Source of the DNA: Streptomyces canus
GTDB taxonomy: Bacteria; Actinomycetota; Actinomycetes; Streptomycetales; Streptomycetaceae
DNA length: 64,000 nt
Assembly (NCBI RefSeq): GCF_041435015.1
Contig: NZ_CP107989.1
Span: 10,168,001-10,232,000 of the forward strand
Direction of reading: 5' to 3'
A model generated the notes under the pieces. The model did not search any database. It worked only from the letters and a program-made list of their open reading frames with translations, and was not told the origin of the DNA. Numbering within the stretch: the stretch's first letter is position 1; each line of letters begins with the position of its first letter. Shown in pieces: positions 1 to 64,000 of the stretch. The translations under genes and the position numbers were made by a program.

Positions 1-82
1 CGGAGTCGTCCTCGGTGCGCAGCCCGGTGACCGTCGTTGCGGTGTCCGTCGCGGGGAGTGCCTCAATGCTCGGGGGGTTCAT
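1..82 (-). CDS. N-terminus of an unidentified protein, runs off the left edge
   Basis: Reading leftward on the minus strand from an ATG at 80-82 gives an open frame of 27 codons starting MNPPSIEALPATDTATTV and running past the window edge. A GAAGG stretch lies about 12 nt upstream of the ATG. Codon third positions are GC-rich, as in real genes here. The product cannot be identified from so short a piece. It would be transcribed in the same direction as the esterase and GH3 genes to its right, with 110 bp between it and the esterase stop. Confidence 0.35.
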   Translation of the reverse strand, partial: MNPPSIEALPATDTATTVTGLRTEDDS

Positions 83-192
83 CGCGTCAGCTGCCTTCGG
101 AGAATCGGAGTGGGGGAGCGGTGCATGTACGTTTCTGACAGCGCAGAGCTGCGCCTGCCCTGGAGCGGCCCTTTGGACGGTCGGTGCGGCTG

Positions 193-1119
193 TCAGTCCT
201 CGCTCGTGAGGTGAGTCGTCAGGAAGGCGACCGATGTCTCGATGAGTGCGGGTACGTCGGTTGCGCCGAGGAAGATGTGATCGGCCCCGTTGACGAGGAG
301 GAGCTCCGACTTTGCGCCGGCCTGCGTGAGTGCGTCATGTAGCAGCTCGCTGTGGGTGACGGGTACGACGGCATCGTGTGTGCCGTGCATCAGCAGGAAC
401 GGCGGGGCGTCGGCGGTGACGTAGGTGACGGGGCTCGCGGCCCGTTTCGCCTCGTGGGCGTGGCTCCCCAGGAGCATGCCGATGATGTCGTACGGGCGAC
501 CAGGTTCCGGGGATTCGAGGGGTATGGGTTCCTCGTCGGGCTGGGAGTCCAGGTCGGACAGTCCGTACCAGTCGACGCAGGCCCGCACCGAGCTGTCCGG
601 ACCGAGCACGCCCACCTCACCCTCCAGCTCCGGCAGCCCGCCGGTCAGGGCGGCGAGCGCGGCCAGGTGTCCGCCGGCCGACTCGCCCCAGACGCCGATC
701 CGGTGCGGATCGAGGTTGAGCTGGTCCGCGTGGTGGCGCAGGTAGCGGATGGCGGCCTTGGTGTCGTGCAACTGTGCGGGAAAGGGGGCTTCGGCGGACA
801 GCCGGTAGTCGATCGAGGCGACGGCCGTGCCGGTGTTCAGGAGAGCGTCGAAGAGGCCGTTGGGTTCTATGGTCGGTGGCAGGTCACGCCTGTCGCCGAA
901 GAACCAGGCGCCTCCGTGGATCCACACGACGCACGGCGGCCGGTCGGCGTCGGCAGGCGTCCACAGGTCCATCTGGAGCGGTCGGTATCCCGGCGGCACC
1001 GCGTAGCTGATTCCGGAGTAGTGCGAGGTGCCGTCCGCGCGGCGGAGCGGTTCGACCGGTGACAGGTACTGCGGGAGTGCCCATTCGGCGGGCGGAGCCG
1101 ATTCCTGCTGGGTGGACAT
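193..1119 (-). CDS. alpha/beta-hydrolase esterase (HSL/carboxylesterase type)
   Basis: A 308-residue alpha/beta-hydrolase of the hormone-sensitive-lipase class. The oxyanion-hole motif HGGAWFFG lies at about residues 68-75 and the nucleophile elbow GESAGG at 145-150 with Ser147. The acid and base are probably in HGTHDAVVP and NGADHIF near the C-terminus. There is no signal peptide, so it should hydrolyse a small ester in the cytosol. I chose ATG 1119 (MSTQQES) because GAGG lies about 8 nt upstream and the domain begins soon after; an in-frame extension to 1260 is low-complexity. It lies 94 bp downstream of the GH3 gene on the same strand and may share its transcript, for example removing acyl groups from the glycoside substrate. 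That pairing is inference. Confidence 0.85.
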   Translation of the reverse strand: MSTQQESAPPAEWALPQYLSPVEPLRRADGTSHYSGISYAVPPGYRPLQMDLWTPADADRPPCVVWIHGGAWFFGDRRDLPPTIEPNGLFDALLNTGTAVASIDYRLSAEAPFPAQLHDTKAAIRYLRHHADQLNLDPHRIGVWGESAGGHLAALAALTGGLPELEGEVGVLGPDSSVRACVDWYGLSDLDSQPDEEPIPLESPEPGRPYDIIGMLLGSHAHEAKRAASPVTYVTADAPPFLLMHGTHDAVVPVTHSELLHDALTQAGAKSELLLVNGADHIFLGATDVPALIETSVAFLTTHLTSED

Positions 1120-1213
1120 CGCGAGGGTCCTCACTGTGACGGGGCCGGCTGCGGCCGAGCTGACGGTGACGGGCGGGCTGGGGCGGTGGCGGGACGGGCA
1201 TCGGCCTGGATGG

Positions 1214-3637
1214 TCACTCCTCCTGCGTGACCAGCACGGTTCCGCGCAGCCGCAGGTCACGCGACGAGGAGCCGACCGCCACGTCCCGTTCCCCGCCGCC
1301 GAGCACCCAGCGATGGGCGTCGGCCGACCAGCTCGACAGTTGCCGCGGGCTCAGGTGGAGCACCACGTCCTGCGCCTCGCCGGGCTCCAGCGTCAGGCGC
1401 TGACAGGCGGCCAGTGACCGCACTGCCTGTGGCAGATCAAGGCGCGGGGACGGACCGACGTAGACCTGGGCCACCTCGGTGCCCCGGCGGCTTCCGGTGT
1501 TGCGGACGGTGAAGGAGACGTCGAACCCGTGGCCGGCCGGTGTGGTGCGCAGGCCCTCGTAGGCGAACTCGGTGTACGACAGTCCGTGTCCGAAGGGGAA
1601 CAGGGGCTCCACGCCGTGGGCGTCGTACCACCGGTAGCCGACGTGGATGCCCTCCTTGTACGTGACCTTGTCGTCCACTCCCGGATAGCTCTCGGGGTCA
1701 CCCGCGACGGGGTGGCCGTCCTCGTCGGCGGGGAAGGTCAGCGGGAGTTTGCCGCCGGGTGCCTCGTCGCCGAAGAGCAGCGCGGACGTTGCCTCCGCGC
1801 CCTGCTGGCCGGGGTACCACATCTGCAGTACGGCGGCGACGTCCTCCAGCCAGGGCATGGTCACGCACGTCGAGGAGTTGAGGACCACCACGGTGCGGGG
1901 ATTGGCGGCGGCGACGGCCTTGATCAGTTCGTTCTGGGCGGCGGGCAGGGAGAGGGTGGCGAGGTCCTGGCCCTCGGTGGTGTCCTGCCAGGCGAAGACC
2001 ACGGCGGTGTCGGCCGCTTGTGCGGCCCGGACCGCCTCAGTCCTGTGGGCGGCCCGGGTGGCCGAGGTGAGCAGGCGGAGCCGGAAGCTCAGCCCGTCCG
2101 TGCCTCCTCGCGCCTCGACGGAGAGGGAGTGAGCACCGGCCGCCACCGGCACGGTGACGGCCCGTGCCCGCAGTCCGTCGACGGTCTCGCCGGTCAGTCC
2201 TCCGGCGAACCACTCCTCCATTTCCGGCAGTTCGGGGAAGAGGTCGGTGCCGTCCAGGACGATCCGGGGGCGGGTGACCGGACCGAACAGATCCCGCTGC
2301 GACCAGTGGACGACGAACGTCCACTCGTCGTCCTGCTCGACGGTGAGCGTGCCGTCGTACCGCCACGAGTCGTCGCGAGTGAGGGCGTCCGGGCCGGTCC
2401 GGTCCAGGGAGACGGCCGGGTTCAGGGCCGAGACGGGCACGGGTCCGCCGAAGTGGTCCGCCCCGAGCGAGTAGGTGACGGAGGCGTCGTCGCCCGCTCG
2501 CTGACGGATCGCGTCGACCGGAGCGGTGGCACGGTCGGGCAGCACATGGGAGCTGCCGCCGCCGCTGACGAACGGCACCGCGCCGGTCAGGCCGATGACG
2601 GCGAGGGAGCGGGTGGCGTCGCCCGTCAGCGGCAGCACGTCTTTGTCGTTGCGCAGCAGCACGGCGCCGGCGATCGCGATCTCCTGGGCCGTGCGCGCAC
2701 CGGCGGCGGAGTCCCGGACCGGGCGCGGCGGGGCCGAGCCGTCCAGCAGGCCGAAGCGGTCCAGCACCGTCAGGATGCGGCGCACCGCCCGGTTGAGGTG
2801 GGCCTCGGAGACGTCCCCGTCGAGCACCGCCTTCTTCAGCCGCGCTCCGAAGTACTCACCTGTCGGCATCTCCATGTCGAGCCCCGCCAGCAGCGAGGCC
2901 CCGGTGCTGTGCGTCGCCCCCCAGTCGGACATCACCCAGCCGGTGAAACCCCATTCGTCCCGGAGCAGCGTGGTGAGCAGGTCGGTGTTCTCGCACGAGA
3001 AGGCCCCGTTGACCGAGTTGTAGGCGGCCATCACGGTGCCGGCCCCGGCCTGTACGGCCGCCTCGAAGGGAGGAAGCTCCATCTCCCGCAGGGTCTGCTC
3101 GTCCACGCGCGCGTCGACCGAGGTGCGCCGGTGCTCCTGGTTGTTCACGGCGAGGTGCTTGACCGTGGCGATCGTGCCCTGATCCTGGACGCCCCGGATC
3201 TGTGCCGCGGCCATCTCGGCGGTGAGGAAGGGGTCCTCACTGAACGTCTCGAAGTTCCGGCCGCCGTAGGGCGTGCGGATCTGGTTGACCATGGGGGTCA
3301 GCAGCACGTCCTGCCCCAGGGCTCGGGCCTCGTGGCCGATGACGCCGCCGAAGGCTTCGGCGAACTCAGGCGCGAAGGTCGCGGCGAGCGCGATGGGTGC
3401 GGGCATGGCGGTCGCGGGGATGGTCAGGCGGGGGCCCACCGGTCCGTCGGCGAGCCGCAGGGAGGGGATGCCGAGTCTCGGCACCCCGGGTACGTAGCCG
3501 GCTTCCCCCAGATGGTCGCCCTCGGCGTCGCCGCCGTGCACCAGGGAGATCTTCTCGTCGAGGGTGAGCCGGTCGAGCAGGACGGAGACACGGTCCGGTT
3601 CGGCGGCGCCGAGCGGCGCGCTGGAGACATCGGGCAT
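1214..3637 (-). CDS. glycoside hydrolase family 3 (beta-glucosidase-like)
   Basis: An 807-residue GH3 enzyme. The N-terminal barrel carries KHLAVNNQEHRR near 160 and the nucleophile motif VMSDWGATHS with Asp238. A (alpha/beta)6 domain follows; within it, at roughly 410-560, is an insert resembling a PA14 carbohydrate-binding domain (WRYDGTLTVEQDDEWTF and following). The protein ends in a fibronectin-III-like domain starting near FPFGHGLSYTEF. This is the usual domain set of beta-glucosidases and beta-xylosidases of about 800 residues. No signal peptide is visible, so the substrate is probably imported first. ATG 3637 (MPDVSS) is preceded by AGGTG; the longer in-frame start at 3814 adds 59 arginine-rich residues and was rejected. 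A LacI-type operator lies 222 bp upstream. Confidence 0.9.
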   Translation of the reverse strand: MPDVSSAPLGAAEPDRVSVLLDRLTLDEKISLVHGGDAEGDHLGEAGYVPGVPRLGIPSLRLADGPVGPRLTIPATAMPAPIALAATFAPEFAEAFGGVIGHEARALGQDVLLTPMVNQIRTPYGGRNFETFSEDPFLTAEMAAAQIRGVQDQGTIATVKHLAVNNQEHRRTSVDARVDEQTLREMELPPFEAAVQAGAGTVMAAYNSVNGAFSCENTDLLTTLLRDEWGFTGWVMSDWGATHSTGASLLAGLDMEMPTGEYFGARLKKAVLDGDVSEAHLNRAVRRILTVLDRFGLLDGSAPPRPVRDSAAGARTAQEIAIAGAVLLRNDKDVLPLTGDATRSLAVIGLTGAVPFVSGGGSSHVLPDRATAPVDAIRQRAGDDASVTYSLGADHFGGPVPVSALNPAVSLDRTGPDALTRDDSWRYDGTLTVEQDDEWTFVVHWSQRDLFGPVTRPRIVLDGTDLFPELPEMEEWFAGGLTGETVDGLRARAVTVPVAAGAHSLSVEARGGTDGLSFRLRLLTSATRAAHRTEAVRAAQAADTAVVFAWQDTTEGQDLATLSLPAAQNELIKAVAAANPRTVVVLNSSTCVTMPWLEDVAAVLQMWYPGQQGAEATSALLFGDEAPGGKLPLTFPADEDGHPVAGDPESYPGVDDKVTYKEGIHVGYRWYDAHGVEPLFPFGHGLSYTEFAYEGLRTTPAGHGFDVSFTVRNTGSRRGTEVAQVYVGPSPRLDLPQAVRSLAACQRLTLEPGEAQDVVLHLSPRQLSSWSADAHRWVLGGGERDVAVGSSSRDLRLRGTVLVTQEE

Positions 3638-3858
3638 GGCAGCACCTGTCTGAGGGTCGGAAGAGAGCAGTGGCACGTGCGAAGCGCCGCCGGGAGAGCG
3701 ACGTGAACGGCCGACAGCGACGGGCCGTCGTGGGGAGCCGCCGCGGGCGACGACGCCCGGTGGCAGAGGGCGTCCGTGAGTCTCCTCGGCCGAATGCCGA
3801 GAACATTTCCTCATAAGACGGGGCGAACCTAGTCACACCTCGTGACTCGCGTCAATGG

Positions 3859-3874
3859 ATTGAACCGATTCAAT
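3859..3874. promoter_or_regulatory. LacI-type operator upstream of the GH3 gene
   Basis: ATTGAACCGATTCAAT is an inverted repeat with 6-bp arms (ATTGAA/TTCAAT) around CCGA. The core matches the GAAnCGnTTC pattern typical of LacI-family operators. It lies between the GH3 start (3637) and the TetR stop (3915), where the GH3 promoter should be. No LacI gene is adjacent, so a regulator elsewhere in the genome would have to act. Confidence 0.5.
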
Positions 3875-3914
3875 GCGGCATCGAGTCCATGGGCGGAACG
3901 TCTTCCGGGTCGGC

Positions 3915-4490
3915 CTACCGGAGGTCGAAGGCCGTCAAAGCCTCTTCCAGTACGGCGAGTTGGCGCTTGGCCGGCCAGTCGTCGTGGTGCTCGACGGCTG
4001 CGAGCACGATGCCGTTGACGGTCACCCGCAGCAGATCGACGTAGGTCTCCACCCGGTCCTCGGGAACCAGCGGCTCCAGGTGCCGCCGCAGCAGGTCCCG
4101 CATCCTGGCGTCCGTGGAGTTGGCGAACTCCTCGAAGCTCGCGTCCTTGCCGCGCTGGCTGAGCAGCTGGACCCTGCCGCTCTCGTTCACCCACTCCTGA
4201 TCGGTGAGCGGCAGCATCCACTCCAGGAGGATGCGCAGCCGGCCGTGCGCGTCGGCGCCGGTCTCCAGGTCGGCGAGCTCCGTGTCGTAGCCCTCGTTCA
4301 TGGCGGTGACCACGGCCCGCATCAGCTCGGGCCGTGTCGGATAGAAGTGTGTGACCAGGGTGATGGAGCCGCCGAGCCGCTTGGCCACGGAACGGATGGT
4401 CAGTTCGGCGGGGCCGCCGTTGGCGAGCACATGCTTGGCCGCCTCGACGATGTCCGCCCGGCGCTGGTCGTGGTCTACGTAGCGGGGCAC
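3915..4490 (-). CDS. TetR-family transcriptional regulator
   Basis: A 191-residue protein with an N-terminal TetR helix-turn-helix (IVEAAKHVLANGGPAELTIR, then SVAKRLGGSITLVTHFY) and a helical ligand domain with no identifiable ligand. The start is GTG at 4488-4490 (VPRYVDHDQRRADIV) with GAGAAG just upstream; this gives the normal TetR length. The frame stays open much further upstream, but those residues have no domain character. It is divergent from the acyl-CoA synthetase gene across 395 bp that contain a promoter with an internal palindrome, so it is the likely local repressor of the 4.9-19.9 kb catabolic cluster. The inducer is unknown, perhaps a substrate or CoA thioester of the pathway. 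Confidence 0.85.
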   Translation of the reverse strand: MPRYVDHDQRRADIVEAAKHVLANGGPAELTIRSVAKRLGGSITLVTHFYPTRPELMRAVVTAMNEGYDTELADLETGADAHGRLRILLEWMLPLTDQEWVNESGRVQLLSQRGKDASFEEFANSTDARMRDLLRRHLEPLVPEDRVETYVDLLRVTVNGIVLAAVEHHDDWPAKRQLAVLEEALTAFDLR

Positions 4491-4609
4491 AGCTTCTCGC
4501 TTTCGGCAGCAGGTGGGGCGGCCCGTGTGACTCTCGCCGGGTGGGACGCCTCGAAAATACTCGGCGCGTAAACGACAGGTAACGCATGGGAGTGGTGTCG
4601 TCGACACTC

Positions 4610-4638
4610 TTGCCGAAGAATATCCCTCGATATACATT
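4610..4638 (+). promoter_or_regulatory. probable promoter and operator of the catabolic cluster
   Basis: In the divergent region between the TetR gene and the acyl-CoA synthetase, TTGCCG (4610-4615) and TACATT (4633-4638) are spaced by 17 nt, a fair sigma-70-type promoter. Between them ATATC-CCTC-GATAT (4620-4633) is a small palindrome in the position where TetR repressors often bind. Transcription would begin near 4645 and leave a leader of about 240 nt before the ATG at 4886. I see nothing coding in 4491-4885. Confidence 0.4.
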
Positions 4639-4885
4639 CCTGAAAACACAACGGGGGATCCCTTTCGAAACCCCCCGCGTCCCAGTCGTCTCGCGAGCTC
4701 CAGCTCGTCGGCGCCCCCTCCGCAGAGCGGCACACCCTGCCCGTACGCGGAGCCGAGCCCGGTCCCTGCTCCGGCGATCAACGCCGAGCCGGCCGGGAGC
4801 AACCGCACCCACGATCCTGCGAGGTCCGACCGCCGTCAGCGGCGTCGGCCACTGCCGCGCATCCCCTGTCACCCGGAGTCGCCCG

Positions 4886-7033
4886 ATGCCCGAGTACCCT
4901 TCCCGCCCCGATGGTCTGACGGCCCTGCTGCGCCCCAGATCCGTCGTCGTCCTGGGCGCCTCGGCCAAGAAGCGGGCCAGCGGCAATGACGTCCTGCGCA
5001 ACCTGCGGCAGGCCGGTTACGACGGAGACCTGCACGTCGTGCACCCGGTGGCATCCTCGGTCGAGGGGCTGGAGGCGGTCCCGGACATCGGTGCACTGCC
5101 GACCGGTATCGACGCCGCCGTCGTGTCGCTGCCGACCCCGGCCGTCCTGGACGCCCTGCGCGGTCTGGAGAAGGCGGGCTGCCGTTCCGCGCTGGTGCCG
5201 ACGGCCGGTCTCGACGCCGCCACGGCCCTGGAGGTCGCCCGGTTCGCCGCGGCGAGCGACATGATGGTCCACGGCCCGAACTGCATGGGCGTCATCAACC
5301 TCACCGACCGGGTACCCCTGTGGATCAGTGACAGCGGAATCACCCGGCTACCGGCGGGCAACGTGGCCCTGGTCGCGCAGTCGGGATCCGCCGCCATCTT
5401 CATCGCCCACTCGACCGGTCCGGTCCGCTACTCGAAGATCGTCTCGACCGGCGGGGAATACGGCGCCACCACCGCGGCCTACCTTTCGTGGCTGGCCCGC
5501 GACCCGGCCACGACCGCCGCCGGGGTGCTCCTGGAGTCCATCAAGGACGTGCCCTCCTTCGTCGAGGGCGTGGCCGCGATGCGCGCCGCACGCAAGCCCG
5601 TAGTGGTCCTCAAGGTGGGCCGCAGCAGTGTCGGATCCGCCGCGACGACAGCACACACCGGAGCCCTGATCGGCAGTGGCGCGGCCTACCAGGCACTGTT
5701 CGATCAGCTGGATCTGCCGGTGGTGACGGACTACGACGAGATGGCGGCGGTACTTCAGTGCCTGGCCGTACCGGAGCTTCCCGCGGCGACCGGCACCAGG
5801 GTGGGCGTGATCACCATCTCGGGCGGTCAGGCCGCGCTGACCGCCGACCTCGCGGCCGACCGGGGCCTGACGATCCCGCGTTTCGCCGAGGCGACGGCGC
5901 GTGGCCTGGAGTCCGCGATGCCGGGTGCGCTGGGCCACAACCCCTTTGACGCTGGTGGGAGCGTGGAATACCCCGACGGTGGCTTCCGGCGGTCCGTCGA
6001 GCTGATCGCCGCCGATGACGCCGTGGACTCCGTGCTGGTCGTCCTGGACGCGCAGGCGACGATGACCGATGCCGAGACCGACTACGAGGCCGACGAGTTC
6101 CGCGCCGCGAGAGCGGTCGCCGAGAGTGCGCCGGGCAAGCCGGTCGTCGTGGCGTCGAGCTCCGCGCTCAGCGTGCAGCCGCGGTGCGAGGAACAGGCCG
6201 GTCCGGCCGTCCCCGTGCTGCGCGGGATCGGAAATGCCCTGGTCGCGCTCCAGGCACTGGCCCGCAACCGGCAGCCGGTGGCGGACGGTGTCCGGCCCGG
6301 AGCACGGTGGCACCCCGAGGCCGAGGCCGTGGAGGCCTTGAAGGAAGAGGTCGCACAGCACCGGGGCGCACTGTCGGCGGACCTCACCCGGCGGCTGCTC
6401 GCGCTGTACGGCCTGCCGCTCGTGGAGTCCGCCGTCGTCCCGGACGCCGACGCGGCCGTGCGGTGGGCGGACGAGCACGGCTACCCCCTGGTGGTGAAGG
6501 TCTCCTCACCGGACGTGCCGCACCGCTCGGACGTCGGGGGAGTGGTCCTCGGAGTAGCCGACGAAGCGGCGCTCAGGCAGGCCGTCGAGGACATCGCCGC
6601 CCGGGTGGGCGCCGCCCACCCCGAGGCCGTCATCGAGGGCTTCGAGATCCAGCAGCAGGTGGCCGCGGACAGCACCGAGGCGCTGCTCGGATTCGTCGCC
6701 GACCCTGTCTTCGGCGCCGTCACCACCGTCGGCACAGGTGGCACACTCGTGGAGCTGTACGCCGACACCGCCTCCGCGCTCTCGCCGGTCGGCCCGGACG
6801 AGGCCGCCGCACTGATCAACCGCACCCGGCTGGGCACCCTCCTCGGCGGCTACCGCAACCTCCTGCCCAAGACGGACACGAGCCCGCTCGCCGACGCCGC
6901 CCACCGGCTCTCGCTCCTCGGCACCGACTTCGCCGGCCTGCTCACGGAGGCCGACCTCAATCCCGCGTTCGTGCAGCACGGCACCGGACGCGTCCTGATC
7001 GCCGACTCCCTCCTGGTGGCCCGCAATGACTGA
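4886..7033 (+). CDS. ADP-forming acyl-CoA synthetase (acetate-CoA ligase family)
   Basis: A 715-residue fused alpha/beta-type acyl-CoA synthetase (NDP-forming), converting a carboxylate, CoA and ATP to acyl-CoA, ADP and phosphate. The N-terminal CoA-binding Rossmann domain starts at PRSVVVLGASAKKRASGN. A succinyl-CoA-ligase-like flavodoxin domain follows (VALVAQSGSAAIFI, then the HTGALIGSG region where the phospho-histidine is expected). A C-terminal ATP-grasp domain has YPLVVKVSSPDVPHRSDVGG and VGTGGTLVELYAD. ATG 4886 (MPEYPSRPDG) has GGAG 8 nt upstream; an in-frame extension to 4586 covers the promoter and was rejected. It overlaps the MaoC-like gene by 8 nt, so translation is probably coupled. 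It should activate the acid released by the amidase or esterases of the cluster; the actual acid is unknown. Confidence 0.9.
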   Translation: MPEYPSRPDGLTALLRPRSVVVLGASAKKRASGNDVLRNLRQAGYDGDLHVVHPVASSVEGLEAVPDIGALPTGIDAAVVSLPTPAVLDALRGLEKAGCRSALVPTAGLDAATALEVARFAAASDMMVHGPNCMGVINLTDRVPLWISDSGITRLPAGNVALVAQSGSAAIFIAHSTGPVRYSKIVSTGGEYGATTAAYLSWLARDPATTAAGVLLESIKDVPSFVEGVAAMRAARKPVVVLKVGRSSVGSAATTAHTGALIGSGAAYQALFDQLDLPVVTDYDEMAAVLQCLAVPELPAATGTRVGVITISGGQAALTADLAADRGLTIPRFAEATARGLESAMPGALGHNPFDAGGSVEYPDGGFRRSVELIAADDAVDSVLVVLDAQATMTDAETDYEADEFRAARAVAESAPGKPVVVASSSALSVQPRCEEQAGPAVPVLRGIGNALVALQALARNRQPVADGVRPGARWHPEAEAVEALKEEVAQHRGALSADLTRRLLALYGLPLVESAVVPDADAAVRWADEHGYPLVVKVSSPDVPHRSDVGGVVLGVADEAALRQAVEDIAARVGAAHPEAVIEGFEIQQQVAADSTEALLGFVADPVFGAVTTVGTGGTLVELYADTASALSPVGPDEAAALINRTRLGTLLGGYRNLLPKTDTSPLADAAHRLSLLGTDFAGLLTEADLNPAFVQHGTGRVLIADSLLVARND

Positions 7034-7577
7034 CCTCGCTTCCACGCTTCCTCCCGACTCCTCGCGGGCCTCCGGTGCCGTCCGGGTGCGGCTCGCGGAG
7101 GTGCCCGCGCTGCGAGGCCGTACCTTTGTCGGCGACTGGTTCGCCGTCGACCAGGACCGGCTGCCCGCGTTCGAGCACGCCACCTACCTCGACCACGACG
7201 AGGACCAGGGCGAGGCCACCTTCGCCGAGGACTTCTACCCCGACGGTCTGATCGAGGGCTTCCATCTGCTCGGCCTGCTCGACCGCCTGATGAGCGACAC
7301 CTTCGGGCCGGAACCCGGCACCGTCGAGGGCTGGAACTACGGCCTGGACCGGGTGCGGTTCGTCTCCCCGGTGCTCGTCGGCGAGCGCATGCGGCTGCAC
7401 GCCACCGTCGAGGAGGTCGAGCCGAAGGGCGAGGGCCATGTGCTGTTGCTGAAGTGTGTGGTGGAGGTCGAAGGACGCGAGCGTCCCGGGTTCACCGCCG
7501 ACTGGCGTGTCCTGTGGCTGCCCGCTGACACCGCGGACGCGTCCGCGTCCCAGGAGAAGGAGGCGACGGATGACTGA
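7026..7577 (+). CDS. MaoC-like hotdog-fold protein
   Basis: A 183-residue protein of the MaoC-like/hotdog type. FYPDGLIEGFHLLGLLDRLM and VRFVSPVLVGERMRLHATVEEV are the usual helix and strand signatures of enoyl-CoA hydratase 2-like proteins (PxxxxGEP-like loops binding a CoA thioester). Hydration of an enoyl-CoA is the family's typical role, but the catalytic Asp-His pair is not clear here, so a thioesterase or binding role remains possible. The ATG at 7026 overlaps the synthetase stop (ATGACTGA), and its own stop overlaps the amidase ATG in the same 8-nt arrangement. This makes a tightly coupled three-gene set. Confidence 0.7.
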   Translation: MTDLASTLPPDSSRASGAVRVRLAEVPALRGRTFVGDWFAVDQDRLPAFEHATYLDHDEDQGEATFAEDFYPDGLIEGFHLLGLLDRLMSDTFGPEPGTVEGWNYGLDRVRFVSPVLVGERMRLHATVEEVEPKGEGHVLLLKCVVEVEGRERPGFTADWRVLWLPADTADASASQEKEATDD

Positions 7578-9054
7578 CCGACTGTGGGAGATGTCCGCGA
7601 CCGAGCTCGCGGCCGCCTACCGGAGCCGTGCGGTGTCCCCGGTGGAGGCGGTCGAGGCGGTGCTGGCGCGCATCGAGGCCGTTGAGCCGGTCATCAACGC
7701 CTTCGTGACCACCGTCCCCGAGCAGGCGCTGGCCGCCGCCCGTGCGGCGGAACGCAGGCTGCTGAGCGAACCGGCCGAGGACCTGCCCGCCCTGCTGGGT
7801 GTGCCGGTCTCGGTGAAGGACCTGACCGACACCGCCGGGGTCCGCACGACGTACGGCTCTGTGCACTACAAGGACCACGTGCCGGACAAGGACGCGCTCG
7901 GCTGGGCGCGGCTGAAGGCCGCCGGAGCCGTGCTCGTGGGCAAGACCTGCACTCCTGAGTTCGGGATGCTGGGCGTCACCGAGAGCCCGCTGACCGGGGT
8001 CACCAACAATCCCTGGAACCCCGCGATGACCGCGGGCGGCTCCAGCGGTGGTGCGGCGGCCGCGGTGGCCGCGGGCTGCGCTCCACTGGCCTGGGGCAGC
8101 GACGGCGGCGGGTCGATCCGTATCCCCGCCTCCTGCTGCGGCGTCGTCGGCCTGAAGGCGTCGATGGGCCGTATCCCGGTCTACGGCGAAGCCGACGTCT
8201 ACGGCTCCGTCGACACCGCGGGCCCTCTCACCCGCACGGTCGCCGACTGCGTCCTGATGCTCCAGGCCACGGCCGGTCCCGACCCGCACGACCCGCTCTC
8301 CCTGCCGGCCTCGCCCGCCCCCTTCACGGACGCCCTGCGCGATCTGTCGCTGCGGGGTCTGCGCATCGCCTACAGCCCCGACCTCGGCCACGGTCACGTT
8401 GCCTCGCAGGTGCTGCGGCTGGTCGAGGAGGCGGGCGCGGTCCTCACCGACGTGCTGGGGGCGTCGGTGTGGCCGGTGGAGGTCGACCTGCCCGACCCGG
8501 TCCAGTACTTCCAGGACTTCTGGGCGCCGGCGTTCGCGGTGGGCCTGCGGGATCTGGTCGAGGCTCACGGCTGGGACCCCGCCTCCTCCCACCCGATGAT
8601 CTCGGAGATCGCGTCACTCGCGTCCACGAGGTCGGCGGTCGACTACTGGCGGACCTCGGTCCAGACCAGAGGACGCATCGCTGAGGGGTTCGCCGCCGTC
8701 TTCGCCGAGTACGACCTGCTGATCACCCCCACCATGCCGAACACCGTCTTTCCCCACCCCGGCCCCGCCGGAGGACCGGCGCAGAACGAGGGCCACCTGG
8801 TCGCGGTCCCCGGTATCGACTTCCACCGTCTGACGGAGCCCGCCAGCCACGCGGGCCTGCCCGCCATCTCCGTGCCCTGTGGCTTCGACTCCGACGGCCT
8901 TCCCGTCGGTCTCCAGATCATCGGCCCCCACCACGCCGATGCCGCCGTACTCCAGGCAGCCGTCGCCTTCGAGCAGGCGACCGCCTGGCACACCCGCCGC
9001 CCCCCGCTCCCCGCCCCCTCCGCCACTCCGTCGGCCTCAGACGGCGCCCTGTAA
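7570..9054 (+). CDS. amidase-signature hydrolase
   Basis: A 494-residue amidase-signature enzyme. The catalytic Lys lies in VSVKDLTDTAG near residue 84. The glycine/serine-rich signature TAGGSSGGAAAAVAAG, with the cis-Ser and nucleophile in WGSDGGGSIRIPA, follows at about 155-190. It hydrolyses a carboxamide to a carboxylate and ammonia or amine, acting in the cytosol because no signal peptide is seen. ATG 7570 (MTDRLWEMSA) sits behind GGAGAAGGAGG and overlaps the preceding stop. It lies between the CoA ligase and the substrate-binding protein of a peptide-type importer, which suggests that the imported compound has an amide bond. Glutamyl-tRNA amidotransferase GatA is excluded by context and the absence of gatB/gatC. 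Confidence 0.9.
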   Translation: MTDRLWEMSATELAAAYRSRAVSPVEAVEAVLARIEAVEPVINAFVTTVPEQALAAARAAERRLLSEPAEDLPALLGVPVSVKDLTDTAGVRTTYGSVHYKDHVPDKDALGWARLKAAGAVLVGKTCTPEFGMLGVTESPLTGVTNNPWNPAMTAGGSSGGAAAAVAAGCAPLAWGSDGGGSIRIPASCCGVVGLKASMGRIPVYGEADVYGSVDTAGPLTRTVADCVLMLQATAGPDPHDPLSLPASPAPFTDALRDLSLRGLRIAYSPDLGHGHVASQVLRLVEEAGAVLTDVLGASVWPVEVDLPDPVQYFQDFWAPAFAVGLRDLVEAHGWDPASSHPMISEIASLASTRSAVDYWRTSVQTRGRIAEGFAAVFAEYDLLITPTMPNTVFPHPGPAGGPAQNEGHLVAVPGIDFHRLTEPASHAGLPAISVPCGFDSDGLPVGLQIIGPHHADAAVLQAAVAFEQATAWHTRRPPLPAPSATPSASDGAL

Positions 9055-9068
9055 GGAGCACGCTTGTT

Positions 9069-10754
9069 ATGGACACCACCCCTCCCGCCGCGGTCGCGGC
9101 ACCCCCCGCCGCCAGACGCCGTACGACCGCCCTGGTCGGCGTCGTCTGTACCAGCGCCCTGCTCGCCACCGCCTGCGGGGGCGCCGGTGACAACGCCAAG
9201 GGATCGTCGGACGCCGCGAAGCCCAAGCTGACCAGCCAGCTCCCCGCCGCGGCCGCGAAGGATGTCGACGGTGTCACCATCGCCCTGCCGAAGGGCGAGC
9301 CCGGCTCCATCGACCCGCTCCAGGCCATCGACTACAGCCCGGACCTGGTCATCTCCAACCTGTGCGACCCGATCCTGCGGCTGACCCCGGACTTCGACCT
9401 GAAGCCCAACGTGGCCACGTCCTGGAAGTGGACCGACCAGAAGACGTTCGTCCTGAACATCAGGAAGGGCATCAAGTTCTGGGACGGCAAGGACCTCACC
9501 GCCGATGACGTCGCCTACAGCATGGGGCGGGCCATCGGTCCGGGATCCCTCACCGGCGGTCTGCTCCAGACGGCCAGGTCGGTGAAGGCGACGGGCCGCT
9601 ACGAGGTGACCGTCACGTTCTCCTCCCACGACGAGCAGTTCGTGAAGCAGCTGGCGGCACCAGGCTGGGCGGTGATCGAGAAGTCATGGGCGGAGAAGGC
9701 CGGGAAGGACATCGGAACCGCCAAGGGCGGGCTGATGTGCAGCGGCCCGTTCAAGTTCGCCTCGTGGAAGTCGGGCTCCGCCATAGAGCTGGACCGCAAC
9801 GACGCCTACTGGAACCCGGACTACCGGGCGCACGCCAAGCACGTCACGCTTAAGTTCCTCACCGACTCCACCGCCCTCAGCCAGGCCCTGGCCTCCGGCG
9901 AGGTCGACGGCGCCTGGGAGATCCCGCCCGCGGTCGTCTCCAGCCTGAAGTCCTCCACCAGTGGCTCCCTGCACTACGGCCCCTCCTTCCAGTATCTGGA
10001 GCTTTCCGTCGCCCGTCCCGACGGACCGCTGGCGGACAAGAACCTGCGCGAGGCGCTGTTCAAGGCCGTCGACCGCAAGGGCATCGCCGACGTCGTCTTC
10101 AAGGGCGCTGCCACCGCCAACTACACCGCGCTTCCCCCGAGTTCGCGTGACAAGGGAGCCGAGGACCTCTACGAGAAGGCCGCCCGCCAGTACGAGAAGG
10201 CCAACGCCTACGACCTCGACGCCGCCAAGAAGCTCGTGGCGTCGAGCAAGGCGACGGGCGAGAGGCTGAAGCTGGTCACGATGGCCGGCGACGAGACCCA
10301 GTCCCAGGTCGCCCAGCTGATCCAGCAGCAGGCCAAGGAGATCGGCCTCACCGTCGACATCGAGGCCATGCAGCCCCTGCAGTACGGCGACGCCTTCGTC
10401 AACCCGTCGGCCAGGAAGGACATCGACCTGATGATCGCGGTCGGGTACAACCAGACGACCGACCCGCAGGAACTGCTCGGATTCTTCGCCCTGCCGGGAT
10501 CGCCCTACAACTTCACCGGGTTCGACGACCCGGTGGCCACCAAGGCGTACACCACGGCCCGGGGCATCGAGGATCCCCGTGAACGCGCCTCGCACGTCCT
10601 GACGCTGCAGAAGCGATTCGAGAGCAGCTACAGCGTGACCTCACTGGTCGCGCCGTACGAGATCTCCTACTTCAGCGACAAGCTGACCGGGGCCACCACG
10701 TCGATGGCCTACATGTTCACGCCCTCGCTGGCAACGCTGGGCTCGTCGAGCTAG
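9069..10754 (+). CDS. ABC transporter substrate-binding lipoprotein (SBP family 5, Dpp/Opp type)
   Basis: A 561-residue solute-binding protein of family 5 (dipeptide/oligopeptide/nickel). Residues 20-37 form a signal peptide ending in the lipobox LLATACGG, so Cys36 or nearby is lipidated and the protein sits on the outer face of the membrane. The family core is evident (LTPDFDLKPNVATSWKW; IKFWDGKDLTADDVAYSM). The start at 9069 follows AAGGAG by 11 nt. It is the first gene of a five-gene importer (binding protein, two permeases, two ATPases). A 12-bp perfect hairpin directly after it (10760-10795) probably raises the ratio of binding protein to permeases. The ligand cannot be told from sequence; the amidase and CoA ligase upstream suggest an amide or ester acid. 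Confidence 0.92.
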   Translation: MDTTPPAAVAAPPAARRRTTALVGVVCTSALLATACGGAGDNAKGSSDAAKPKLTSQLPAAAAKDVDGVTIALPKGEPGSIDPLQAIDYSPDLVISNLCDPILRLTPDFDLKPNVATSWKWTDQKTFVLNIRKGIKFWDGKDLTADDVAYSMGRAIGPGSLTGGLLQTARSVKATGRYEVTVTFSSHDEQFVKQLAAPGWAVIEKSWAEKAGKDIGTAKGGLMCSGPFKFASWKSGSAIELDRNDAYWNPDYRAHAKHVTLKFLTDSTALSQALASGEVDGAWEIPPAVVSSLKSSTSGSLHYGPSFQYLELSVARPDGPLADKNLREALFKAVDRKGIADVVFKGAATANYTALPPSSRDKGAEDLYEKAARQYEKANAYDLDAAKKLVASSKATGERLKLVTMAGDETQSQVAQLIQQQAKEIGLTVDIEAMQPLQYGDAFVNPSARKDIDLMIAVGYNQTTDPQELLGFFALPGSPYNFTGFDDPVATKAYTTARGIEDPRERASHVLTLQKRFESSYSVTSLVAPYEISYFSDKLTGATTSMAYMFTPSLATLGSSS

Positions 10755-10759
10755 ACCTC

Positions 10760-10795
10760 GCCGGGATCCGGGGCGTCCGTGCTCCGGATCCCGGC
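10760..10795 (+). terminator. intercistronic hairpin between binding protein and permeases
   Basis: GCCGGGATCCGG (10760-10771) and CCGGATCCCGGC (10784-10795) are perfect 12-bp inverted arms around a 12-nt loop, 6 bp after the binding-protein stop and 54 bp before the permease ATG. There is no U-tract. It is best read as a 3' stabilising or partial-termination hairpin that lets the binding protein be made in excess. Confidence 0.7.
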
Positions 10796-10848
10796 CCTCG
10801 CTGGAAAGGAGGAGGTACGCGGCCCAGGCCGGACGTATCGCATGGATC

Positions 10849-11847
10849 ATGACGCTTACTCTGCAACCCTCTCTGTCCCGGGTCTCCGGCCGCGCCCTGT
10901 GGTGGACGCGCGTCGTGGCCCGCCGCCTGGCCGGCGCGGCGCTCACCATCGGGGTGGCCACCTTCGCCGTCTACGCGGCCCTGGCCGCCGCCCCGGGAGA
11001 CCCCGCGCTGGCCCTCGCCGGCCGACACCCGACGCCGGAACGTCTCGCCCAGCTCCACCACGAACTGGGACTCGACCGCCCTCTCGTCGTGCGGTACTTC
11101 GACTGGCTGTCCGGGCTTCCCCGGGGGGACTTCGGCCAGTCCCTCGTCTACCGCAACAGCAGCGTCACCGACCTCCTCGGGCCCCGGCTCGGCACCACCG
11201 TCTTCCTCGTCGTGTACTCCGCACTGCTCATCCTGGCGCTCGGCCTGTTCCTGGGCGTGCTCGGCGGGGCCTTCCGCAGGCTGAACGGCCCCGTGGCCGC
11301 ACTCACCTCCGTCGCCATCGCGGTGCCCGGATTCGTCGCCGCGCCGATCCTGATCAGTGTCTTCGCGCTGGGGCTCGGCTGGTTCCCGGCCGTCGGAGCG
11401 GGCAGCGGCTTCACCGACCAGCTCCGGCACATGACTCTGCCCGCCGCGGCCCTCGCCATCGGCTGGTGGGCCTGGCTCGCCCAGATGACCCGCACGTCCC
11501 TGCGTACGGAGAAGGCGCGCGAGCATGTCGAGACGGCCCAGGGGCGGGGCCTGCCACCGGTCACCGTCTTCCGTCGCCATGTGATGCGCAACGCGGCCAT
11601 CCCGATCTCCACCGTCTTCGGCCTCACTGTCGCCGGCCTGCTCGCCGGCGCCGCCGTCGTGGAACAGGCCTTCGGCATCGACGGCCTGGGCTCACTGATG
11701 CTGCGCAGCGTCAGCGCCAAGGACTACAACGTGGTCCTCGCCGTCGCCTCGCTGATCATCGTCGTCTTCGTCGTCACCACCCAACTGGTCGACGCTCTGC
11801 ACACCGTCCTCGATCCCCGACTGCGCACGAAGGGCGGCCGCCCATGA
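10849..11847 (+). CDS. ABC transporter permease, DppB type
   Basis: A 332-residue inner-membrane permease with the DppB/OppB layout: an N-terminal membrane helix (LAGAALTIGVATFAVYAALA), a periplasmic loop with PGDPALALAGRHPTPE and LGLDRPLVVRYFDWL, and five further helices. The cytoplasmic EAA loop lies around TARGxxxxxVFRRHVMRNA-like HVETAQGRGLPPVTVFRRH. The only in-frame start is ATG 10849, but the strong ribosome-binding-like AAAGGAGGAGG lies at 10806-10815, about 34 nt upstream and badly placed. This may be a real leader feature or a small indel. It ends in an ATGA overlap with the second permease. Confidence 0.9.
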   Translation: MTLTLQPSLSRVSGRALWWTRVVARRLAGAALTIGVATFAVYAALAAAPGDPALALAGRHPTPERLAQLHHELGLDRPLVVRYFDWLSGLPRGDFGQSLVYRNSSVTDLLGPRLGTTVFLVVYSALLILALGLFLGVLGGAFRRLNGPVAALTSVAIAVPGFVAAPILISVFALGLGWFPAVGAGSGFTDQLRHMTLPAAALAIGWWAWLAQMTRTSLRTEKAREHVETAQGRGLPPVTVFRRHVMRNAAIPISTVFGLTVAGLLAGAAVVEQAFGIDGLGSLMLRSVSAKDYNVVLAVASLIIVVFVVTTQLVDALHTVLDPRLRTKGGRP

Positions 11848-12710
11848 CCACCGTGACGAGCACGCGGGCCACGGTCCCGTTGCTGTCCCGCCTTCCGCGC
11901 TGGAGGAAGGCCGACCCGGTTCTGATCCTGTCCGCGGTCTGGTGCGCCCTGGTGGTCCTGGTGGCCGTGGCCGCCCCGCTGCTGGCACCGTACGACCCGA
12001 GCCAGACGGACATCCTGGCCGCCAACCAGGGAAGCTCCGGGCAGCACTGGTTCGGCACGGACTCCGTGGGGCGCGACATCTTCTCCCGCGTGCTGTACGG
12101 CGCACGGCTGAGCCTGATGGGCCCGGCACTCATCGTCGTCATCGCGACGACGGCGGGCACCGCCCTGGCCGTCGCGGCCGTATGGTTCGGCGGCTGGTTC
12201 GACCGGATCCTCACCCGCGTCTTCGACATCGTCTTCGCCTTCCCCGCGCTCCTCCTCGCCGTGCTCAGCGTCGTACTGTTCGGGCCCGGACTCACCGCGC
12301 CCGTGACCGCGCTGGCGGTCGCCTACACGCCCTACATCGCACGAGTGGTTCGCTCGGCGGCGTTGCGGGAGCGGAACCTGCCCTACATCGAGTCCTGCAC
12401 CATCGCCGGACTGTCCGGGCGCAGGATCTGCGTACGCCACATCCTGCCCAACGTGCTGCCGGTGGTCCGGGCCCAGGCGGTCATCTCGCTCGGAACCAGC
12501 CTGCTCGACCTCGGTGCCATCTCCTTCGTAGGCCTCGGCATCCAGCCACCCAGCGCGGAATGGGGCCTGATGGTCTCGGACGGCCGTACGTCGCTGCTGA
12601 ACGGCAATCCGCAGCAGTCGCTGGCCGCGGGTTTCATGATCATCTTCACGGTCGTCGCCTTCAACATGATGGGCGAGCGACTGGCCGAACGCGCGGAGGT
12701 CAAGGCATGA
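11844..12710 (+). CDS. ABC transporter permease, DppC type
   Basis: A 288-residue permease of the DppC/OppC type. It has an N-terminal helix (VLILSAVWCALVVLVAVAAP), the family segment HWFGTDSVGRDIFSRVLYGAR, an EAA-type loop (CTIAGLSGRRICVRHILPN) and a C-terminal helix pair. It starts inside the stop of the DppB-type gene (ATGA at 11844-11847) and ends the same way into the first ATPase, so the two permeases and the ATPase should be translated together. It forms the membrane pore with the preceding protein. Confidence 0.9.
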   Translation: MTTVTSTRATVPLLSRLPRWRKADPVLILSAVWCALVVLVAVAAPLLAPYDPSQTDILAANQGSSGQHWFGTDSVGRDIFSRVLYGARLSLMGPALIVVIATTAGTALAVAAVWFGGWFDRILTRVFDIVFAFPALLLAVLSVVLFGPGLTAPVTALAVAYTPYIARVVRSAALRERNLPYIESCTIAGLSGRRICVRHILPNVLPVVRAQAVISLGTSLLDLGAISFVGLGIQPPSAEWGLMVSDGRTSLLNGNPQQSLAAGFMIIFTVVAFNMMGERLAERAEVKA

Positions 12711-13759
12711 GCAGCCGGCCGAATCCCACCGGAGCCGATCCCCTCGTGCGGGTCAGCCACCTCAGCCTGGACATCCCGGTGCGCGGTGAACCTCGCCGGG
12801 TGCTGCACGACGTGAGCTTCGAGGTGGGCGCCGGTGAGGCGCTCGGACTGGTCGGAGAGTCGGGCTCGGGCAAGTCGATGACGACCCGCGTCCTGATGCG
12901 CCTGCTCCCGTACGGATCGGCCACGGGCGGCGACGTCCTGTTCGACGGTACGTCCGTCACCGCGATGGACCGTCGCGCGCTGAGGAGCTACCGCGCCTCG
13001 GAAGTGGCCATGATCTACCAGGACCCCCGCGCGGCGATCAACCCGATCCGTACCGTGGGCGACTTCCTCACCGAAGCCCTGCGCGAGGCCAAGGTGCCGC
13101 GCAGGGAGGCCGAGGAACGCGCCGTCACCCTCCTGCGCGAGGTCGGCATCACCGACGCGCCCCGCAGAATGAGGCAGTACCCGCACCAACTCTCCGGCGG
13201 CCTCCTGCAACGCGTCATGATCGCCTCCGCGATGCTGACGCGCCCGCGCCTGCTCATCGCGGACGAACCCACCACCGCCCTGGACGTCACCACGCAGGAG
13301 GAGGTGATGGCCATCCTCGACGAGCAGCGCCGTGAACGCGGCCTCGCCCTGGTCTTCATCACTCACGACCTAGACCTGGCGGCAGCGGTCACCGACCGCA
13401 TCGCCGTCATGTACGCGGGAACCATCCTGGAGACCGCGGCCTCCAAGACCCTGCACGAAACCGCCCTGCACCCCTACACGGTCGGCCTGCTCGCCTCCCG
13501 CCCCAGCACCGTCGACGTCAAGCGGCTGTGGGCCATCCCCGGCCGCCCCGTGTCCGCCTTCGAGGCGGGCCCCGGCTGCGTCTTCGCCGACCGATGTCCC
13601 TTCGCGCAGGACCGCTGCCGCGAGGAGAGGCCGACGCTGCGCACGGTCGACGACCACCAGGTGGCCTGCCACCGGGCCGAGGAACTACGGGGCCGGATCA
13701 CCTACGAGCCGGGCGGCCACGCCGACCACCAGCACGACGAACAGACGGAGACGGTATGA
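12707..13759 (+). CDS. ABC transporter ATPase, DppD type
   Basis: A 350-residue ATPase. The Walker A motif is GESGSGKS, the signature is LSGGLLQRV (a variant of LSGGQ.QR), and Walker B is LLIADEPTTALD followed by the switch His in VFITHDL. The C-terminal oligopeptide-transporter extension has the CxxxxxCPFAQDRC cysteine pattern (GCVFADRCPFAQDRC) that binds an iron-sulphur cluster in some DppD proteins. GCGGAGGT lies just before ATG 12707. It is coupled by ATGA overlaps on both sides and pairs with the DppF-type ATPase that follows. Confidence 0.92.
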   Translation: MSSRPNPTGADPLVRVSHLSLDIPVRGEPRRVLHDVSFEVGAGEALGLVGESGSGKSMTTRVLMRLLPYGSATGGDVLFDGTSVTAMDRRALRSYRASEVAMIYQDPRAAINPIRTVGDFLTEALREAKVPRREAEERAVTLLREVGITDAPRRMRQYPHQLSGGLLQRVMIASAMLTRPRLLIADEPTTALDVTTQEEVMAILDEQRRERGLALVFITHDLDLAAAVTDRIAVMYAGTILETAASKTLHETALHPYTVGLLASRPSTVDVKRLWAIPGRPVSAFEAGPGCVFADRCPFAQDRCREERPTLRTVDDHQVACHRAEELRGRITYEPGGHADHQHDEQTETV

Positions 13760-14607
13760 GCGAGCTGCTGCGCCTGGACAGCCTCCGCAAGGTCTTCCAT
13801 GTCCGCGCCTCCGCCGGCGAGCCCGCTGGTGAGCTGGTGGCCGTGGACGACGTCAGCTTCGCCCTGCCGCCCGGGGGATCGCTGGCCGTGGTGGGGGAGT
13901 CGGGGTCGGGCAAGACCACGGTCGCCCGCATGGTCGCCGGTCTGGAGGCCTCCACGTCCGGCCGCATCATCCTGGACGGCGATCCCGTCGAGGCGTCCCG
14001 TGCCGGACGCGGAGCCCGCAGGACCCGGGCACGCCAGGTACAGATGGTCTTCCAGGACCCCTACACCTCCCTCGACCCCAAGCAGACCATCGAGGCGGCC
14101 ATCGAGGAACTCCTGCGCGCCCACTTCCCCTGGGACGCCGACCGCCGACGCGAACGAGTCGCCCAACTCCTCGACCAGGTCGGCCTGGACAAGCGTCAGG
14201 GCGGCGCCCGCCCCCGCGCCCTGTCCGGCGGCCAGCGCCAACGCGCCGCCATCGCCCGGGCCCTCGCACTCGAACCGCGGCTGCTCATCCTCGACGAGGC
14301 GGTCGCCGCCCTCGACGTCAGCGTCCAGGCACAGATCATCAACCTGCTCGCCGACCTGCGGATCGAGACCGGCGTGGCGTACCTCTTCATCTCCCACGAC
14401 CTGGGCGTCGTACGCCAGATCAGCGACGACTGCGTCGTCATGCACCGGGGACGGGTCGTCGAAGCGGGAGGGACCGCCGCCATCCTCGACGACCCGCAGG
14501 ACCCCTACACCCGGACCCTCCTGTCGGCGGTGCCGCGCCCGGGCTGGGTACCCCGCCGCCGGGCCGACGCCCAGCACGCCATCGCGCCCCAAGAGGCGGG
14601 CGGCTGA
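13756..14607 (+). CDS. ABC transporter ATPase, DppF type
   Basis: A 283-residue ATPase with Walker A GESGSGKTT, signature LSGGQRQRAAIARAL, Walker B LLILDEAVAALDVS and switch His in FISHDLG. Its tail, DPQDPYTRTLLSAVPRPGW, is the standard end of oligopeptide ATPases. It is shorter than usual DppF/OppF proteins because it lacks the long cysteine-containing C-terminal extension. It starts within the stop of the first ATPase (ATGA). A second, degraded copy of exactly this tail lies at 16103-16198, beyond the SGNH gene, which implies rearrangement here. Confidence 0.92.
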   Translation: MSELLRLDSLRKVFHVRASAGEPAGELVAVDDVSFALPPGGSLAVVGESGSGKTTVARMVAGLEASTSGRIILDGDPVEASRAGRGARRTRARQVQMVFQDPYTSLDPKQTIEAAIEELLRAHFPWDADRRRERVAQLLDQVGLDKRQGGARPRALSGGQRQRAAIARALALEPRLLILDEAVAALDVSVQAQIINLLADLRIETGVAYLFISHDLGVVRQISDDCVVMHRGRVVEAGGTAAILDDPQDPYTRTLLSAVPRPGWVPRRRADAQHAIAPQEAGG

Positions 14608-14696
14608 CGGCACTCCCCGGGAGTTCGCTGTCCCACCGCGCGCCGAGGGCGCACCTGCCGCCGGAGGACTCATCAAACACCGGGCGCGCCAACTGA

Positions 14697-14804
14697 CACC
14701 TCCTCGACGCCTTCAACGCGAGCGGCATCACCCAAGGCCCGCTCATCAAGGCCGACGCCGGCAGCGCGGTAGCCACCGTCGACCACCGCGCGGCCACGAC
14801 CTGA
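14697..14804 (+). pseudogene. possible aldehyde dehydrogenase scrap
   Basis: The 246 bp between the last ABC gene and the SGNH gene contain a 35-codon open stretch ending in TGA. It includes GITQGPLIKADAGSAVATVD, resembling the segment near residue 320 of succinate-semialdehyde-type aldehyde dehydrogenases (TQGPLIxxxAxxxV). Nothing else of an ALDH remains. It could be the residue of a deleted cluster gene; the match is short and may be accidental. Confidence 0.3.
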
Positions 14805-14853
14805 CAGACCGGACGACAACGGGCCGCCCCCTCATCCACAGGAGCAACAAGCA

Positions 14854-16041
14854 ATGGGCACCGAACCTCAGTGGATCACCATCCCCGTGACTGCGGACCT
14901 TCTCCGTGGCGCCCTTGACCTGGAGCGCACCAATCAGGGCGTGCTGCCCCACCGGCTGCCGGCCCACGCCCGCGCCCAGTGCGCCGACCCGGGCTTCCTC
15001 CTGGCCGAGGGCCAGCCCACCGGCGTACGGCTGGTCTTCCGTACCCGTGCCACCGTCGTCGAACTCGACGCACTGCCCACGAAATGCGTCCATGCGGGCT
15101 CTCCGTTGCCTCCTGACGACGGCGTCTATGACCTGTTCATCGATGGCCGCCCCGCCGGGCGGGGCAGCATCGCAGGAGGCAACACGCTGACCCTCGACCT
15201 GGACGCCGGAACCACCCAGCAGCAGCCTGGCCCGGCCGGCACCCTCCGCTTCGCCGACCTGCCCGACCGCGCCAAGGACGTCGAGATCTGGCTGCCGTAC
15301 AACGAGACCACCGAACTGATCGCCCTGCGCACCGACGCCCCCGTCGAGCCCGCCCCGCAGTCCGACCGGAAAGTGTGGTCGCACCACGGAAGTTCCATCA
15401 GCCACGGCTCCGACGCCGCGAGCTCCAGCACCACCTGGCCCGCGACCGCCGCCGCCCTCGCCGGCGTGGAGCTGATCAACCTGAGCCTGGCCGGCAGCGC
15501 CCTGCTCGACCCGTTCACCGCCCGTGCGATGCGTGACACCCCCGCCGATTTCATCAGCTTCAAGATCGGTATCAACCTCGTCAACCATGACCTGATGCGC
15601 CTGCGTGCCTTCGCCCCGGCCGTGCACGGCTTCCTCGACACCATCCGCGACGGTCACCCCGTCACACCGCTGCTGGTCGTCTCACCCCTCCTGTGCCCCA
15701 TCTTCGAAGACACACCCGGTCCCGTCGACATCGACCACACCGCCCTCAGTACTGGGCAGATCCGCTTCCGGGCCCTGGGAGACCCGGCCGATGTCGTGAG
15801 CGGCAAACTGACCCTGCGTATCATCCGTGACGAACTAGCCCGCATCGTGACACAGCGAGCGGCCGAAGACCCCCACCTCTACTACATGGACGGCCGTGAC
15901 CTCTACGGCGAGGCCGACGCCGTCGAACTCCCGATGCCGGACGACCTGCACCCGGACGCCGCCGCCCACCGCCGCATCGGCGAACGCTTCGCGAAACTGG
16001 CCTTCGCGCCCAGCGGCCTCTTCGGCGAACAGCGCGAATGA
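14854..16041 (+). CDS. SGNH/GDSL-type hydrolase with N-terminal beta domain
   Basis: A 395-residue two-domain esterase. Residues 1 to about 165 form a beta-rich accessory domain (VRLVFRTRATVVELDA; YDLFIDGRPAGRG). The SGNH hydrolase follows, with a nucleophile block HHGSSISHGSD (Ser181), an Asn-containing block FKIGINLVNHD and a C-terminal Asp-His pair in MPDDLHPDAAAH. There is no signal peptide. The ATG is preceded by CAGGAG. It probably removes an acyl or ester group inside the cell. It lies in the same orientation as the transporter and the CocE-like gene but is bracketed by gene scraps on both sides (14697-14804 and 16103-16198). It may therefore have been inserted by recombination into an older continuous operon. 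Confidence 0.85.
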   Translation: MGTEPQWITIPVTADLLRGALDLERTNQGVLPHRLPAHARAQCADPGFLLAEGQPTGVRLVFRTRATVVELDALPTKCVHAGSPLPPDDGVYDLFIDGRPAGRGSIAGGNTLTLDLDAGTTQQQPGPAGTLRFADLPDRAKDVEIWLPYNETTELIALRTDAPVEPAPQSDRKVWSHHGSSISHGSDAASSSTTWPATAAALAGVELINLSLAGSALLDPFTARAMRDTPADFISFKIGINLVNHDLMRLRAFAPAVHGFLDTIRDGHPVTPLLVVSPLLCPIFEDTPGPVDIDHTALSTGQIRFRALGDPADVVSGKLTLRIIRDELARIVTQRAAEDPHLYYMDGRDLYGEADAVELPMPDDLHPDAAAHRRIGERFAKLAFAPSGLFGEQRE

Positions 16042-16102
16042 AGCCGCCTCCTGTGAACCGGATGACGCGCGGGGGCGCAGAAGGAACCGGGGCACCGCCC
16101 GC

Positions 16103-16198
16103 ATCTCGGACGACCCGCAGGACCCGTACACGCAGCGCCTGCTGTCCGCCGTCCCCCGGCCCGGCTGGGGCCCGCGCCGCCTCCAACACGCCAGCCTG
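16103..16198 (+). pseudogene. orphan C-terminal tail of an oligopeptide ABC ATPase
   Basis: The open stretch ISDDPQDPYTQRLLSAVPRP, continuing GWGPRR, repeats the tail of the ATPase ending at 14607 (DDPQDPYTRTLLSAVPRPGW) at roughly 80 percent identity, with nothing of the ATPase in front. No start or function is possible. It is either the end of a second, deleted transporter or a diverged duplication, and it marks a recombination junction between the SGNH gene and the CocE-like gene. Confidence 0.75.
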
Positions 16199-16214
16199 AC
16201 AAGGACCTTCCGCG

Positions 16215-17894
16215 ATGCCCATAGCCACCGAACGCATCGGCCCCGCCCCCTTGAGCGCGGCGGCCGAGCAGTACATGGTCCCCATGCGGGACGGCGTCGA
16301 ACTCGCCACCGACGTCTACCTCCCGGCGTCCCCGGGCCGTCACCCCGCGGTGCTGGTCCGCCTGCCGTACGACAAGAACAGCCGCTACTGCTACATGGAA
16401 CAGATCGCCGCGGAACTCACCGCGCACGGCTATGCCACGGTCGTCCAGGACGTCCGCGGCAAGTTCCGCTCCCAGGGCGAGACCGTCCCCTTCGTCCACG
16501 AGGCCGAGGACGGCTACGACACCATCGAGTGGATCACCCGGCAGAAGTGGTCGGACGCCGTCGTGGGCATGTGCGGCGACTCCTACTTCGGCTTCACCCA
16601 GTGGGCCGCCGTCACCTCCGGCCACCCCGCCCTCAAGGCGATCGTGCCCCGCGTCACATCCATGGAACTGGCCGTGGCGGTGCCCCGCTGGGATCCGGAG
16701 CGAATCGTCACGCTCTACGGGGCGGAGTACCTCGCCGACTACTGGGCCTCCCGCGACATCGTCCACGTCCACGTCGACTACGATCGCCGCCCCCTCCTGG
16801 AGACCTTCGAGGAGGCGTTCAAAGCCTCGGGAGCCAGGTCGGCGGCCTTCGACAGCTGGGTACCGCATCCCCAGCCGGTCGACCCGTTCCCCCTCGGGCA
16901 CCCGTTCCAGGCAAGGCCGGTGCCGACGCTGCACGGGGTCGGCTGGTTCGACAACCTGCTCGGCGAGTCCATGCGCGACTACACGGCCATGGCGGCACAC
17001 CCCGCATGGGGCCCGCTGACCTATCTCCACGCGGACTCCATCGACCACGAGAACCACCGCCTCGCCCACTCACCTGTACAACCGGAGAACGACCACAACA
17101 CCGACGACGATGCCCTGCGACGGACCGTCGCCCGCTACGTCGCACCGGTACTGGAGTTCTTCGACGTGTTCCTCAAGGGCGAGCGGCCCGCCGAGTCGCT
17201 TCCCCGGGTGCGCTGGCACCTGGGCCACGTGGGCTCCCGTACCGCCACGACCTGGCCGCCGCCCCAGGCCCACGAGCTGGTGCTGCACCTCGCCGAACCC
17301 GAACTGGCGGTACGGGACGCGGATGGCGGCTCACTGCACGAGAACCCGGAGCTCCCCGCCGACGCACCGCGCACGGTGCGCTGGACACACGACCCGCACG
17401 ACCTGGTGCCCAGCATCACCGGAGACCCCTTCTCCGCGCTGCGTGAATGGGTCGACGAGAGCGGACTCCAGTCCCGTCCCGACGTACTGACCTTCACCGC
17501 GGCTCCGGTCTCCACACCGCTCGACCTGGCGGGTCCGGTACGGGCGGAGCTCACCGTCGACTCCACCGCACCCGGTATGCATCTGTTCGCCAAGCTCTTC
17601 GATGTCTTTCCGGACGGTACGGCCCACCTGCTCGTCCGTGGACAGACGGTGCTCCCGCCCCGGCGCGGCGAAGCCGTCGAGATCGACCTCGCTTACACGG
17701 GCTACCGGCTCCGCCCCGGTCACCGCCTGCGACTCCAACTGTCGTGCAGCGACTTCCCGTACTACCTCTGGCATCCCGGTACGGAGGAGAACCCGTGGCT
17801 CGCGGCACGGGGAGAGACCAGCACACAGACGATCTCGGTCGGCGGCGGCCTCGCCGGTCAGGTGCGGCTGACCGTGCTCGGAGCGGAGGAATGA
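16215..17894 (+). CDS. CocE/NonD-family hydrolase (X-Pro dipeptidyl-peptidase S15 fold)
   Basis: A 559-residue serine hydrolase of the CocE/NonD family. An alpha/beta-hydrolase domain has the nucleophile motif GMCGDSYFG with Ser123. A C-terminal jelly-roll domain follows (from about 400: SGLQSRPDVLTFTAAPVSTP, then FPDGTAHLLVRG and GYRLRPGHRLRLQLS), as in cocaine esterase and glutaryl-7-ACA acylase relatives. Substrates are esters or amides; S15 peptidase activity is also possible. No signal peptide is seen. AAGGACC lies before ATG 16215. Its stop overlaps an ATG (17891) that would open the next gene, so the two were once coupled. With the amidase and SGNH esterase it gives the cluster three different acyl-bond hydrolases. 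Confidence 0.88.
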   Translation: MPIATERIGPAPLSAAAEQYMVPMRDGVELATDVYLPASPGRHPAVLVRLPYDKNSRYCYMEQIAAELTAHGYATVVQDVRGKFRSQGETVPFVHEAEDGYDTIEWITRQKWSDAVVGMCGDSYFGFTQWAAVTSGHPALKAIVPRVTSMELAVAVPRWDPERIVTLYGAEYLADYWASRDIVHVHVDYDRRPLLETFEEAFKASGARSAAFDSWVPHPQPVDPFPLGHPFQARPVPTLHGVGWFDNLLGESMRDYTAMAAHPAWGPLTYLHADSIDHENHRLAHSPVQPENDHNTDDDALRRTVARYVAPVLEFFDVFLKGERPAESLPRVRWHLGHVGSRTATTWPPPQAHELVLHLAEPELAVRDADGGSLHENPELPADAPRTVRWTHDPHDLVPSITGDPFSALREWVDESGLQSRPDVLTFTAAPVSTPLDLAGPVRAELTVDSTAPGMHLFAKLFDVFPDGTAHLLVRGQTVLPPRRGEAVEIDLAYTGYRLRPGHRLRLQLSCSDFPYYLWHPGTEENPWLAARGETSTQTISVGGGLAGQVRLTVLGAEE

Positions 17895-17957
17895 CGACCA
17901 CGCAGCCTCCGCTGCTGTTGGCCGGCATCGGACGCTACCCGCGAGGACGCCGAACTC

Positions 17958-19529
17958 GTGCTCACCGCCCGGGACGGCGAAGAACTGAGAGTCCGGCTCC
18001 GTGAAGACGGGCGCCTCGACGACCAGTTCGTCGCCTCCCGAATACAGCACTGGTTCGGCTCCCCGGGCCGGACCGCGCGCCTGGTCTCCTCGGGCAGCCA
18101 CCTGTGGGACTTCGCCGATGCCCCGATATCGATCATCAACCTCGCCACCGTCCGCGACATCGCACGCGTCGCGAAGACCCCGCTCGATCCACGGCGGTTC
18201 AGAGCCAACCTGTACGTCGACGGTCTCCCCCCGTGGGCGGAGTTCGGTCTCCTGGGCGGGCGACTGCGCATCGGCGAGGTCGACCTGGAGGTGCTGCGCC
18301 CCATAGAGAGGTGCAGGGCCACGTCCGTCGACCCGGCCACCGGCACCACCGAGGTCAACGTCCCGGGAATCCTCGCGGGTCACTTCGGACACCTCTACTG
18401 CGGGGTCTACGCCCAGGTCAGGACACCGGGAAGCCTCCAGGTCGGCGACCATGCGTACATGGGTCCACGCTGCGCGCTCACCTACGAGAGCCAGCAACTG
18501 AGTCAGGCGGAGATGGCGTCGGCGCCACGGATGGCCAGGGTGACCTCGGTCCTCCGGCCGGCCGCCGCTGTAACGAGCGTCGAGTTGGAGGACCCGAGCC
18601 CCGCTCTCGCGGCGGCGCGTCCAGGCCAGTACCTGCGGGTCCACCGCACGGACCTGGACGTTCCGGGATGGCGCAACTACACGATCAGCCGTGCTGGCGA
18701 GGGACCCGTACGCATCACCGCGCAGTACCGCGAGGGCGGCGTCGTGTCACCGTGGCTGGCCGCGCTGCACGGGGACGAACAGGTCCTCGTCACCGGTCCA
18801 TTCGGAGATGCCGTCGTCGACGCGGCGGACGCGCGCCCGCTCCTGGTCCTGACCGCCGGCATCGGCATCACTCCGGCGCTCGCCATGGCCCACGCGCTGG
18901 CGGCCGTCCGCAGCGAACGTCCGGTGGATTTCGTACACGTCGTCCGCGACATCGAGAGCCTGCCGCACTGGGAGGAGCTCCAGCAAGCCGCTGTGCAGTT
19001 GAGTCGAGCCCGACTGCACCTGTACGTGACCGGGCCACGGCCCGAGGACACAGCGGTAGACCACAACCCCGGACGCCCTGACGGCACTCGCATCACCGGC
19101 ATCCTGACCGATCCGGCCTCCACCGAGGTCCACCTGTGCGGGCCGGCCCCGTTCGTGACGGACATGAGGGCGGCCGTACAAGCGGCAGGCGTACCTGCGA
19201 GCTCGATCGGGTACGACGTCTTCTACTCACCGAGGACCGTGGACATCACCCCCCGACCGGCACCGCACGCGGGACCGTTCCAGGTGACGTACAAGTCATC
19301 GGGGGTGACCGCCAAGTGGAGCCCCGAATCGGGAGCACTCCTTGAACTGGCGGAGGCCCAGGGACTCACACTCCCCGCCAGTTGTCGTGCCGGGGTGTGC
19401 GGGACCTGCGCGGCAACGGTCCATGGCCGCACGGCCTACCTCGTCGACCCGCTCGTGGAACCCCGGGACGGACAGGTTCTGCTCTGCTGTTCGGTCCCGG
19501 CGTCGGATCTCGTAGTCGACGAGAACTGA
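17958..19529 (+). CDS. MOSC domain / ferredoxin reductase / [2Fe-2S] ferredoxin fusion, 5' end damaged
   Basis: From GTG 17958 the product has 523 residues. A MOSC domain comes first (FADAPISIINLATVRDIA; LDPRRFRANLYVDG; LRPIERCRATSVDP). An FAD/NAD reductase module follows (WRNYTISRAG near 236; LLVLTAGIGITPALAM near 295; VHLCGPAPF), then a plant-type [2Fe-2S] domain with CRAGVCGTC near 476. Such fusions pass electrons from NAD(P)H to an oxygenase or act on a sulphur or molybdenum-cofactor-type carrier. The natural start is probably ATG 17891 (GCGGAGGA before it; ATGA overlap). That frame reads MTTTQPPLLLAGIGRYP, a typical MOSC_N beginning, and then leaves the main frame, which resumes at REDAELVLTARDG. 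About 50 or more codons of MOSC_N appear deleted with a frameshift. Whether GTG 17958, which has no ribosome-binding site, gives a working protein is doubtful. Confidence 0.75.
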   Translation: MLTARDGEELRVRLREDGRLDDQFVASRIQHWFGSPGRTARLVSSGSHLWDFADAPISIINLATVRDIARVAKTPLDPRRFRANLYVDGLPPWAEFGLLGGRLRIGEVDLEVLRPIERCRATSVDPATGTTEVNVPGILAGHFGHLYCGVYAQVRTPGSLQVGDHAYMGPRCALTYESQQLSQAEMASAPRMARVTSVLRPAAAVTSVELEDPSPALAAARPGQYLRVHRTDLDVPGWRNYTISRAGEGPVRITAQYREGGVVSPWLAALHGDEQVLVTGPFGDAVVDAADARPLLVLTAGIGITPALAMAHALAAVRSERPVDFVHVVRDIESLPHWEELQQAAVQLSRARLHLYVTGPRPEDTAVDHNPGRPDGTRITGILTDPASTEVHLCGPAPFVTDMRAAVQAAGVPASSIGYDVFYSPRTVDITPRPAPHAGPFQVTYKSSGVTAKWSPESGALLELAEAQGLTLPASCRAGVCGTCAATVHGRTAYLVDPLVEPRDGQVLLCCSVPASDLVVDEN

Positions 19530-19564
19530 CGGATCTTGTACCCAAGGACAAGGATGGTGTCGTG

Positions 19565-19897
19565 ATGGACCGTTGCGTCAACGCACACGAGGTTGAGCTC
19601 GACCCGCTGGCACTCGAAGAGCACGACATCCTCGCGGGACGCCCGGCGGCAACCGCGAAGACTCTGGCCGAGTTCAGGGGCACCGAACTCGGACTGTGGA
19701 CACTGACGGCCGGTACGGTCCGCGACGTCGAGGTCGACGAGGTCTTCGTCGTGCTCGCCGGAGACGCGACCGTGCGATTTGAGACCGGGAAGAGCATCGA
19801 ACTGGCCCCCGGTGTCGTCGTACGCCTGCACGCGGGGGAGCGGACCGAATGGCAGGTCAGCTCCACCCTGCGAAAGGTCTACGTCGCAGCCGGCTGA
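19565..19897 (+). CDS. small cupin-domain protein
   Basis: A 110-residue single cupin. The beta-barrel is seen in GLWTLTAGTVRDVEVDEVF, then VVLAGDATVRFETG and LAPGVVVRLHAGERTEW, like the DUF861 / (S)-ureidoglycine aminohydrolase-type cupin_3 group. Typical metal-binding His residues of the first cupin motif are replaced (VRDVEVDE), so enzymatic activity is uncertain. ATG 19565 is preceded by AAGGATGG. It follows the MOSC fusion by 35 bp on the same strand and appears to be the last gene of the cluster. Confidence 0.75.
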   Translation: MDRCVNAHEVELDPLALEEHDILAGRPAATAKTLAEFRGTELGLWTLTAGTVRDVEVDEVFVVLAGDATVRFETGKSIELAPGVVVRLHAGERTEWQVSSTLRKVYVAAG

Positions 19898-20238
19898 GAC
19901 GCTGTCCGGCGCCGACGGTCATAGAGGCTCCGTCCAGACCACCGGCCTGGGGCCACTGCGCGTTGGAAGGAGAATCCGCTGCACCATGCTTCAACCGCGC
20001 CCGCTGAGCTGGAGCGACGTCCGGTACGCCGTATGGGGCGGACTTTCAAGGAGCGTCAGGGGCAATTGAGGGGGCACAGGGGTTGGAACAGATTGACAAG
20101 CACTGCGGGTCGACACCACTCACCGCCTCTGAACTGCTGAAACGTCATCGATGAGCGTTGATCGGCAAGGGCCGCCAAGATCCTCAAAGGGGGCCTGCCC
20201 TACTTCCGACTCCTGAATATCGGCCCCTACCAATAGTC
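19898..20238. other. intergenic, no gene recognised
   Basis: This stretch lies between the cupin gene and the recombinase relic. Short open frames (for example from ATG 19986) have no recognisable domain. The sequence just before 20239 probably contains the break point at which the recombinase gene lost its front part. Confidence 0.5.
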
Positions 20239-20769
20239 GGCGAGAAACGCCGCCGCGAAGCTGTCGAGCGGGTCACGACCATGCAGTTCGACCGGCACGG
20301 CACACGCGTCTGGCGCCAGGCAAAAACCCTGCTCGACTCCGAACACGCCCGCCGCGCCATCGGCTCCGTCCAAGTCCCCTACGGCACCTGCACTGAGCCT
20401 TCCAACGTTGCGGCCGGTGGCCACGACTGCCCCGTGCGCTTCCGCTGCGTGGGCTGCGGACACTTCCGCACCGACGTCTCCTACCTCCCCGACCTTGAGG
20501 CATACCTGGCCGACCTGCTGCGCAACCGTGAACGTCTGGCCGCCTTGGCCAACGCCGACCCCTGGGCCAAGGCCGAGGCCACACCGTCGGACGACGAGAT
20601 TGCCCGTGTCCGCCGCCTGGTTCAGCGGGTGCGCCAGGACCTCGACGAGCTCACCGACGAGGACCAAGCCCAGATTCGCGAGGCAGTCGCGCTGGTCCGC
20701 CGCAGCCGCGGCGTGTCCTTGGGCATGCCGCGCGTCCGCCGGCCCCTGCCCGACCTTCGCCCGGAGTGA
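20239..20769 (+). pseudogene. C-terminal remnant of a Tn554-like TnpB recombinase
   Basis: About 176 codons match, from memory, the end of the large tyrosine recombinase found in Tn554-like three-gene modules of actinobacteria: [33 protein letters not shown], then a cysteine-rich stretch ([18 protein letters not shown]) and a helical tail. The catalytic core with the R..HxxR..Y residues lies in the missing front portion, so this piece cannot recombine DNA. The stop overlaps the upstream region of the DUF6262-like gene as in intact modules. It is a truncated element rather than a working one. Confidence 0.75.
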
Positions 20770-20774
20770 ACCGG

Positions 20775-21290
20775 ATGACCAGCATGACCGACGGGCGGCG
20801 GGCCGACTCGGCCCGCCGCCGCGAACGCGTTCTCAAAGCCCTCGATGTCCTGCTGCGAAGCGACCAGGACATCACGGTCTCCGGGCTGGCTCGCGCCGCA
20901 CGAGTGGACCGCCCCTACCTCTACCGGCACCGCGACCTCCTCGAACGCGTCCACGCCGCCGCAGCAGCCCCACCAGAAGAAGGCCGGATCGCGGCCGTCA
21001 GCCGGGCCTCGCTGCGGGCAGACCTGACCAACGCGCTGGAGCGGAACAGGCGGCTGACAGTCCGGGTCCGGCAGTTGGAGAAGCGTCTGTCCGAGAGCCT
21101 CGGTGAAACCGCATGGCAGGAATCCGGCCTTGGCGCATCCGCAGACATCGACCAGCTTCAATGCCGCACCACGTTGCTCGAACAAGAACTGGCCGGCATA
21201 AGGGGCCAGCTCGATGAGCGGACCGAGGAACTTGATGCCGCGCGGGCGGCTAACCGGGAACTGACCCGGGCACTGAACCAGGCCCGCTGA
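20775..21290 (+). CDS. DUF6262/TnpC-like accessory protein of a Tn554-type module
   Basis: A 171-residue protein with an N-terminal region like a winged or TetR-type helix-turn-helix (ITVSGLARAARVDRPYLYRH) and a long coiled coil (LRADLTNALERNRRLTVRVR onward to the end). This is the usual third gene after the two recombinases in actinobacterial Tn554-like elements, where it is thought to help recombination or set orientation. ATG 20775 has GGAG 8 nt upstream. The gene is intact but its partner recombinases are lost (one truncated, one absent), so it is probably inactive as part of an element. Confidence 0.7.
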   Translation: MTSMTDGRRADSARRRERVLKALDVLLRSDQDITVSGLARAARVDRPYLYRHRDLLERVHAAAAAPPEEGRIAAVSRASLRADLTNALERNRRLTVRVRQLEKRLSESLGETAWQESGLGASADIDQLQCRTTLLEQELAGIRGQLDERTEELDAARAANRELTRALNQAR

Positions 21291-21319
21291 CGCCATCTGC
21301 GGCAGAGCGTCGGCGGATC

Positions 21320-21417
21320 ACTCAGTTGCTCTCAGAGTTCGACCACGACTGGCTGAGCTGTACGAGCCCGAGGTGCACACCACTACGACAGCCTCGCTTC
21401 CCCAGAGAAGTCGGGGA
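21320..21417. repeat. diverged repeat, copy 1 (partner at 31631-31771)
   Basis: A block of about 98 bp recurs at 31631-31771. Both copies share CTCAGTTGC.CTCAGAG, then TTCGACCA, GTGGCTGAGCTG-like sequence, GAGGTGCACACCACTACGAC and CCCCAGAGAAG. Copy 2 has 44 extra bp between the CTCAGAG and TTCGACC parts. Copy 1 lies directly behind the TnpC-like gene, so the block may be the right end of the Tn554-like element. The remaining sequence from 21418 to 21935 shows no gene. Confidence 0.6.
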
Positions 21418-21935
21418 AGTCGTACGTTGTCGCCACGGCCCCCACAGTAGCTCGACCAGGCGGCGCCGCGCCGTGTCATCGTTTCGCGGTTCAGCGTCCT
21501 GGGACGGGGAGAATCCCGTGAACGACTAGTGTCCTGCGGCTCGTCGGCGTAGCACTGACTGCGGCCCCGGCGCGGACGGACCGAAAGTGACATCCCAGCG
21601 GCGTCGACGTCCACGCAGCCGACTGGGGTTGTCAGCGACGACCCATGTCATCACTGACAGCAATTATCCGATCATGAAGGGTAATTCGGCCAGCGCCTCA
21701 ACGGTTCGGGCGCGATTGCTCCGGGACGGGCCTGCGGTCCGTCGGGCGTCGGCGGCGGCCGGCAGTCGCGCCAACGAGCCCGGCCATGGCGGGTTGGAGT
21801 CGACAACTGTGCAGGTCAGAGCGTGATGTGGGTGGCGACCGGCAGGCTTCCGCGGCCTCGTGTGAGACCGGGATCGGCCGCGTTAACGAGTTGTTTCCGG
21901 GGTGTTGACCGGTGGGGCCTCTCGATGCTTCACTT

Positions 21936-21981
21936 CCGGAACCGGTACCGAAACCGGTTCCGGGACTGCTTCCGGTACCGG
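21936..21981. promoter_or_regulatory. multiple LacI-type operator in front of the lacI-family gene
   Basis: CCGGAACCGGT (21936-21946) and ACCGGTTCCGG (21953-21963) form a perfect 11-bp inverted repeat. CCGGTACCGG (21972-21981) follows as a third, self-complementary half-site cluster. All contain the central CG and flanking symmetry favoured by LacI-family proteins. They lie 80-125 bp before the regulator's ATG, so autoregulation is the simple reading. TTGACC at 21905-21910 could be a -35 box, but no convincing -10 box was found. Confidence 0.65.
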
Positions 21982-22060
21982 TTACACGGGTCTCTGTACG
22001 ATCGTCCCTTCGGTGCGGGAGGGAAGTCTTCCGCCTCTGCAGAAAGGGAGGGGAGGTGAC

Positions 22061-23068
22061 ATGGGAGTCACTATCGCCGACGTGGCCACGCGGGCCGGCG
22101 TCAGCAAGACGACGGTCTCGCGGGTGCTGAACGCCAAGGGCGAGATCAGCGAAGACACCGTCGTGAAGGTCCGCGAGGCGATCTCGGAGCTCGGCTATGT
22201 GCCGAGCGCGGGGGCCGTGGGGCTGGCACGCGGCACGACACAGATGATCGGCATGCTGGTCCCTGACCTGGCCTGGGTCTGGGCCGGCATCGTGCAGGCG
22301 GTCGTCGAGACGCTGGAGACCGAGGGCTTCGGGCTGCGGATGCTGACCGTGAACGGCGGTGAGGAGTCACTGCGCAGGCTGGGCCTGCAGGTCGCTGCCA
22401 AGTCGTTCGACGGGCTGCTGGTGATAGAGCCCGAGGGGACACTGGCGGCCATCACGGAACTGCACGAGGCCGGACTGCCGGTGGTGCTGATAGACGACCG
22501 CTTCCAGCGGCCGGGATTCCCCTATGTGGCCACCACCAACCGGGAGGGCGGTGAGCAGGCGGCGCGCCACCTGCTGGACCTCGGTCGCCGTCGCCCTCTG
22601 GTGGTGACCGGTCCTGATGAGTACGGCTGTACTCAGGAACGGTTGGACGGCTTCGTCGACGTCTATGCGCAGGCCGGAATCGAGCTCGAACCGCGCAGCA
22701 TCATCTGCGGCGACTTCTTGTTCGACAGCAGCCGGAGCGCGGTGGCGCAAGCTCTCGCGGACGGCGTGGGGTTCGACGCAGTCTTCGGGCACAACGACCC
22801 CTCGGCGGCCGGCGCGCTCGCGGCCTTGCACGAGGCCGGCCTCAAGATTCCGCGGGATGTCGCCGTGGTGGGGTTCGACGACGTCGAGGTGGCGTCGTAC
22901 ACCTATCCGGCCTTGACCACCGTCCGCCAGCCGATGCGGGAGATGGGTGAGGCAGCGGCGCGTCTGCTGCTCGACCACGTGCGCAGATCGCCCGAGGCCG
23001 CCCCCTCGCGCATCATTCCCACCAGCCTCGTGATCCGTGGCTCGACGTTAGAGCCGAGCTCGAACTGA
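22061..23068 (+). CDS. LacI-family regulator of the sugar locus
   Basis: A 335-residue LacI-family repressor. The N-terminal helix-turn-helix and hinge are TIADVATRAGVSKTTVSRVL and ELGYVPSAGAVGLARGTTQ. The periplasmic-binding-protein-like sensor domain runs to the end (DGLLVIEPEG; DAVFGHNDPSAAGALAALHE; VAVVGFDDVEVASY; FSLV-like IPTSLVIRGS). ATG 22061 follows AGGGAGGGGAGGTGAC; an in-frame extension to 21902 crosses the operators and was rejected. It stands in front of the sugar ABC, GH3 and GH32 genes, separated from them by a terminator-like hairpin, and most likely represses that operon and itself until a fructoside or glucoside is present. Confidence 0.92.
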   Translation: MGVTIADVATRAGVSKTTVSRVLNAKGEISEDTVVKVREAISELGYVPSAGAVGLARGTTQMIGMLVPDLAWVWAGIVQAVVETLETEGFGLRMLTVNGGEESLRRLGLQVAAKSFDGLLVIEPEGTLAAITELHEAGLPVVLIDDRFQRPGFPYVATTNREGGEQAARHLLDLGRRRPLVVTGPDEYGCTQERLDGFVDVYAQAGIELEPRSIICGDFLFDSSRSAVAQALADGVGFDAVFGHNDPSAAGALAALHEAGLKIPRDVAVVGFDDVEVASYTYPALTTVRQPMREMGEAAARLLLDHVRRSPEAAPSRIIPTSLVIRGSTLEPSSN

Positions 23069-23110
23069 CGTAATGGCGTCGCGATGCGCACGTGATGGCG
23101 CCTCGCGGTC

Positions 23111-23144
23111 GGGCGGTGTGTCGCTGGTGAGTGACGCACCGCCC
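23111..23144 (+). terminator. hairpin after the lacI-family gene
   Basis: GGGCGGTGTGTC (23111-23122) pairs with GACGCACCGCCC (23133-23144) with one mismatch around a 10-nt loop, 43 bp after the regulator stop. It has no strong T-run but is followed by CTGTCTC. The rest of the 387 bp up to the next gene (23069-23455) shows no gene and must carry the transporter promoter, which I could not place. Confidence 0.6.
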
Positions 23145-23455
23145 TGTCTCCCCGAAACCCCGGCGGACCATCGGCCCCGCCCCCTGTAGCGGCTGCGCCC
23201 GCGTTCACACGGCGCCGCCCACCAGCACCTTTTCCGCTCGCGCGTTCCCGATCCGGGACACCGAACGGTGCGCCTGGCACACCCTGCCCGGCCCTTACCC
23301 ACTCCGCGTCGGATGCTCCAGCCGCGCCCTGCGGCTGACCGCCGATGCCGCTGTCACCGCAGTCGGTCCCCACCTGCGCCGGCCCATCCGGGCGTCCGCC
23401 CGCTCTCACCCTTAGCCCCCCGCGCCTGTATCGCTCAACGGCAAGGAGCCGCATC

Positions 23456-24754
23456 ATGCGTATCACCACTCGTCATGCTGTCAGAACCGTCCAGGCCCTG
23501 TGCGTCACCGTCACGGCCGCCCTGGTGGCCACCGGCTGCGGCCGGAGCGAGGATTCCGGCCCCGGCAAGGACGCACCCGCCGAGATCGCCGCGGGCAAGG
23601 CCAAGGGGACGGTGGTCATGTGGTCCATGGGTGACACCGACCCCGCCCTGAAGGACCTGGCCGAGAAGTTCGAGCAGGAGAACCCGGACGCGACCGTCAA
23701 GATCACAGCGGTCCCGTGGGACGCCGCCCACGACAAGCTGACCACCTCGATCGCCGGTGGCAACACACCGGACATGTCCGTGGTCGGCACCACCTGGATG
23801 GCCGAGATGGCCGCCATGAACGGCTTCCAGGCCACCCCGGCGTCGATCAAGTCGTCGGACTTCTACCCCGGCCAATGGGACACCACCAAGTACAAGGACA
23901 CGTCCTACGGTGTGCCGTTCATCGCGAACACCATGGTGGTCTACTACCGCACCGACCTGACCGAGAAGGCCGGCGTCAAGGGCGCCCCGGCCGCGGACTG
24001 GAGCGGGTACCTGAAGGACCTCAAGGCCATCCAGGCCACCGTCGGCAAGCAGAATCCCAAGCTGCGCTACTCAACTGGGTGGAACATCGGCTTCAACTCC
24101 TGGATCTTCTGGCTGCCGCTGGTCTGGCAGCAGGGCGGTGACATCTATGACGCCAAGACCGGGAAGTTCACCTTCGACTCGCCCGAGGTCGCCAAGGCTC
24201 TGGAGTACTACGCGAGCATCCCCCAGCAGGGCCTGGCACCAACCGACAAGACGGAAAGCATGCCGGCGTTCCAGGCCGGCCAGATCGCCACCTACCAGGA
24301 GGGGCCGGGGGTCGGCGGCAGCCTCCACAACGACACCCCGAAGCTGGACGGCAAGTGGAAGACCGCGCCGCTGCCGTACTCCAAGCAGCCCGCCGGGCTC
24401 GCCGGCGGCAGCGACCTGGCGGTGTTCAAGGACGCCAAGAACGCCGACGCGGCATGGAAGTTCACCCGGTTCCTCACCGAGCCCGCCAACCTCGCGGCCT
24501 ATGCCAAGGCCACCGGCAACATTCCGCCGTCGCCCAGCGCGTGGGACCAGGCGAAGCTGAGCGAGGACGAGACGATGAACGCGTTCGCCGAGCAGCTCAA
24601 GGTCAGCAAGGCGCCGCCCGCCATCAGCACCTGGCAGCAGATCGCCGACGCCGTCGACTCCCAGCTGGAGAGGCTGTCCCTCGGCAAGGCCACGGTCGCT
24701 CAGGTGCAGCAGGCACTGCAGTCCAAGGCCACATCCATCGGCACCGGCCGCTGA
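23456..24754 (+). CDS. sugar ABC transporter substrate-binding lipoprotein (SBP family 1)
   Basis: A 432-residue extracellular solute-binding protein family 1 member. The signal peptide (VRTVQALCVTVTAALVATGC) ends in the lipobox LVATGC, giving an outer-face lipoprotein. The mature part shows family features: TVVMWSMGDTDPALKDLAEK, NTPDMSVVGTTWMAEM, YGVPFIANTMVVYYRTDL, and aromatic residues likely to stack on sugar rings (FNSWIFWLPLVW). AAGGAG precedes ATG 23456 by 9 nt. It is the first gene of a transporter without its own ATPase, so it probably uses the shared MsiK-type ATPase of Streptomyces, as is usual for these importers. Confidence 0.93.
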   Translation: MRITTRHAVRTVQALCVTVTAALVATGCGRSEDSGPGKDAPAEIAAGKAKGTVVMWSMGDTDPALKDLAEKFEQENPDATVKITAVPWDAAHDKLTTSIAGGNTPDMSVVGTTWMAEMAAMNGFQATPASIKSSDFYPGQWDTTKYKDTSYGVPFIANTMVVYYRTDLTEKAGVKGAPAADWSGYLKDLKAIQATVGKQNPKLRYSTGWNIGFNSWIFWLPLVWQQGGDIYDAKTGKFTFDSPEVAKALEYYASIPQQGLAPTDKTESMPAFQAGQIATYQEGPGVGGSLHNDTPKLDGKWKTAPLPYSKQPAGLAGGSDLAVFKDAKNADAAWKFTRFLTEPANLAAYAKATGNIPPSPSAWDQAKLSEDETMNAFAEQLKVSKAPPAISTWQQIADAVDSQLERLSLGKATVAQVQQALQSKATSIGTGR

Positions 24755-24787
24755 GCGCCGCCGCGTGAGTACCCCTCGTAGGGACGG

Positions 24788-25774
24788 ATGACATCCATGT
24801 CCACGAAAACGCTTCCCGGGCGGGGCGACACCCACGAGCCGAGCACCGCAGGGCCGCAGCGAAGTGCCGGTCGCCGGCCCTTCGCGCTCCGAAGCACGGC
24901 GCGCGGCAGGCAGACCCGGGCCGCCTGGATTCTCGCCGCCCCCTTCCTCGCCCTGTTCCTGGCCTTCATGCTGCTGCCGGTCGTCTGGTCGCTGCTGATG
25001 AGCCTGACCGACACCCAGAGCGCAGACCTGCGCACGCCGCTGAACGTGTCGTTCACCGGCTTCGACAACTACGTGCGGCTCTTCCAGGACGATCAGTTCG
25101 TTCACGCCCTGCGCAACACGGCCGTGTTCGTCGTGGTGGGTCTGCCTCTGACGCTGGCCGCCGGACTCGCCGCGGCAGTTGCCCTCGACCGCGGCATCCG
25201 CCGCTTCCGAGCCGTCTTCCGGGTCGGCTTCTACCTCCCGGTCATCACCAGCATCGTGGCCATCGCCGTGGTCTGGAAGACGCTCCTGGACCCACGGGCG
25301 GGACTGGTGAACACCGTCCTGGGCTGGTTCGGGATCGACGGCCCGGCCTGGCTGGCCGACACCCGCTTCGCCCTGCCCGTCATGATCCTCATGGCCGTGT
25401 GGCGCAACCTCGGCACCGTCATGATCATCATGCTGGCCGGACTGCAGTCCGTGCCCCAGTCCCTGATGGAGGCAGCCGAACTCGACGGCGCCGGCGCCTG
25501 GCAGCGCTTTTGGGGGGTCAGCTTCCCGCTGCTGCGCCCCGCCCTCTTGCTGACCGCCGTGACCACAGGCATCGGCTATCTGCAGTTCTTCGACGAACCC
25601 TTCGTGATGACCCAGGGCGGACCGCTGGACTCCACCCTCTCGGCCACGATGTACGCCTACAACCAGTTCGGCAACGGCAACTACGACGTGGCCTCGGCCG
25701 CCGGCTACGTCATCTTCGTCCTCATCGTCGCGCTGACCGTCCTGCAGTTCCGGGTACTGCGAGACAAGGACTGA
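24788..25774 (+). CDS. sugar ABC transporter permease (MalF/UgpA type)
   Basis: A 328-residue permease with a long cytoplasmic N-terminus and six membrane helices; the first is AAWILAAPFLALFLAFMLLP. The EAA loop is EAAELDGAGAWQRFWGVSFP, the standard MalF/UgpA-type coupling helix. ATG 24788 follows GGGACGG; the ATG at 24797 is an equally possible start. It lies 33 bp after the binding protein and 6 bp before the second permease. Confidence 0.92.
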   Translation: MTSMSTKTLPGRGDTHEPSTAGPQRSAGRRPFALRSTARGRQTRAAWILAAPFLALFLAFMLLPVVWSLLMSLTDTQSADLRTPLNVSFTGFDNYVRLFQDDQFVHALRNTAVFVVVGLPLTLAAGLAAAVALDRGIRRFRAVFRVGFYLPVITSIVAIAVVWKTLLDPRAGLVNTVLGWFGIDGPAWLADTRFALPVMILMAVWRNLGTVMIIMLAGLQSVPQSLMEAAELDGAGAWQRFWGVSFPLLRPALLLTAVTTGIGYLQFFDEPFVMTQGGPLDSTLSATMYAYNQFGNGNYDVASAAGYVIFVLIVALTVLQFRVLRDKD

Positions 25775-25780
25775 TACCCC

Positions 25781-26668
25781 ATGAGCACCCTCTCCACCCT
25801 CCGAACAGCACCATCCGACGCGGACCGGGCTCTGCGGCGCCGCCACATCCGGCAGACCTGGGGCCAGCCCTGGCTGTACGTACCACTTGCCGGCGCTCTC
25901 CTGCTGATGATCGCGCCGTTCTTGTGGATGCTCTCCGGTTCCTTCAAACCCGAGGCCGACATCCGCGCCGTACCGCCCGTGCTGATCCCCACCGCACCCA
26001 CCACCGCCAACTTCCACGAACTGTTCAGCAGGCTCGACTTCACGAGCATGTTCGCCAACTCCGTGATCGTGGCCGTGGCCGTCACCGCGGGCAACCTGGT
26101 CTTCTGCTCGATGCTCGGCTACGCCCTGGCCAAGCTGGAGTTCCGCGGCCAGCGCGCCGTGTTCATGCTGGTCATCGGCACCCTCATGATCCCCGGCCTG
26201 GTCACCTTCGTCCCGCTGTACGTGCTGGTGGCCAACATGAAGCTGTCCGGCTCCCTGCTCGGGCTGATCCTGCCCTTCCTTGCCACCCCCTTCGGGGTGT
26301 TCCTGATGCGGCAGTTCATCTCCTCCCTGCCCGATGAGCTGATCGACGCGGCCCGCGTCGACGGCTGCCGCGAACTGGCCATCTTCTGGAAGATCATCCT
26401 GCCGCTGACCCGGCCGGCCCTGGCCACCCTCGGGATCATCACCTTCCTCGGCTCCTGGAACAACTTCCTGTGGCCGCTGGTCGTGGCCCAGAACGAGAGC
26501 CAGTACACCCTCCCCGTCGGCCTCGCCCTGGCCAGCAGCGGACAGGACTTCACCCGCTACGGCATCCTCCTCGCCGGCAGCGTCGTCGTCCTACTCCCGG
26601 TAATGATCGTCTTCCTCCTCTTCCAGCGGCACTTCGTCGCCGGCATCGCCACCACCGGCCTGAAGTGA
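25781..26668 (+). CDS. sugar ABC transporter permease (MalG/UgpE type)
   Basis: A 295-residue permease with six membrane helices (first: WLYVPLAGALLLMIAPFLWM) and the EAA loop DAARVDGCRELAIFWKIILP. AAGGA lies 10 nt before the ATG. Together with the preceding permease it forms the channel for the family-1 binding protein. It is followed by 186 bp without a gene before the GH3 enzyme. Confidence 0.92.
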   Translation: MSTLSTLRTAPSDADRALRRRHIRQTWGQPWLYVPLAGALLLMIAPFLWMLSGSFKPEADIRAVPPVLIPTAPTTANFHELFSRLDFTSMFANSVIVAVAVTAGNLVFCSMLGYALAKLEFRGQRAVFMLVIGTLMIPGLVTFVPLYVLVANMKLSGSLLGLILPFLATPFGVFLMRQFISSLPDELIDAARVDGCRELAIFWKIILPLTRPALATLGIITFLGSWNNFLWPLVVAQNESQYTLPVGLALASSGQDFTRYGILLAGSVVVLLPVMIVFLLFQRHFVAGIATTGLK

Positions 26669-26854
26669 CACCTCTGCTCCCACCGCGCCGCCCCCTGCCG
26701 CACCGGTTCCGCCCAGGGCGGCTGGCGGGCAGCGCGCGAGCCCCGCCGCGCCAGTCCGAGCTCCACCACGGCCGCCGGCAGCGTCCTTGCGACGAAGCGC
26801 TCGAAGCCGCCAACCAACTCTCGACCTGTGACAACTTATCTCTTGGAGAACACC

Positions 26855-29152
26855 GTGGGACAGCCGGTCCGCTCTGCCGTGTACCTGGATCCGGAAGCGT
26901 CCGTGGAAGCGAGAATCGACGACTTGCTGTCCCGGATGACCCTGCCGGAGAAGGTCGGGCAGTTGCTGATGCTCGACGCACAACACGGGGACCTGGTGGA
27001 CATCCTGTCGACCAAGCTGGCCGGGTCCGTTCTGCATGTGGCTCCCGAACGGATGCCCGAGGCCATGAAAATGGCCCAGCGGACACGGCTCGGCATTCCG
27101 CTTCTGACAGCCGACGACGCCATCCACGGCCACTCGTTCTGGCCCGGCGCGACCATCTTCCCGACCCAGCTGGCCATGGCCTGCACCTGGGACCCCGCCC
27201 TGCTCCACCGGGTGGCCCGCGCGTCCGCGACCGAAATCGCGACGACCGGAATCCACGGGACGTTCTCCCCGGTGCTGTGCATCACCCGGGAGCTGCGCTG
27301 GGGCCGGATCAACGAGACGTTCGGCGAGGACCCCTTCCTGATCGGCGAACTCGGCGCGGCAATGGTGCGCGGATACCAGGGCGAGGGCCTCAACGACCCG
27401 ACAGCCGTGCTGGCATACGCCAAGCACTTCGCGGGCTACTCCGAAACCCTGGGCGGCCGCGACGCGAGCGAAGCCGAGCTCAGCCCGCGCAAGCTGCGCT
27501 CGTGGTTCCTGCCCCCGTTCGAGCAGGCGGCCCGGGCCGGCTGCCGCGGCTTCATGCTCGGCTACCAGTCGATCGACGGCGTGCCCATCACCGCGAATCA
27601 GTGGCTGATCAACGATGTACTCAAGGGCGAGTGGGGCTTCACCGGCACGCTGGTGACCGACTGGGACAACGTCGGCCGGATGGTCTACGACCAGCGGACC
27701 TGCGCCGACTACGCCGAGGCGGCGGCGGTCGCCGTCAACTCCGGGAACGACCTCATCATGGCCACGCCGCAGTTCTTCGAGGGCGCGCAGGAGGCGGTCG
27801 CCCGCGGCCTGGTCGACGAGAAACAGATCGATGACGCGGTACGGCGGGTTCTGCGGCTGAAGTTCGAGCTCGGGCTCTTCGAGGACCCCCGCACCCCCGA
27901 TCCCGAGCGGCAGGCGCAGGTGATCGGCTGCCGCGCACACGCCGACCTCAACCTCGAGACCGCCCGGCGCTCCCTGGTGCTGCTGCGCAACGAGGGGATC
28001 CTGCCCCTCGAAGGCGGGCTGGCCTCGGACGGAACCGGCCGCGCCGCGAGCCAGGGCGCACCGCGGACGATCGCGGTCATCGGCCCCAACGCCGACAGCC
28101 CGGAAGCCATGCTCGGCGACTGGGCAGGCGCCACCGGTCAGGTCCCGTGGATGCCCGAAGGCCATCCCCGCGAGACGGTGGAGACGGTGCTCGACGGCCT
28201 TCGCGCCGTCGCACCCGCCGACTGGACCGTCACGCACGCCCGCGGAGCCGACATAGCAAGCCCCACCCATGCCCCCGAGTGGTCCACGGGGCCCGACGGC
28301 CAGCCACTGCCGCCCGTTTTCACCCCCGCCCCGGTCGACCATGCGCAGCTTCGGGAGGCTGTCGCCGCAGCAGAGGCCGCCGACTACGCCGTCGTGGTCG
28401 TGGGGGACAGCATCGCCCTCACAGGCGAGACGCGCTCGACGGCCACGCTCGACCTTCAAGGAAGCCAGATCGCTCTGCTGGACGCGGTCGCTGCCACCGG
28501 CACCCCCGTGATTGTCGTACTGGTCCAGTCGAAGCCGAGCACGCTCCCGGAGTCGGCACTGAACGCGGCAGCACTCATCGAGGCGTTCAACCCGGGCATG
28601 CGCGGTGGCCGCGCGATCGCCGAACTCCTCCTCGGACTCATCGAACCCGGCGGCCGGCTCCCGGTCTCCTTCGCACGCCACGTCGGACAGCAACCGGTCT
28701 TCTACAACCAGGTGCGAGGCCAGCACGGAAGCCGCTACGCGGACCTCACCCAAGACCCCCTGTTCGCGTTCGGCGAGGGCCTCACCTACACCACCGTCAC
28801 CTACTCCGACCTCGTCGTGCACGACCCGGACGTCCGCGCCGACGGCACCGTCGACGCCACGGTACGGCTCACCAACAGCGGCAGCCGCCGGGCCCTGGAA
28901 ACGGTCCAGGCGTACATCAGCGACCTGACCGCCAGCGTCACCTGGGCCGAGCAGGAGCTGAAGGGTTTCACCCAGGTCGAGATCCCTCCCGGCGAAAGCC
29001 TGGACGTCCGCCTCGGCATCCCCGCCGCGCAGTGCTCACTCGTCACGGCCGACAGCCGGCGAGTGGTCGAACCGGGTGAGTTCATGCTCCGTGTCGGCCC
29101 CAGCTCGCGGCGGGAGCAGCAGCTGAGCGCGGAATTCCGTATCCGGACCTGA
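26855..29152 (+). CDS. glycoside hydrolase family 3 (BglX-like beta-glycosidase)
   Basis: A 765-residue GH3 enzyme of the BglX type. The barrel carries GRINETFGEDPFLIGELG, KHFAGYSETLGGRDASEAE and the nucleophile motif LVTDWDN with Asp269. An (alpha/beta)6 domain with VVVVGDSIALTGET follows, then a C-terminal FnIII-like domain after FAFGEGLTY. No signal peptide is seen, so it acts on imported oligosaccharides. I chose GTG 26855 because GGAG lies 6 nt upstream; GTG 26828 in the same frame has no ribosome-binding site. It stands between the importer and the GH32 gene. Together they suggest a substrate with both a beta-glycosidic and a fructosyl bond, or a broad oligosaccharide diet. Confidence 0.9.
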   Translation: MGQPVRSAVYLDPEASVEARIDDLLSRMTLPEKVGQLLMLDAQHGDLVDILSTKLAGSVLHVAPERMPEAMKMAQRTRLGIPLLTADDAIHGHSFWPGATIFPTQLAMACTWDPALLHRVARASATEIATTGIHGTFSPVLCITRELRWGRINETFGEDPFLIGELGAAMVRGYQGEGLNDPTAVLAYAKHFAGYSETLGGRDASEAELSPRKLRSWFLPPFEQAARAGCRGFMLGYQSIDGVPITANQWLINDVLKGEWGFTGTLVTDWDNVGRMVYDQRTCADYAEAAAVAVNSGNDLIMATPQFFEGAQEAVARGLVDEKQIDDAVRRVLRLKFELGLFEDPRTPDPERQAQVIGCRAHADLNLETARRSLVLLRNEGILPLEGGLASDGTGRAASQGAPRTIAVIGPNADSPEAMLGDWAGATGQVPWMPEGHPRETVETVLDGLRAVAPADWTVTHARGADIASPTHAPEWSTGPDGQPLPPVFTPAPVDHAQLREAVAAAEAADYAVVVVGDSIALTGETRSTATLDLQGSQIALLDAVAATGTPVIVVLVQSKPSTLPESALNAAALIEAFNPGMRGGRAIAELLLGLIEPGGRLPVSFARHVGQQPVFYNQVRGQHGSRYADLTQDPLFAFGEGLTYTTVTYSDLVVHDPDVRADGTVDATVRLTNSGSRRALETVQAYISDLTASVTWAEQELKGFTQVEIPPGESLDVRLGIPAAQCSLVTADSRRVVEPGEFMLRVGPSSRREQQLSAEFRIRT

Positions 29153-29240
29153 AGCCCGTATCTGGACCTGTAGACCGCATACGGGCTCGAAGACCCCCGT
29201 CCCGCCGGCCTGCCGCCCCGCCAAATCGAGGGCCGGCGGG
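29153..29240 (+). terminator. two hairpins between GH3 and GH32
   Basis: AGCCCGTAT (29153-29161) pairs perfectly with ATACGGGCT (29179-29187), starting at the base after the GH3 stop codon. A second pair, CCCGCCGGCC (29201-29210) and GGCCGGCGGG (29231-29240), follows. The GH32 start is 34 bp further on. The hairpins may limit read-through, so GH32 could be made at a different level from the rest of the locus. Confidence 0.55.
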
Positions 29241-29274
29241 GCGGGTTCCATCTGAAACACCGAAAGGCACGCGT

Positions 29275-30747
29275 GTGTCCACCACACCCCGCGATCCGCA
29301 CCGCCCCGTGGCGCACCTGCGGCCGCCCCGCAACTGGATCAACGACCCCAACGGGCTGGTCTTCCACGACGGCCACTACCACGTGTGCTACCAGTACAAC
29401 CCGTACGGCGCGACCCACGCGAACATGCACTGGGGCCACTTCCGCAGCCCCGACCTGCTGACCTGGGAGCCGCTGCCGATCGCCCTGTCCCCGACCCCCG
29501 ATGGCGTGGACGCCGACGGCTGCTTCTCCGGCAACGCCGTCTCCGACGGCGACCGACTGGTCGCCTTCTACTCCGCGCACCGCGAGGACCGCTCGCCCCA
29601 GCACCAGCCGGTCACCTGCGCCGCCTCCCACGACGGCGGCAACAGCTTCCGCCCGCGAGGCGAACTACTCATCCCCGAGCTGCCCGAGGGCTGCACCATG
29701 TACCGCGACCCGTACGTCTGGCAGGACGGCGACGGCTGGCGGATGCTGGTCGGCGCCGCCCTCGCGGACGGTCGCGCCGCCGCCCTTCTCTACGACTCAC
29801 CCGACCTGGAGAACTGGACCTACCGGGGGCCCTTCGCAGCCCGCCGTCCGGAGCCCGTCGGCGGCACCGAGGAGCTCACCGGCGATGGCTGGGAATGCCC
29901 CCAATACCTCCCGGCAGCCGACGGACCCGGCGCCCTCCTCTTCAGTACCTGGACCGAACCCACCGGTCCGCAGAGGGTCGCGGCCCTGATCGGCGAAGAG
30001 CATGACGGCCACTTCGAGGCCGGCCCAGCGGTACTCGCCGACCACGGCCCCGATTGCTACGCGCCCGCCCTGCTGCGGGCACCGGGCGACCGGTGGCTGC
30101 TGTGGGGCTGGTCGTGGGAAGCCCGCGACGAAGCCTGGGCCGTCGCGGACGGATGGGCCGGGGTCCTCACCCTGCCCCGCGAGATCCACGTCCACGACGA
30201 CGGCACACTGCGCCAGCAGCCCACCACCGAACTGCTCGCCCTGCGCGGCGAGCACACCATCCACGCCGAAGGCACGACGCACGGCCCGCAGCCGGTGGAC
30301 CTCGGCAGCGTGAGCCGCGCTTTCGACCTGACGGCCCGTCTGGAGCCGACCGGAAACGCCGGTCTGCGGCTGCTCACCACCCCGGACGGCTCCGAGTACC
30401 TCGACATCCGCGTCGATACCGATGCGGGCGAACTGGTCGTCGACCGCGACCACGCCTCACTGGACTCCCGGGCCCGCAGCGGCTCCTACCGGATGCCCTG
30501 CCCCTCTGGTCAGGCGGTCGACCTGCGCGTGGTCGTCGACCACTCCATCGCCGAAATCTTCCTGACCACCACCGGCCAGGTCCTCACCCTGCGCTTCTAC
30601 CCCACAGGGCAGGGCACGTGGCGACTTGAGGCCCGCAGCGCACCGGGTACGCGCCTCGGCTTCGCGGTCGACGCGTGGGAACTGCACCCCCTCGTGATCA
30701 AGGAGCCGAGCACCAGCGCCGCAGAGCCGGCACCGACGTCGCCGTAG
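29275..30747 (+). CDS. glycoside hydrolase family 32 (beta-fructosidase)
   Basis: A 490-residue GH32 enzyme, hydrolysing sucrose, fructo-oligosaccharides or levan/inulin pieces. The three catalytic blocks are intact: WINDPNG with nucleophile Asp24, YRDP with Asp145, and WECPQY with acid/base Glu207. A five-bladed propeller is followed by a C-terminal beta-sandwich (VDLRVVVDHSIAEIFLTTTG). No signal peptide is seen, so it is a cytosolic sucrase or fructosidase acting on imported sugar. GTG 29275 follows GAAAGGC. It is the last gene of the LacI / ABC / GH3 / GH32 locus, and IS630 debris begins 60 bp behind it. Confidence 0.93.
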   Translation: MSTTPRDPHRPVAHLRPPRNWINDPNGLVFHDGHYHVCYQYNPYGATHANMHWGHFRSPDLLTWEPLPIALSPTPDGVDADGCFSGNAVSDGDRLVAFYSAHREDRSPQHQPVTCAASHDGGNSFRPRGELLIPELPEGCTMYRDPYVWQDGDGWRMLVGAALADGRAAALLYDSPDLENWTYRGPFAARRPEPVGGTEELTGDGWECPQYLPAADGPGALLFSTWTEPTGPQRVAALIGEEHDGHFEAGPAVLADHGPDCYAPALLRAPGDRWLLWGWSWEARDEAWAVADGWAGVLTLPREIHVHDDGTLRQQPTTELLALRGEHTIHAEGTTHGPQPVDLGSVSRAFDLTARLEPTGNAGLRLLTTPDGSEYLDIRVDTDAGELVVDRDHASLDSRARSGSYRMPCPSGQAVDLRVVVDHSIAEIFLTTTGQVLTLRFYPTGQGTWRLEARSAPGTRLGFAVDAWELHPLVIKEPSTSAAEPAPTSP

Positions 30748-30809
30748 AACCGACTCCAACCGGTCGATCCCCCACCTCGGCAATGTGTCCCCACCCCCTC
30801 TCCTATTGA

Positions 30810-31524
30810 TCAGAAACTCAAAGGGTTCTTTTCGAGGGTGTAGCGGACGTGGGGGCCGCCGAAGTAGCCGCGGATGATGTGTGGCTGGCGTTGACGCCGG
30901 TGGAAGAACCTGCGGGTCTCGGCGGCGAGTTGGGCCTGGTTGCAGGCCCGGTGGTGCATGGGAAGGCTCCGCTTGACGTCGGCGTTGACCAGCTCGTCCG
31001 GGTTCAGCTCGGGCGAGCACGACGGCAGGAAGTGCAGTTCGATGCGGTCGGGGTGATCGGCGACCCAGGCGCGGACCTTGCGGGAGCGATGTGCGGAGTG
31101 GCCGTCCAGGACGAGGTGGACTTGCGGTCGAAGTGTCCGGCGAGGCGGTCCAGGAAGCGGCACATGACGTCGGCGTCGAAGGTCTCGGTGAACACCATGA
31201 AGTGCATCCGGCCCTTCGTACTGATCGCGGACAGCGCGTTGACGGAGAAGCGGTTGCCCGTGCGGCGGACGACCGGTGTGCACCCCTTGGCACCCCAGGT
31301 GCGGCCGGTGACCTGGTCGGAGCGGATGCCGACCTGGTCGGCGAAGAGCACCTCACGACCCTCGGCTTTCGCCTTCGCGTGGATCGCCGGCCAGGTCTCC
31401 TCCCGCCAGACACGGACCGCTTCCGCGTCCTGCTCCACGGCCCGCTAGTCCGGGCGCTGGAAGAACAGGCCCCAGCGGCGCAGGTACTTGCCCACGCCCT
31501 GCTCGGTCAGCCGCACCCGGTACA
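30810..31524 (-). pseudogene. decayed IS630-family transposase
   Basis: The minus strand encodes most of an IS630 DDE transposase in broken frames. Frame one holds EQDAEAVRVWREETWPAI, the first Asp region EVLFADQVGIRSD and HFMVFTETFDADVMCRFLD. The rest is in another frame: the second Asp in HLVLDGHSAHRS and the catalytic Glu in SCSPELNPDELVN. A TAG stop splits FFQRPD from RAVEQ (about 31445), the frameshift lies near 31130, and the N-terminal helix-turn-helix half is missing. The end at about 31524 is fused to a piece of another transposase. It cannot move by itself and is unrelated in detail to the intact IS630 copy at 32.1 kb. Confidence 0.8.
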
Positions 31525-31600
31525 CCTTCGATCGCGCCGGTGGCGATCGGCCAGCCCGCTGCCAAGGCCCTGTCGTAGCCAAGCGAGCAGTAACACACGA
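31524..31600 (-). pseudogene. fragment of an ISKra4-like transposase
   Basis: YDRALAAGWPIATGAIEG on the minus strand is a segment I recognise from ISKra4-family transposases (typically continuing ACRHLVKDR). Here it breaks off at IEG and joins the IS630 relic, showing one element inserted into or recombined with the other. No ends of this element were found. Confidence 0.6.
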
Positions 31601-31630
31601 TCGGCCACTACCCAGCATCCGTCGGCGCCG

Positions 31631-31771
31631 ACTCAGTTGCCCTCAGAGACACTCCAACCAGTGATAGCACCACAGCTGTTGCACTAGCTAGAGTTCGACC
31701 ATGAGTGGCTGAGCTGCACAAACCTGAGGTGCACACCACTACGACAGCCTCACTCCCCCAGAGAAGCCGGG
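31631..31771. repeat. diverged repeat, copy 2 (partner at 21320-21417)
   Basis: This second copy of the block described at 21320 matches in its outer parts (31631-31648 and 31691-31771). It is interrupted by 44 bp (31649-31692) that begin and end next to an AGAG, as after a small insertion in this copy or a deletion in the other. It lies beside the ISKra4-like scrap, not beside a recombinase gene. Confidence 0.6.
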
Positions 31772-32048
31772 ATAGGGCTGTGAGGGCTTCATGGTGTCTG
31801 CGTACGTGGTGGCAGCCGGCCTGAGCAGGGCGTGTGTGGGGGTGCCGGGTGCACTGGGGCGCGCGTTCTCAACTCGCTGCGAACCGGTAGTTTTCTAAAT
31901 GAGACAGGAGCTCTTGCAAGGAAAACGGCGCATTACTGCTCTGCTGATTGCCGCATAAGCCGTGTTTTCGGCGAATCGCTTCGCTGAGCGCGCGATCTGG
32001 TTCATGAAATTCATCATGAACCACCCAATATGAGAATCAAACGCTCAC
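31772..32048. other. AT-richer intergenic stretch with a perfect hairpin
   Basis: This stretch has clearly lower GC than its surroundings and no credible gene. It contains a perfect 9-bp inverted repeat, GGTTCATGA (31999-32007) and TCATGAACC (32014-32022). It also holds a looser pair AAAACGGC...GCCGTGTTTT around 31922-31969. It could be an old regulatory region or the remains of a foreign element, and it was the target of the IS630 insertion at 32049. Confidence 0.5.
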
Positions 32049-32050
32049 TA

Positions 32051-33207
32051 CTGATCTTTTCGTAAGTTCGGTGGGTGTGGTGGCTGTGTGGGTGTGAGGC
32101 TGTCTGGGTGGCTTATCAACCTTCCCCTTCGGTTGCCGGCTCCTCCCTTCCTCCTTTGTCACGGCCTCAGTTGGCGGAGGCACGTCGTGTTCGGGCAGTC
32201 GAGTTGTTCGAGGACAGCGTTTCGAATGCGGACATCGCGAGGGCGGTAGGGGTGTGTGCCGAGAGCGTGCGGCGTTGGCGGCGGGTGTGGGAGCAAGGCG
32301 GTGCTTCGGCCCTGCGGCGACGGGCGGCTACCGGACGCCCACCCAAGCTGGACGACGCCCAAGTCGAGATGGTCCGGGCCGCGTTGGAGCAAGGCGCCCA
32401 GGCTCATGGTTTCGAGGCCGACCTGTGGACCCTGGAACGAGTCGGCGCGGTCGTCACCCGGGCAACGGGGGTGGTGTTGTCGAGGGCATCGGTGTGGCGG
32501 CTGCTGACCGGCCGGCTCGGATGGAGCCTGCAACGGCCCGAGCGGAGGGCTGTCGAGCGGGACGATTCGGAGATCGCCCGCTGGATCGCGCACGAGTGGC
32601 CGCGCATCAAAAAGAGGCCGTGAACACACGTGCCTGGATCGTCTTCCTCGACGAATCAGGCGTCTTCCTGCTCCCTCAGATCCGCCGCACCTACTCGCCC
32701 CGTGGGCGGACTCCGCTCCTGCGGCACCGCCTGAACTGGAAGCGCGCGTCGATGGCGGGGGCCTTGGGCTACCACTCCACCGACCCCGATCGCGGGGCCC
32801 GCCTGTGCTTCCACCTCAAGCCCGGCAGCTACGACACCGCCGGACTCATCGAGGTCCTGGAGCAGATGAAGGTGTTCTACCGCGGCGAGCGAGTGGTCCT
32901 GGTCTGGGACGGCCTGTCCGCCCACTGGAGCCGGGCGATGCGGGCCTGGGTCGCCGAACAGGACTGGCTCACCCTGGAACGATTACCCGCCTACGCTCCC
33001 GAACTGAACCCGGTGGAACTCCTGTGGTCCTCGCTCAAGAAACGTGAACTCGCCAACCTCGCCGGCGACCACCTCGCCGATGTCGCCGACGCCACCGAGC
33101 AAGGCATCCACCGCATCAACGCCAACCCCCGACTGCCATGGTCATTCCTCGCCCATACCGGCCTGACCATCCGCCCACCACACCCACCGAACTTACGAAA
33201 AGATCAG
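32051..33207 (+). mobile_element. complete IS630-family insertion sequence, 1157 bp
   Basis: The left end 32051-32083 and the right end 33175-33207 are perfect 33-bp inverted repeats; the tips read CTGATCTTTTCG and CGAAAAGATCAG. TA duplications at 32049-32050 and 33208-33209 match the TA target of IS630/Tc1-mariner elements. Perfect ends and a complete transposase reading suggest a young, possibly active insertion. The restored target would read CGCTCAC-TA-AGACGTCG. Confidence 0.92.
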
Positions 33208-33210
33208 TAA
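32108..33210 (+). CDS. IS630 transposase, two frames joined by -1 frameshifting
   Basis: The first frame (32108-32623) has a helix-turn-helix (ADIARAVGVCAESVRRWRR) and runs to HEWPRIKK before a stop. The second frame, shifted by -1, continues with EAVNTRAWIVFLDESGVF and carries the DDE triad: Asp in VFLDESG, Asp in VLVWDGLSAHWS, Glu in APELNPVELLW. The switch lies at ATC AAA AAG (32607-32615), a C-AAA-AAG slippery run, so programmed -1 frameshifting is likely, giving a protein of about 366 residues. GTG 32108 has GAGG about 9 nt upstream. The TAA stop at 33208-33210 is made from the TA target duplication plus the host base after it, so the insertion site itself supplies the stop. Confidence 0.8.
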
Positions 33211-33223
33211 GACGTCGTTTCTT
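33208..33223. repeat. 16-bp direct repeat, left copy
   Basis: TAAGACGTCGTTTCTT occurs here and again, identical and in the same orientation, at 34974-34989. The two copies enclose the DUF2182-DUF1326 gene pair. The left copy overlaps the TA duplication of the IS630 insertion. Confidence 0.6.
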
Positions 33224-33307
33224 ATGGCGTGATGGTTCGTTGAACCCGAGCGACGTACCCTCACGTACCCGCCCGGCTTGTGATTTCTCGGTGGGCGCGG
33301 CCCGTCC

Positions 33308-34066
33308 TCACATCCCGGCCATACCACCGCCGGTGAGACCCGGAGCCAGCGCCGGGACCCAGAAGACGGCGACGGCCAGGACGATCGAGGCGATCCCCAC
33401 GGCACGGGCCACCAGGCGACCAACCGGAGCGAGTTTCTCGGCGGTGATCACGGCGGCCAGGACCACCATGGCCCACAGGTTCATCACACCGAACGCCGCC
33501 AGCAGCACCATCAGCGACCAGCAGCAGCCCAGGCAGAAAGCCCCGTGGTGGGCTCCGGCACGCAGATCGCGCGAGGTGGCCGGGTACGAGGCGTAGCGCA
33601 GCATCAGGCCGATCGGCGAACGGCACCTCGCCAGACAACGGTCTTTGAGAGGCGTGAGCTGATAGACGCCGCTGACCGCGAACACGGCCGCGGCCACTGC
33701 TGTCCCCGCCACGGGGGGGAGCCGCGCCGCCCGGCCAAGGCCGACAGCCAGCGCATACGCCGGCAGCCCGGCCGCGGCCCAGACGAGCAGGTAGGAGACC
33801 GTGAAAACGACCATGCGCGACGCCCGGTGCACGGTGATGGTGCGGGCGTACAAGGCGGCGACGGGTGCCGTGGCGGGCAGCATCATCGCAGTCATCATCA
33901 GCGTCCACACGGCCAGGAAAGCGGCCAGGCCCAGGCCCATGGTGCCGGGCATCGCCTGCATGCTGCCCCAGCGCGTCACCATCCAGACCCAGGCGGCTGC
34001 TGCCGCGACCAGCAGCAGCCCGGCGGGGGCCACCCGGATGCGGACGGTAACCGGCCCGCCGGTCAT
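33308..34066 (-). CDS. DUF2182 membrane protein
   Basis: A 252-residue integral membrane protein of the DUF2182 family (annotated as predicted metal-binding). It has about seven membrane helices (VAPAGLLLVAAAAAWVWMV; LAAFLAVWTLMMTAMMLP; VVFTVSYLLVWAAAGLPAYA). Cysteine motifs lie between helices (LKDRCLARCRSP and FCLGCCWSLM), and there are Met-rich helix ends such as MMTAMM. The CxxxC and CxxC pairs suggest metal handling or redox. ATG 34066 overlaps the stop of the DUF1326 gene (ATGA), so the two are co-translated; ATG 34075 is an alternative start. Its exact role is unknown. Confidence 0.85.
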   Translation of the reverse strand: MTGGPVTVRIRVAPAGLLLVAAAAAWVWMVTRWGSMQAMPGTMGLGLAAFLAVWTLMMTAMMLPATAPVAALYARTITVHRASRMVVFTVSYLLVWAAAGLPAYALAVGLGRAARLPPVAGTAVAAAVFAVSGVYQLTPLKDRCLARCRSPIGLMLRYASYPATSRDLRAGAHHGAFCLGCCWSLMVLLAAFGVMNLWAMVVLAAVITAEKLAPVGRLVARAVGIASIVLAVAVFWVPALAPGLTGGGMAGM

Positions 34067-34677
34067 CCGGACCATGTGAAGGGCGCCGAGTGTCCGTTGC
34101 CGCCCGTGAAGTCCCAGGACCGGCCGTACACGCCGTCGCCCGTCGCCCGGGTGGACCGGGCGATCGTCAGTGTGCTGTTCACCGGGTGGAACATGCCCGT
34201 CAGGCCCATCACCGGACCGTCTTCGCCGAACTGCGGGGCGACCTGGTCCTCGATCTCGATGTCGATGGCATCGCCCACCCGCGCGGTGTGGTGGCGACCG
34301 TCGTCGCGGTAGTCGATGGGGACGCGCTCCACGCCGAGGACCTCGCCGATGAGCGGAGCGAGCCCCGCCATCGGACCGCCCACCTGGCCCGAGAAGACCT
34401 TGCCCAGCGCATCCGCCTGGCCGTCGTCGGCTGAAGCGTCGACGTACAGCGCCACCTGCCAGCCGCCCTCGGCCATCACCCGCGGCCCGTCGATGAAGAC
34501 GGCCACGCTGCGGTCGGAGACGTCGACGTCGTCCACGTTCCCGCTGTCCACGTGGAATGCGAAGGTCACCTGGCAGCGCTCGTGGTCGGCCGGTGCGGTG
34601 AGGCCCGAGGTGGTGCAGGGGCACACCACGTCACAGTTACAGCTCTCCAGGTACGTGCCGTTCAGATTCCAGGGCAT
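34063..34677 (-). CDS. DUF1326 domain protein
   Basis: A 204-residue soluble protein of the DUF1326 family. Its N-terminus carries a conserved cysteine cluster, LESCNCDVVCPCTTSG, with a further Cys in HERCQ, which looks like a metal site. The rest is beta-rich (VAVFIDGPRVMAEGGWQVAL; PIDYRDDGRHHTARVG). The usual genomic partner of DUF1326 is DUF2182, as here. The 296 bp in front (34678-34973) hold no gene and should carry its promoter. Biochemical function is not established as far as I know. Confidence 0.85.
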   Translation of the reverse strand: MPWNLNGTYLESCNCDVVCPCTTSGLTAPADHERCQVTFAFHVDSGNVDDVDVSDRSVAVFIDGPRVMAEGGWQVALYVDASADDGQADALGKVFSGQVGGPMAGLAPLIGEVLGVERVPIDYRDDGRHHTARVGDAIDIEIEDQVAPQFGEDGPVMGLTGMFHPVNSTLTIARSTRATGDGVYGRSWDFTGGNGHSAPFTWSG

Positions 34678-34973
34678 GACTCTTCCTCCCTGTTTTGCGG
34701 CCCCCCGGGGTCAAGGGGATGCATCGAGAGAGTCCGTTCCGCCCCGGTGCCGCTCTTCTCCAGGCTATTCCTGACGACCCCCATCGCGCAGATCCGCTGT
34801 CAGTGCAGCCCACCGGCCTGGTACCGAGTCCGTGGCGGCTCCCACGACCTCGGATGCGTCATCGATGCGGACAATGCGCTGTTCTTCCCTGGCGCAGCAC
34901 GTCGACAGTCCTGTTCACCCCCGACTCGGCATGGGACGCCTTGACGCAGTTGCGCATGTCCTGTGTTCAGGCA

Positions 34974-34989
34974 TAAGACGTCGTTTCTT
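34974..34989. repeat. 16-bp direct repeat, right copy
   Basis: Identical to 33208-33223. It lies between the DUF1326 promoter region and the broken lacI-family gene (ending at 35079). Flanking bases differ (GCA before, TGGG after), so the identity is confined to the 16 bp, as expected for a small duplicated target or recombination core. Confidence 0.6.
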
Positions 34990-35078
34990 TGGGCGCTCTC
35001 GGGTCGAGCAACCTCGACGCGTGGCTGTGGCTGCTGGCGCTGTCGGGCCATACGGTACGGCGCCGGGCCGCTGCCGGG

Positions 35079-36081
35079 TCAGCCGCTGGTCGACTCCCGT
35101 ACCACCAGGGAGAAGTGGCTGACCGAACTCCTCCCGGTCTTGCGGGAGTTCGGCCTGGCCGATCCGCCGGGCGAGGAGCGCGACCGCCCGTTCGGCCATG
35201 GCGCCGTGATCCGGATCGATGGTGGACAGTGAGGGGACGAGGAACTCGCTGCTCTCGACGTTGTCGAAGCCGATCACCTTGACCTGCTCCGGGACCCGTA
35301 CGCCGGCGTCGGCGAGGCCGCGCAGCACGCCCATCGCCACGGTGTCCGTCACGCAGAACACACCGTCGAAGCCGAGCCCGCTCTCCACCATCTCCCGGGC
35401 GCGCCGCGCACCCGCCCGCATAGTGAACGCCTCCACGCTCTGGGTCAGACCGGGATCCACCCGCAGACCGGCACCCTCCAGTGCCGGTACCCGGTGTGGC
35501 GCAGGCTGGACACGTCCACCTCTTCACCCACGCCCGCACAGGATCGCGATGCGCCGGCAGCCCCGCTCGATCAGGTGGCGCGTGGCCGCCCGCGACGCAT
35601 CGACATTGGGCAGGGCGACGTGGTCCACCGGGCCCCCGAAGATCCGCTCACCAAGGGTGACCACCGGGTAGTCCACCTTGAGCCACTCGACATCGGCCGA
35701 GCCCATGCCCACGGGGCAGAGGAGGAGTCCGTCGTACAACCGGTTGCGCGACAGGGACAGCGCCTCCAGTTCGTTCTCGCGCAGCGCACCGGTCTGCTCG
35801 ATGCTCACTCTCAGGTCGTACCGCACGGCCGCGGCGATGATGGCGACATCCAACTCGCCGTAGTACGCACTGTTCACCCCCGGAACGGCGAGACCGATGG
35901 TGCCGGTCCGGCCCTTGCGCAGGTTACGGGCGGCCACGTTGACGCGGTAGTCGAGCCGGGCCATCGCTTGGAGGACCCTCTCCCGCGTCGCCCTGCGCAC
36001 GTTCGGGTGATCATTGATGACATGGGAGACGGTCATCGCCGAGACCCCGGCGGCCTTCGCCACGTCCTGGATGGTTGCCAC
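35079..36081 (-). pseudogene. LacI-family regulator broken by three frameshifts
   Basis: GTG 36081 (GGAGG 6 nt upstream) opens a normal LacI protein: TIQDVAKAAGVSAMTVSHVI, then a sensor domain to RHLIERGCRRIAILCGRG, where a TGA follows. The homologous continuation is in a second frame (EEVDVSSLRHTGYR, about 35484-35525) and then a third (ALEGAGLRVDPGLTQSVEAF onward). Near 35110 the frame shifts again into VSHFSLVVRESTSG and the stop at 35079-35081. One-base changes at each place would restore a 330-residue protein. It follows the GH51 gene by 43 bp in one operon and was presumably its repressor; the operators at 37.8-37.9 kb remain. Three errors in 450 bp are more likely decay than sequencing error, but reads should be checked. 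Confidence 0.85.
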
Positions 36082-36124
36082 GTCTACCTCCGGTCCAGGG
36101 TTGGCGCAGACGGCGCGGCGGGCC

Positions 36125-37651
36125 TCAGCGCATGTGGGCCACGGGCGCCCGGACGGTGAGGAACGAGTGCGGGGGAATCGTCAGCACCAGCCCCTGGCCG
36201 GTTGCCTTCACCGCATCGAACGGGCGCGGGACCACCGCCTCGGGCGTCTCCGGGGTGTTGTGGACCTGGAGCCGGTCCGCGGTCAGCAGGCGGGCGGTCG
36301 GCTCGCCGACGGAGCCGCCGCGCAGGTCGAGTGTCACCTCGGCGGGCTCCTCGGCGTCCAGATTGGTCAGTGAGATCAGCACGGTGCCGTCCTTGACGCT
36401 GGCGGAGGCGGAGAGCGTGTCGAGTTCGGTGTCCCCCACCCGGCGCCGGGCGTCCTGGGCACGCAGGTGCACGGCGAGCGAGGTGGCGTCCTGATGGCCC
36501 TTGTTCATTTCGAAGACATGGTACGTCGGGGTCAGGACCAGCGCGTCGCCGTCGGTGAGCAGCATGGCCTGCAGGACGTTGACGGTCTGGGCGATGTTGG
36601 CCATGTACAGGCGTGCCGCATGTCGGTGGAAGATGTCGAAGTGGGTGCTGGCCACGAGCGCGTCACGCAGGGCGTTCTGCTGGAACAGGAAGCCCGGGTT
36701 GGTGCCGGGCTCCGCGTCCCACCAGGTGCCCCACTCGTCCAGGACCAGCCCGACCCTGCGGCCCGGGTCATAGCAGTCCATGACCGAGGAATGGCCGGTG
36801 AGGATACGGTCGACCCGCTTGGCCGACAGCATCGTCCGGTAGTAGTCGTCCGTGTCGAAGACGGTGGCGCTTCCCTTCGATTCCCACGAGCCGCACACCG
36901 TGTACTGGTGAACGGACAGGCCCTGGAAGAAGGTGCGGGGCGTGGCCTCGCAGCCGAAGCAGCTGATCTGCTGCATCAGCGTCTCGGTCCACTTGTAGTC
37001 GTCACCGTTCGCGCCGGAGGCGATGCGGTACAGCGTGTTGCCGCCGTGGTCACGGCAGTACGTGGCGTACTGCCGGGCCAGATCGGCGGAATACTCCGCG
37101 CGCATGTTGCCGCCGCAGCCCCACGTCTCGTTACCGATGCCCCAGAACTTCACCCGCCACGGCTCCTCCCGGCCGTTGGCCTTGCGCAGCCGCACCATCG
37201 GGCTGTCGCCGTCACGGGTCAGGTACTCCACCCAATCGCTCATCTCCTGCACCGTGCCGGAGCCGACGTTGCCGCTGATGTACGGCTCCGCGCCGAGCAG
37301 CTCACACAGGGCCATGAACTCGTGGGTGCCGAAGTGGTTGTTCTCCTCCACGTTGCCCCAGTGGGTATTGACCATGCGGGGGCGCTGGTCCCGGGGGCCG
37401 ATGCCGTCCTTCCAGTGGTACTCGTCGGCGAAACAGCCGCCCGGCCAGCGCAGGTTCGGAATGTTCAGCGCGCGCAGAGCCCGCACGACATCCAGGCGGA
37501 TACCCCCCTCGTTGGGTATCGGCGAGTCCTCCCCGACCCAGAAGCCGCCGTAGACACAGCGGCCGAGGTGTTCGGCGAAGTGACCATAGAGGTGGCGGCT
37601 GATCATCGGGCCTTCGATGTCGAGGTTGATGACCGCGGTGACAGTGGGCAC
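36125..37651 (-). CDS. alpha-L-arabinofuranosidase, GH51
   Basis: A 508-residue GH51 enzyme releasing arabinose from arabinan, arabinoxylan or oligosaccharides. Acid/base Glu175 lies in [11 protein letters not shown] and nucleophile Glu306 in VLDEWGTWW. Other family blocks are [19 protein letters not shown] and [21 protein letters not shown]-terminal beta-sandwich follows. There is no signal peptide, so the enzyme is intracellular as usual for GH51. I chose GTG 37651 (GGAG 9 nt upstream); the longer frame to 37825 runs into the promoter. TTGACA on the minus strand at 37690-37695 may be its -35 box. Two GAAGCGCTTC operators lie upstream and a broken LacI gene downstream. Confidence 0.93.
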
Positions 37652-37801
37652 GGGAGTACTCCAGCGTGTGGGGTTTGTATCGATAAAAATGTCAAGAGGC
37701 AGGTCATGGAAGCCGACCGGGCGATGAGCGCGACGCTGAGCGTTACGCGGTGCTGCACACCACCCGGTCGTAGCCGTATGAGGAGCGGTTCCGTAGCGAA
37801 T

Positions 37802-37817
37802 GTCGAAGCGCTTCGAC
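37802..37817. promoter_or_regulatory. LacI-type operator 1 of the GH51 gene
   Basis: GTCGAAGCGCTTCGAC is a perfect 16-bp palindrome with the GAAGCGCTTC core typical of LacI-family operators. It lies about 150 bp upstream of the GH51 start. Confidence 0.75.
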
Positions 37818-37925
37818 GCTGCCATTTCCCCCGGCGACTGTCAATGGACCCAGCAGAAGAAAGTGTCTTGCGGCAGAATCCCTTGCTTCAGACGAAACTT
37901 GCCCCTTACTTTGGCGCCCTGCAAG

Positions 37926-37938
37926 TGAAGCGCTTCGA
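37926..37938. promoter_or_regulatory. LacI-type operator 2 of the GH51 gene
   Basis: TGAAGCGCTTCGA contains the same GAAGCGCTTC core as operator 1, 119 bp away (core to core), a distance that allows looping or control of two divergent promoters. The divergent gene would be the GH42 relic starting near 38.06 kb. Confidence 0.65.
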
Positions 37939-38060
37939 TACCACCCGCAGGAAAGCCGCGCCCTGAGTCATGAGTTGAACCGCAGAAGCTTCGTCAGCGC
38001 AGCAGCCGCGGTCACGTGAGAGGCCGCACCGACCCCGCTGCTGTCCGGCCTGCGGGGGGC

Positions 38061-38210
38061 CTGTGTCCGGAGCAGTGCGATCCGATCCGCGAGCTCAGCG
38101 ACCGACCGGTGACGACGAACCTCATGCTGCCCTACTACGAGAGGCTGGACCTGTGGGCCTTCGCCCGTGAGCTCGACGTCGTCACCTCCGACCAGTATCG
38201 GTCCGTATAG
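38061..38210 (+). pseudogene. fragment of a GH42 beta-galactosidase
   Basis: The open stretch contains RELSDRPVTTNLMLPYYERL and DLWAFARELDVVTSDQY. These resemble the region of GH42 beta-galactosidases around VTTNFM and the W/DVVxNDHY motif. Both ends are missing and a stop follows at once. It faces away from GH51, so an arabino-galactan gene pair around the shared operators was probably lost by deletion. Confidence 0.55.
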
Positions 38211-38335
38211 GGCATGGGCTCCTCTGCCCACCTCGCCTTCTACGCCGACCGCTCCCGCTCGCCGGCGGCCGCCCCAATCACACCCCGAGGCTGTGCCTTG
38301 CCGGAGCCCGCCGTGACCTGTTGGAAGGGATCCTC

Positions 38336-38437
38336 ATGGTCGTCCTGAAGGCGGTCAGCGCCGAGCAGCAGGAGGGCTACGTAGGGCAGTTGGAGGCCTT
38401 CGCCGACACCCGCCGTGACCGCCTCGGGCAGCTGTAA
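38336..38437 (+). CDS. very small open frame, function unknown
   Basis: A 33-codon frame beginning MVVLKAVSAEQQEGYVG, with a good ribosome-binding sequence (GGAAGGG, 7 nt before the ATG) and a TAA stop. It is rich in Glu, Gln and Arg, as in a short helix. It may be a genuine peptide gene or the start of a truncated one; no family recognised. Confidence 0.3.
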   Translation: MVVLKAVSAEQQEGYVGQLEAFADTRRDRLGQL

Positions 38438-38700
38438 GAACTCGGCTGGTCGAGGTCCGCGGCAACGGCGCCTCAGGGACACGCACACCGCTGGGATGGC
38501 GCTCGTATACGCGAAGGAAAATCACCCACCCGGGAGCCACTGCGAGCGCCCACCGAGCCGCCATGGTCGGGGCGACCACGGACCCCCTGCCATCAGGCCG
38601 TCCATGACCCGCGGCCGCACCCCCCCCGGTCCACGGCTGGTCAGCACGGTGCGGAGTGCTCCCTCCTGGTGCCTCCACCCGACCGAGTAGCGTCCGGCAC

Positions 38701-39423
38701 GTGGCGACCATCAACGAGGTGCTGGCGGCGCTGCGCAGCGATCTGGAAATCCACGCCTGGCAGCCCGATGAGCGCGAACTCGACCTGGTGACAGGGGTGT
38801 GGGTGGAAGGTTGGGCCGGCGCTCGTGTGGTGTGTGTCGGGTTGCGCGTGGCTGGCTGCGGGGTTTTTCAGGGGTGGCTGGCTGGGGTCTGTGGTGTGGT
38901 GCGCCGCGATCGTGGGCTTCCTGACTGGTGTCTGGACGGGCGCGCATTGTGGTTCGTCCTTGGACGTCGTGTTGGGCCTGGTTGTGTGCGGGACGGGGGA
39001 GTTGCTTCAGATGCTGGGCGCTCGGATCGTGGGGCGACACTGTGGCCGGGCTGCCCGGCCGTCCCCTAAAGCTCGGTTGTGGTGGGGTGTTGCGTCTGTC
39101 TCCACTGTGTCCCGGAGTCTGTCCGGGTCTCCAGGGGTGTGGGGGTGGTCGGGTTGCTGGCAGCCCGGTTGCGGTGGTTTTTGCCCGTGTGCTGGCTGGT
39201 GTTGAGGATGGGGGAGGGTGGGCTGGGCGGCGCGGGCGCGGCCGGGGATCGGGGCGCGCTGTATTGGTTGCGGGTCGGCGTGGCCGCTGTGCCGGCCGCT
39301 GTCAGGGGGGCGGTGATGTCAGGCGGGGGACGTCGGCGGGGGAGAGGTCGGGGCGGGCGCGGTGGCGGTGTGTGGGGTGTCGCCGCCGGCGGCTCCGGGT
39401 GGCTCAGTGACCTGTACCGGCGG
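38701..39423. other. G/T-skewed region of unclear coding status
   Basis: From GTG 38701 about 37 codons (VATINEVLAALRSDLEIHAW and following) look coding. From about 38806 to 39423 the top strand then becomes strikingly rich in G and T (GTGTGGTGTGTG-like runs). One frame (38825-39205) could encode a protein with two hydrophobic stretches (WLGSVVWCAAIVGFLTGVW; SLDVVLGLVVCGTGELLQML), but start signals and codon bias are poor. I see no recognisable gene. The skew itself is unusual for this genome. Confidence 0.45.
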
Positions 39424-40137
39424 TCAGTTCGGGTCCAGCCGGTGGGCGAGGTCGTGGGCGGTGGCGCCGGTGAGGTCTCCGGCGTAGGGTCCGACGATCT
39501 CGATACGGCCGCCGGTGATGGACGAGGTCACGAAGGGGGTGCCCCAGAGCTTGCCGTCGATGATGATGGCGATTTCGTTGCGTGGGGGCGGGGTTGGGGC
39601 GATGGAGCCGGTGAGGGCGGCGAAACGGGTTCGGTCGGCGGGGTCGAGGGTGACCTCGACCCGCCAGGTGCCGTCGGCGCCGCTCTGGTCGGCCTTCGCG
39701 GAGGCGGCCTGGACGTCGGTCATGCCTGTGGCCCGGTCGGCCTGGACGCAGAACTCCGGGTGGGTCGCGCTCGCGGGTACGGGGTAGCCGCTGCTGCCCT
39801 GGGTGCAGGCGTGCTCGTTGGACGAGGTGACCGGCAGGAAGGAGATCAGGGCTGCCTTCGCGGTGTTCGTGGTGTCGCCTCCTGCGGCGGGCTGGCCCAC
39901 GTGGGCGCGCAGGGTCGCGCTGTCCGTGACGGTCACCCAGGCGGTGGCGACCGTGACGGCGGCGACGATGCCGACGCCGGCACGGGCCAGCCGCTGCCGC
40001 CGCCGGGCGATTCGCAGCGCGCCGTCGGCCAGGCCGGCCAGGTGGGCACCGGCGGCGTCACCGCTGCCGCGGACCTGGGAGTGCAGGGCGTGGTGCAACG
40101 ACGTTTCGTGCAGCGGGTGTTCGGTCGAGTCGTTCAT
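39424..40137 (-). CDS. membrane-anchored protein with SecDF-head-like domain, sigma-factor partner
   Basis: A 237-residue protein with a short cytoplasmic N-terminus, one membrane helix (AGVGIVAAVTVATAWVTVTD) and an extracytoplasmic domain. The end of that domain (VEVTLDPADRTRFAALTG, then NEIAIIIDGKLWGTPFV and ITGGRIEIVG) resembles the P1-head subdomain of SecD. Two Cys in the outer part (HACTQG and PEFCVQ) may form a disulphide. ATG 40137 lies in the stop of the sigma factor gene (ATGA), so it is co-translated with it. The arrangement is that of an accessory or anti-sigma-like partner, but no anti-sigma domain is seen. Confidence 0.75.
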   Translation of the reverse strand: MNDSTEHPLHETSLHHALHSQVRGSGDAAGAHLAGLADGALRIARRRQRLARAGVGIVAAVTVATAWVTVTDSATLRAHVGQPAAGGDTTNTAKAALISFLPVTSSNEHACTQGSSGYPVPASATHPEFCVQADRATGMTDVQAASAKADQSGADGTWRVEVTLDPADRTRFAALTGSIAPTPPPRNEIAIIIDGKLWGTPFVTSSITGGRIEIVGPYAGDLTGATAHDLAHRLDPN

Positions 40138-40682
40138 GCGACGACGCCCCTTCCGGAGGCGGTGGAGGAGGCGGCCGGCTGTCCCGCCCCGGCCAAGGCG
40201 GTACGGAGAGAGGCGAGGGCCTTGTGGGTCTGGCTGCGGACCGTCCCCTGGGCGATGCCCAGAATGGCGGCGATCTCCGCGTCCGGCCGGTCCTCGAAGT
40301 AGCGCAGCACGACCACCGCGCGCTGGCGCTTGGGCAGCCGCCGCAGCGCGGCCATGATGTCCTGCCGCTGGACCACGGTGTCGGCCCAGTCGACACCCTG
40401 CGCGGACGGCCGGTCCGGCAGGGTGTCGGTGACCGTCTCCCGTCCCCAGCTGAGCAGTCGGAAGCGGTCCACCTGGGCGTGGTAAAGCGCCCGGCGCACA
40501 TAGATCTCCGGCTGCTCCCGGTCGCGCAGCTTCGACCAGCGCCGAGCGGTGGCGGCAAGCGCGGTCTGGAGCAGGTCCCGGCCCTGCTCCCAGTCCCCGG
40601 TGAGCAGGTAGGCCGTGTGCAGCAGCGATCTCGACCGTGCCGCCACGAACTCGCGGAACTGGTGTTCCTCGTCGGCGTTCAA
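40134..40682 (-). CDS. SigE-family (ECF) RNA polymerase sigma factor
   Basis: A 182-residue ECF sigma factor of the Streptomyces SigE-family group. Region 2 is EFVAARSRSLLHTAYLLTGD, with DLLQTALAATARRW; region 4 is LRRLPKRQRAVVVLRYFEDR with the helix-turn-helix PDAEIAAILGIAQGTVRSQT. The start is probably TTG 40682 (LNADEEHQ) with GAGGG just upstream; longer in-frame starts give an Arg-rich, non-domain extension. It directs its own regulon, probably under envelope stress, and is coupled to the membrane protein gene behind it. Confidence 0.88.
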   Translation of the reverse strand: MNADEEHQFREFVAARSRSLLHTAYLLTGDWEQGRDLLQTALAATARRWSKLRDREQPEIYVRRALYHAQVDRFRLLSWGRETVTDTLPDRPSAQGVDWADTVVQRQDIMAALRRLPKRQRAVVVLRYFEDRPDAEIAAILGIAQGTVRSQTHKALASLRTALAGAGQPAASSTASGRGVVA

Positions 40683-40882
40683 TGCGCCCTCCCTCGTTTC
40701 TCTGTAAAGACGGGCGCGGAAGGAGGTTCGACTGCCCCGCCGGCCAGACTTTCTCGCCCGCAAGCCCGCCGGGCTCCTCGCGGGGCGGCGTGATGGCCGC
40801 ATAGGTCAGAGCATGGACATGATCGTCGGCGTCGTCGGCATCGCGTACGCGCACTTCTCCGTCAGCGAGCGTGTCGAGCCGG

Positions 40883-41347
40883 GCCGGCACTCTCGCGGTG
40901 ATGCTGCCGCTGCGTCTGCTCGCGAGGGGTGAGGCGACCCCGGGCGCGATCGCCTGCGTTTCGCCGTGGACCGACCTGACCCTTCAGAACGCGTCGGTGG
41001 ACGCGAACGAAGACCACGACAAGATGCTCAGCAGGAAGACCCTCGAACTCTTCCGCTGAGCCTGGCTGCAGGACCCCGCGGTGGACTTCACCGACCCCCG
41101 GATCAGCTTCGTGAATGCCGATCTGACCGGCGCGCCGCCCACGATCGTCCACTACGGCGGGTACGAGACTCTCGCCGACGACGGCGCCCAGCTCGGCCGC
41201 CGCCTCACGGACTTCAAGGTCACCTCCGAAGTCCCTCCGATGCCCCGGGGACAGCACTCCTTCGTCCTGGCCGCCGGGCGGGTAGCCGAGGTGGGCCAGG
41301 CCATCGGGCAGATGGGTCAGTGGCTGCGTGAGCCCCTCGGCGCCTGA
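40883..41347 (+). pseudogene. HSL-type esterase lacking its N-terminus and interrupted by a stop
   Basis: The reading AGTLAVMLPLRLLARGEA, then CVSPWTDLTLQNASVDANED and LELFR, stops at TGA 41057-41059. It continues in the same frame with AWLQDPAVDFTDPRISFVNA, PPTIVHYGGYETLADDGAQL and HSFVLAAGRVAEVGQAIGQM. This is the C-terminal half of an alpha/beta-hydrolase of the HSL class. The nucleophile motif GDSAGG survives only as AGT and the oxyanion HGG is gone. A deletion joined it to unrelated sequence at about 40880. Confidence 0.8.
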
Positions 41348-42184
41348 TCAGAGGAACCCTCATGATCGTCGGTGGTCCTCCGCAGTAAGGGGCGGGAGGT
41401 GGCGGGGCGGCCGGCCACGCAGGACCTGGACCGGCGCACCGGCATCGGAGCAGCAGACATTGAAGGAGTACCGCTGCTTCCGCGGCATCGCCGGCGCCCG
41501 GGTCGAAGACCACGAGGGCATCGCGGCGACCGGTCATCCGGCCTTCGCGGGCATGCCCCGCGAGGAGGCCACCTTCAACGGCACCTGCGGCACGGTGGAA
41601 ACCACCACCCCGGCTACGAGCCCTGGCATGGGCTCGATCAGCGCCCGGCGCGTCTGAGAGGTCGCTGGGATCGGGGCCGTGCGGGGTCATGTGTGCGACG
41701 TAGCCGACCGCGGTCGGCTACTGCCAGCGGTCAAAAGGCGGCGTTCGGGGGCGTGTGGGGAGCAGGCTGGAGCAGTCAGGCACGCAGCTCGGCAAGCTGG
41801 ACGTCCTTGGATGTGACGCGAACGAGGAGTTTCCCGCCCTGTATTCCCGAGGAGTGCGGAAAGCAACGGGTCGCAGAACGGTTGAGGACCGCGCTGTGGC
41901 GGGGACCGGTGTGGGTGCGCGGGGGCGAGGGCCTCGGTGCCGCGGTGGGTGGGGATGCATCTGCGGGGCCGGCACTGGGCACGGCCGAGCGGACACACAG
42001 CCGTCCACCTCGAAAGAGTTGACGGCTCTCGCCGTTTTTCTGAGCGAGCCCCGTTTGCGGGGGCCCGTCTCTGTTTCGACCAGAGTCTGCACCCGGTTGC
42101 CCACACTGTCATCGCAAGCGGCGTCTTGGCCAGTGTGACCGGCTTACGCCCGGGCATGCCTTCCTCCCTGGCCCGACGCGAAGG
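41348..42184. other. 837 bp with no recognised gene
   Basis: Open frames exist on both strands, but none has a ribosome-binding site with a recognisable domain. A short stretch at 41450-41560 (LKEYRCFRGIAGARVEDHEG) looks coding and may be another fragment. The region is probably old insertion or deletion debris. Confidence 0.5.
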
Positions 42185-43042
42185 TCAGCGGTGATTGCGC
42201 GCGGTGGTGTGGATGTGTTCCAGGGCGTCGAGGACGATGGTGTGGCGGTGCCAGTGCAGCCATCGGCCCACGGTGGTGCCGGTCTTCTCCAAGGCGGTGA
42301 GCTGTGTCTGGCTGAGGCCTGCCAGGGGTTGTTCGTGGTGGGAGGAGATCATGCCGAGCACCTGGCCACGACTGGTCAGGGGAAGGCTGTGAGCGGCGCG
42401 GCTGCCGGCCTGGAGGATGGCGTGGCGGGAATCGTCATCGAAGATGTCGGCTGATTCGACGTCTTTCACGGTGATCTGCTGACGCTGCTCGGCGGCCTGC
42501 GCGCACGCGGTGGTCGAATCCTTGACGAAGGCGAAGAAGTCGGTGAAATGCCGGTTCAGGCCGGTGTGCTTCTCCAGGCGCAGCATCCCGTGTTCGGCGA
42601 GCTGGACGTTGCCCATATCGGTTTCGGTGACGTGCAGGACTCGCCGCAGCGCCGTCCGGAGAACCACTGCTTGACTTTCGACATCCGCCCCTTGCAGCGC
42701 CAGATCCGGCAGCGCAGGGGCGACGAAGCGGGCCCGGCGCGGAAACCACTGCCCGGCCCCGGCGTCCGGGCCGGCGATGCGCACCACGGCGTCAGCGAGC
42801 GTGTGCAGCTTGATGTTGAAGCGCTGAGACGTCTGCTTCAGCAGTTCGAACCCTTCGGCGGGACGGGCCAGACGGTAGCGGTGGACCAGGATTCGCTGCG
42901 CCGGTTCGACCGCGGCCCGCGCGAGCTGCCGGTTGCGCACCTCGAGTGCGCCCGCCGAAGCGGTGGGTACGTCCTCACAAGGGCCGTCCGTGCGGGGACC
43001 GGCTGGCAAGGGGCCGGACATCTCTTGGCTTCCGTCGATCAC
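42185..43042 (-). CDS. ANTAR-GAF regulatory protein
   Basis: A 285-residue protein. Residues near 35-95 form an ANTAR RNA-binding domain (RAAVEPAQRILVHRYRLARP; FELLKQTSQRFNIKLHTLAD) that normally binds twin hairpins in mRNA leaders to prevent termination. The rest, from about 125 on, is a GAF sensor domain (TETDMGNVQLAEHGMLRLEK; HSLPLTSRGQVLGMISSH). The usual actinobacterial order is GAF then ANTAR, so this reversed order is notable. GTG 43042 has AGGAGG 7 nt upstream. Targets and ligand are unknown; no target hairpin pair was found nearby. Confidence 0.82.
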   Translation of the reverse strand: MIDGSQEMSGPLPAGPRTDGPCEDVPTASAGALEVRNRQLARAAVEPAQRILVHRYRLARPAEGFELLKQTSQRFNIKLHTLADAVVRIAGPDAGAGQWFPRRARFVAPALPDLALQGADVESQAVVLRTALRRVLHVTETDMGNVQLAEHGMLRLEKHTGLNRHFTDFFAFVKDSTTACAQAAEQRQQITVKDVESADIFDDDSRHAILQAGSRAAHSLPLTSRGQVLGMISSHHEQPLAGLSQTQLTALEKTGTTVGRWLHWHRHTIVLDALEHIHTTARNHR

Positions 43043-43740
43043 AACGGCACCTCCTGAGGGCATAAGGACACGAAAGGACCGCAGGAGCGCACGCCTGCTC
43101 GCGACGCGTCCCGCGGTGTGCCTGTGGCCTAAGCACTCGCCCTCAGCCTAAACACACGACCTTCCGGCCCGGTACAGGGCCTCACCTGCCAGAAGTTCGA
43201 AATCGCGGGCTCGCGGAGTCGTCGGGCTCCAGCCTTGGCTGTCGTGTGCGGCGAAGAGTTCGAGAGTTCCCGGACAGGCGTGTGTGCTCCTGAATGGACG
43301 GCGGAGGGTGCGGAGGCTGGATCCGAACATCGCACGGGAGGCAGTACGGATCCTGGTGGCGACGCTCGAGACTGAGGACTGGACGGTGGAGCCGACCACC
43401 ACCACCGCCGTCGACGAGTGGCGTGTGCGGTACCGGAGGGAAGAACCGCTGCCCATCGATGCTCATCGTCCCCGGCCAAGGGGCGCCAGTACACACGGTG
43501 GCGCGACGACCACGACGGACACCAGGACGACCAGACACTGCACCAGTGTGGTGGAGATTCTCTGCTGCTCTCTCGGCTCTGGCCCCTGTCCGGGGAGGAG
43601 ATCGATCTTGCTTCGTAGACGGCGAAACGGGACCCGGAACGGCACGCAACGAGCAGCAGCTACGACGATGGCTCGGACCGGCCTGACCGCAGCCGCTCCG
43701 AGCCGTCCCTCGTCCAAGGCCGCCGGATCGCGAGCTCTTA
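43043..43740. other. 698 bp with a possible unknown gene fragment
   Basis: On the plus strand, codons from about 43310 to 43460 look coding (RLDPNIAREAVRILVATLET, then EDWTVEPTTTTAVDEW), but no start, family or proper end could be assigned. The rest is not recognised. The IS5-family element inserted at its right edge (TTA at 43738-43740). Confidence 0.4.
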
Positions 43741-43852
43741 GAAGCTGTTGTCTTTTCGGGCGTGATCGGTGCGTTTCCGCTGGTCGGGGATAGCAGTGGT
43801 GATTCCGTGGGAGTCGTGGCCTGTCGGGTCGTCGCTCCCCGGGAGGTCACGA

Positions 43853-44389
43853 ATGCCGTCCGTCGTCGGACTGCTGGAACAGCACGAGGTCGCCGCTCGC
43901 CGTCGAGTCGACGGGCTGCGGGAGGAGGCCGACCGCATCCAGGCCGAACTGGCCGCGGCCGAGCAGGAATGGCAGGAGTGGGCGATTGCCCGCAGGCGGG
44001 TCGACACGGTGCTGGCTCCGGACGGCGGCAACACCGCCGGCACAGAGGTCACTGAGGAAGCGCGGGATGCGGACGCGCCGCCGGAACCCCGGGACGCGGC
44101 GAAGCCGAAGTCGCAGGTTCCGGTGTGGCGCCAGGGGCTGGCCTGGTCGGTGCTGTCGGTCGACTACCAGCGCATCCTCACGACGCTCGCAGACCGGGAC
44201 CGGCTCCATCAAGGGCCGCTGACCTGCCAGGAGATGGCCCAAGCGTTCGGCATGGACGTGGTGCCGGCACGAGTGGAGGCACTGCGGTCGAAGGCGAAAC
44301 GCCTGGTCGCGCGGGGCTGGCTGGCCGAGCGGCAGCCGGGCCGGTTCACCCTCGCGGCAGGCGTGACCGGGCCAGGCGGCGCGTCATGA
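43853..44389 (+). CDS. IS5-borne companion protein, coiled coil plus winged-helix-like
   Basis: A 178-residue protein. Residues 1 to about 58 are a heptad-rich coiled coil (LLEQHEVAARRRVDGLREEA; DRIQAELAAAEQEWQEWAIA). A variable linker follows, then from about 95 a winged-helix-like domain (VLSVDYQRILTTLADRDRLH; GPLTCQEMAQAFGMDVVPAR; VEALRSKAKRLVARGWLAER). GGGAGG lies 6 nt before ATG 43853. Its last 44 nt overlap the 3' end of the transposase gene on the other strand. Similar proteins recur in streptomycetes in my memory but with no named function. A role in target choice, transposase control or DNA-end binding is inference. An ordinary host gene trapped by the IS is less likely because it fills the space between the end and the transposase. 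Confidence 0.75.
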   Translation: MPSVVGLLEQHEVAARRRVDGLREEADRIQAELAAAEQEWQEWAIARRRVDTVLAPDGGNTAGTEVTEEARDADAPPEPRDAAKPKSQVPVWRQGLAWSVLSVDYQRILTTLADRDRLHQGPLTCQEMAQAFGMDVVPARVEALRSKAKRLVARGWLAERQPGRFTLAAGVTGPGGAS

Positions 44390-45263
44390 GCAGGGTCATC
44401 GACCAGTAGACCATCGCCTCGGCGCTGGCCGTGCGCCGCTCGAAGTCGCGCACCAGACGGCGGCTTCGCATCAGGTGGGCGAAGAACCGCTCGACGATCC
44501 ACCGCTTGGGCAGCACCACGAAGCCGCGCATGTCGTCGCTGCGTTTCACGATCGCCAGGACCAGCGCGAGCGTGGCCAGGCAGTGCTCGACCAGGCTGCC
44601 GGTGTAGCCGCCGTCGGCCCAGACCAGTTCCAGCCGGTGGTGCACGTCGGCGACCTGCCCAAGCAGGCCCTGGGCGGCGATGCGGTCACCGGTGTCCGCG
44701 GCGGTGACCATCACACCCAACAGCAGGCCGAGCGTGTCGACCACGACATGCCGCTTGCGCCCGTTGACCAGCTTGCCGCCGTCGAAGCCCCGGCTGTCCG
44801 CGCCGACCACCGCGTCCGCTTTGACGGACTGCGAGTCGATCACCGCGGCCGTCGGCTCCGCATCCCGCCCCAGTTCCTCGCGGGCCCTCGCGCGCAACCG
44901 GTCGTGGAACTCCTTGACCAGAGCGTTGTCCCGCCAGCGGCGGAAGAATGCGTAGACGCGGTCCCACGGAGGGAAGTCGGCGGGCATCGCCCGCCACTTG
45001 ATCCCGTTGTCCACGAGATACCGGATCGCATCGAGCATCGCCCGGTGGCAGTACCCCTCCGGCCGGCCTCCCCGGCCGCGCATCCAGCCCGGCACCGGCA
45101 GCAGCGGGCAGACCGCGGCCCACTCTCCGTCCGTCATGTCGGTCGGGTAGCGAGGCTGCCGCTTCCCGTTGTCGGCGGCGTTTCCGAACCGGTGAGCCAG
45201 GCAGTCACACTCCCAGGTGACCGCGCTGGACTGCCCGGCCATCGGCACGCAAGACTGCTGCAC
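44346..45263 (-). CDS. IS5-family transposase
   Basis: A 305-residue DDE transposase. The N-terminal IS5 domain is TDMTDGEWAAVCPLLP with GRGGRPEGYCHRAMLDAIRY and WRAMPADFPPWDRVYAFF. The triad is Asp in AAVIDSQSVK, Asp in LVWADGGYTG and Glu in RWIVERFFAHL. GTG 45263 has AGGAGG 5 nt upstream. The frame is intact to the stop, so it may be active. Its 3' end overlaps the companion gene, giving antisense transcripts that could restrain transposition. Confidence 0.92.
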   Translation of the reverse strand: MQQSCVPMAGQSSAVTWECDCLAHRFGNAADNGKRQPRYPTDMTDGEWAAVCPLLPVPGWMRGRGGRPEGYCHRAMLDAIRYLVDNGIKWRAMPADFPPWDRVYAFFRRWRDNALVKEFHDRLRARAREELGRDAEPTAAVIDSQSVKADAVVGADSRGFDGGKLVNGRKRHVVVDTLGLLLGVMVTAADTGDRIAAQGLLGQVADVHHRLELVWADGGYTGSLVEHCLATLALVLAIVKRSDDMRGFVVLPKRWIVERFFAHLMRSRRLVRDFERRTASAEAMVYWSMTLLMTRRLARSRLPRG

Positions 45264-45406
45264 CAGGGCCTCCTGCTGCTCGGTGATTCGACACCAACGA
45301 GCTGTTCAGGAGGCCCTGTTCGTATGCGCCCAGCGTCCCGCGACCACCCGATCGGGACTCCCGTTCGACGCGCATCCCTCAAGATCGAAAAGACAACAGT
45401 TTCTTA

Positions 45407-45813
45407 CTCCAACAGCGCGGCTCGGCCGCTGCCCATCAGCTCCGGTACGCGCTTGCAGATCGTGTTCTTGTTGACATCTGGGTGTCCACGATCTCGTCAT
45501 CGCCCCGGCCGCCGCCGCTCGCCACACCGTGCTCCGCGCCGCTTTGCCCATGAGACACGCCTACCGGTACAGGGCGCTGCGGGTCGCGAGGAGGATCGGG
45601 ATCGAGAGGCGGTGTGCTCGCCAAGCCGCCCGAGCTCTCTGCTCACGTTGGCTCGGCGCTCTCCATGACGGCCTTGAGGAGCGGTATGCCTTGGCCGTCA
45701 TCGTGGGGCAGCAGTTGCCCGCAGGCGCACGGATGACGCCCGTTCCGTCCGGTGCCCCGTACGCGGAGAGGGGGCGCCGAACGGAACTACGGCGTCCGGG
45801 AGGTGGGTACCGC
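45407..45813. other. 407 bp with no recognised gene
   Basis: The plus strand reads openly for about 90 codons (ARHTVLRAALPMRHAYRYRA and following), but no start, domain or family could be seen. It continues the sequence interrupted by the IS5 element at 43740. Confidence 0.45.
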
Positions 45814-45909
45814 TCAGGAGGTGAGCAGCGCGAGGTTCACCGTGTTGGCCATGGCTTGCATGCCGGCGCTGTTGGGGTGCAGATGGTCGCCGCTGAGGCA
45901 GGTGGCGGA
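45814..45909 (-). pseudogene. C-terminal end of an SGNH/GDSL esterase
   Basis: CLSGDHLHPNSAGMQAMANT, then VNLALLTS and a stop, is the typical last 30 residues of secreted GDSL esterases, including the catalytic Asp-x-x-His. Nothing of the enzyme lies in front of it; the preceding sequence is the 3' flank of the fucosidase gene. It is a relic, perhaps of an esterase once in the same locus as GH29. Confidence 0.75.
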
Positions 45910-46020
45910 TGCCGTGGCCGTGAGTCTGGCGGCGAGTCTTGGGGAGGTGTGCATGGGCGGCCCTTCTTTGCTGGGTGGGGACGTGCGGCTCTTCCGTGTG
46001 GGGACGTGCCTTCGTGGAGA

Positions 46021-46049
46021 CTGCGGGCCGGAGGGGCCCCGGCCCGCAG
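46021..46049 (-). terminator. terminator hairpin behind the fucosidase gene
   Basis: CTGCGGGCCGG (46021-46031) and CCGGCCCGCAG (46039-46049) form a perfect 11-bp stem with a 7-nt loop, about 80 nt past the fucosidase stop on the minus strand. There is no T-run, as is common for Streptomyces terminators. Confidence 0.75.
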
Positions 46050-46129
46050 CGGCCACGCAGGAGGCTGGTCGTGGCGCTGTGGCCCTGTGGCCCGGGAAGA
46101 GGTTCGGGCGGCGCGGCGATGACGGGTGG

Positions 46130-48190
46130 TCAGGAGGTGGGCTGGAACGTCCACAGCAGGTTGTTGTTGGTCACCCAGGTCCACTGCTTGGTCACGGACC
46201 CGGAGGGGACCTGTCCGCCGCCGTCGAGGACGAGTCCGGTGGTGCGGTTGGCGATCGAGTACTGGCCGTTGCCGCGGTCGGTTATCTTCCACTGCTGGTG
46301 GGGGCCGCCGTTCCAGGCCTCTTGCTGAGCTGGAGCGCCGTTGCTGGTCGAGCCCCAGCCGTCGGCGACCATGCCGTTGGCGCGGTTGACCAGCCTGTAG
46401 TAGCCGTCGCCGAGGTCGACGGCCTGCCACTGGAGGTTGGGGCTGTCGACCGGGGTCCACTGCTTGAGGTTCGAGCCGCCGGCGACGTTGCCGCCGCTGT
46501 CCAGGGCCAGACCGTCCGTGACGTTGATCAGACGGAAGTACGTGGCCGGATTGAAGGTGACCTTCAGCGAGACGATGGCGTCGTTGTTGCCGGTCACCCG
46601 CAGGTCGGGATTGTCCGCGGTGAACGTCCAGGCCGTGCCGGTGAAGTTGTCGCCGGAGTAGCCCGTCACCCGGTAGCCCTGGGGCACCCTGAGCGAGGAG
46701 ATGGTCGCGGAGCCAACTCCCGCGGCCGACAGCTGGGAGGAGGTGTAGTTGCCCAGCGTCAGGACGGCGCTCGCCGAGGAGTAACTGACGTCCTGGAACA
46801 CGGTCACCCGGGCTCCGCCGGCGGCCGTGGGGACGCCGCTGACCTCGACGCAGACCACGGAGTCATTGGCGTCCGGGGCGGTAGCCGGCACGGTGACGCT
46901 GATCTGGCCGCCGCTGACGGTGTAGGTGAGCGAGGCCGAGGGGTTGTTCATCAGGTAGACGCGGCTGATCGTGTTGGTGATCGCCGGGATCTGCAGCACG
47001 CCGTCCGTGGGCCAGGTGAAGACGTGGGCGAACAGCTTGCCGTCCTTCTTGGTGGCCCTGCCCCAGGTGGGGTCGGTGGTGAAGGGGCTTGCCGTGGCTC
47101 CGTGCACGCTGTCGCCGTACGTCGCCATCCAGGAGGCCAGGCCGCGCAGGATGGTCACGGATCCGGCGGTGACCGAGCCGTCGCCCTTGGGGCCGATGTT
47201 CAGCAGGAAGTTGCCGTCCCGCGAGACGCAGGTGACGAGCTCCTGAACGAAGTCCCTGACGGGGCGGTAGGAGTTCTCTCGGCCCGACTGGTAGCCCCAG
47301 GCGCCGTTCATGGTGTCGCATCTCTCCCACTGGCGGTCCAGCGGCGCGTTGGGGACACCGAACTCCGCGACCGTGTAGTCGCCCAGGCCGAGGTCCCGCT
47401 TGACCCGTTCGTTGACGACGAGTTGGGGCTTGCGGGCGATCAGCCAGTTGTAGAGGTCGACACCGTCCGACCGCAGCCACCAGTCCTCGAGGGTGGGGCT
47501 GGAGGGTTCGCCGAACCAGTCGCCGTCGAACCACAGGAGCGCCGGGTCGTAGCGGTCCAGCAGCTCCTGCAGTTGGGCTTTCATGTCCGCGATATAACCC
47601 GTGCGGGCGGCCTGCGAGGCCATCGTCGTGAGACCGCTTCGGATGGTCTGGGAGGGGTGGTTCCAGTCCAGGATCGAGTAGTAGAGCCCGAACTTGACGC
47701 CGCGTGCCTCGCACTCGGTCTTGAGCGCCGCCAGCAGATCACCCTGGACACCGGCGTAGTCGTGCAGGTTGTACAGCTTCGTGCCGGTGGTGTCGGTGAA
47801 GCCGGGGACGTTGGAGTCCCACATGGCGAAGCCTTCATGGTGTTTGGCAGTGATGACCAGGTACTTCATGCCGGCGTCCGCCGCCAGTTGGGCGATGGCT
47901 GCCGCGTTGAACGCGGTGGGGTTGAAGTGCGCGGACACCTGGGTCTGGTAGTTGGCCTTGGACCAGCTCTCGGAGCTGAAGGCCCATTCGCCGTGGCCGA
48001 GGTAGGAGTAGGACCCGAAGTGGATGAACATCCCGAACCGGGCCTGGTACCACCAGTCCATCTTCGAGGAGACCGAGTACGCCTCGGCGGCGGTGGGCCA
48101 CAGGGCCTGCGGCAGTCCGAAGGCCACGGTGCCGCCGGCGAGCGCGGCGGCCTTGATGAGGGAGCGCCTGCTGAGGGGAGCGGAGGTCAT
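46130..48190 (-). CDS. secreted alpha-L-fucosidase, GH29, with crystallin-like and ricin-like domains
   Basis: A 686-residue exported enzyme. A Tat signal (SRRSLIKAAALAGGTVAFGL) has likely cleavage near AEA-YS at 37. The GH29 barrel (MDWWYQARFGMFIHFGSYS; ITAKHHEGFAMWDS) carries the nucleophile Asp222 in LLWFDGDW. A beta-sandwich follows. From about 470 a beta/gamma-crystallin-like domain appears (VTVFQDVSYSSASAVLTLGN; VTGYSGDNFTGTAWTF). The last 130 residues form a ricin-type lectin module (YRLVNRANGMVADGWGS; QQWKITDRGNGQYSIANRTT). It would release fucose from host or plant glycans outside the cell. ATG 48190 has GGAG 7 nt upstream. It is single-gene transcribed, with its own terminator. Confidence 0.93.
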   Translation of the reverse strand: MTSAPLSRRSLIKAAALAGGTVAFGLPQALWPTAAEAYSVSSKMDWWYQARFGMFIHFGSYSYLGHGEWAFSSESWSKANYQTQVSAHFNPTAFNAAAIAQLAADAGMKYLVITAKHHEGFAMWDSNVPGFTDTTGTKLYNLHDYAGVQGDLLAALKTECEARGVKFGLYYSILDWNHPSQTIRSGLTTMASQAARTGYIADMKAQLQELLDRYDPALLWFDGDWFGEPSSPTLEDWWLRSDGVDLYNWLIARKPQLVVNERVKRDLGLGDYTVAEFGVPNAPLDRQWERCDTMNGAWGYQSGRENSYRPVRDFVQELVTCVSRDGNFLLNIGPKGDGSVTAGSVTILRGLASWMATYGDSVHGATASPFTTDPTWGRATKKDGKLFAHVFTWPTDGVLQIPAITNTISRVYLMNNPSASLTYTVSGGQISVTVPATAPDANDSVVCVEVSGVPTAAGGARVTVFQDVSYSSASAVLTLGNYTSSQLSAAGVGSATISSLRVPQGYRVTGYSGDNFTGTAWTFTADNPDLRVTGNNDAIVSLKVTFNPATYFRLINVTDGLALDSGGNVAGGSNLKQWTPVDSPNLQWQAVDLGDGYYRLVNRANGMVADGWGSTSNGAPAQQEAWNGGPHQQWKITDRGNGQYSIANRTTGLVLDGGGQVPSGSVTKQWTWVTNNNLLWTFQPTS

Positions 48191-48510
48191 GTGCGGCTCC
48201 AGAAGGGGTGAAGGACACGGGGCGTGTCGCCAGTGGTTTGTCCGTGACTCAGCCCGGACGGCGGGGAAACGGCGGCTCGTGTCCGCTCAGGCCACATCCT
48301 TCTCGGACATCGGATGTATTAAGGGGTACGCCCCCACGTCTTGTCTAGAGCTAAGGACGGAAATCAGGAATCTTCTCCTCGTCACTGCCCCACGATCAGG
48401 TCAACACGCAAGAATAGATAGGATCTATCAAGGTCGATGCGTGAAATGCACACGGCTTCGCAGCGCGGCCACCTGACCGCACGGCGAAACCGTGATGTCC
48501 GCTCCGGCGG
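48191..48510. other. promoter region of the fucosidase gene, no gene seen
   Basis: 320 bp between the fucosidase start and the LutC relic. The part at 48300-48440 is AT-richer than its surroundings (AGATAGGATCTATC-like) and is the likely promoter. No specific operator was identified. Confidence 0.5.
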
Positions 48511-48900
48511 CTACGCGTCCCCCAGCACGATGATGTCGAGGGTCCTGGGCCCGTGTACGCCCTCCACCCGCTCCAGCTCGATGCCGCCGGTCGCCGAGGG
48601 GCCTGACATGAGTGTCAGCGGCCGCGACGGGTCGAGGCGGCGGAGCGCATCGGGCACGTCGGGTGTGATCTGATCGGCCCGGACCAGGCAGATGTGCTGG
48701 TCCGGGAGCAGCGCCAGGGCCCGCCGTCCCTGGCCCAGACCGTGGTCGAGGACCACGGTGACGGTGACGGCGATGGCCGCGGCGACCGTCGTGACGACGG
48801 CGTCCGCCGTGTCGAGCTGTCCGATAGTCAGCGGCGGGACGTCCGCCGGCAGCGACCAGGGGCCGTCCGGGACCAGGCCCTCGGGGAATCCGGACGGCCC
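48511..48900 (-). pseudogene. LutC-like (LUD domain) remnant
   Basis: The frame carries the second half of a lactate-utilisation LutC/YkgG protein: VLDHGLGQGRRALALLPDQH, ICLVRADQITPDVPDALRRL, LTLMSGPSATGGIELERVEG and VHGPRTLDIIVLG. The first half is missing and no lutA or lutB lies beside it. The usually conserved stretch before VLD (AIAETGT) reads AIAVTVT. It can hardly make a working protein. Confidence 0.75.
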
Positions 48901-48903
48901 CAC

Positions 48904-49330
48904 GAGGCAAAGCGCTCCGGTGCAACGCTTCGACGGGCACGGCGTCCCGGATCGGGCCGGGTCGCCCGATCAACTGGGCGGGGGGACGCGGGTGTTCGGG
49001 TTCAGCATGCCCGCGGCGCGCAGCTCGTCCCGCGGCGCGGGGGAAGGGGCGGCGCAGCTGCGCCACTGTGTCGTGCACCTCCTGCAGCGACCGTGCGTCG
49101 GTCAGGACGCTCGCGACCGCAAGATGGCCGAACGGGAAGCGCAGCGCGGCGGCTTCCTTGCACCGGCAGGGGCGGGCGTGGCTGCGGCTGTCCGGCAGCG
49201 GGTTGTCGGGGGAGCTCCGACGTCTCACCCGACAACGGCCCAGGGGGGCTTGATCCGCACCGAGGCTCCACGCCAGCCACTGCTCGACGGCGGCGACATC
49301 GTTGAGAACCCTTATGGGGATGAGTGGCTC
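48904..49330. other. unassigned sequence between two relics
   Basis: A long open minus-strand frame (LNDVAAVEQWLAWSLGADQA, and later FGHLAVASVLTDARSLQEVH) runs through this stretch. Its composition is coding-like, but I recognise no family and no start. It is probably another broken gene. Confidence 0.4.
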
Positions 49331-49629
49331 CGACGGTCACTTCCAGATGGATGCCCGTTGCCACGCTTGAAGGCGGGTGTATGGCGGTTCCGTTGTCGGC
49401 GAAGACGTCGACGCCGGTGCTGGAGGGGTCGGGGAAGATCTGGTCGGTGAGGACGACCTGCTGGCCTGAGGCGTTCTCTGCGTAGACCTCGACGGAGGAC
49501 GCGTCGGCCAGGATGTGCAGGCTGGGGGCTTGCCGTCGAGTGCGGCGGGGCGCGCTCGGTGCTGGAGAAGCTGGGGTCGAAGTCGGTCGTACCCGAGGCG
49601 GTGCGGTCCAGGTAGACCTCACTCGTCAC
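49330..49629 (-). pseudogene. C-terminal remnant of a GH32 fructanase
   Basis: One frame gives EVYLDRTASGTTDFDPSFSS, and after a frameshift another gives LHILADASSVEVYAENASGQ, then VVLTDQIFPDPSSTGVDVFA. This is the C-terminal beta-sandwich of secreted GH32 levanases or inulinases. The catalytic propeller is absent. It differs from the intact GH32 at 29.3 kb, so it comes from a second fructan enzyme. Confidence 0.75.
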
Positions 49630-49740
49630 CAGATGGCCGGTCGTACCGGAGGTGACGCAGACTCATCGCGCCGCGAGACGGCCGGGGCAAGCCCGCACCC
49701 CGGCACCTCGCCGACGGCCCTCTGTCGTGGCATGGGGAGA

Positions 49741-50367
49741 TCAGGCTTCCGGTCCCTGTGCGTAGGCAGCGGACCCGGGGAACTCCCGTGCCGGGGGAGG
49801 GGGCAGGGGGGTCGGCGAGATGCGCAGCCCATCGACGACCAGGGCGAGGTAGCGCCTGCGGCCCGCGCCGTCGGGATCGCCTAGACGCACCGTGGCCAGA
49901 ACCATGACGATGACCGCCGCCAGGTCACGAATCTCCAGCTCCGGTCGCACCACCCCCGCCTCGACGGCACGTCGTAGCAGCCGTTCAAGGGAGCGCAGGT
50001 AGCGGTGCACGCTTTCGACATCGAACGCGTCGGACTCCCGGGCAAGGGAGAGGATGACCTGCCGTTGAGCCAGTACATCGATGCTGGCCCCGAGCACGTC
50101 GACGAGATCTCGCCACGGATCTTCGGTGTGCGCCGCCGCCATCGGCTGGATCTCCGTGGTGAGAACGTGGTCCAGGACGGCTCGGACCAGCTCGTCGCGA
50201 GCGCGAAAACGCCGGTAGACCGTCATCACACTTACCTCCGCGCGCCGAGCGATCTCCTCGAGGGTCACCTCCGGCCCGATCTCCTCGAACGCCTGGACCG
50301 CGACACCGACGATCCGCTGGTAGTTACGAGCCGCATCAGCCCTCAAGGTCCGTCCCTGCGTCGCCAT
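49741..50367 (-). CDS. TetR-family regulator
   Basis: A 208-residue regulator with the TetR helix-turn-helix (VTLEEIARRAEVSVMTVYRR) and a C-terminal domain of the SbtR/TetR_C33-like kind (LARESDAFDVESVHRYLRSL). ATG 50367 gives a normal length; the extension to 50409 has no domain. It is divergent from the broken SDR gene, with an ATAAGTG/CACTTAT operator between them. In intact relatives this pair is a repressor and its SDR target. With the target destroyed the gene may now control only itself or other loci. Confidence 0.87.
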   Translation of the reverse strand: MATQGRTLRADAARNYQRIVGVAVQAFEEIGPEVTLEEIARRAEVSVMTVYRRFRARDELVRAVLDHVLTTEIQPMAAAHTEDPWRDLVDVLGASIDVLAQRQVILSLARESDAFDVESVHRYLRSLERLLRRAVEAGVVRPELEIRDLAAVIVMVLATVRLGDPDGAGRRRYLALVVDGLRISPTPLPPPPAREFPGSAAYAQGPEA

Positions 50368-50519
50368 GACTGCACAGTAGTACGCGCTGCCGGGCCGTCG
50401 GCCGTCCACAAGCTGGCCGTCAGGCCACGTGCGGCGACGTCAAGCCGTACACCGCCAGTGCGACGGCACCTCCGGTGCTTCCGTTGTGACCCGTTCCCTG
50501 GGTTGTGACCATCATGAAA

Positions 50520-50545
50520 ATAAGTGAAAGCCAACTAACACTTAT
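50520..50545. promoter_or_regulatory. probable TetR operator
   Basis: ATAAGTG (50520-50526) and CACTTAT (50539-50545) are perfect 7-bp inverted arms with a 12-bp spacer, 30 bp before the ATG of the SDR relic and about 150 bp from the divergent TetR start. Confidence 0.55.
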
Positions 50546-50574
50546 CGCCAGAGCGGTGCTACGGTCCAGGTGTG

Positions 50575-50860
50575 ATGAGCAATCTCTTCCAGATCACAGA
50601 CAAGGTCGCTGTGGCAACCGGGTCCGGCCGGCCCTTGGCGCCGCGACGGTGGTGGCACTCGCCGAAGCGGGTGCCGACGGGGTCATCACTTCGCGCACCG
50701 AGGAGGATCTGACCAAGGTGGCCGCGCCCTTCATGCAGGAAACCGGGGGCGGAGCGATCGCCCACAGCGCGACGATCCTCTCCCTCGCCTCACCCGCGAA
50801 TTCCCAGGTCACCGGCGAGATCATCGAAGTCGACGGGGGAGTCAACTTCCGCCCGTCGGC
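50575..50860 (+). pseudogene. short-chain dehydrogenase with frameshift and internal deletion
   Basis: ATG 50575 opens MSNLFQITDKVAVATGSGR, the start of an SDR up to the nucleotide-binding glycines, then the frame breaks. ATVVALAEAGADGVITSRTE follows in another frame, and the text jumps directly to MQETGGGAIAHSATILSLAS, then VTGEIIEVDGGVNFRP, the SDR C-terminus. The catalytic Tyr-x-x-x-Lys core (about 100 residues) has been deleted. Confidence 0.85.
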
Positions 50861-51329
50861 CTTTGGCCGTCGGACCTGTAGGACACCCCATGGGACGACG
50901 GGCCGGCCGAATGGGGGTGCGCGCTCGGCGTTCTCGCAGGACGTGCCGGGTCGCCTCCGCCGCATCAGTGGTGACATCACCGTGTTGCGTCCGGCCACGG
51001 AGAGCGCATGCTCACGGGCAGCCGGAGCGGCACACTCCGCGGCAGCCTTTTCGGGGGGCGTACGAAACAGCTCGATCTGCGACGGCGAGGCGCACCCGGG
51101 GCGCCGTACAGCCGTGCCTGCTCCGCCGGCGACGTGGCGGGAGGGGTGCGCCGGGAGACCGCGGTCTCGTCGGCGAAGGCCTCGACCGTCAGGGTCTCGC
51201 GGCCGCGCTCAACTCAAGGTGCCCGGCCGCTTGTGCAGCGCTTGACGGGCTGCCCGCTTTCTGACGAATGAACGATCGCACGACGTCCCCTCCATCCCTG
51301 TTACCGATCGCCCCTACGGAGGCTCGACC
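50861..51329. other. 469 bp with no recognised intact gene
   Basis: A minus-strand frame near 51030-51200 reads ADETAVSRRTPPATSPAEQA, then RLYGAPRVRLAVADRAVS. It looks coding but matches nothing I know and has no start. The last 60 bp hold the ribosome-binding site (GGAGG) and presumably the promoter of the MFS gene. Confidence 0.4.
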
Positions 51330-52850
51330 ATGCCCCATTCCCGTCCCCGAACCGTCGATGACGGAAGGGCCACAGCACCGCGCCCCCAGGCCGTGGTGGC
51401 GGCCCTGGCCTTCGGCGGAATCGTGTTCTCGCTGATGCAGTCCCTGGTCATCCCCATCATCCCGGACCTTCCGAAGCAGCTGGGAACCTCGCCGTCGAAC
51501 GCTTCCTGGGCCATCACCGCCACCCTGCTCGCGGGCGCCGTCGCCACCCCCGTGATGGGCCGGCTGGGAGACATGGTCGGCAAGCGCCGCATGCTTCTGG
51601 TCAGCCTGGTCATGCTGGTGACCGGCTCGGTCATCGCCGCACTCAGCGACTCACTGACACCAATGATCGTCGGACGGGTGCTGCAGGGAATGGCTGCCGG
51701 CGTCATCCCGCTCGGCATCAGCATCATGCGTGACGAGCTGCCCCCGGAGCGGCTCAGCTCCGCCACCGCACTGATGAGCGCATCCCTGGGCGTGGGCGGT
51801 GCCCTCGGCCTGCCCGCCGCCGCGGCCATCGCCGACAACTTCGACTGGCACACGCTGTTCTGGGCCTCCGCCGGCGCCGGCGCCCTCGCCACCGTCCTGG
51901 TACTGGCGCTCGTACCGGAGTCGCAGGTGCGCACTGGCGGACGCTTCGACGTCGTCGGCGCCATCGGCATGGCGGCCGGCCTGGTCTGCCTGCTCCTTGC
52001 CATCTCCAAGGGCGCCGACTGGGGCTGGACCAGCGGCACCACTCTCGGCCTGTTCGCCGCGGCCGTCGTGGTGCTGCTGTTGTGGGGCTTGTTCGAACTG
52101 CGCGTCAAGGAACCGCTGGTGGACCTGCGCACCGCCGCGCGCCGTCAGGTGCTGTTCACCAACGTCGCCTCGATCGCCGTTGGGTTCGGCATGTTCACGA
52201 TAATGCTTGTCGTGCCGCAGCTCCTGCAGCTGCCCACTGCGACCGGCTACGGTCTGGGCAGGTCGCTGCTCACCGCCGGCCTGGTCCTGGCGCCGATGGG
52301 CCTGGTGATGATGGCCGCGGCTCCGGTGTCCGCCCTCCTCTCCAAGGCCCGGGGCCCGAAGACGACCCTGATGACCGGCGCTCTGATCGTGGCCGCCGGC
52401 TACGGCCTGAACATCGTGCTCATGGACGAGGTCTGGCAGTTCATGTTGGCGTCCTGCATCGTCGGCGCCGGCATCGGCTTCACCTTCGGCGCCATGCCTG
52501 CCCTCATCATGGGCGCGGTCCCCGCGTCCGAGACGGGTGCCGCGAACAGCCTCAACACCCTCATGCGGTCTATCGGCACGTCGTCCGCCAGCGCGGTCGC
52601 CGCCGTGATCCTCTCCCAGATGACGACGACGGTCGGCTCCGTCTCCCTGCCGTCGGAGAACGGCTTCAAGACGGTCATGGCCGTCGGCGCCGGCGCCGGC
52701 CTCCTCGCGTGCGTCCTCGCCTCCTTCCTCCCGCGCCACCGCCCCGCCACCGCCAGGGCGGTGGACACTGCAGCCGAGCCGGCCATACCGTCCGCGATCC
52801 CGGACAGCGCCGCCGTACCGGCCACCGGGGCCAACACCATGGAGAAGTAG
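51330..52850 (+). CDS. MFS drug-efflux transporter (DHA2-like)
   Basis: A 506-residue major-facilitator protein with about 14 predicted membrane helices. Motif A-like RLGDMVGKRRMLLVSLVMLV follows helix 2 and motif C-like sequence SASLGVGGALGLPAAAAI lies in helix 5. The helix pattern WRxLF is seen as FDWHTLFWASAGAGALA. It resembles EmrB/QacA exporters. GGAGG lies 9 nt before ATG 51330. The C-terminal 50 residues are Ala/Pro-rich and cytosolic. In relatives a carboxypeptidase-regulatory-like domain often follows this transporter; here it survives only as a separate fragment (52950-53274). Confidence 0.9.
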   Translation: MPHSRPRTVDDGRATAPRPQAVVAALAFGGIVFSLMQSLVIPIIPDLPKQLGTSPSNASWAITATLLAGAVATPVMGRLGDMVGKRRMLLVSLVMLVTGSVIAALSDSLTPMIVGRVLQGMAAGVIPLGISIMRDELPPERLSSATALMSASLGVGGALGLPAAAAIADNFDWHTLFWASAGAGALATVLVLALVPESQVRTGGRFDVVGAIGMAAGLVCLLLAISKGADWGWTSGTTLGLFAAAVVVLLLWGLFELRVKEPLVDLRTAARRQVLFTNVASIAVGFGMFTIMLVVPQLLQLPTATGYGLGRSLLTAGLVLAPMGLVMMAAAPVSALLSKARGPKTTLMTGALIVAAGYGLNIVLMDEVWQFMLASCIVGAGIGFTFGAMPALIMGAVPASETGAANSLNTLMRSIGTSSASAVAAVILSQMTTTVGSVSLPSENGFKTVMAVGAGAGLLACVLASFLPRHRPATARAVDTAAEPAIPSAIPDSAAVPATGANTMEK

Positions 52851-52949
52851 TGGGTCACCGTTTCACCGGCCGCCGCCCAGCGGATGCCGGTGCCCTCCAC
52901 CGCCGCGGCCGTTGCCGGAGGGCTACCGGACGGTGGACGCGCCCGAGGC

Positions 52950-53274
52950 GCGGGAAAGACGCCCCTGGCCGGAGCCTCGATGACGCTGATCCCGCTCGCA
53001 GGACGTCAGGTGGGCCGCTCCGTCACCCGCGCCGACGGCTCGTACGGCGTGGACGCGCCCGGCGCCGGATCCTACGTCCTCATCGCGTCCGCAGACGGCT
53101 ACCAGCCGCAGGCCACGACAGTGGTCGTGGGCGACGAGCCGGTTGCGTTCGACATCCTGCTCAGCGGTACCAGCGGGCTGACCGGGGTGGTGCGCTCCGC
53201 CGACAGCGGGGCCCCGGTCGCCGACGCCGCAGTCATCGTGACCGACGTGCGCGGGGACGTCCTGGCCAACCGAA
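52950..53274 (+). pseudogene. carboxypeptidase-regulatory-like (beta-sandwich) fragment
   Basis: TPLAGASMTLIPLAGRQVGR, then DGSYGVDAPGAGSYVLIASA and GYQPQATTVVVGD, form one Ig-like CarboxypepD_reg repeat. A second one starts at LTGVVRSADSGAPVADAAVI and stops at TDVRGDVLA, where IS21 sequence begins. There is no start codon with a ribosome-binding site. It is the middle of a larger protein cut by the IS21 element. Confidence 0.75.
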
Positions 53275-53280
53275 CGCCGC

Positions 53281-53382
53281 CTGGCCGCACTGCCGCCCGA
53301 CTCACGTCCGTTGCCGTCGGTGGCCGCCTACGACCAACTCCTGCGTCACATCCGGCCGTCAGCCGGGCGTCCCACCAGTTAA
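53281..53382 (+). pseudogene. C-terminal tail of IS21 transposase IstA
   Basis: AALPPDSRPLPSVAAYDQLL, then RHIRPSAGRPTS and TAA, is a typical IstA end, sitting 11 bp before the istB start as in intact IS21 elements. The rest of IstA is gone, so the element lost its left part. Confidence 0.7.
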
Positions 53383-53393
53383 GGAGCCCCGCC

Positions 53394-54186
53394 ATGAGCG
53401 TCACCCGTCACCGCGGCCTGACCGAACAGGCTGCTGATGCCGCCATCGATGCCGCCTGCCGCAACCTGCGGCTGCCCACGATGCGCGGCCAGTTCTCCGA
53501 GCTCGCCGACGCCGCGGTCCGCGATCAGATGACCTGCCGCGGGTTCCTGGCCGAGCTGCTGATGGCCGAGTGCGACGACCGCAACCGCCGCCGTTGCGAG
53601 CGCCGGATCAAAGCCGCGGGCTTCCCCCGCGAGAAGGCACTGCGCACCTTCGAGTTCGACGCGAACCACGCCATCGACCCGGCTGCATCCACACCCTGGC
53701 CTCGTGCGACTGGGTCCGCAAAGGGCTGCCCCTGTGTCTGATCGGCGACAGCGGCACCGGCAAGTCACACCTGCTGATCTCGCTGGGCACCGAGGCCGCG
53801 ATGGCCGGCTTCCGGGTCAAGTACGTCCTGGCCACCAAGCTCGTCAACGAGCTCGTCGAGGCCGCCGACGAGAAAGCGCTGACCGAGACGATCGCCCGCT
53901 ACGGACGAGTCGATCTTCTCTGTATTGACGAGCTGGGCCTATGGAGCTGGACCGGCGCGGCGCCGAGCTGCTGTTCCAGGTTCTGACCGAGCGCGAGGAA
54001 ATAAACAGCGTGGCGATCGCCTCCAACGAGTCGTTCTCCTCCTGGACCAAGACGTTCACCGACCCGAGGCTCTGCGCGGCCATCGTGGACCGCCTCACCT
54101 TCGGCGGCAACATCATCGAGACCGGCAGCGACTCCTACCGACTCGCCCACACCAAAGCCCGCCAGCAGGCCGCTGCCGTCTCCTGA
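53394..54186 (+). pseudogene. istB: IS21 helper ATPase IstB, two frameshifts
   Basis: AAGGAG before ATG 53394 starts a good IstB: NLRLPTMRGQFSELADAAVR and FLAELLMAECDDRNRRRCER to DANHAIDPA. A frameshift near 53690 moves the continuation to another frame, with the P-loop CLIGDSGTGKSHLL and YVLATKLVNELVEAADEKAL. A second near 53940 breaks CIDELGL from MELDRRGAELLFQVLTEREE, with SNESFSSWTKTFTDPRLCAA after it. All domains of the AAA+ ATPase are there, but no continuous protein can be made. Confidence 0.88.
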
Positions 54187-54361
54187 CGGCACCGGGCCCT
54201 TCCTTCCCAGGCGCCGATCACACCGACCGGAGGACGGGTCAACGTGGAGAGCCCGCAGGTGTCGGCGTACACCTGCAGGAGAAGAACAACTCCCCTCGCC
54301 GGGCAGGCAGGCTCCAGGATGACGCGCGCAGAAGCGGAACGGTCACGCTGGCATGGTGGCC

Positions 54362-54513
54362 GGTTTGGTTGTCATCCCGTCGCCCGATCTGGTGGCTGTC
54401 ACGCCGCCCTGGGACCGCAAGCTTGGCGAATTCGGCCGGCGGATCGGAAATGGGTTGCGGTCCCAGCACGGCGTGACCGAGGCGCCATCAGGCGACGGGA
54501 TGACAGCCAAACC
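54362..54513. repeat. 152-bp nested palindrome (MITE-like or large hairpin)
   Basis: The outer arms 54362-54384 and 54491-54513 are 23-bp inverted repeats with one mismatch (tips GGTTTGG.TGTCATCC). Inside, a second pair of about 22 bp (TCACGCCGCCCTGGGACCGCAA-type, 54399-54420 and 54455-54476) matches at most positions, leaving a 34-nt loop. TGTCA...TGACA lies within the outer arms, like IS21-type tips. It sits between the istB relic and the LEH-like gene. It could be a MITE, the fused ends of an IS, or a very strong RNA hairpin. Confidence 0.7.
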
Positions 54514-54549
54514 TCGACGGGCGCAAAGAAGGGCGGCGCGGCCCCTGGA

Positions 54550-54960
54550 TCAGGACGATTGCGGGACCAGGGCGCTGTAGTCCTCGCCGGTGTTCATCTT
54601 GACGAGGAGCGCAGTGTCGAAGTAGTCGGTCCACCGGCTGATCTTGCCGCCAGTGATAACGAAGGTGCCCATCACCGGAACCCCGTGCTTGATACCGTCC
54701 GGTGTACGGATCATGTCGACCCGCTCGGTGAGCACGACATCACCGTCCCCAGCCAGGTTGACCATCCGGTACTCATAGCTGTCTGGGAACGCCGTCATCT
54801 GCTGAGCCAGGTTCTCTACGATGGCGTCGACGCCGACCGCCGGCGGCATACCGACGTTGTGGTACACGGCGTCGGCAGTGAAGAAACGGCGCAGGACCTC
54901 CGCGTCACGTTTGACCATCAGGTCACAGAACTCGCTCACCAGCGTTGTGTTGGTGCTCAT
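54550..54960 (-). CDS. limonene-1,2-epoxide hydrolase-like (SnoaL/NTF2 fold) protein
   Basis: A 136-residue cone-shaped alpha+beta-barrel protein. LTERVDMIRTPDGIKHGVPV has the R-x-D pattern, and SRWTDYFDTALL the second Asp of the Asp-Arg-Asp triad used by limonene-epoxide hydrolase to activate water; RFFTADAVYHNVGMPP is the usual N-terminal block. Epoxide hydrolysis is therefore plausible, while many NTF2-like proteins have other roles. ATG 54960 has GGAGG 5 nt upstream; the ATG at 54963 is too close to it. It is divergent from a TetR gene with a perfect 11-bp palindrome between them. Confidence 0.8.
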   Translation of the reverse strand: MSTNTTLVSEFCDLMVKRDAEVLRRFFTADAVYHNVGMPPAVGVDAIVENLAQQMTAFPDSYEYRMVNLAGDGDVVLTERVDMIRTPDGIKHGVPVMGTFVITGGKISRWTDYFDTALLVKMNTGEDYSALVPQSS

Positions 54961-54976
54961 CATGTCCTCCGAATCA

Positions 54977-55001
54977 GTCCACATACAACCTGTATGTGGA
55001 C
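54977..55001. promoter_or_regulatory. perfect TetR-type operator between the LEH-like and tetR genes
   Basis: GTCCACATACA (54977-54987) and TGTATGTGGAC (54991-55001) are perfect 11-bp inverted arms with a 3-bp spacer, in the 53 bp between two divergent start codons. Binding would block both promoters. Confidence 0.9.
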
Positions 55002-55013
55002 CATACTGAGGGC

Positions 55014-55628
55014 ATGTCGAACGAGCAACCCCCCACCCGGGCCTCCGCGATCGCGCAGCGGTCAGAGGCCACCCGCGCGGCCCTACTCGAGGCGGCCAGG
55101 CGCCTGTTCGTGACCAAGGGCTACTTCAACACCGGGACCGAGGAGATCGTGGCCGAAGCGGGGGTCGGGACGAGGGGTGCGCTCTACCACCACTTCAACG
55201 GCAAGAAGGCGCTCTTCCACGCGGTATTCGAAGCCGTCGAGACCGAGCTCTTGACCGCCGCCTCAGGCGCAGACCAGATCGGCAGCGCCGCCGAACAGCT
55301 CAGATCCGGGCTGCTCGGATTCCTCGACGCTGCCGCCAGCCACCGTGACGTGCAGCAGATCCTCCTCATCGACGGACCCGCCGTCCTCGGCTGGCAACAA
55401 TGGCGCACCCTGGAGGAAAAGTACGGACTCGGCGCCATCCGCACCCTCCTCGAACGCGCCGTCACCGAAGGCACCATCGCCCCACAACCCCTCGACGCGC
55501 TCGCCCACATCCTGCTCGCAGCACTCGACGAGGCGGCCCTCTACATCGCCAACGCCCCCGACCCCGACACAGCCAAAGAAGAATCCGCCACCGCCATGGA
55601 ACGACTCCTCCGCGGCATCAGCGCATAA
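55014..55628 (+). CDS. TetR-family regulator of the LEH-like gene
   Basis: A 204-residue TetR protein with the helix-turn-helix TEEIVAEAGVGTRGALYHHF preceded by LLEAARRLFVTKGYFNTG. The C-terminal domain resembles the TetR_C group with LLIDGPAVLGWQQWRTLEEK. ATG 55014 has GAGGG 3-7 nt upstream. The palindrome 54977-55001 is almost certainly its operator, controlling itself and the divergent LEH-like gene. The inducer is unknown; a hydrophobic epoxide or its diol is a natural guess. Confidence 0.9.
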   Translation: MSNEQPPTRASAIAQRSEATRAALLEAARRLFVTKGYFNTGTEEIVAEAGVGTRGALYHHFNGKKALFHAVFEAVETELLTAASGADQIGSAAEQLRSGLLGFLDAAASHRDVQQILLIDGPAVLGWQQWRTLEEKYGLGAIRTLLERAVTEGTIAPQPLDALAHILLAALDEAALYIANAPDPDTAKEESATAMERLLRGISA

Positions 55629-55827
55629 CCCCAGACGCGATCTCATCACCCAGTCCAACCGGGGACGCTTCCAGCGATCGAGCGCACCCACTCCCTCTAC
55701 CACATTCGTGCAACACGACACCGGCGAAGCACGACAGGCGACGATCATTGACGAACACGTCGACCGCAGCTCAGAAGCCATAGCCCTGCTGCGCCGCTGG
55801 TCACCCCAGACCCGAATAAGGTCAGGG

Positions 55828-55990
55828 GGGCGCGCTCAGCCGATGACCTCGACACGGTACGGGTCGGGATCTACGTCCGGCGGTTGACCGACGACGAACA
55901 CCAGCCCTACTCCGTCGAAGCCCAAGACAACCGCCTAGAGTCCTATGTGGACTCACAACCGGACTGGCGGTCGGCTGGACCGGTACCGGC
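55828..55990 (+). pseudogene. N-terminal scrap of a large serine recombinase
   Basis: VRVGIYVRRLTDDEHQPYSV, then EAQDNRLESYVDSQPDWR, is the beginning of actinobacterial large serine recombinases (usually IYVRRSTDDEHQPYS). The catalytic Ser following YVRR is replaced by Leu (ctg-type TTG codon, one base from TCG). The rest of the resolvase domain is missing. The 55629-55827 stretch before it holds no gene. Confidence 0.75.
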
Positions 55991-56052
55991 TTCGCCCACC
56001 GCTCGTTGAGCTGGCCGTGGGACATACCCACCGACACGCTGCTCGCGCCTGC

Positions 56053-57012
56053 GTGTCGCCTGGCACGGTCCCTGCCAGGTGCCCCACTCCCGCCCCTGCC
56101 GGCCGACACTGGGACGGCAGCGCCCGCGTCACCCACCGCCCCCGCCCCCTGCGGGTGACCGCCACCAGTCCCAGCCACCTGCTGCGCGCCGGCCAGCACG
56201 GCGGTTGCCGCCAGTGCGGCAACCGCATCGACCTCTACCCGCGCACCGACCAGCGGCCCATCGCCCTGCACCCTGCCGAACTGGCCGCCGCCCACGTCCC
56301 CGAATCGTGCCGCTGGCACCTGAGCGGCGGCATCGCCCACCCGCACGGCGACGGCAGCGCGTGGTGCCGCATCCCGCATGCCGTGCTCTGCCCGCGCCGC
56401 ACCCCCACCTGCCGGATGAGCCCCTGCCTCAAGGCGCTGTGCCGCCAACTCGCCGTCCGTACCCGCCGTCTGACCGACACCGGCGCCTTCACCCCCGCCC
56501 TGCCCGCTGGCGGCGCACCGGCCGCCGACACCGACATCCCTGACCGACCCGTCGTGCAGATGCTGCTGTGCCGCTACCTTGCCGAGCGCCCCGTCGAGGG
56601 CCTGCGCTGCGTGGCCCAGACCCGCCACCGTCACCGCTGTATGAACCCGGTCCTTGCCTCCACCGGCCCGGCCGGGACCTGGAGACTGCTGCCCACCGGT
56701 CCCCAGCGAGGCCAACTCGCCCTGTCCGACACGCCGCAGCCGGGTCCGCCCACCGCGCTCAGTGCCGGCCTCTACCCGCGGCCGCCTGCGGCTTCGCCCT
56801 TGCGGTGGTCGGGCCGCCTGGCCGTAGCGGTCCGTGCCGGGTGGGTCGTCACCGCGCAGCGGGCGAAGTCGACGTCCAGGTGCGGGTCGTACGTCTCGGG
56901 CCAGGTTCGAGTTCATGGGCGGAGTACTCGCCGAAGCGCGGATGCGCTCGGTCAGGTACGGCGAGATGCGGGCCAGGTCCTCCGGGCCGATCTCCCAGCC
57001 CTCTTCCAGTGA
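56053..57012 (+). pseudogene. DUF6083-type protein, 3' end replaced
   Basis: From about 56110 to 56735 the frame matches a streptomycete protein type I recall as DUF6083: RAGQHGGCRQCGNRIDLYPR, DQRPIALHPAELAAAHVPES, CRWHLSGGIAHPHGDGSAWC and VAQTRHRHRCMNPVLAS, rich in Cys/His pairs that suggest zinc binding. It has no credible start (GTG 56053 lacks a ribosome-binding site). After QLALSDTP the frame, though open to 57012, runs through sequence belonging to a Tn3 relic on the other strand. The usual C-terminal half is therefore lost. Function of the family is unknown. Confidence 0.6.
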
Positions 57013-57015
57013 CTG
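56840..57015 (-). pseudogene. C-terminal end of a Tn3-family transposase, frameshifted
   Basis: Three minus-strand frames in succession give EEGWEIGPEDLARISPYLTE, RFGEYSAHELEP and ETYDPHLDVDFARCAV. Together these are the closing residues of Tn3-family TnpA as I remember them (LARISPYLTEHIRRFG... YDPHLDVDF). At least two indels separate them. No Tn3 38-bp end was located. Confidence 0.75.
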
Positions 57016-57224
57016 CCGGACGATCTCCGCCGCCGCGCCGCGAGGTCCAGGGCGTTGTGGTCTCGGCGAATTGGCGGAAGGTGTACTGGCCGGACTCAAC
57101 CGGCTGTCTGGGCGCCGGACTCGGCGAACGCCGACGGGGGAGCCGGACTGGTCCGCGACGTGTGCGAGACCTCGGCGGGCGCGTGGTTCGACCGGTGGAC
57201 GGCGCCGGTGAACCGCGCAGCTGT

Positions 57225-58655
57225 TCAGGCGTCCTGTGCGGGCACGGTGTCATCGCCGGCTACGGGACGACCGCCGATCAGCACCAGCCGTACCAGCTCG
57301 GCGTCCAAGAGGGCCAGTGCCTGGGCCACGGGGGCGCGCAGCAGCACCAGATCGGCCGGCGTCCCGGGGCGGATCCGCTGTGGCGAGTCGCCCGGCCGAC
57401 GGGCGGTGGAGAGGTAGCCCTTAAGTGCCTGGGCGGGAGTGAGCCGTTCGCCGGAGCCGAGGACCGTGCCCGAGCCTGTGCGCCGCTGCACGGCGGCGCG
57501 CATGACCGCCCAGGGGTCGATGGGCCCGTAGGGGGCGTCGCTGGACAGGCCCACCGGGATCCCGGCCGCCCGCAGCGACGCGCAGCGGTACAGGTCGCCG
57601 TGCTCGTCGGCGGGTGTGCCGCGCCGGTAGTCGTCGCCGCGGTCGGTGAGGAAGCCGGGCTGGGTCACCACCCGCAGGCCCAGGCGCCGTAGGGCGGGCA
57701 GGACTTCGCAAGGAGTCAGGGACGCGTGTTCGAGCCGGTCGCCGGGGAGCGTACCCACTTCCTCCAGTACCGCCAGGAGCAGCAGGATCGCTTCGCGGGT
57801 CACACAGTGCACGGCGACCGGCCTGCCGGTCCGGTGCGCCGCCTCGACGGCTTCGGCGAGTTCGTCGAAGCCGGGCAGCGCCGAGTCGGCGATGACGATC
57901 TTCCACGGGCCGGATCGCGGACCGGACCGTTCGGGCGGGCTGCCGGTGAGCGGTGCGCCGAGCAGATGCACCCGTTGCGGCAGTTCTTGGCGGGCCATCG
58001 CCTCGGACACGGCCGCGACCGTGGCGGCGTCCAGGCCGGGCGTAGCGTCGGTGACCGTGGTGATGCCGTATCCGGCCAGTCGTCGGCCCAGGTCGGCCAG
58101 CGAGGGCGGGGCACCGGGCGGCAGGCGACCGCGCAGCCAGGCGTCCGCCCGCCACAGCCGTCCGGTCGGGCGGCCGTCGGCGTCCCGTTCCACCCCGGCG
58201 TGATCGGCCGTGGCCAGGCCGACGGCCGCGACAGCACGGGAGTTGAGCATCCACAGCGCGCCGCTGCGGTGCTGCACCCTCACCGGCACGTCAGCGCGCA
58301 GCGCGTCCAGCCGGGCCGCGTCCAACTCGCCCGCCACGGATTCGTGGTAGCGCACCCCCCGGACCCAGCCGTGCCGGTCGGGGCCGGTGCGGTGCAGGGC
58401 CCGCGCCAGCCCCTGCGCGTCGTGGACCGTGGCCGGGTCGCACGCGGCGGAGGCGAGGTCCGCCGCGGTGGCGAACAGGTGCAGGTGATGGTCCGTCAAC
58501 CCGGGCAGCAGCGCTCCACCGTGCGCCTGGAGCTCGTGCTCCGCACCGCCCGCGCGCGGCAGGGCGCGGCCCGTCTCCAGCACCCGGCCGCGTCCGATCC
58601 GCACATCCAGGAGCTCTCCGTCGATCTCCGCGCCGCGGATGAGCAGGCCGGTCAT
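57225..58655 (-). CDS. amidohydrolase family 3 (YtcJ-like) metal-dependent hydrolase
   Basis: A 476-residue amidohydrolase. An N-terminal composite beta-sandwich (MTGLLIRGAEIDGELLDVRI) precedes the metal-binding LPGLTDHHLHLFA. Further ligands are likely in PVAVHCVTREA and DRLEHASL, and the final Asp in VGLSSDAPYGPIDPW. This is the YtcJ/AAH group with unknown natural substrates, acting on cyclic amides, N-acyl compounds or imides. ATG 58655 overlaps the stop of the CoA-transferase gene (ATGA), so the two are coupled. Confidence 0.85.
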   Translation of the reverse strand: MTGLLIRGAEIDGELLDVRIGRGRVLETGRALPRAGGAEHELQAHGGALLPGLTDHHLHLFATAADLASAACDPATVHDAQGLARALHRTGPDRHGWVRGVRYHESVAGELDAARLDALRADVPVRVQHRSGALWMLNSRAVAAVGLATADHAGVERDADGRPTGRLWRADAWLRGRLPPGAPPSLADLGRRLAGYGITTVTDATPGLDAATVAAVSEAMARQELPQRVHLLGAPLTGSPPERSGPRSGPWKIVIADSALPGFDELAEAVEAAHRTGRPVAVHCVTREAILLLLAVLEEVGTLPGDRLEHASLTPCEVLPALRRLGLRVVTQPGFLTDRGDDYRRGTPADEHGDLYRCASLRAAGIPVGLSSDAPYGPIDPWAVMRAAVQRRTGSGTVLGSGERLTPAQALKGYLSTARRPGDSPQRIRPGTPADLVLLRAPVAQALALLDAELVRLVLIGGRPVAGDDTVPAQDA

Positions 58656-59929
58656 GGTACGGCGATCCCGAGCCGGCGCAGCACCGCACCAGTGTCCGCG
58701 CCCAGCATCGGCGCGGCACCGGCGGGCGTGCGGGCCACCGGCGCCGCCACCGGGACCAGGCCCGCGCCGGTGTCCACCTGCCAGCCGTCACCGCCGCCGG
58801 AGGGCAGCGCGCGCGCCGTGGGGGCCGTATGCGCGCGTACCGTCGCCGCCACCACATCGGCCATCGCCACCTCCCACAGCACTCCGCCACCGCCCTCGGG
58901 TTCGGACATCGCCAGCGCGGCGGCCGTCAGACCGGTCAGCGGGTCGGCGATCGCGTCCCCGCAGAAGACCGGCGTTCCCTGGTCGTCGGTGGCCAGCAGG
59001 CCGCCTGCCGCGGCCACGTCGTCGCCGAACCCCACCCGGTCCACGGACCGGCCGTAGGCGGTGATCGACACCCAGGTGCAGCCGCGCTCCACCTCGGCCG
59101 CCGCGTCCAGGCCGAACCGGGCCAGGGCCCGGGGGCGGGAGGCCTCGACGACCACGTCCGCGGCGCGCACCAGCGCGTGCAGCGCCGCTCGGCCGGCCCG
59201 GTCGGCCGGGTCCAGTGCCACCGCGCGGTGCCCGGCGTGCAGCAGGTCGTAGAAGGCCCGGTTGCCGAACCTCGCACCGTCCGGACGCGAGGGCACCTCG
59301 ACCTTGACCACCTCCGCCCCGGCCAGCCCCAGCAGGTGCGCGCACAGCGGACCGGCCCACAGTGCGCTGAAGTCGACGACCAGCATGCCGCGCACCGAGC
59401 GGGGCCGGCCAGGGCGCGGCACGCGTACGGCATCCGCCTCCAGCCCCCCGCCCGGCCACCCGCGTACCGCCCCGGCCGCCAGTCCCAGCAGCGCCACCCG
59501 CTCCTCCAGCTCGGCCGTGCTGTGCGCGGCGAGCCAGGCGGCCAGTCGCCGCGGCAGCCACTCGTCCAGCTCATGCCCGATCAGCGCGCTCCACAGCAGC
59601 GGGTCGTCCGGGCGTATGCAGGAGACCGCCGCCCAGCCGTCCGCCGTGGGCAGCAACCGGCACCCGCCGCCCACCGAGACCCGCCCCCTGCGAGTGGCGC
59701 CGGTCAGCGCCGCCCGCTCGGCCAGCAGCCGCCCTCCGTCCACCCGTACCGGACGGCCCGCCTCCACCCCGGCCCGCCCGATGTGCGTAGCCAGGCGCGC
59801 GGCGAGAGCGGCCGCCTCGCCCATGGGTACCAGCGGAGTCCCGCCAGCGTGCCCGGTCAGCCACATCACTCCGCTGCGTGCCCAGGCGCCTGCCGCGGCA
59901 GTTGCTGACTGCGGTGACCAAGTGACCAT
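58652..59929 (-). CDS. family III (CaiB/BaiF-like) CoA-transferase with unusual domain order
   Basis: A 425-residue protein. The landmark family III motif (GMLVVDFSALWAGPLCAHLL, then GAEVVKVEVPSRPDGARF), normally at residue 5-10, comes near 200 here. The first 180 residues (SATAAAGAWARSGVMWLTGH; VGGGCRLLPTADGWAAVSCI) look like the part that is normally C-terminal (…CADGWVxxA…). The order therefore seems circularly permuted. The catalytic Asp expected about 150 residues after the motif is not obvious. It transfers CoA between acids, if active. ATG 59929 has a weak ribosome-binding site. It is divergent from the enoyl-CoA hydratase gene across 37 bp and coupled to the amidohydrolase. Confidence 0.82.
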   Translation of the reverse strand: MVTWSPQSATAAAGAWARSGVMWLTGHAGGTPLVPMGEAAALAARLATHIGRAGVEAGRPVRVDGGRLLAERAALTGATRRGRVSVGGGCRLLPTADGWAAVSCIRPDDPLLWSALIGHELDEWLPRRLAAWLAAHSTAELEERVALLGLAAGAVRGWPGGGLEADAVRVPRPGRPRSVRGMLVVDFSALWAGPLCAHLLGLAGAEVVKVEVPSRPDGARFGNRAFYDLLHAGHRAVALDPADRAGRAALHALVRAADVVVEASRPRALARFGLDAAAEVERGCTWVSITAYGRSVDRVGFGDDVAAAGGLLATDDQGTPVFCGDAIADPLTGLTAAALAMSEPEGGGGVLWEVAMADVVAATVRAHTAPTARALPSGGGDGWQVDTGAGLVPVAAPVARTPAGAAPMLGADTGAVLRRLGIAVP

Positions 59930-59966
59930 GCCCGGATGGTAGAACGGGGAGGTGGCTGCCCCAACC

Positions 59967-61031
59967 ATGATGCGTGTCGAGGACCTGGCCGCGGGCGCGG
60001 CACAGGCGGAGCTGCTCGGTGCGGACGGGACCGTGGAGGACCCGCTGGTCGTCGTCGACCTGGACCAGCCGGCCGCCGACAAGACAGTGCTGCGCCGGGC
60101 GGTGCGGCGGGCCGCGGAGTGCGACCGACTGCTGGTGGGCCTCACCCGCACGACCGACGGCACACGCCACCTCGTCTCACCGCTGCTGGACGCGCTGGAC
60201 CTGACACTCGTGCCCGTCGACAGCGCCGATCGGCGTCTGGTGGCCGTCGACGACCCCGAGGCGACAGCCCGCACCCTGGTGCGCGCGGCCGCGGACAGCC
60301 CCCAGGCGGCCGTCATCCTGGGCCGTCTGCTGCGCACCGGCCCGCGGCTGACCGTAGGACAGGCCCTCGACGCCGAGTCACTCGCCTACTCCACACTGCT
60401 GGCGGGCCGTCGCTTCGCCCGCTGGCAGGCCGCCCGCGCCCCCCGCCGGCCGCCGCCGCCCGCCCCGGCCGATCCCGTGCTCGTGTGCCGGGACGGGGAC
60501 GTCCTGCGGGTGACCCTCAACCGGCCGGAACGGCACAACGCCTATGGCCGGGAACTGCGCGACGCCCTAGTCGCCGCGCTCGACCTCGCACTGCTGGACG
60601 ACACCCTCACCGAGGTCGTCCTGAGCGGCAACGGGCCCTCCTTCTGCTCCGGCGGCGACCTCGGCGAATTCGGAGTCGCCCGCGACCTGGACACCGCACA
60701 TCTGATCCGCACCCGCGCCGGCGCCGCCCTTCCGCTGCACAAGCTGCGCGACCGCGTCACCGTCCGCCTCCACGGCAACTGCATCGGCGCCGGGATCGAG
60801 CTGCCCGCCTTCGCCTCCCGGGTCGTCGCCGACCCGGGAGCCGTCTTCCGCCTGCCCGAGCTGGGCATGGGCCTGATCCCCGGCGCCGGCGGAACGGTCA
60901 GCGTTCCGCGCCGCATCGGCCGCTGGCGCACCCTCCATCTCGTGCTGACCGGCTGCCCGCTCACCGCCGAACGCGCCCTGGACTGGGGTCTGGTCGACGA
61001 ACTGAGCCCGTCCGGCCCGACCGGCGCCTGA
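59967..61031 (+). CDS. enoyl-CoA hydratase/isomerase with N-terminal extension
   Basis: A 354-residue crotonase-fold protein. The crotonase core begins near residue 170 (LVCRDGDVLRVTLNRPERHN) and has the oxyanion-hole loops SGNGPSFCSGGDLGEFG and HGNCIGAGIELPAFASRVVA, with the usual acid Glu in RLPELGMGLIPGAGG. The first 165 residues (LVVVDLDQPAADKTVLRRAV; LVGLTRTTDGTRHLVSPLL) look like a half-crotonase without catalytic loops. The end is shortened: the usual C-terminal trimerisation helices stop at SPSGPTGA. The start is uncertain: ATG 59967 lies 14 nt after GGGGAGG, and GTG 59952 overlaps it. It should act with the divergent CoA-transferase on the same acyl-CoA. Confidence 0.8.
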   Translation: MMRVEDLAAGAAQAELLGADGTVEDPLVVVDLDQPAADKTVLRRAVRRAAECDRLLVGLTRTTDGTRHLVSPLLDALDLTLVPVDSADRRLVAVDDPEATARTLVRAAADSPQAAVILGRLLRTGPRLTVGQALDAESLAYSTLLAGRRFARWQAARAPRRPPPPAPADPVLVCRDGDVLRVTLNRPERHNAYGRELRDALVAALDLALLDDTLTEVVLSGNGPSFCSGGDLGEFGVARDLDTAHLIRTRAGAALPLHKLRDRVTVRLHGNCIGAGIELPAFASRVVADPGAVFRLPELGMGLIPGAGGTVSVPRRIGRWRTLHLVLTGCPLTAERALDWGLVDELSPSGPTGA

Positions 61032-61087
61032 CCCGGCACACGGAACACACGCCGAGCTGAGGCGTGCACGGATCTCGACACCCCTGC

Positions 61088-61114
61088 CTGGAAGCCATAC
61101 GATATGGCTTCCAG
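61088..61114. promoter_or_regulatory. perfect 12-bp palindromic operator
   Basis: CTGGAAGCCATA (61088-61099) and TATGGCTTCCAG (61103-61114) are perfect inverted arms around CGA, about 190 bp before the ALDH start, in a 269-bp gap. It is a strong candidate site for a TetR-, GntR- or IclR-type regulator; no regulator gene lies next to it inside the window. Confidence 0.75.
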
Positions 61115-61300
61115 AAAGCCTTTCGTTAGCGTGGACGGAGGGGCTGACGCCCCTGTGACCTGCGGTGTCACCGCAGGAACCGGGCGTCGGCCGAGCCCTG
61201 CCAGGGACCGCCGCCGCGTCCCCACGGTCAAGCGCCGCCACCCGCCGTTGCCGGCCGTGACGTCACCCGCGATGTTCGCACCCACGGAGGGGTAGCGCAG

Positions 61301-62779
61301 ATGATCGAGACCAGCGTCGGTCCGTTCACACCGGAACGCCGCATGCTCATCGACGGCAAGCTCGTCGAAGCGGCGTCCGGCAAGCTCTTCGACAACATCA
61401 ACCCCGCGACCGAGGAAGTGCTCGGCAGCGTCGCCGACGCCGGGCACGAGGACATGGCGCAGGCCGTCACCGCGGCCCGGCGGGCGTTCGACGAGACCGA
61501 CTGGTCGACCGACCACGCCTTCCGCCGGCGCTGCCTCGAACAGCTGCAGGAGGCCCTGGAGTCCGAACGCGAGCAGATGCGCGCCGAGCTCGTCGCCGAG
61601 GCAGGTACCCCGGTGGCGGTCACCCGGCTGCAGTTGGACTCCCCTCTGGAGGACGCCCTGCGCTGGCCGGCCAAGCACATCGAGCAGTTCCCATGGGAGC
61701 GGCAACTGCCCGACGGGAACGCCTTCGGGGTGGCCAGCAAGCGGAAGGTGGTCAAGGAGCCGCAGGGTGTCGTCGGCGCGATCATCCCGTGGAACTACCC
61801 GTTCGAGGTGACCGCCAACAAGCTCGGCCCGATCCTCGCCACAGGCAACACGGTCGTCGTGAAGCCCGCACCGGACACCCCCTGGAACGCCACCCGCCTG
61901 GGCCGGCTCATCGCCGAGCACACCGACATCCCCGCCGGTGTGGTGAACGTCGTGCCGTCCTCCGACCACCTGGTCGGCGAGGCCCTCACCCTCGACCCGC
62001 GGGTGGACCTGATCTCGTTCACCGGCTCGACGGTCACGGGCAAGCGGATCATGGAGAAGGGCGCCGCCACGCTCAAGCGCGTGTTCCTCGAACTCGGCGG
62101 CAAGTCCGCGATGATCGTCTGCGACGACGCCGACCTGGCTCAGGTGCTGCCGGCTGCCAGAGCCGTCTGCTCGCACGCCGGGCAGGGATGCGCGCTGCAG
62201 ACCCGCGTCCTGCTGCCCCGGTCCCGGTATGCCGAGGGCGTGGCGATCCTGAAGGCGGTCATGGAGAACATCCCGTACGGCGATCCGACCGACCCGGGCA
62301 ACATCCAGGGCCCGCAGGTGAGCGCGAAGCAGCGCGACCGCGTCCTGGCGTACATCCACAAGGGCGTCGAGGAGGGCGCCGAACTGGTCGTCGGGGGACG
62401 CCGGCCGCCTCACCTCGGCAAGGGCTACTTCATCGAGCCCACGCTGTTCGTCGATGTCGACAACTCCATGACGATCGCCCGGGAGGAGATCTTCGGCCCC
62501 GTCCTCACCGTGATCGCCTACGACGACGACGAGGACGCGATCCGCATCGCCAACGACAGCAGCTACGGGCTGTCCGGCGGAGTCTTCTCGGCCTCGCCCG
62601 AGCGGGCCATGGCCATCGCGCACCGCATCCGCACCGGGTCGATCTCGGTGAACGGCGGCATGTGGTACGGCGCCGACGGACCGTACGGGGGCTACAAGAC
62701 CAGCGGTATCGGACGGCAGAACGGCGTCGAGGGGTTCGAGACCTACCTCGAGACCAAGCTCGTCGGGTACATCGGCTGA
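61301..62779 (+). CDS. aldehyde dehydrogenase (NAD(P)-dependent)
   Basis: A 492-residue ALDH-superfamily enzyme, oxidising an aldehyde to a carboxylate. The cofactor-binding and catalytic motifs are complete: IIPWNYPFEVTANKLGPILA, FTGSTVTGKRIME, general base Glu264 in FLELGGKSAMI, and nucleophile Cys297 in GQGCALQTRV. Later motifs are EEIFGPVLTVIAYDDDEDAI and YGGYKTSGIGRQNGVEGFE. It is most like broad betaine/phenylacetaldehyde-type ALDHs. GGAGGGG lies 8 nt before ATG 61301. It is followed after 90 bp by a CoA-transferase that could activate the acid product. Confidence 0.93.
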   Translation: MIETSVGPFTPERRMLIDGKLVEAASGKLFDNINPATEEVLGSVADAGHEDMAQAVTAARRAFDETDWSTDHAFRRRCLEQLQEALESEREQMRAELVAEAGTPVAVTRLQLDSPLEDALRWPAKHIEQFPWERQLPDGNAFGVASKRKVVKEPQGVVGAIIPWNYPFEVTANKLGPILATGNTVVVKPAPDTPWNATRLGRLIAEHTDIPAGVVNVVPSSDHLVGEALTLDPRVDLISFTGSTVTGKRIMEKGAATLKRVFLELGGKSAMIVCDDADLAQVLPAARAVCSHAGQGCALQTRVLLPRSRYAEGVAILKAVMENIPYGDPTDPGNIQGPQVSAKQRDRVLAYIHKGVEEGAELVVGGRRPPHLGKGYFIEPTLFVDVDNSMTIAREEIFGPVLTVIAYDDDEDAIRIANDSSYGLSGGVFSASPERAMAIAHRIRTGSISVNGGMWYGADGPYGGYKTSGIGRQNGVEGFETYLETKLVGYIG

Positions 62780-62869
62780 GCGGTCCTCGACCGCCGCGCC
62801 GCAGACACCCGCGTTCAGCACCGGACAAGGCACCGGGCAAGCAAGGCACCGGACAAGCAAGGAGTACCC

Positions 62870-64000
62870 GTGAAACGTCCCATGGAAGGCGTACGGATCG
62901 TCGAGGTCGCCCAGTACACGTTTGTGCCGGCGTCCGGCGGGGTCCTCGCCGAGTGGGGGGCCGAGGTCATCAAGATCGAGCACGCGGTCCGCGGCGACGC
63001 GCAGCGTGGCCTGGTGAAACTGCTCGGCCTCGACGTCGTGCCGACGACATCCTTTTTCCCGATCATGGAGGGCCCGAACCGGGGCAAGCGCAGTGTCGGC
63101 ATCGCCCTGGAGGTGCCGGAAGGCCGCGCCCTACTGGACGAGCTGATCCGCTCGGCCGACGTGTTCGTCACGAACTTCCTGCCGAGCGCGCGGGAGAAGC
63201 TGCGCATCAACGTCGACGACATCCGCGCGGTCAATCCCGACATCATCTACGTCCGCGGCACCGGCTTCGGCGCCCGGGGCGAGGACGCGGGCAAGGGCGG
63301 ATATGACAGCACGGCGTTCTGGGGCAGGGCCGGGAGCGCCGACGGCGTCACGCCGGGCGGCGCCGACCGGCTGGCCAGGATGCCGTCGGGCGCGTACGGC
63401 GACTCGATGGGCGGCCTGACCATCGCCGGCGGCATCGCGGCCGCGTTGTACGCCCGCAAGGTGACCGGCGAGCCGTCGGTCGTGGACGTGTCCCTGCTGG
63501 GCCTCGGCGCCTGGGCGACCCAGTACTCCGTCAACCAGGCCCTGCTCGTCGGCGGCCCGTTGCCCAAGGTGGAGGAGCCGCGGCACGGCTCGTCGTCGAA
63601 CCCGCTGGCCGGGTCCTTCCGCACGGCCGACGGCCGCTGGCTGCTGCTGACCATGCTCCAGCCCACCAGGTACTGGCCCGAGTTCTGCGAGCGCATGGGA
63701 CGGCCGGAACTGCTGACCGACCCGCGCTTCGCGGGCGACGCCGTCCTGGAGCACGGCGCCGAGGGCGGTGACATCGTCGCGGAGATCATCGGCGGTATCA
63801 CCCTCGACGAGTGGTGCCGGCGGATGGAGGGCGCGCAGGGACAGTGGGCGCTCGTGCAGAACGCCTACGAGGTCGGCATGGACCCGGCGCTGCGCGAGAA
63901 CGGCTTCATCACCAAGGTCGTCGACGCCGACGGGGTGGAGCGGGAACTCGTCGCCAACCCGGTCCAGTTCGACGAGACACCCGTGAAGAGCCGACGGGCT
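62870..64000 (+). CDS. CaiB/BaiF-type CoA-transferase, runs off the right edge
   Basis: 377 codons are visible without a stop. Standard family III order: MEGVRIVEVAQYTFVPASGG and WGAEVIKIEHAVRGDAQRG at the N-terminus, then GPNRGKRSVGIALEVPEGRA and FVTNFLPSAREKLRINVDDI. The catalytic Asp lies in the SGAYGDSMGGLTIAGGIAAA region, with the small domain following. It transfers CoA to a carboxylic acid by a covalent aspartyl mechanism. GTG 62870 has AAGGAG 5 nt upstream. The 90 bp before it contain short repeats (AAGGCACCGG-, ACAAGCAAGG-type), which look like simple slippage. It forms an operon with the ALDH. Confidence 0.92.
   Translation, partial: MKRPMEGVRIVEVAQYTFVPASGGVLAEWGAEVIKIEHAVRGDAQRGLVKLLGLDVVPTTSFFPIMEGPNRGKRSVGIALEVPEGRALLDELIRSADVFVTNFLPSAREKLRINVDDIRAVNPDIIYVRGTGFGARGEDAGKGGYDSTAFWGRAGSADGVTPGGADRLARMPSGAYGDSMGGLTIAGGIAAALYARKVTGEPSVVDVSLLGLGAWATQYSVNQALLVGGPLPKVEEPRHGSSSNPLAGSFRTADGRWLLLTMLQPTRYWPEFCERMGRPELLTDPRFAGDAVLEHGAEGGDIVAEIIGGITLDEWCRRMEGAQGQWALVQNAYEVGMDPALRENGFITKVVDADGVERELVANPVQFDETPVKSRRA

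Follow-up and report, generated by a model that had tools for sequence, protein, structure and literature searches.

Classical IS5 elements have a single gene, or two genes in one direction. Why, then, does the IS5-family element at positions 43741–45403 of the window (the whole stretch of 64,000 nucleotides of Streptomyces canus DNA analysed here) carry an additional gene, referred to below as the companion, that converges with its transposase gene from the opposite strand, and what might the product of this gene do?

An IS5-family element with a convergent gene

The insertion sequence is complete, measures 1663 bp and shows the following features:

43738..43740, no strand: left target-site duplication TTA, read from the sequence (TNA duplications are present at 6/6 copies in the host genome)
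43741..43758, plus strand: left terminal inverted repeat GAAGCTGTTGTCTTTTCG, 17/18 against the right end
43841..43847, plus strand: ribosome-binding site of the companion, GGGAGGT, read from the sequence
43853..44389, plus strand: companion gene, 178 aa, ATG start, based on reading frame, AlphaFold2 model and dN/dS
44346..44389, no strand: antisense (tail-to-tail) overlap of the two reading frames, 44 nt, stop codons included
44346..45263, minus strand: IS5-family DDE transposase, 305 aa, GTG start, based on NF033580 and Pfam DUF4096 plus DDE_Tnp_1
45264..45275, minus strand: leader hairpin, 3' arm (transcript sequence CAGGAGGCCCTG), which holds the ribosome-binding site of the transposase and lies directly before the GTG start
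45307..45318, minus strand: leader hairpin, 5' arm (transcript sequence CAGGGCCTCCTG), complementary to the 3' arm over all 12 bp
45386..45403, minus strand: right terminal inverted repeat GAAACTGTTGTCTTTTCG, an inverted copy of the left end, 17/18
45404..45406, no strand: right target-site duplication TTA, read from the sequence

A curated transposase model, terminal inverted repeats and a short duplication place the element in the IS5 family. Its transposase scores 189 bits against NF033580 (transpos_IS5_3; NCBIfam cut-off 110), and 82.8 and 76.5 against Pfam DUF4096 and DDE_Tnp_1, respectively, each above the cut-off. The inverted-repeat arms extend to 34 nt with 79% matching. A previous, sequence-only reading of the locus had delimited an IS5 element by its 17/18 ends and the TTA on each side, and had described tail-to-tail genes with a 44-nt antisense overlap and an intact 178-residue gene with a strong ribosome-binding site of its own; all of this was confirmed, and the observation is far beyond chance. 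The departure from the usual IS5 layout lies in the second gene, which is on the opposite strand and additional to a complete transposase. A scan of positions 43700–45450 for a sigma-70-type promoter and a terminator-like site found none. Adjoining the element, at 46130–48190 on the minus strand of the window, is a 686-aa gene whose translation, judged by eye, resembles a secreted alpha-L-fucosidase with a ricin-type carbohydrate-binding tail.

Six copies of the element are present in the host genome (10.7 Mb, five contigs). Five of them, the window's included, are located on contig C1, are identical at 1663/1663 bases and are flanked by the duplications TGA, TGA, TCA, TTA and TTA. The sixth (L006, C3:35387–37048, on an 84-kb contig) has a TTA duplication and an intact companion; its transposase is frameshifted by a 1-bp deletion, and this copy can presumably be moved only in trans. 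The comparison of sites with and without the element, suggested by the sequence-only reading, could be made for the C1 copy at 6.9 Mb, which has two empty counterparts elsewhere in the host genome. In these, 500 bp of the left flank continue without interruption into the right flank, only one TTA marks the junction, and the rightward match of 21–23 bases stops where the repeated host sequence stops. Six copies, TNA duplications and an empty site document that the element moved in the past.

A search of the host genome for the end motif with at most two mismatches returned 12 sites (one for a reversed control pattern), all of them at the ends of the six copies; hence this genome harbours no copy with these ends that lacks the companion, a type of copy that would have spoken against a fixed association. 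In Streptomyces canus NBC_00350, a plasmid encodes a companion of identical sequence, which is annotated as 'hypothetical protein' next to an 'IS5 family transposase'. The host genome also contains a decayed relative of the element (L009, C1:10103120–10103798), with companion residues 1–37 at 62%, a transposase piece at 64–66% and frame breaks between them.

Constraint on the companion and its linkage to the transposase

The AlphaFold2 model of the companion consists of an N-terminal coiled-coil helix (residues 4–54), a disordered linker (59–86) and a C-terminal winged helix (about 100–168). The protein is thus predicted to be a rod in which a disordered tether connects a coiled coil to a winged helix, in agreement with the fold proposed in the sequence-only reading. 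Searches of Pfam and NCBIfam yielded no model that covers the companion above cut-off, a sequence search of the PDB gave no relative (best E 0.42), and phage records contained no match to the family. A GGAGG motif is present within 20 nt 5' of the chosen start in 23 of 33 companion representatives, two of the 33 having only 3 nt visible. Matches to the window's companion comprise 1144 database proteins, and 240 of 392 sampled same-genus genomes contain one (distant members included, with at most eight candidates scored per genome). Across a phylum sample of 396 genomes, clear matches were confined to same-genus genomes, with three borderline ones elsewhere, and the 80 named loci (the best 80 of 462) all belong to Streptomyces, Kitasatospora, Streptacidiphilus or Actinacidiphila.

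In each of 412 close pairs drawn from 77 elements, dN/dS of the companion is below 1, with a median of 0.43 for the whole protein. Medians for the individual parts are 0.17 (coil), 1.05 (linker) and 0.32 (winged helix before the overlap); the transposase has 0.24. In a broader and more saturated set of 3011 pairs the ratio rises to 0.55 in the companion, with 0.31 (coil), 1.09 (linker) and 0.49 (winged helix) for its parts, and to 0.35 in the transposase. Judged by these ratios, coil and winged helix are constrained and the linker is not, which means that the protein is kept and not just the DNA.

A convergent IS5 transposase lies within 400 nt of the companion at 103 of 109 loci of close homologues, and two of the other six loci sit at contig edges. 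This set combines the 29 best genus matches with the 80 named loci, which were retrieved with a single peptide pattern; its members were chosen by score and duplicates were retained. More distant companions (44–55% identity) likewise adjoin a convergent transposase, complete or in part, in 20/20 cases, several of these transposases being pieces. Forty loci and three further sets of 20 were hand-picked among the matches listed. Close homologues are therefore not found mainly away from IS elements. Moreover, companion and transposase diverged together (Mantel r 0.92 for 87 elements, a value reached in 0 of 999 permutations). The claim of the sequence-only reading that the companion is fixed inside the element is borne out by these data, and sequence comparison shows that the companion belongs to the element as an integral component and is under selection.

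Viewed from the transposase, 70 loci were examined, of which 68 were long enough; the companion is present at 53/68 and absent from 15/68, namely at L104, L108, L095 and twelve loci at 48–51% identity. Its presence changes three times on the transposase tree compared with 13.7 times in shuffles, and L104 and L108 branch among companion carriers (this tree, like the companion tree described below, has long branches and a midpoint root). L108 is a compact one-gene IS of 1062 bp whose ends are clear and flanked by a TGA duplication, and its transposase type occurs at four places in its genome (one inspected), which argues against a strict need for the companion. An obligate helper function is made unlikely by the companion-less L104/L108 branch. 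According to its distribution, the companion is typical of this IS clade and not indispensable for every relative. An inverted-repeat search around eight companion-less transposases found clear ends with a TNA duplication at L108 only. Twelve IS5_3-type transposases without companion (L109, L111–L120, L122) are possibly old or domesticated; an inverted-repeat search around six of them (L109, L112, L114, L115, L116, L119) revealed none that was conspicuous.

Relatives of the companion in other transposase backgrounds

The sequence-only reading had assigned the companion to an IS5 element, where it is indeed present, but missed that the family is not limited to IS5. At the level of sequence, three transposase lineages in Streptomyces carry it: IS5 DUF4096/DDE_1, IS5 DDE_Tnp_4 and ISKra4. 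The gene is convergent in the first of these, and located upstream on the same strand in the other two.

The companion directly precedes a DDE_Tnp_4 transposase, a group that NCBIfam IS5 models match below cut-off only, at 25/30 companion-anchored and 24/30 transposase-anchored loci (overlapping sets). It is absent from the expected place at 5/30 and 6/30 loci, respectively, long transposases such as L424, L432 and L437 among them, and was found upstream of 0/20 more distant DDE_Tnp_4 transposases (39–45% identity). One genome contains two near-identical element copies of ~1.68 kb with 22-bp identical ends, and comparison of the two established no target duplication.

Assignment to ISKra4 is based on NF033572 (cut-off 205), against which the transposases at L358, L363 and L372 score 312.2, 301.6 and 304.6 bits, respectively; L359, whose frame is interrupted, reaches 182.5 bits and remains below the cut-off. 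The companion is located upstream at 5/5 ISKra4-type loci with at least 52% identity and most of the transposase covered. When all ISKra4-type loci are counted, 6/30 carry it upstream, most of the other 24 being pieces without the 5' part; loci without an upstream companion also include the short pieces L401 and L408, which reach the 5' part, and the longer, more distant L395 (40%). A unit of 2.27 kb with GGGTGYGG... ends is common to ISKra4-type copies of one genome, and five of seven aligned copies are flanked by a 9-bp duplication, e.g. TTGTCCTTT, ATCGGACAT and ATTGGATTT; it is absent at L377 and L378. At least seven ISKra4-type elements of ~2.27 kb with companion, representing more than one subtype, are present in a single genome, G128 (L377–L381, L383, L384).

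Homology of the companions across IS types is supported by a pairwise match of 79 bits (E 2e-23) between an ISKra4 companion and that of the window, and by profile scores of up to 150 bits. The profile for distant companions was built from matches that include L007 of the second type; profile-independent support comes from the same pairwise match and from a single-sequence match with E 2.8e-6. Nineteen hand-picked distant companions were associated with ISKra4 (7), DDE_Tnp_4 (5), convergent IS5 transposases or pieces thereof (6) and, in the case of L369, with remnants only. A tree of 67 companions places the members of each IS type in a group of their own (supports 93/81, 100/99 and 89/58), with two type changes compared with a shuffled mean of 25.9. 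The gene thus moved from one transposase lineage to another on at least two occasions and was retained thereafter; this tree has several long branches and a midpoint root, and transfer may have gone in either direction.

At nine companion loci (L041, L161, L192, L283, L284, L306, L314, L318 and L321), three transposase profiles detected no transposase. Two of these loci harbour distant companion-like genes, L283 at 3577–4023 (plus) and 2522–2938 (minus) and L284 at 2501–2995 (plus), which possibly represent a further background or stand-alone relatives. L182 has its transposase upstream on the same strand.

Possible functions of the companion and comparison with known systems

The sequence-only reading described the transposase gene and overlooked a conserved hairpin over its ribosome-binding site. 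The 106-nt leader folds with −61.9 kcal/mol, compared with −40.8 kcal/mol in shuffles (z −5.6). In 62 aligned leaders, including that of the window, 93.9% of stem cells are paired, and the value drops sharply when the partner is slid. The stem contains 23 double-change cells (shuffled mean 7.5), a count that is inflated by kinship among the aligned sequences; this count and the covariation score exceed those of all 500 shuffles. The numbers of pairs with double change (4) and of pair types (10) are not above shuffles, which reached them in 140/500 and 301/500 cases, and the RNAalifold covariation term is small (−0.52). Mean pairing of the transposase ribosome-binding site exceeds 0.8 in 60/62 leaders; the companion's site is also paired (0.70), and therefore pairing alone is weak evidence. 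A hairpin whose stem is changed and, by eye, still complementary is also found in L108, an element without companion, and a companion-dependent switch is thus not supported. From its conservation the hairpin looks like a feature of the transposase that is independent of the companion, and it may restrain transposase output separately. Directly 5' of the hairpin's 5' arm, a block of GGGTGATC, ~16 nt and GCATGA is conserved (window 45320–45349, minus strand: GGGTGGTC...GCATAC), which may be a candidate promoter or operator.

What the companion itself does may be approached by comparing its parts between IS types. Convergent IS5 and ISKra4 companions share a mean identity of 0.57 (helix 3), 0.58 (wing), 0.36 (coil) and 0.14 (linker); the respective values for convergent IS5 and DDE_Tnp_4 companions are 0.38, 0.45, 0.21 and 0.15. 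Within IS types, coil identity amounts to 0.53–0.59. The ends of the three element types are unrelated. Since the coil is kept within and not between IS types, and helix 3 and wing are most alike, a partner-specific coil and a shared contact with DNA or host are suggested. The companion may dimerise via its coil or use it to bind its transposase, and the winged helix would contact DNA. The coil would accordingly be fitted to something specific for the element, be it the companion itself as a dimer or the transposase, and the winged helix would touch something common. It is less likely that the companion reads the ends of its own element, as helix 3 is conserved across IS types whose ends are unrelated.

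We therefore favour, with a probability of roughly 0.6, an IS-encoded accessory protein that modulates transposase output or activity and was recruited by three lineages. In such a scenario, the companion would influence how much transposase is made or how well it works, and the occurrence of the companion-less L108 type at four places suggests that it modulates rather than catalyses. A regulator is somewhat more likely than a positive helper. It is tempting to speculate further, albeit tentatively and with the odds against it, that the companion is a transposase-agnostic cofactor whose coil was re-fitted to each transposase and whose common winged helix ties the complex to a shared Streptomyces DNA feature or host protein, thereby setting where or how often the elements jump.

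Helper, regulator and antisense-controlled pair were the options named in the sequence-only reading. A role in transposition is retained in the model favoured here, and the antisense pair does not hold as a general explanation. It would have as its main function that the convergent overlap makes each transcript the antisense RNA of the other, and it is compatible with the scan that found no terminator-like site, with an overlap of exactly 44 nt in 81/103 close relatives and with the same antisense phase in 61/66 members of a broader convergent set. Yet shared ancestry alone can give a conserved phase, overlap length varies in that broader set (mostly 29 to 86 nt), and constraint on the protein is strong. 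Above all, the gene is upstream of and co-directional with the transposase in two other IS backgrounds, so that antisense control cannot explain the companion family and is out as its common function; we regard this possibility as very improbable.

Somewhat less remote, though still unlikely, is a passenger gene without a part in transposition that helps the host or simply rides along. Transporter ISs, which carry passenger genes unrelated to transposition, are treated as a recognised class in parts of PMC3129680 and PMC9330008. An extra gene is present in the window element, and its link to transposition is one that we infer. The nine companions without a profile-recognised transposase and the L108 type, found without companion at four places (one inspected), are in line with a passenger. 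By contrast, one fixed architecture, with its invariant 44-nt overlap in most close relatives, would be unexpected for a neutral gene, and purifying selection on coil and winged helix as well as the association with three transposase lineages in two gene arrangements speak against it. Alternatively, and with a likewise small probability, the companion may act on the host, for example in escape from silencing, defence against other elements or growth control, so that copies persist. The resemblance of the DNA-facing region between IS types with unrelated ends is as expected for a shared host target, and a host-directed role would also fit the taxonomic confinement of the family described above, both in the phylum sample and among the named loci. 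However, a host target and a phenotype are hypothetical for the companion, and the coil varies with the IS type, an indication that its partner is specific to the element. On balance, an accessory protein that modulates the transposase remains our preferred reading.

How does the element compare with known systems? One-gene IS5 elements of the NF033580 group (DUF4096 plus DDE_Tnp_1) are alike in transposase family, short terminal inverted repeats and a 3-bp TNA duplication, and the window element differs from them by the convergent gene added between the 3' end of the transposase gene and the terminal repeat. IS493 of Streptomyces lividans has two tandem ORFs. In leaders of the IS10/IS50 type a stem-loop hides the ribosome-binding site of the transposase, which would damp translation. 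The window hairpin may be regarded as analogous; unlike those leaders, it abuts a GTG start and belongs to an IS5-family element. For the predicted winged helix of the companion, DNA-binding proteins with a MarR/MntR-like fold served as the class of comparison; a toxin-antitoxin module was considered as well, the partner gene of the companion being a transposase. IS21, with IstA and IstB, resembles the window element in that an IS encodes a transposase and a second protein that is retained with it. IstB is described in a section of PMC3129680 as a helper with an ATP-binding domain, and no ATPase model was among the Pfam and NCBIfam matches of the companion.

Extra genes also occur in some members of the ISKra4/ISAzba1 elements: the portion of PMC3942029 considered here describes one branch of the ISAzba1 group with a common conserved ORF (pRiA4_Orf3-like) and, in a Mutator-like group, four ISKra4 elements that carry different genes without a known function. 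The coiled-coil/winged-helix family is not named in that portion of PMC3942029; in the present work it is common to two IS5 subgroups as well and thus extends across transposase families. A search of the openly licensed PMC literature found no description of the companion family. Extra genes in ISs are known as a class, and what is new here is a single companion family across IS5 subgroups and ISKra4. Many 'hypothetical proteins' annotated next to transposases are thereby given a context, and relatives of the companion inside two other kinds of element suggest a helper or governor of DNA jumping that can be reused. IS accessory proteins are usually tied to one transposase family; a family that crossed between IS5 and ISKra4 and subsequently persisted in both would demonstrate that transposition can be regulated or targeted in a modular way.
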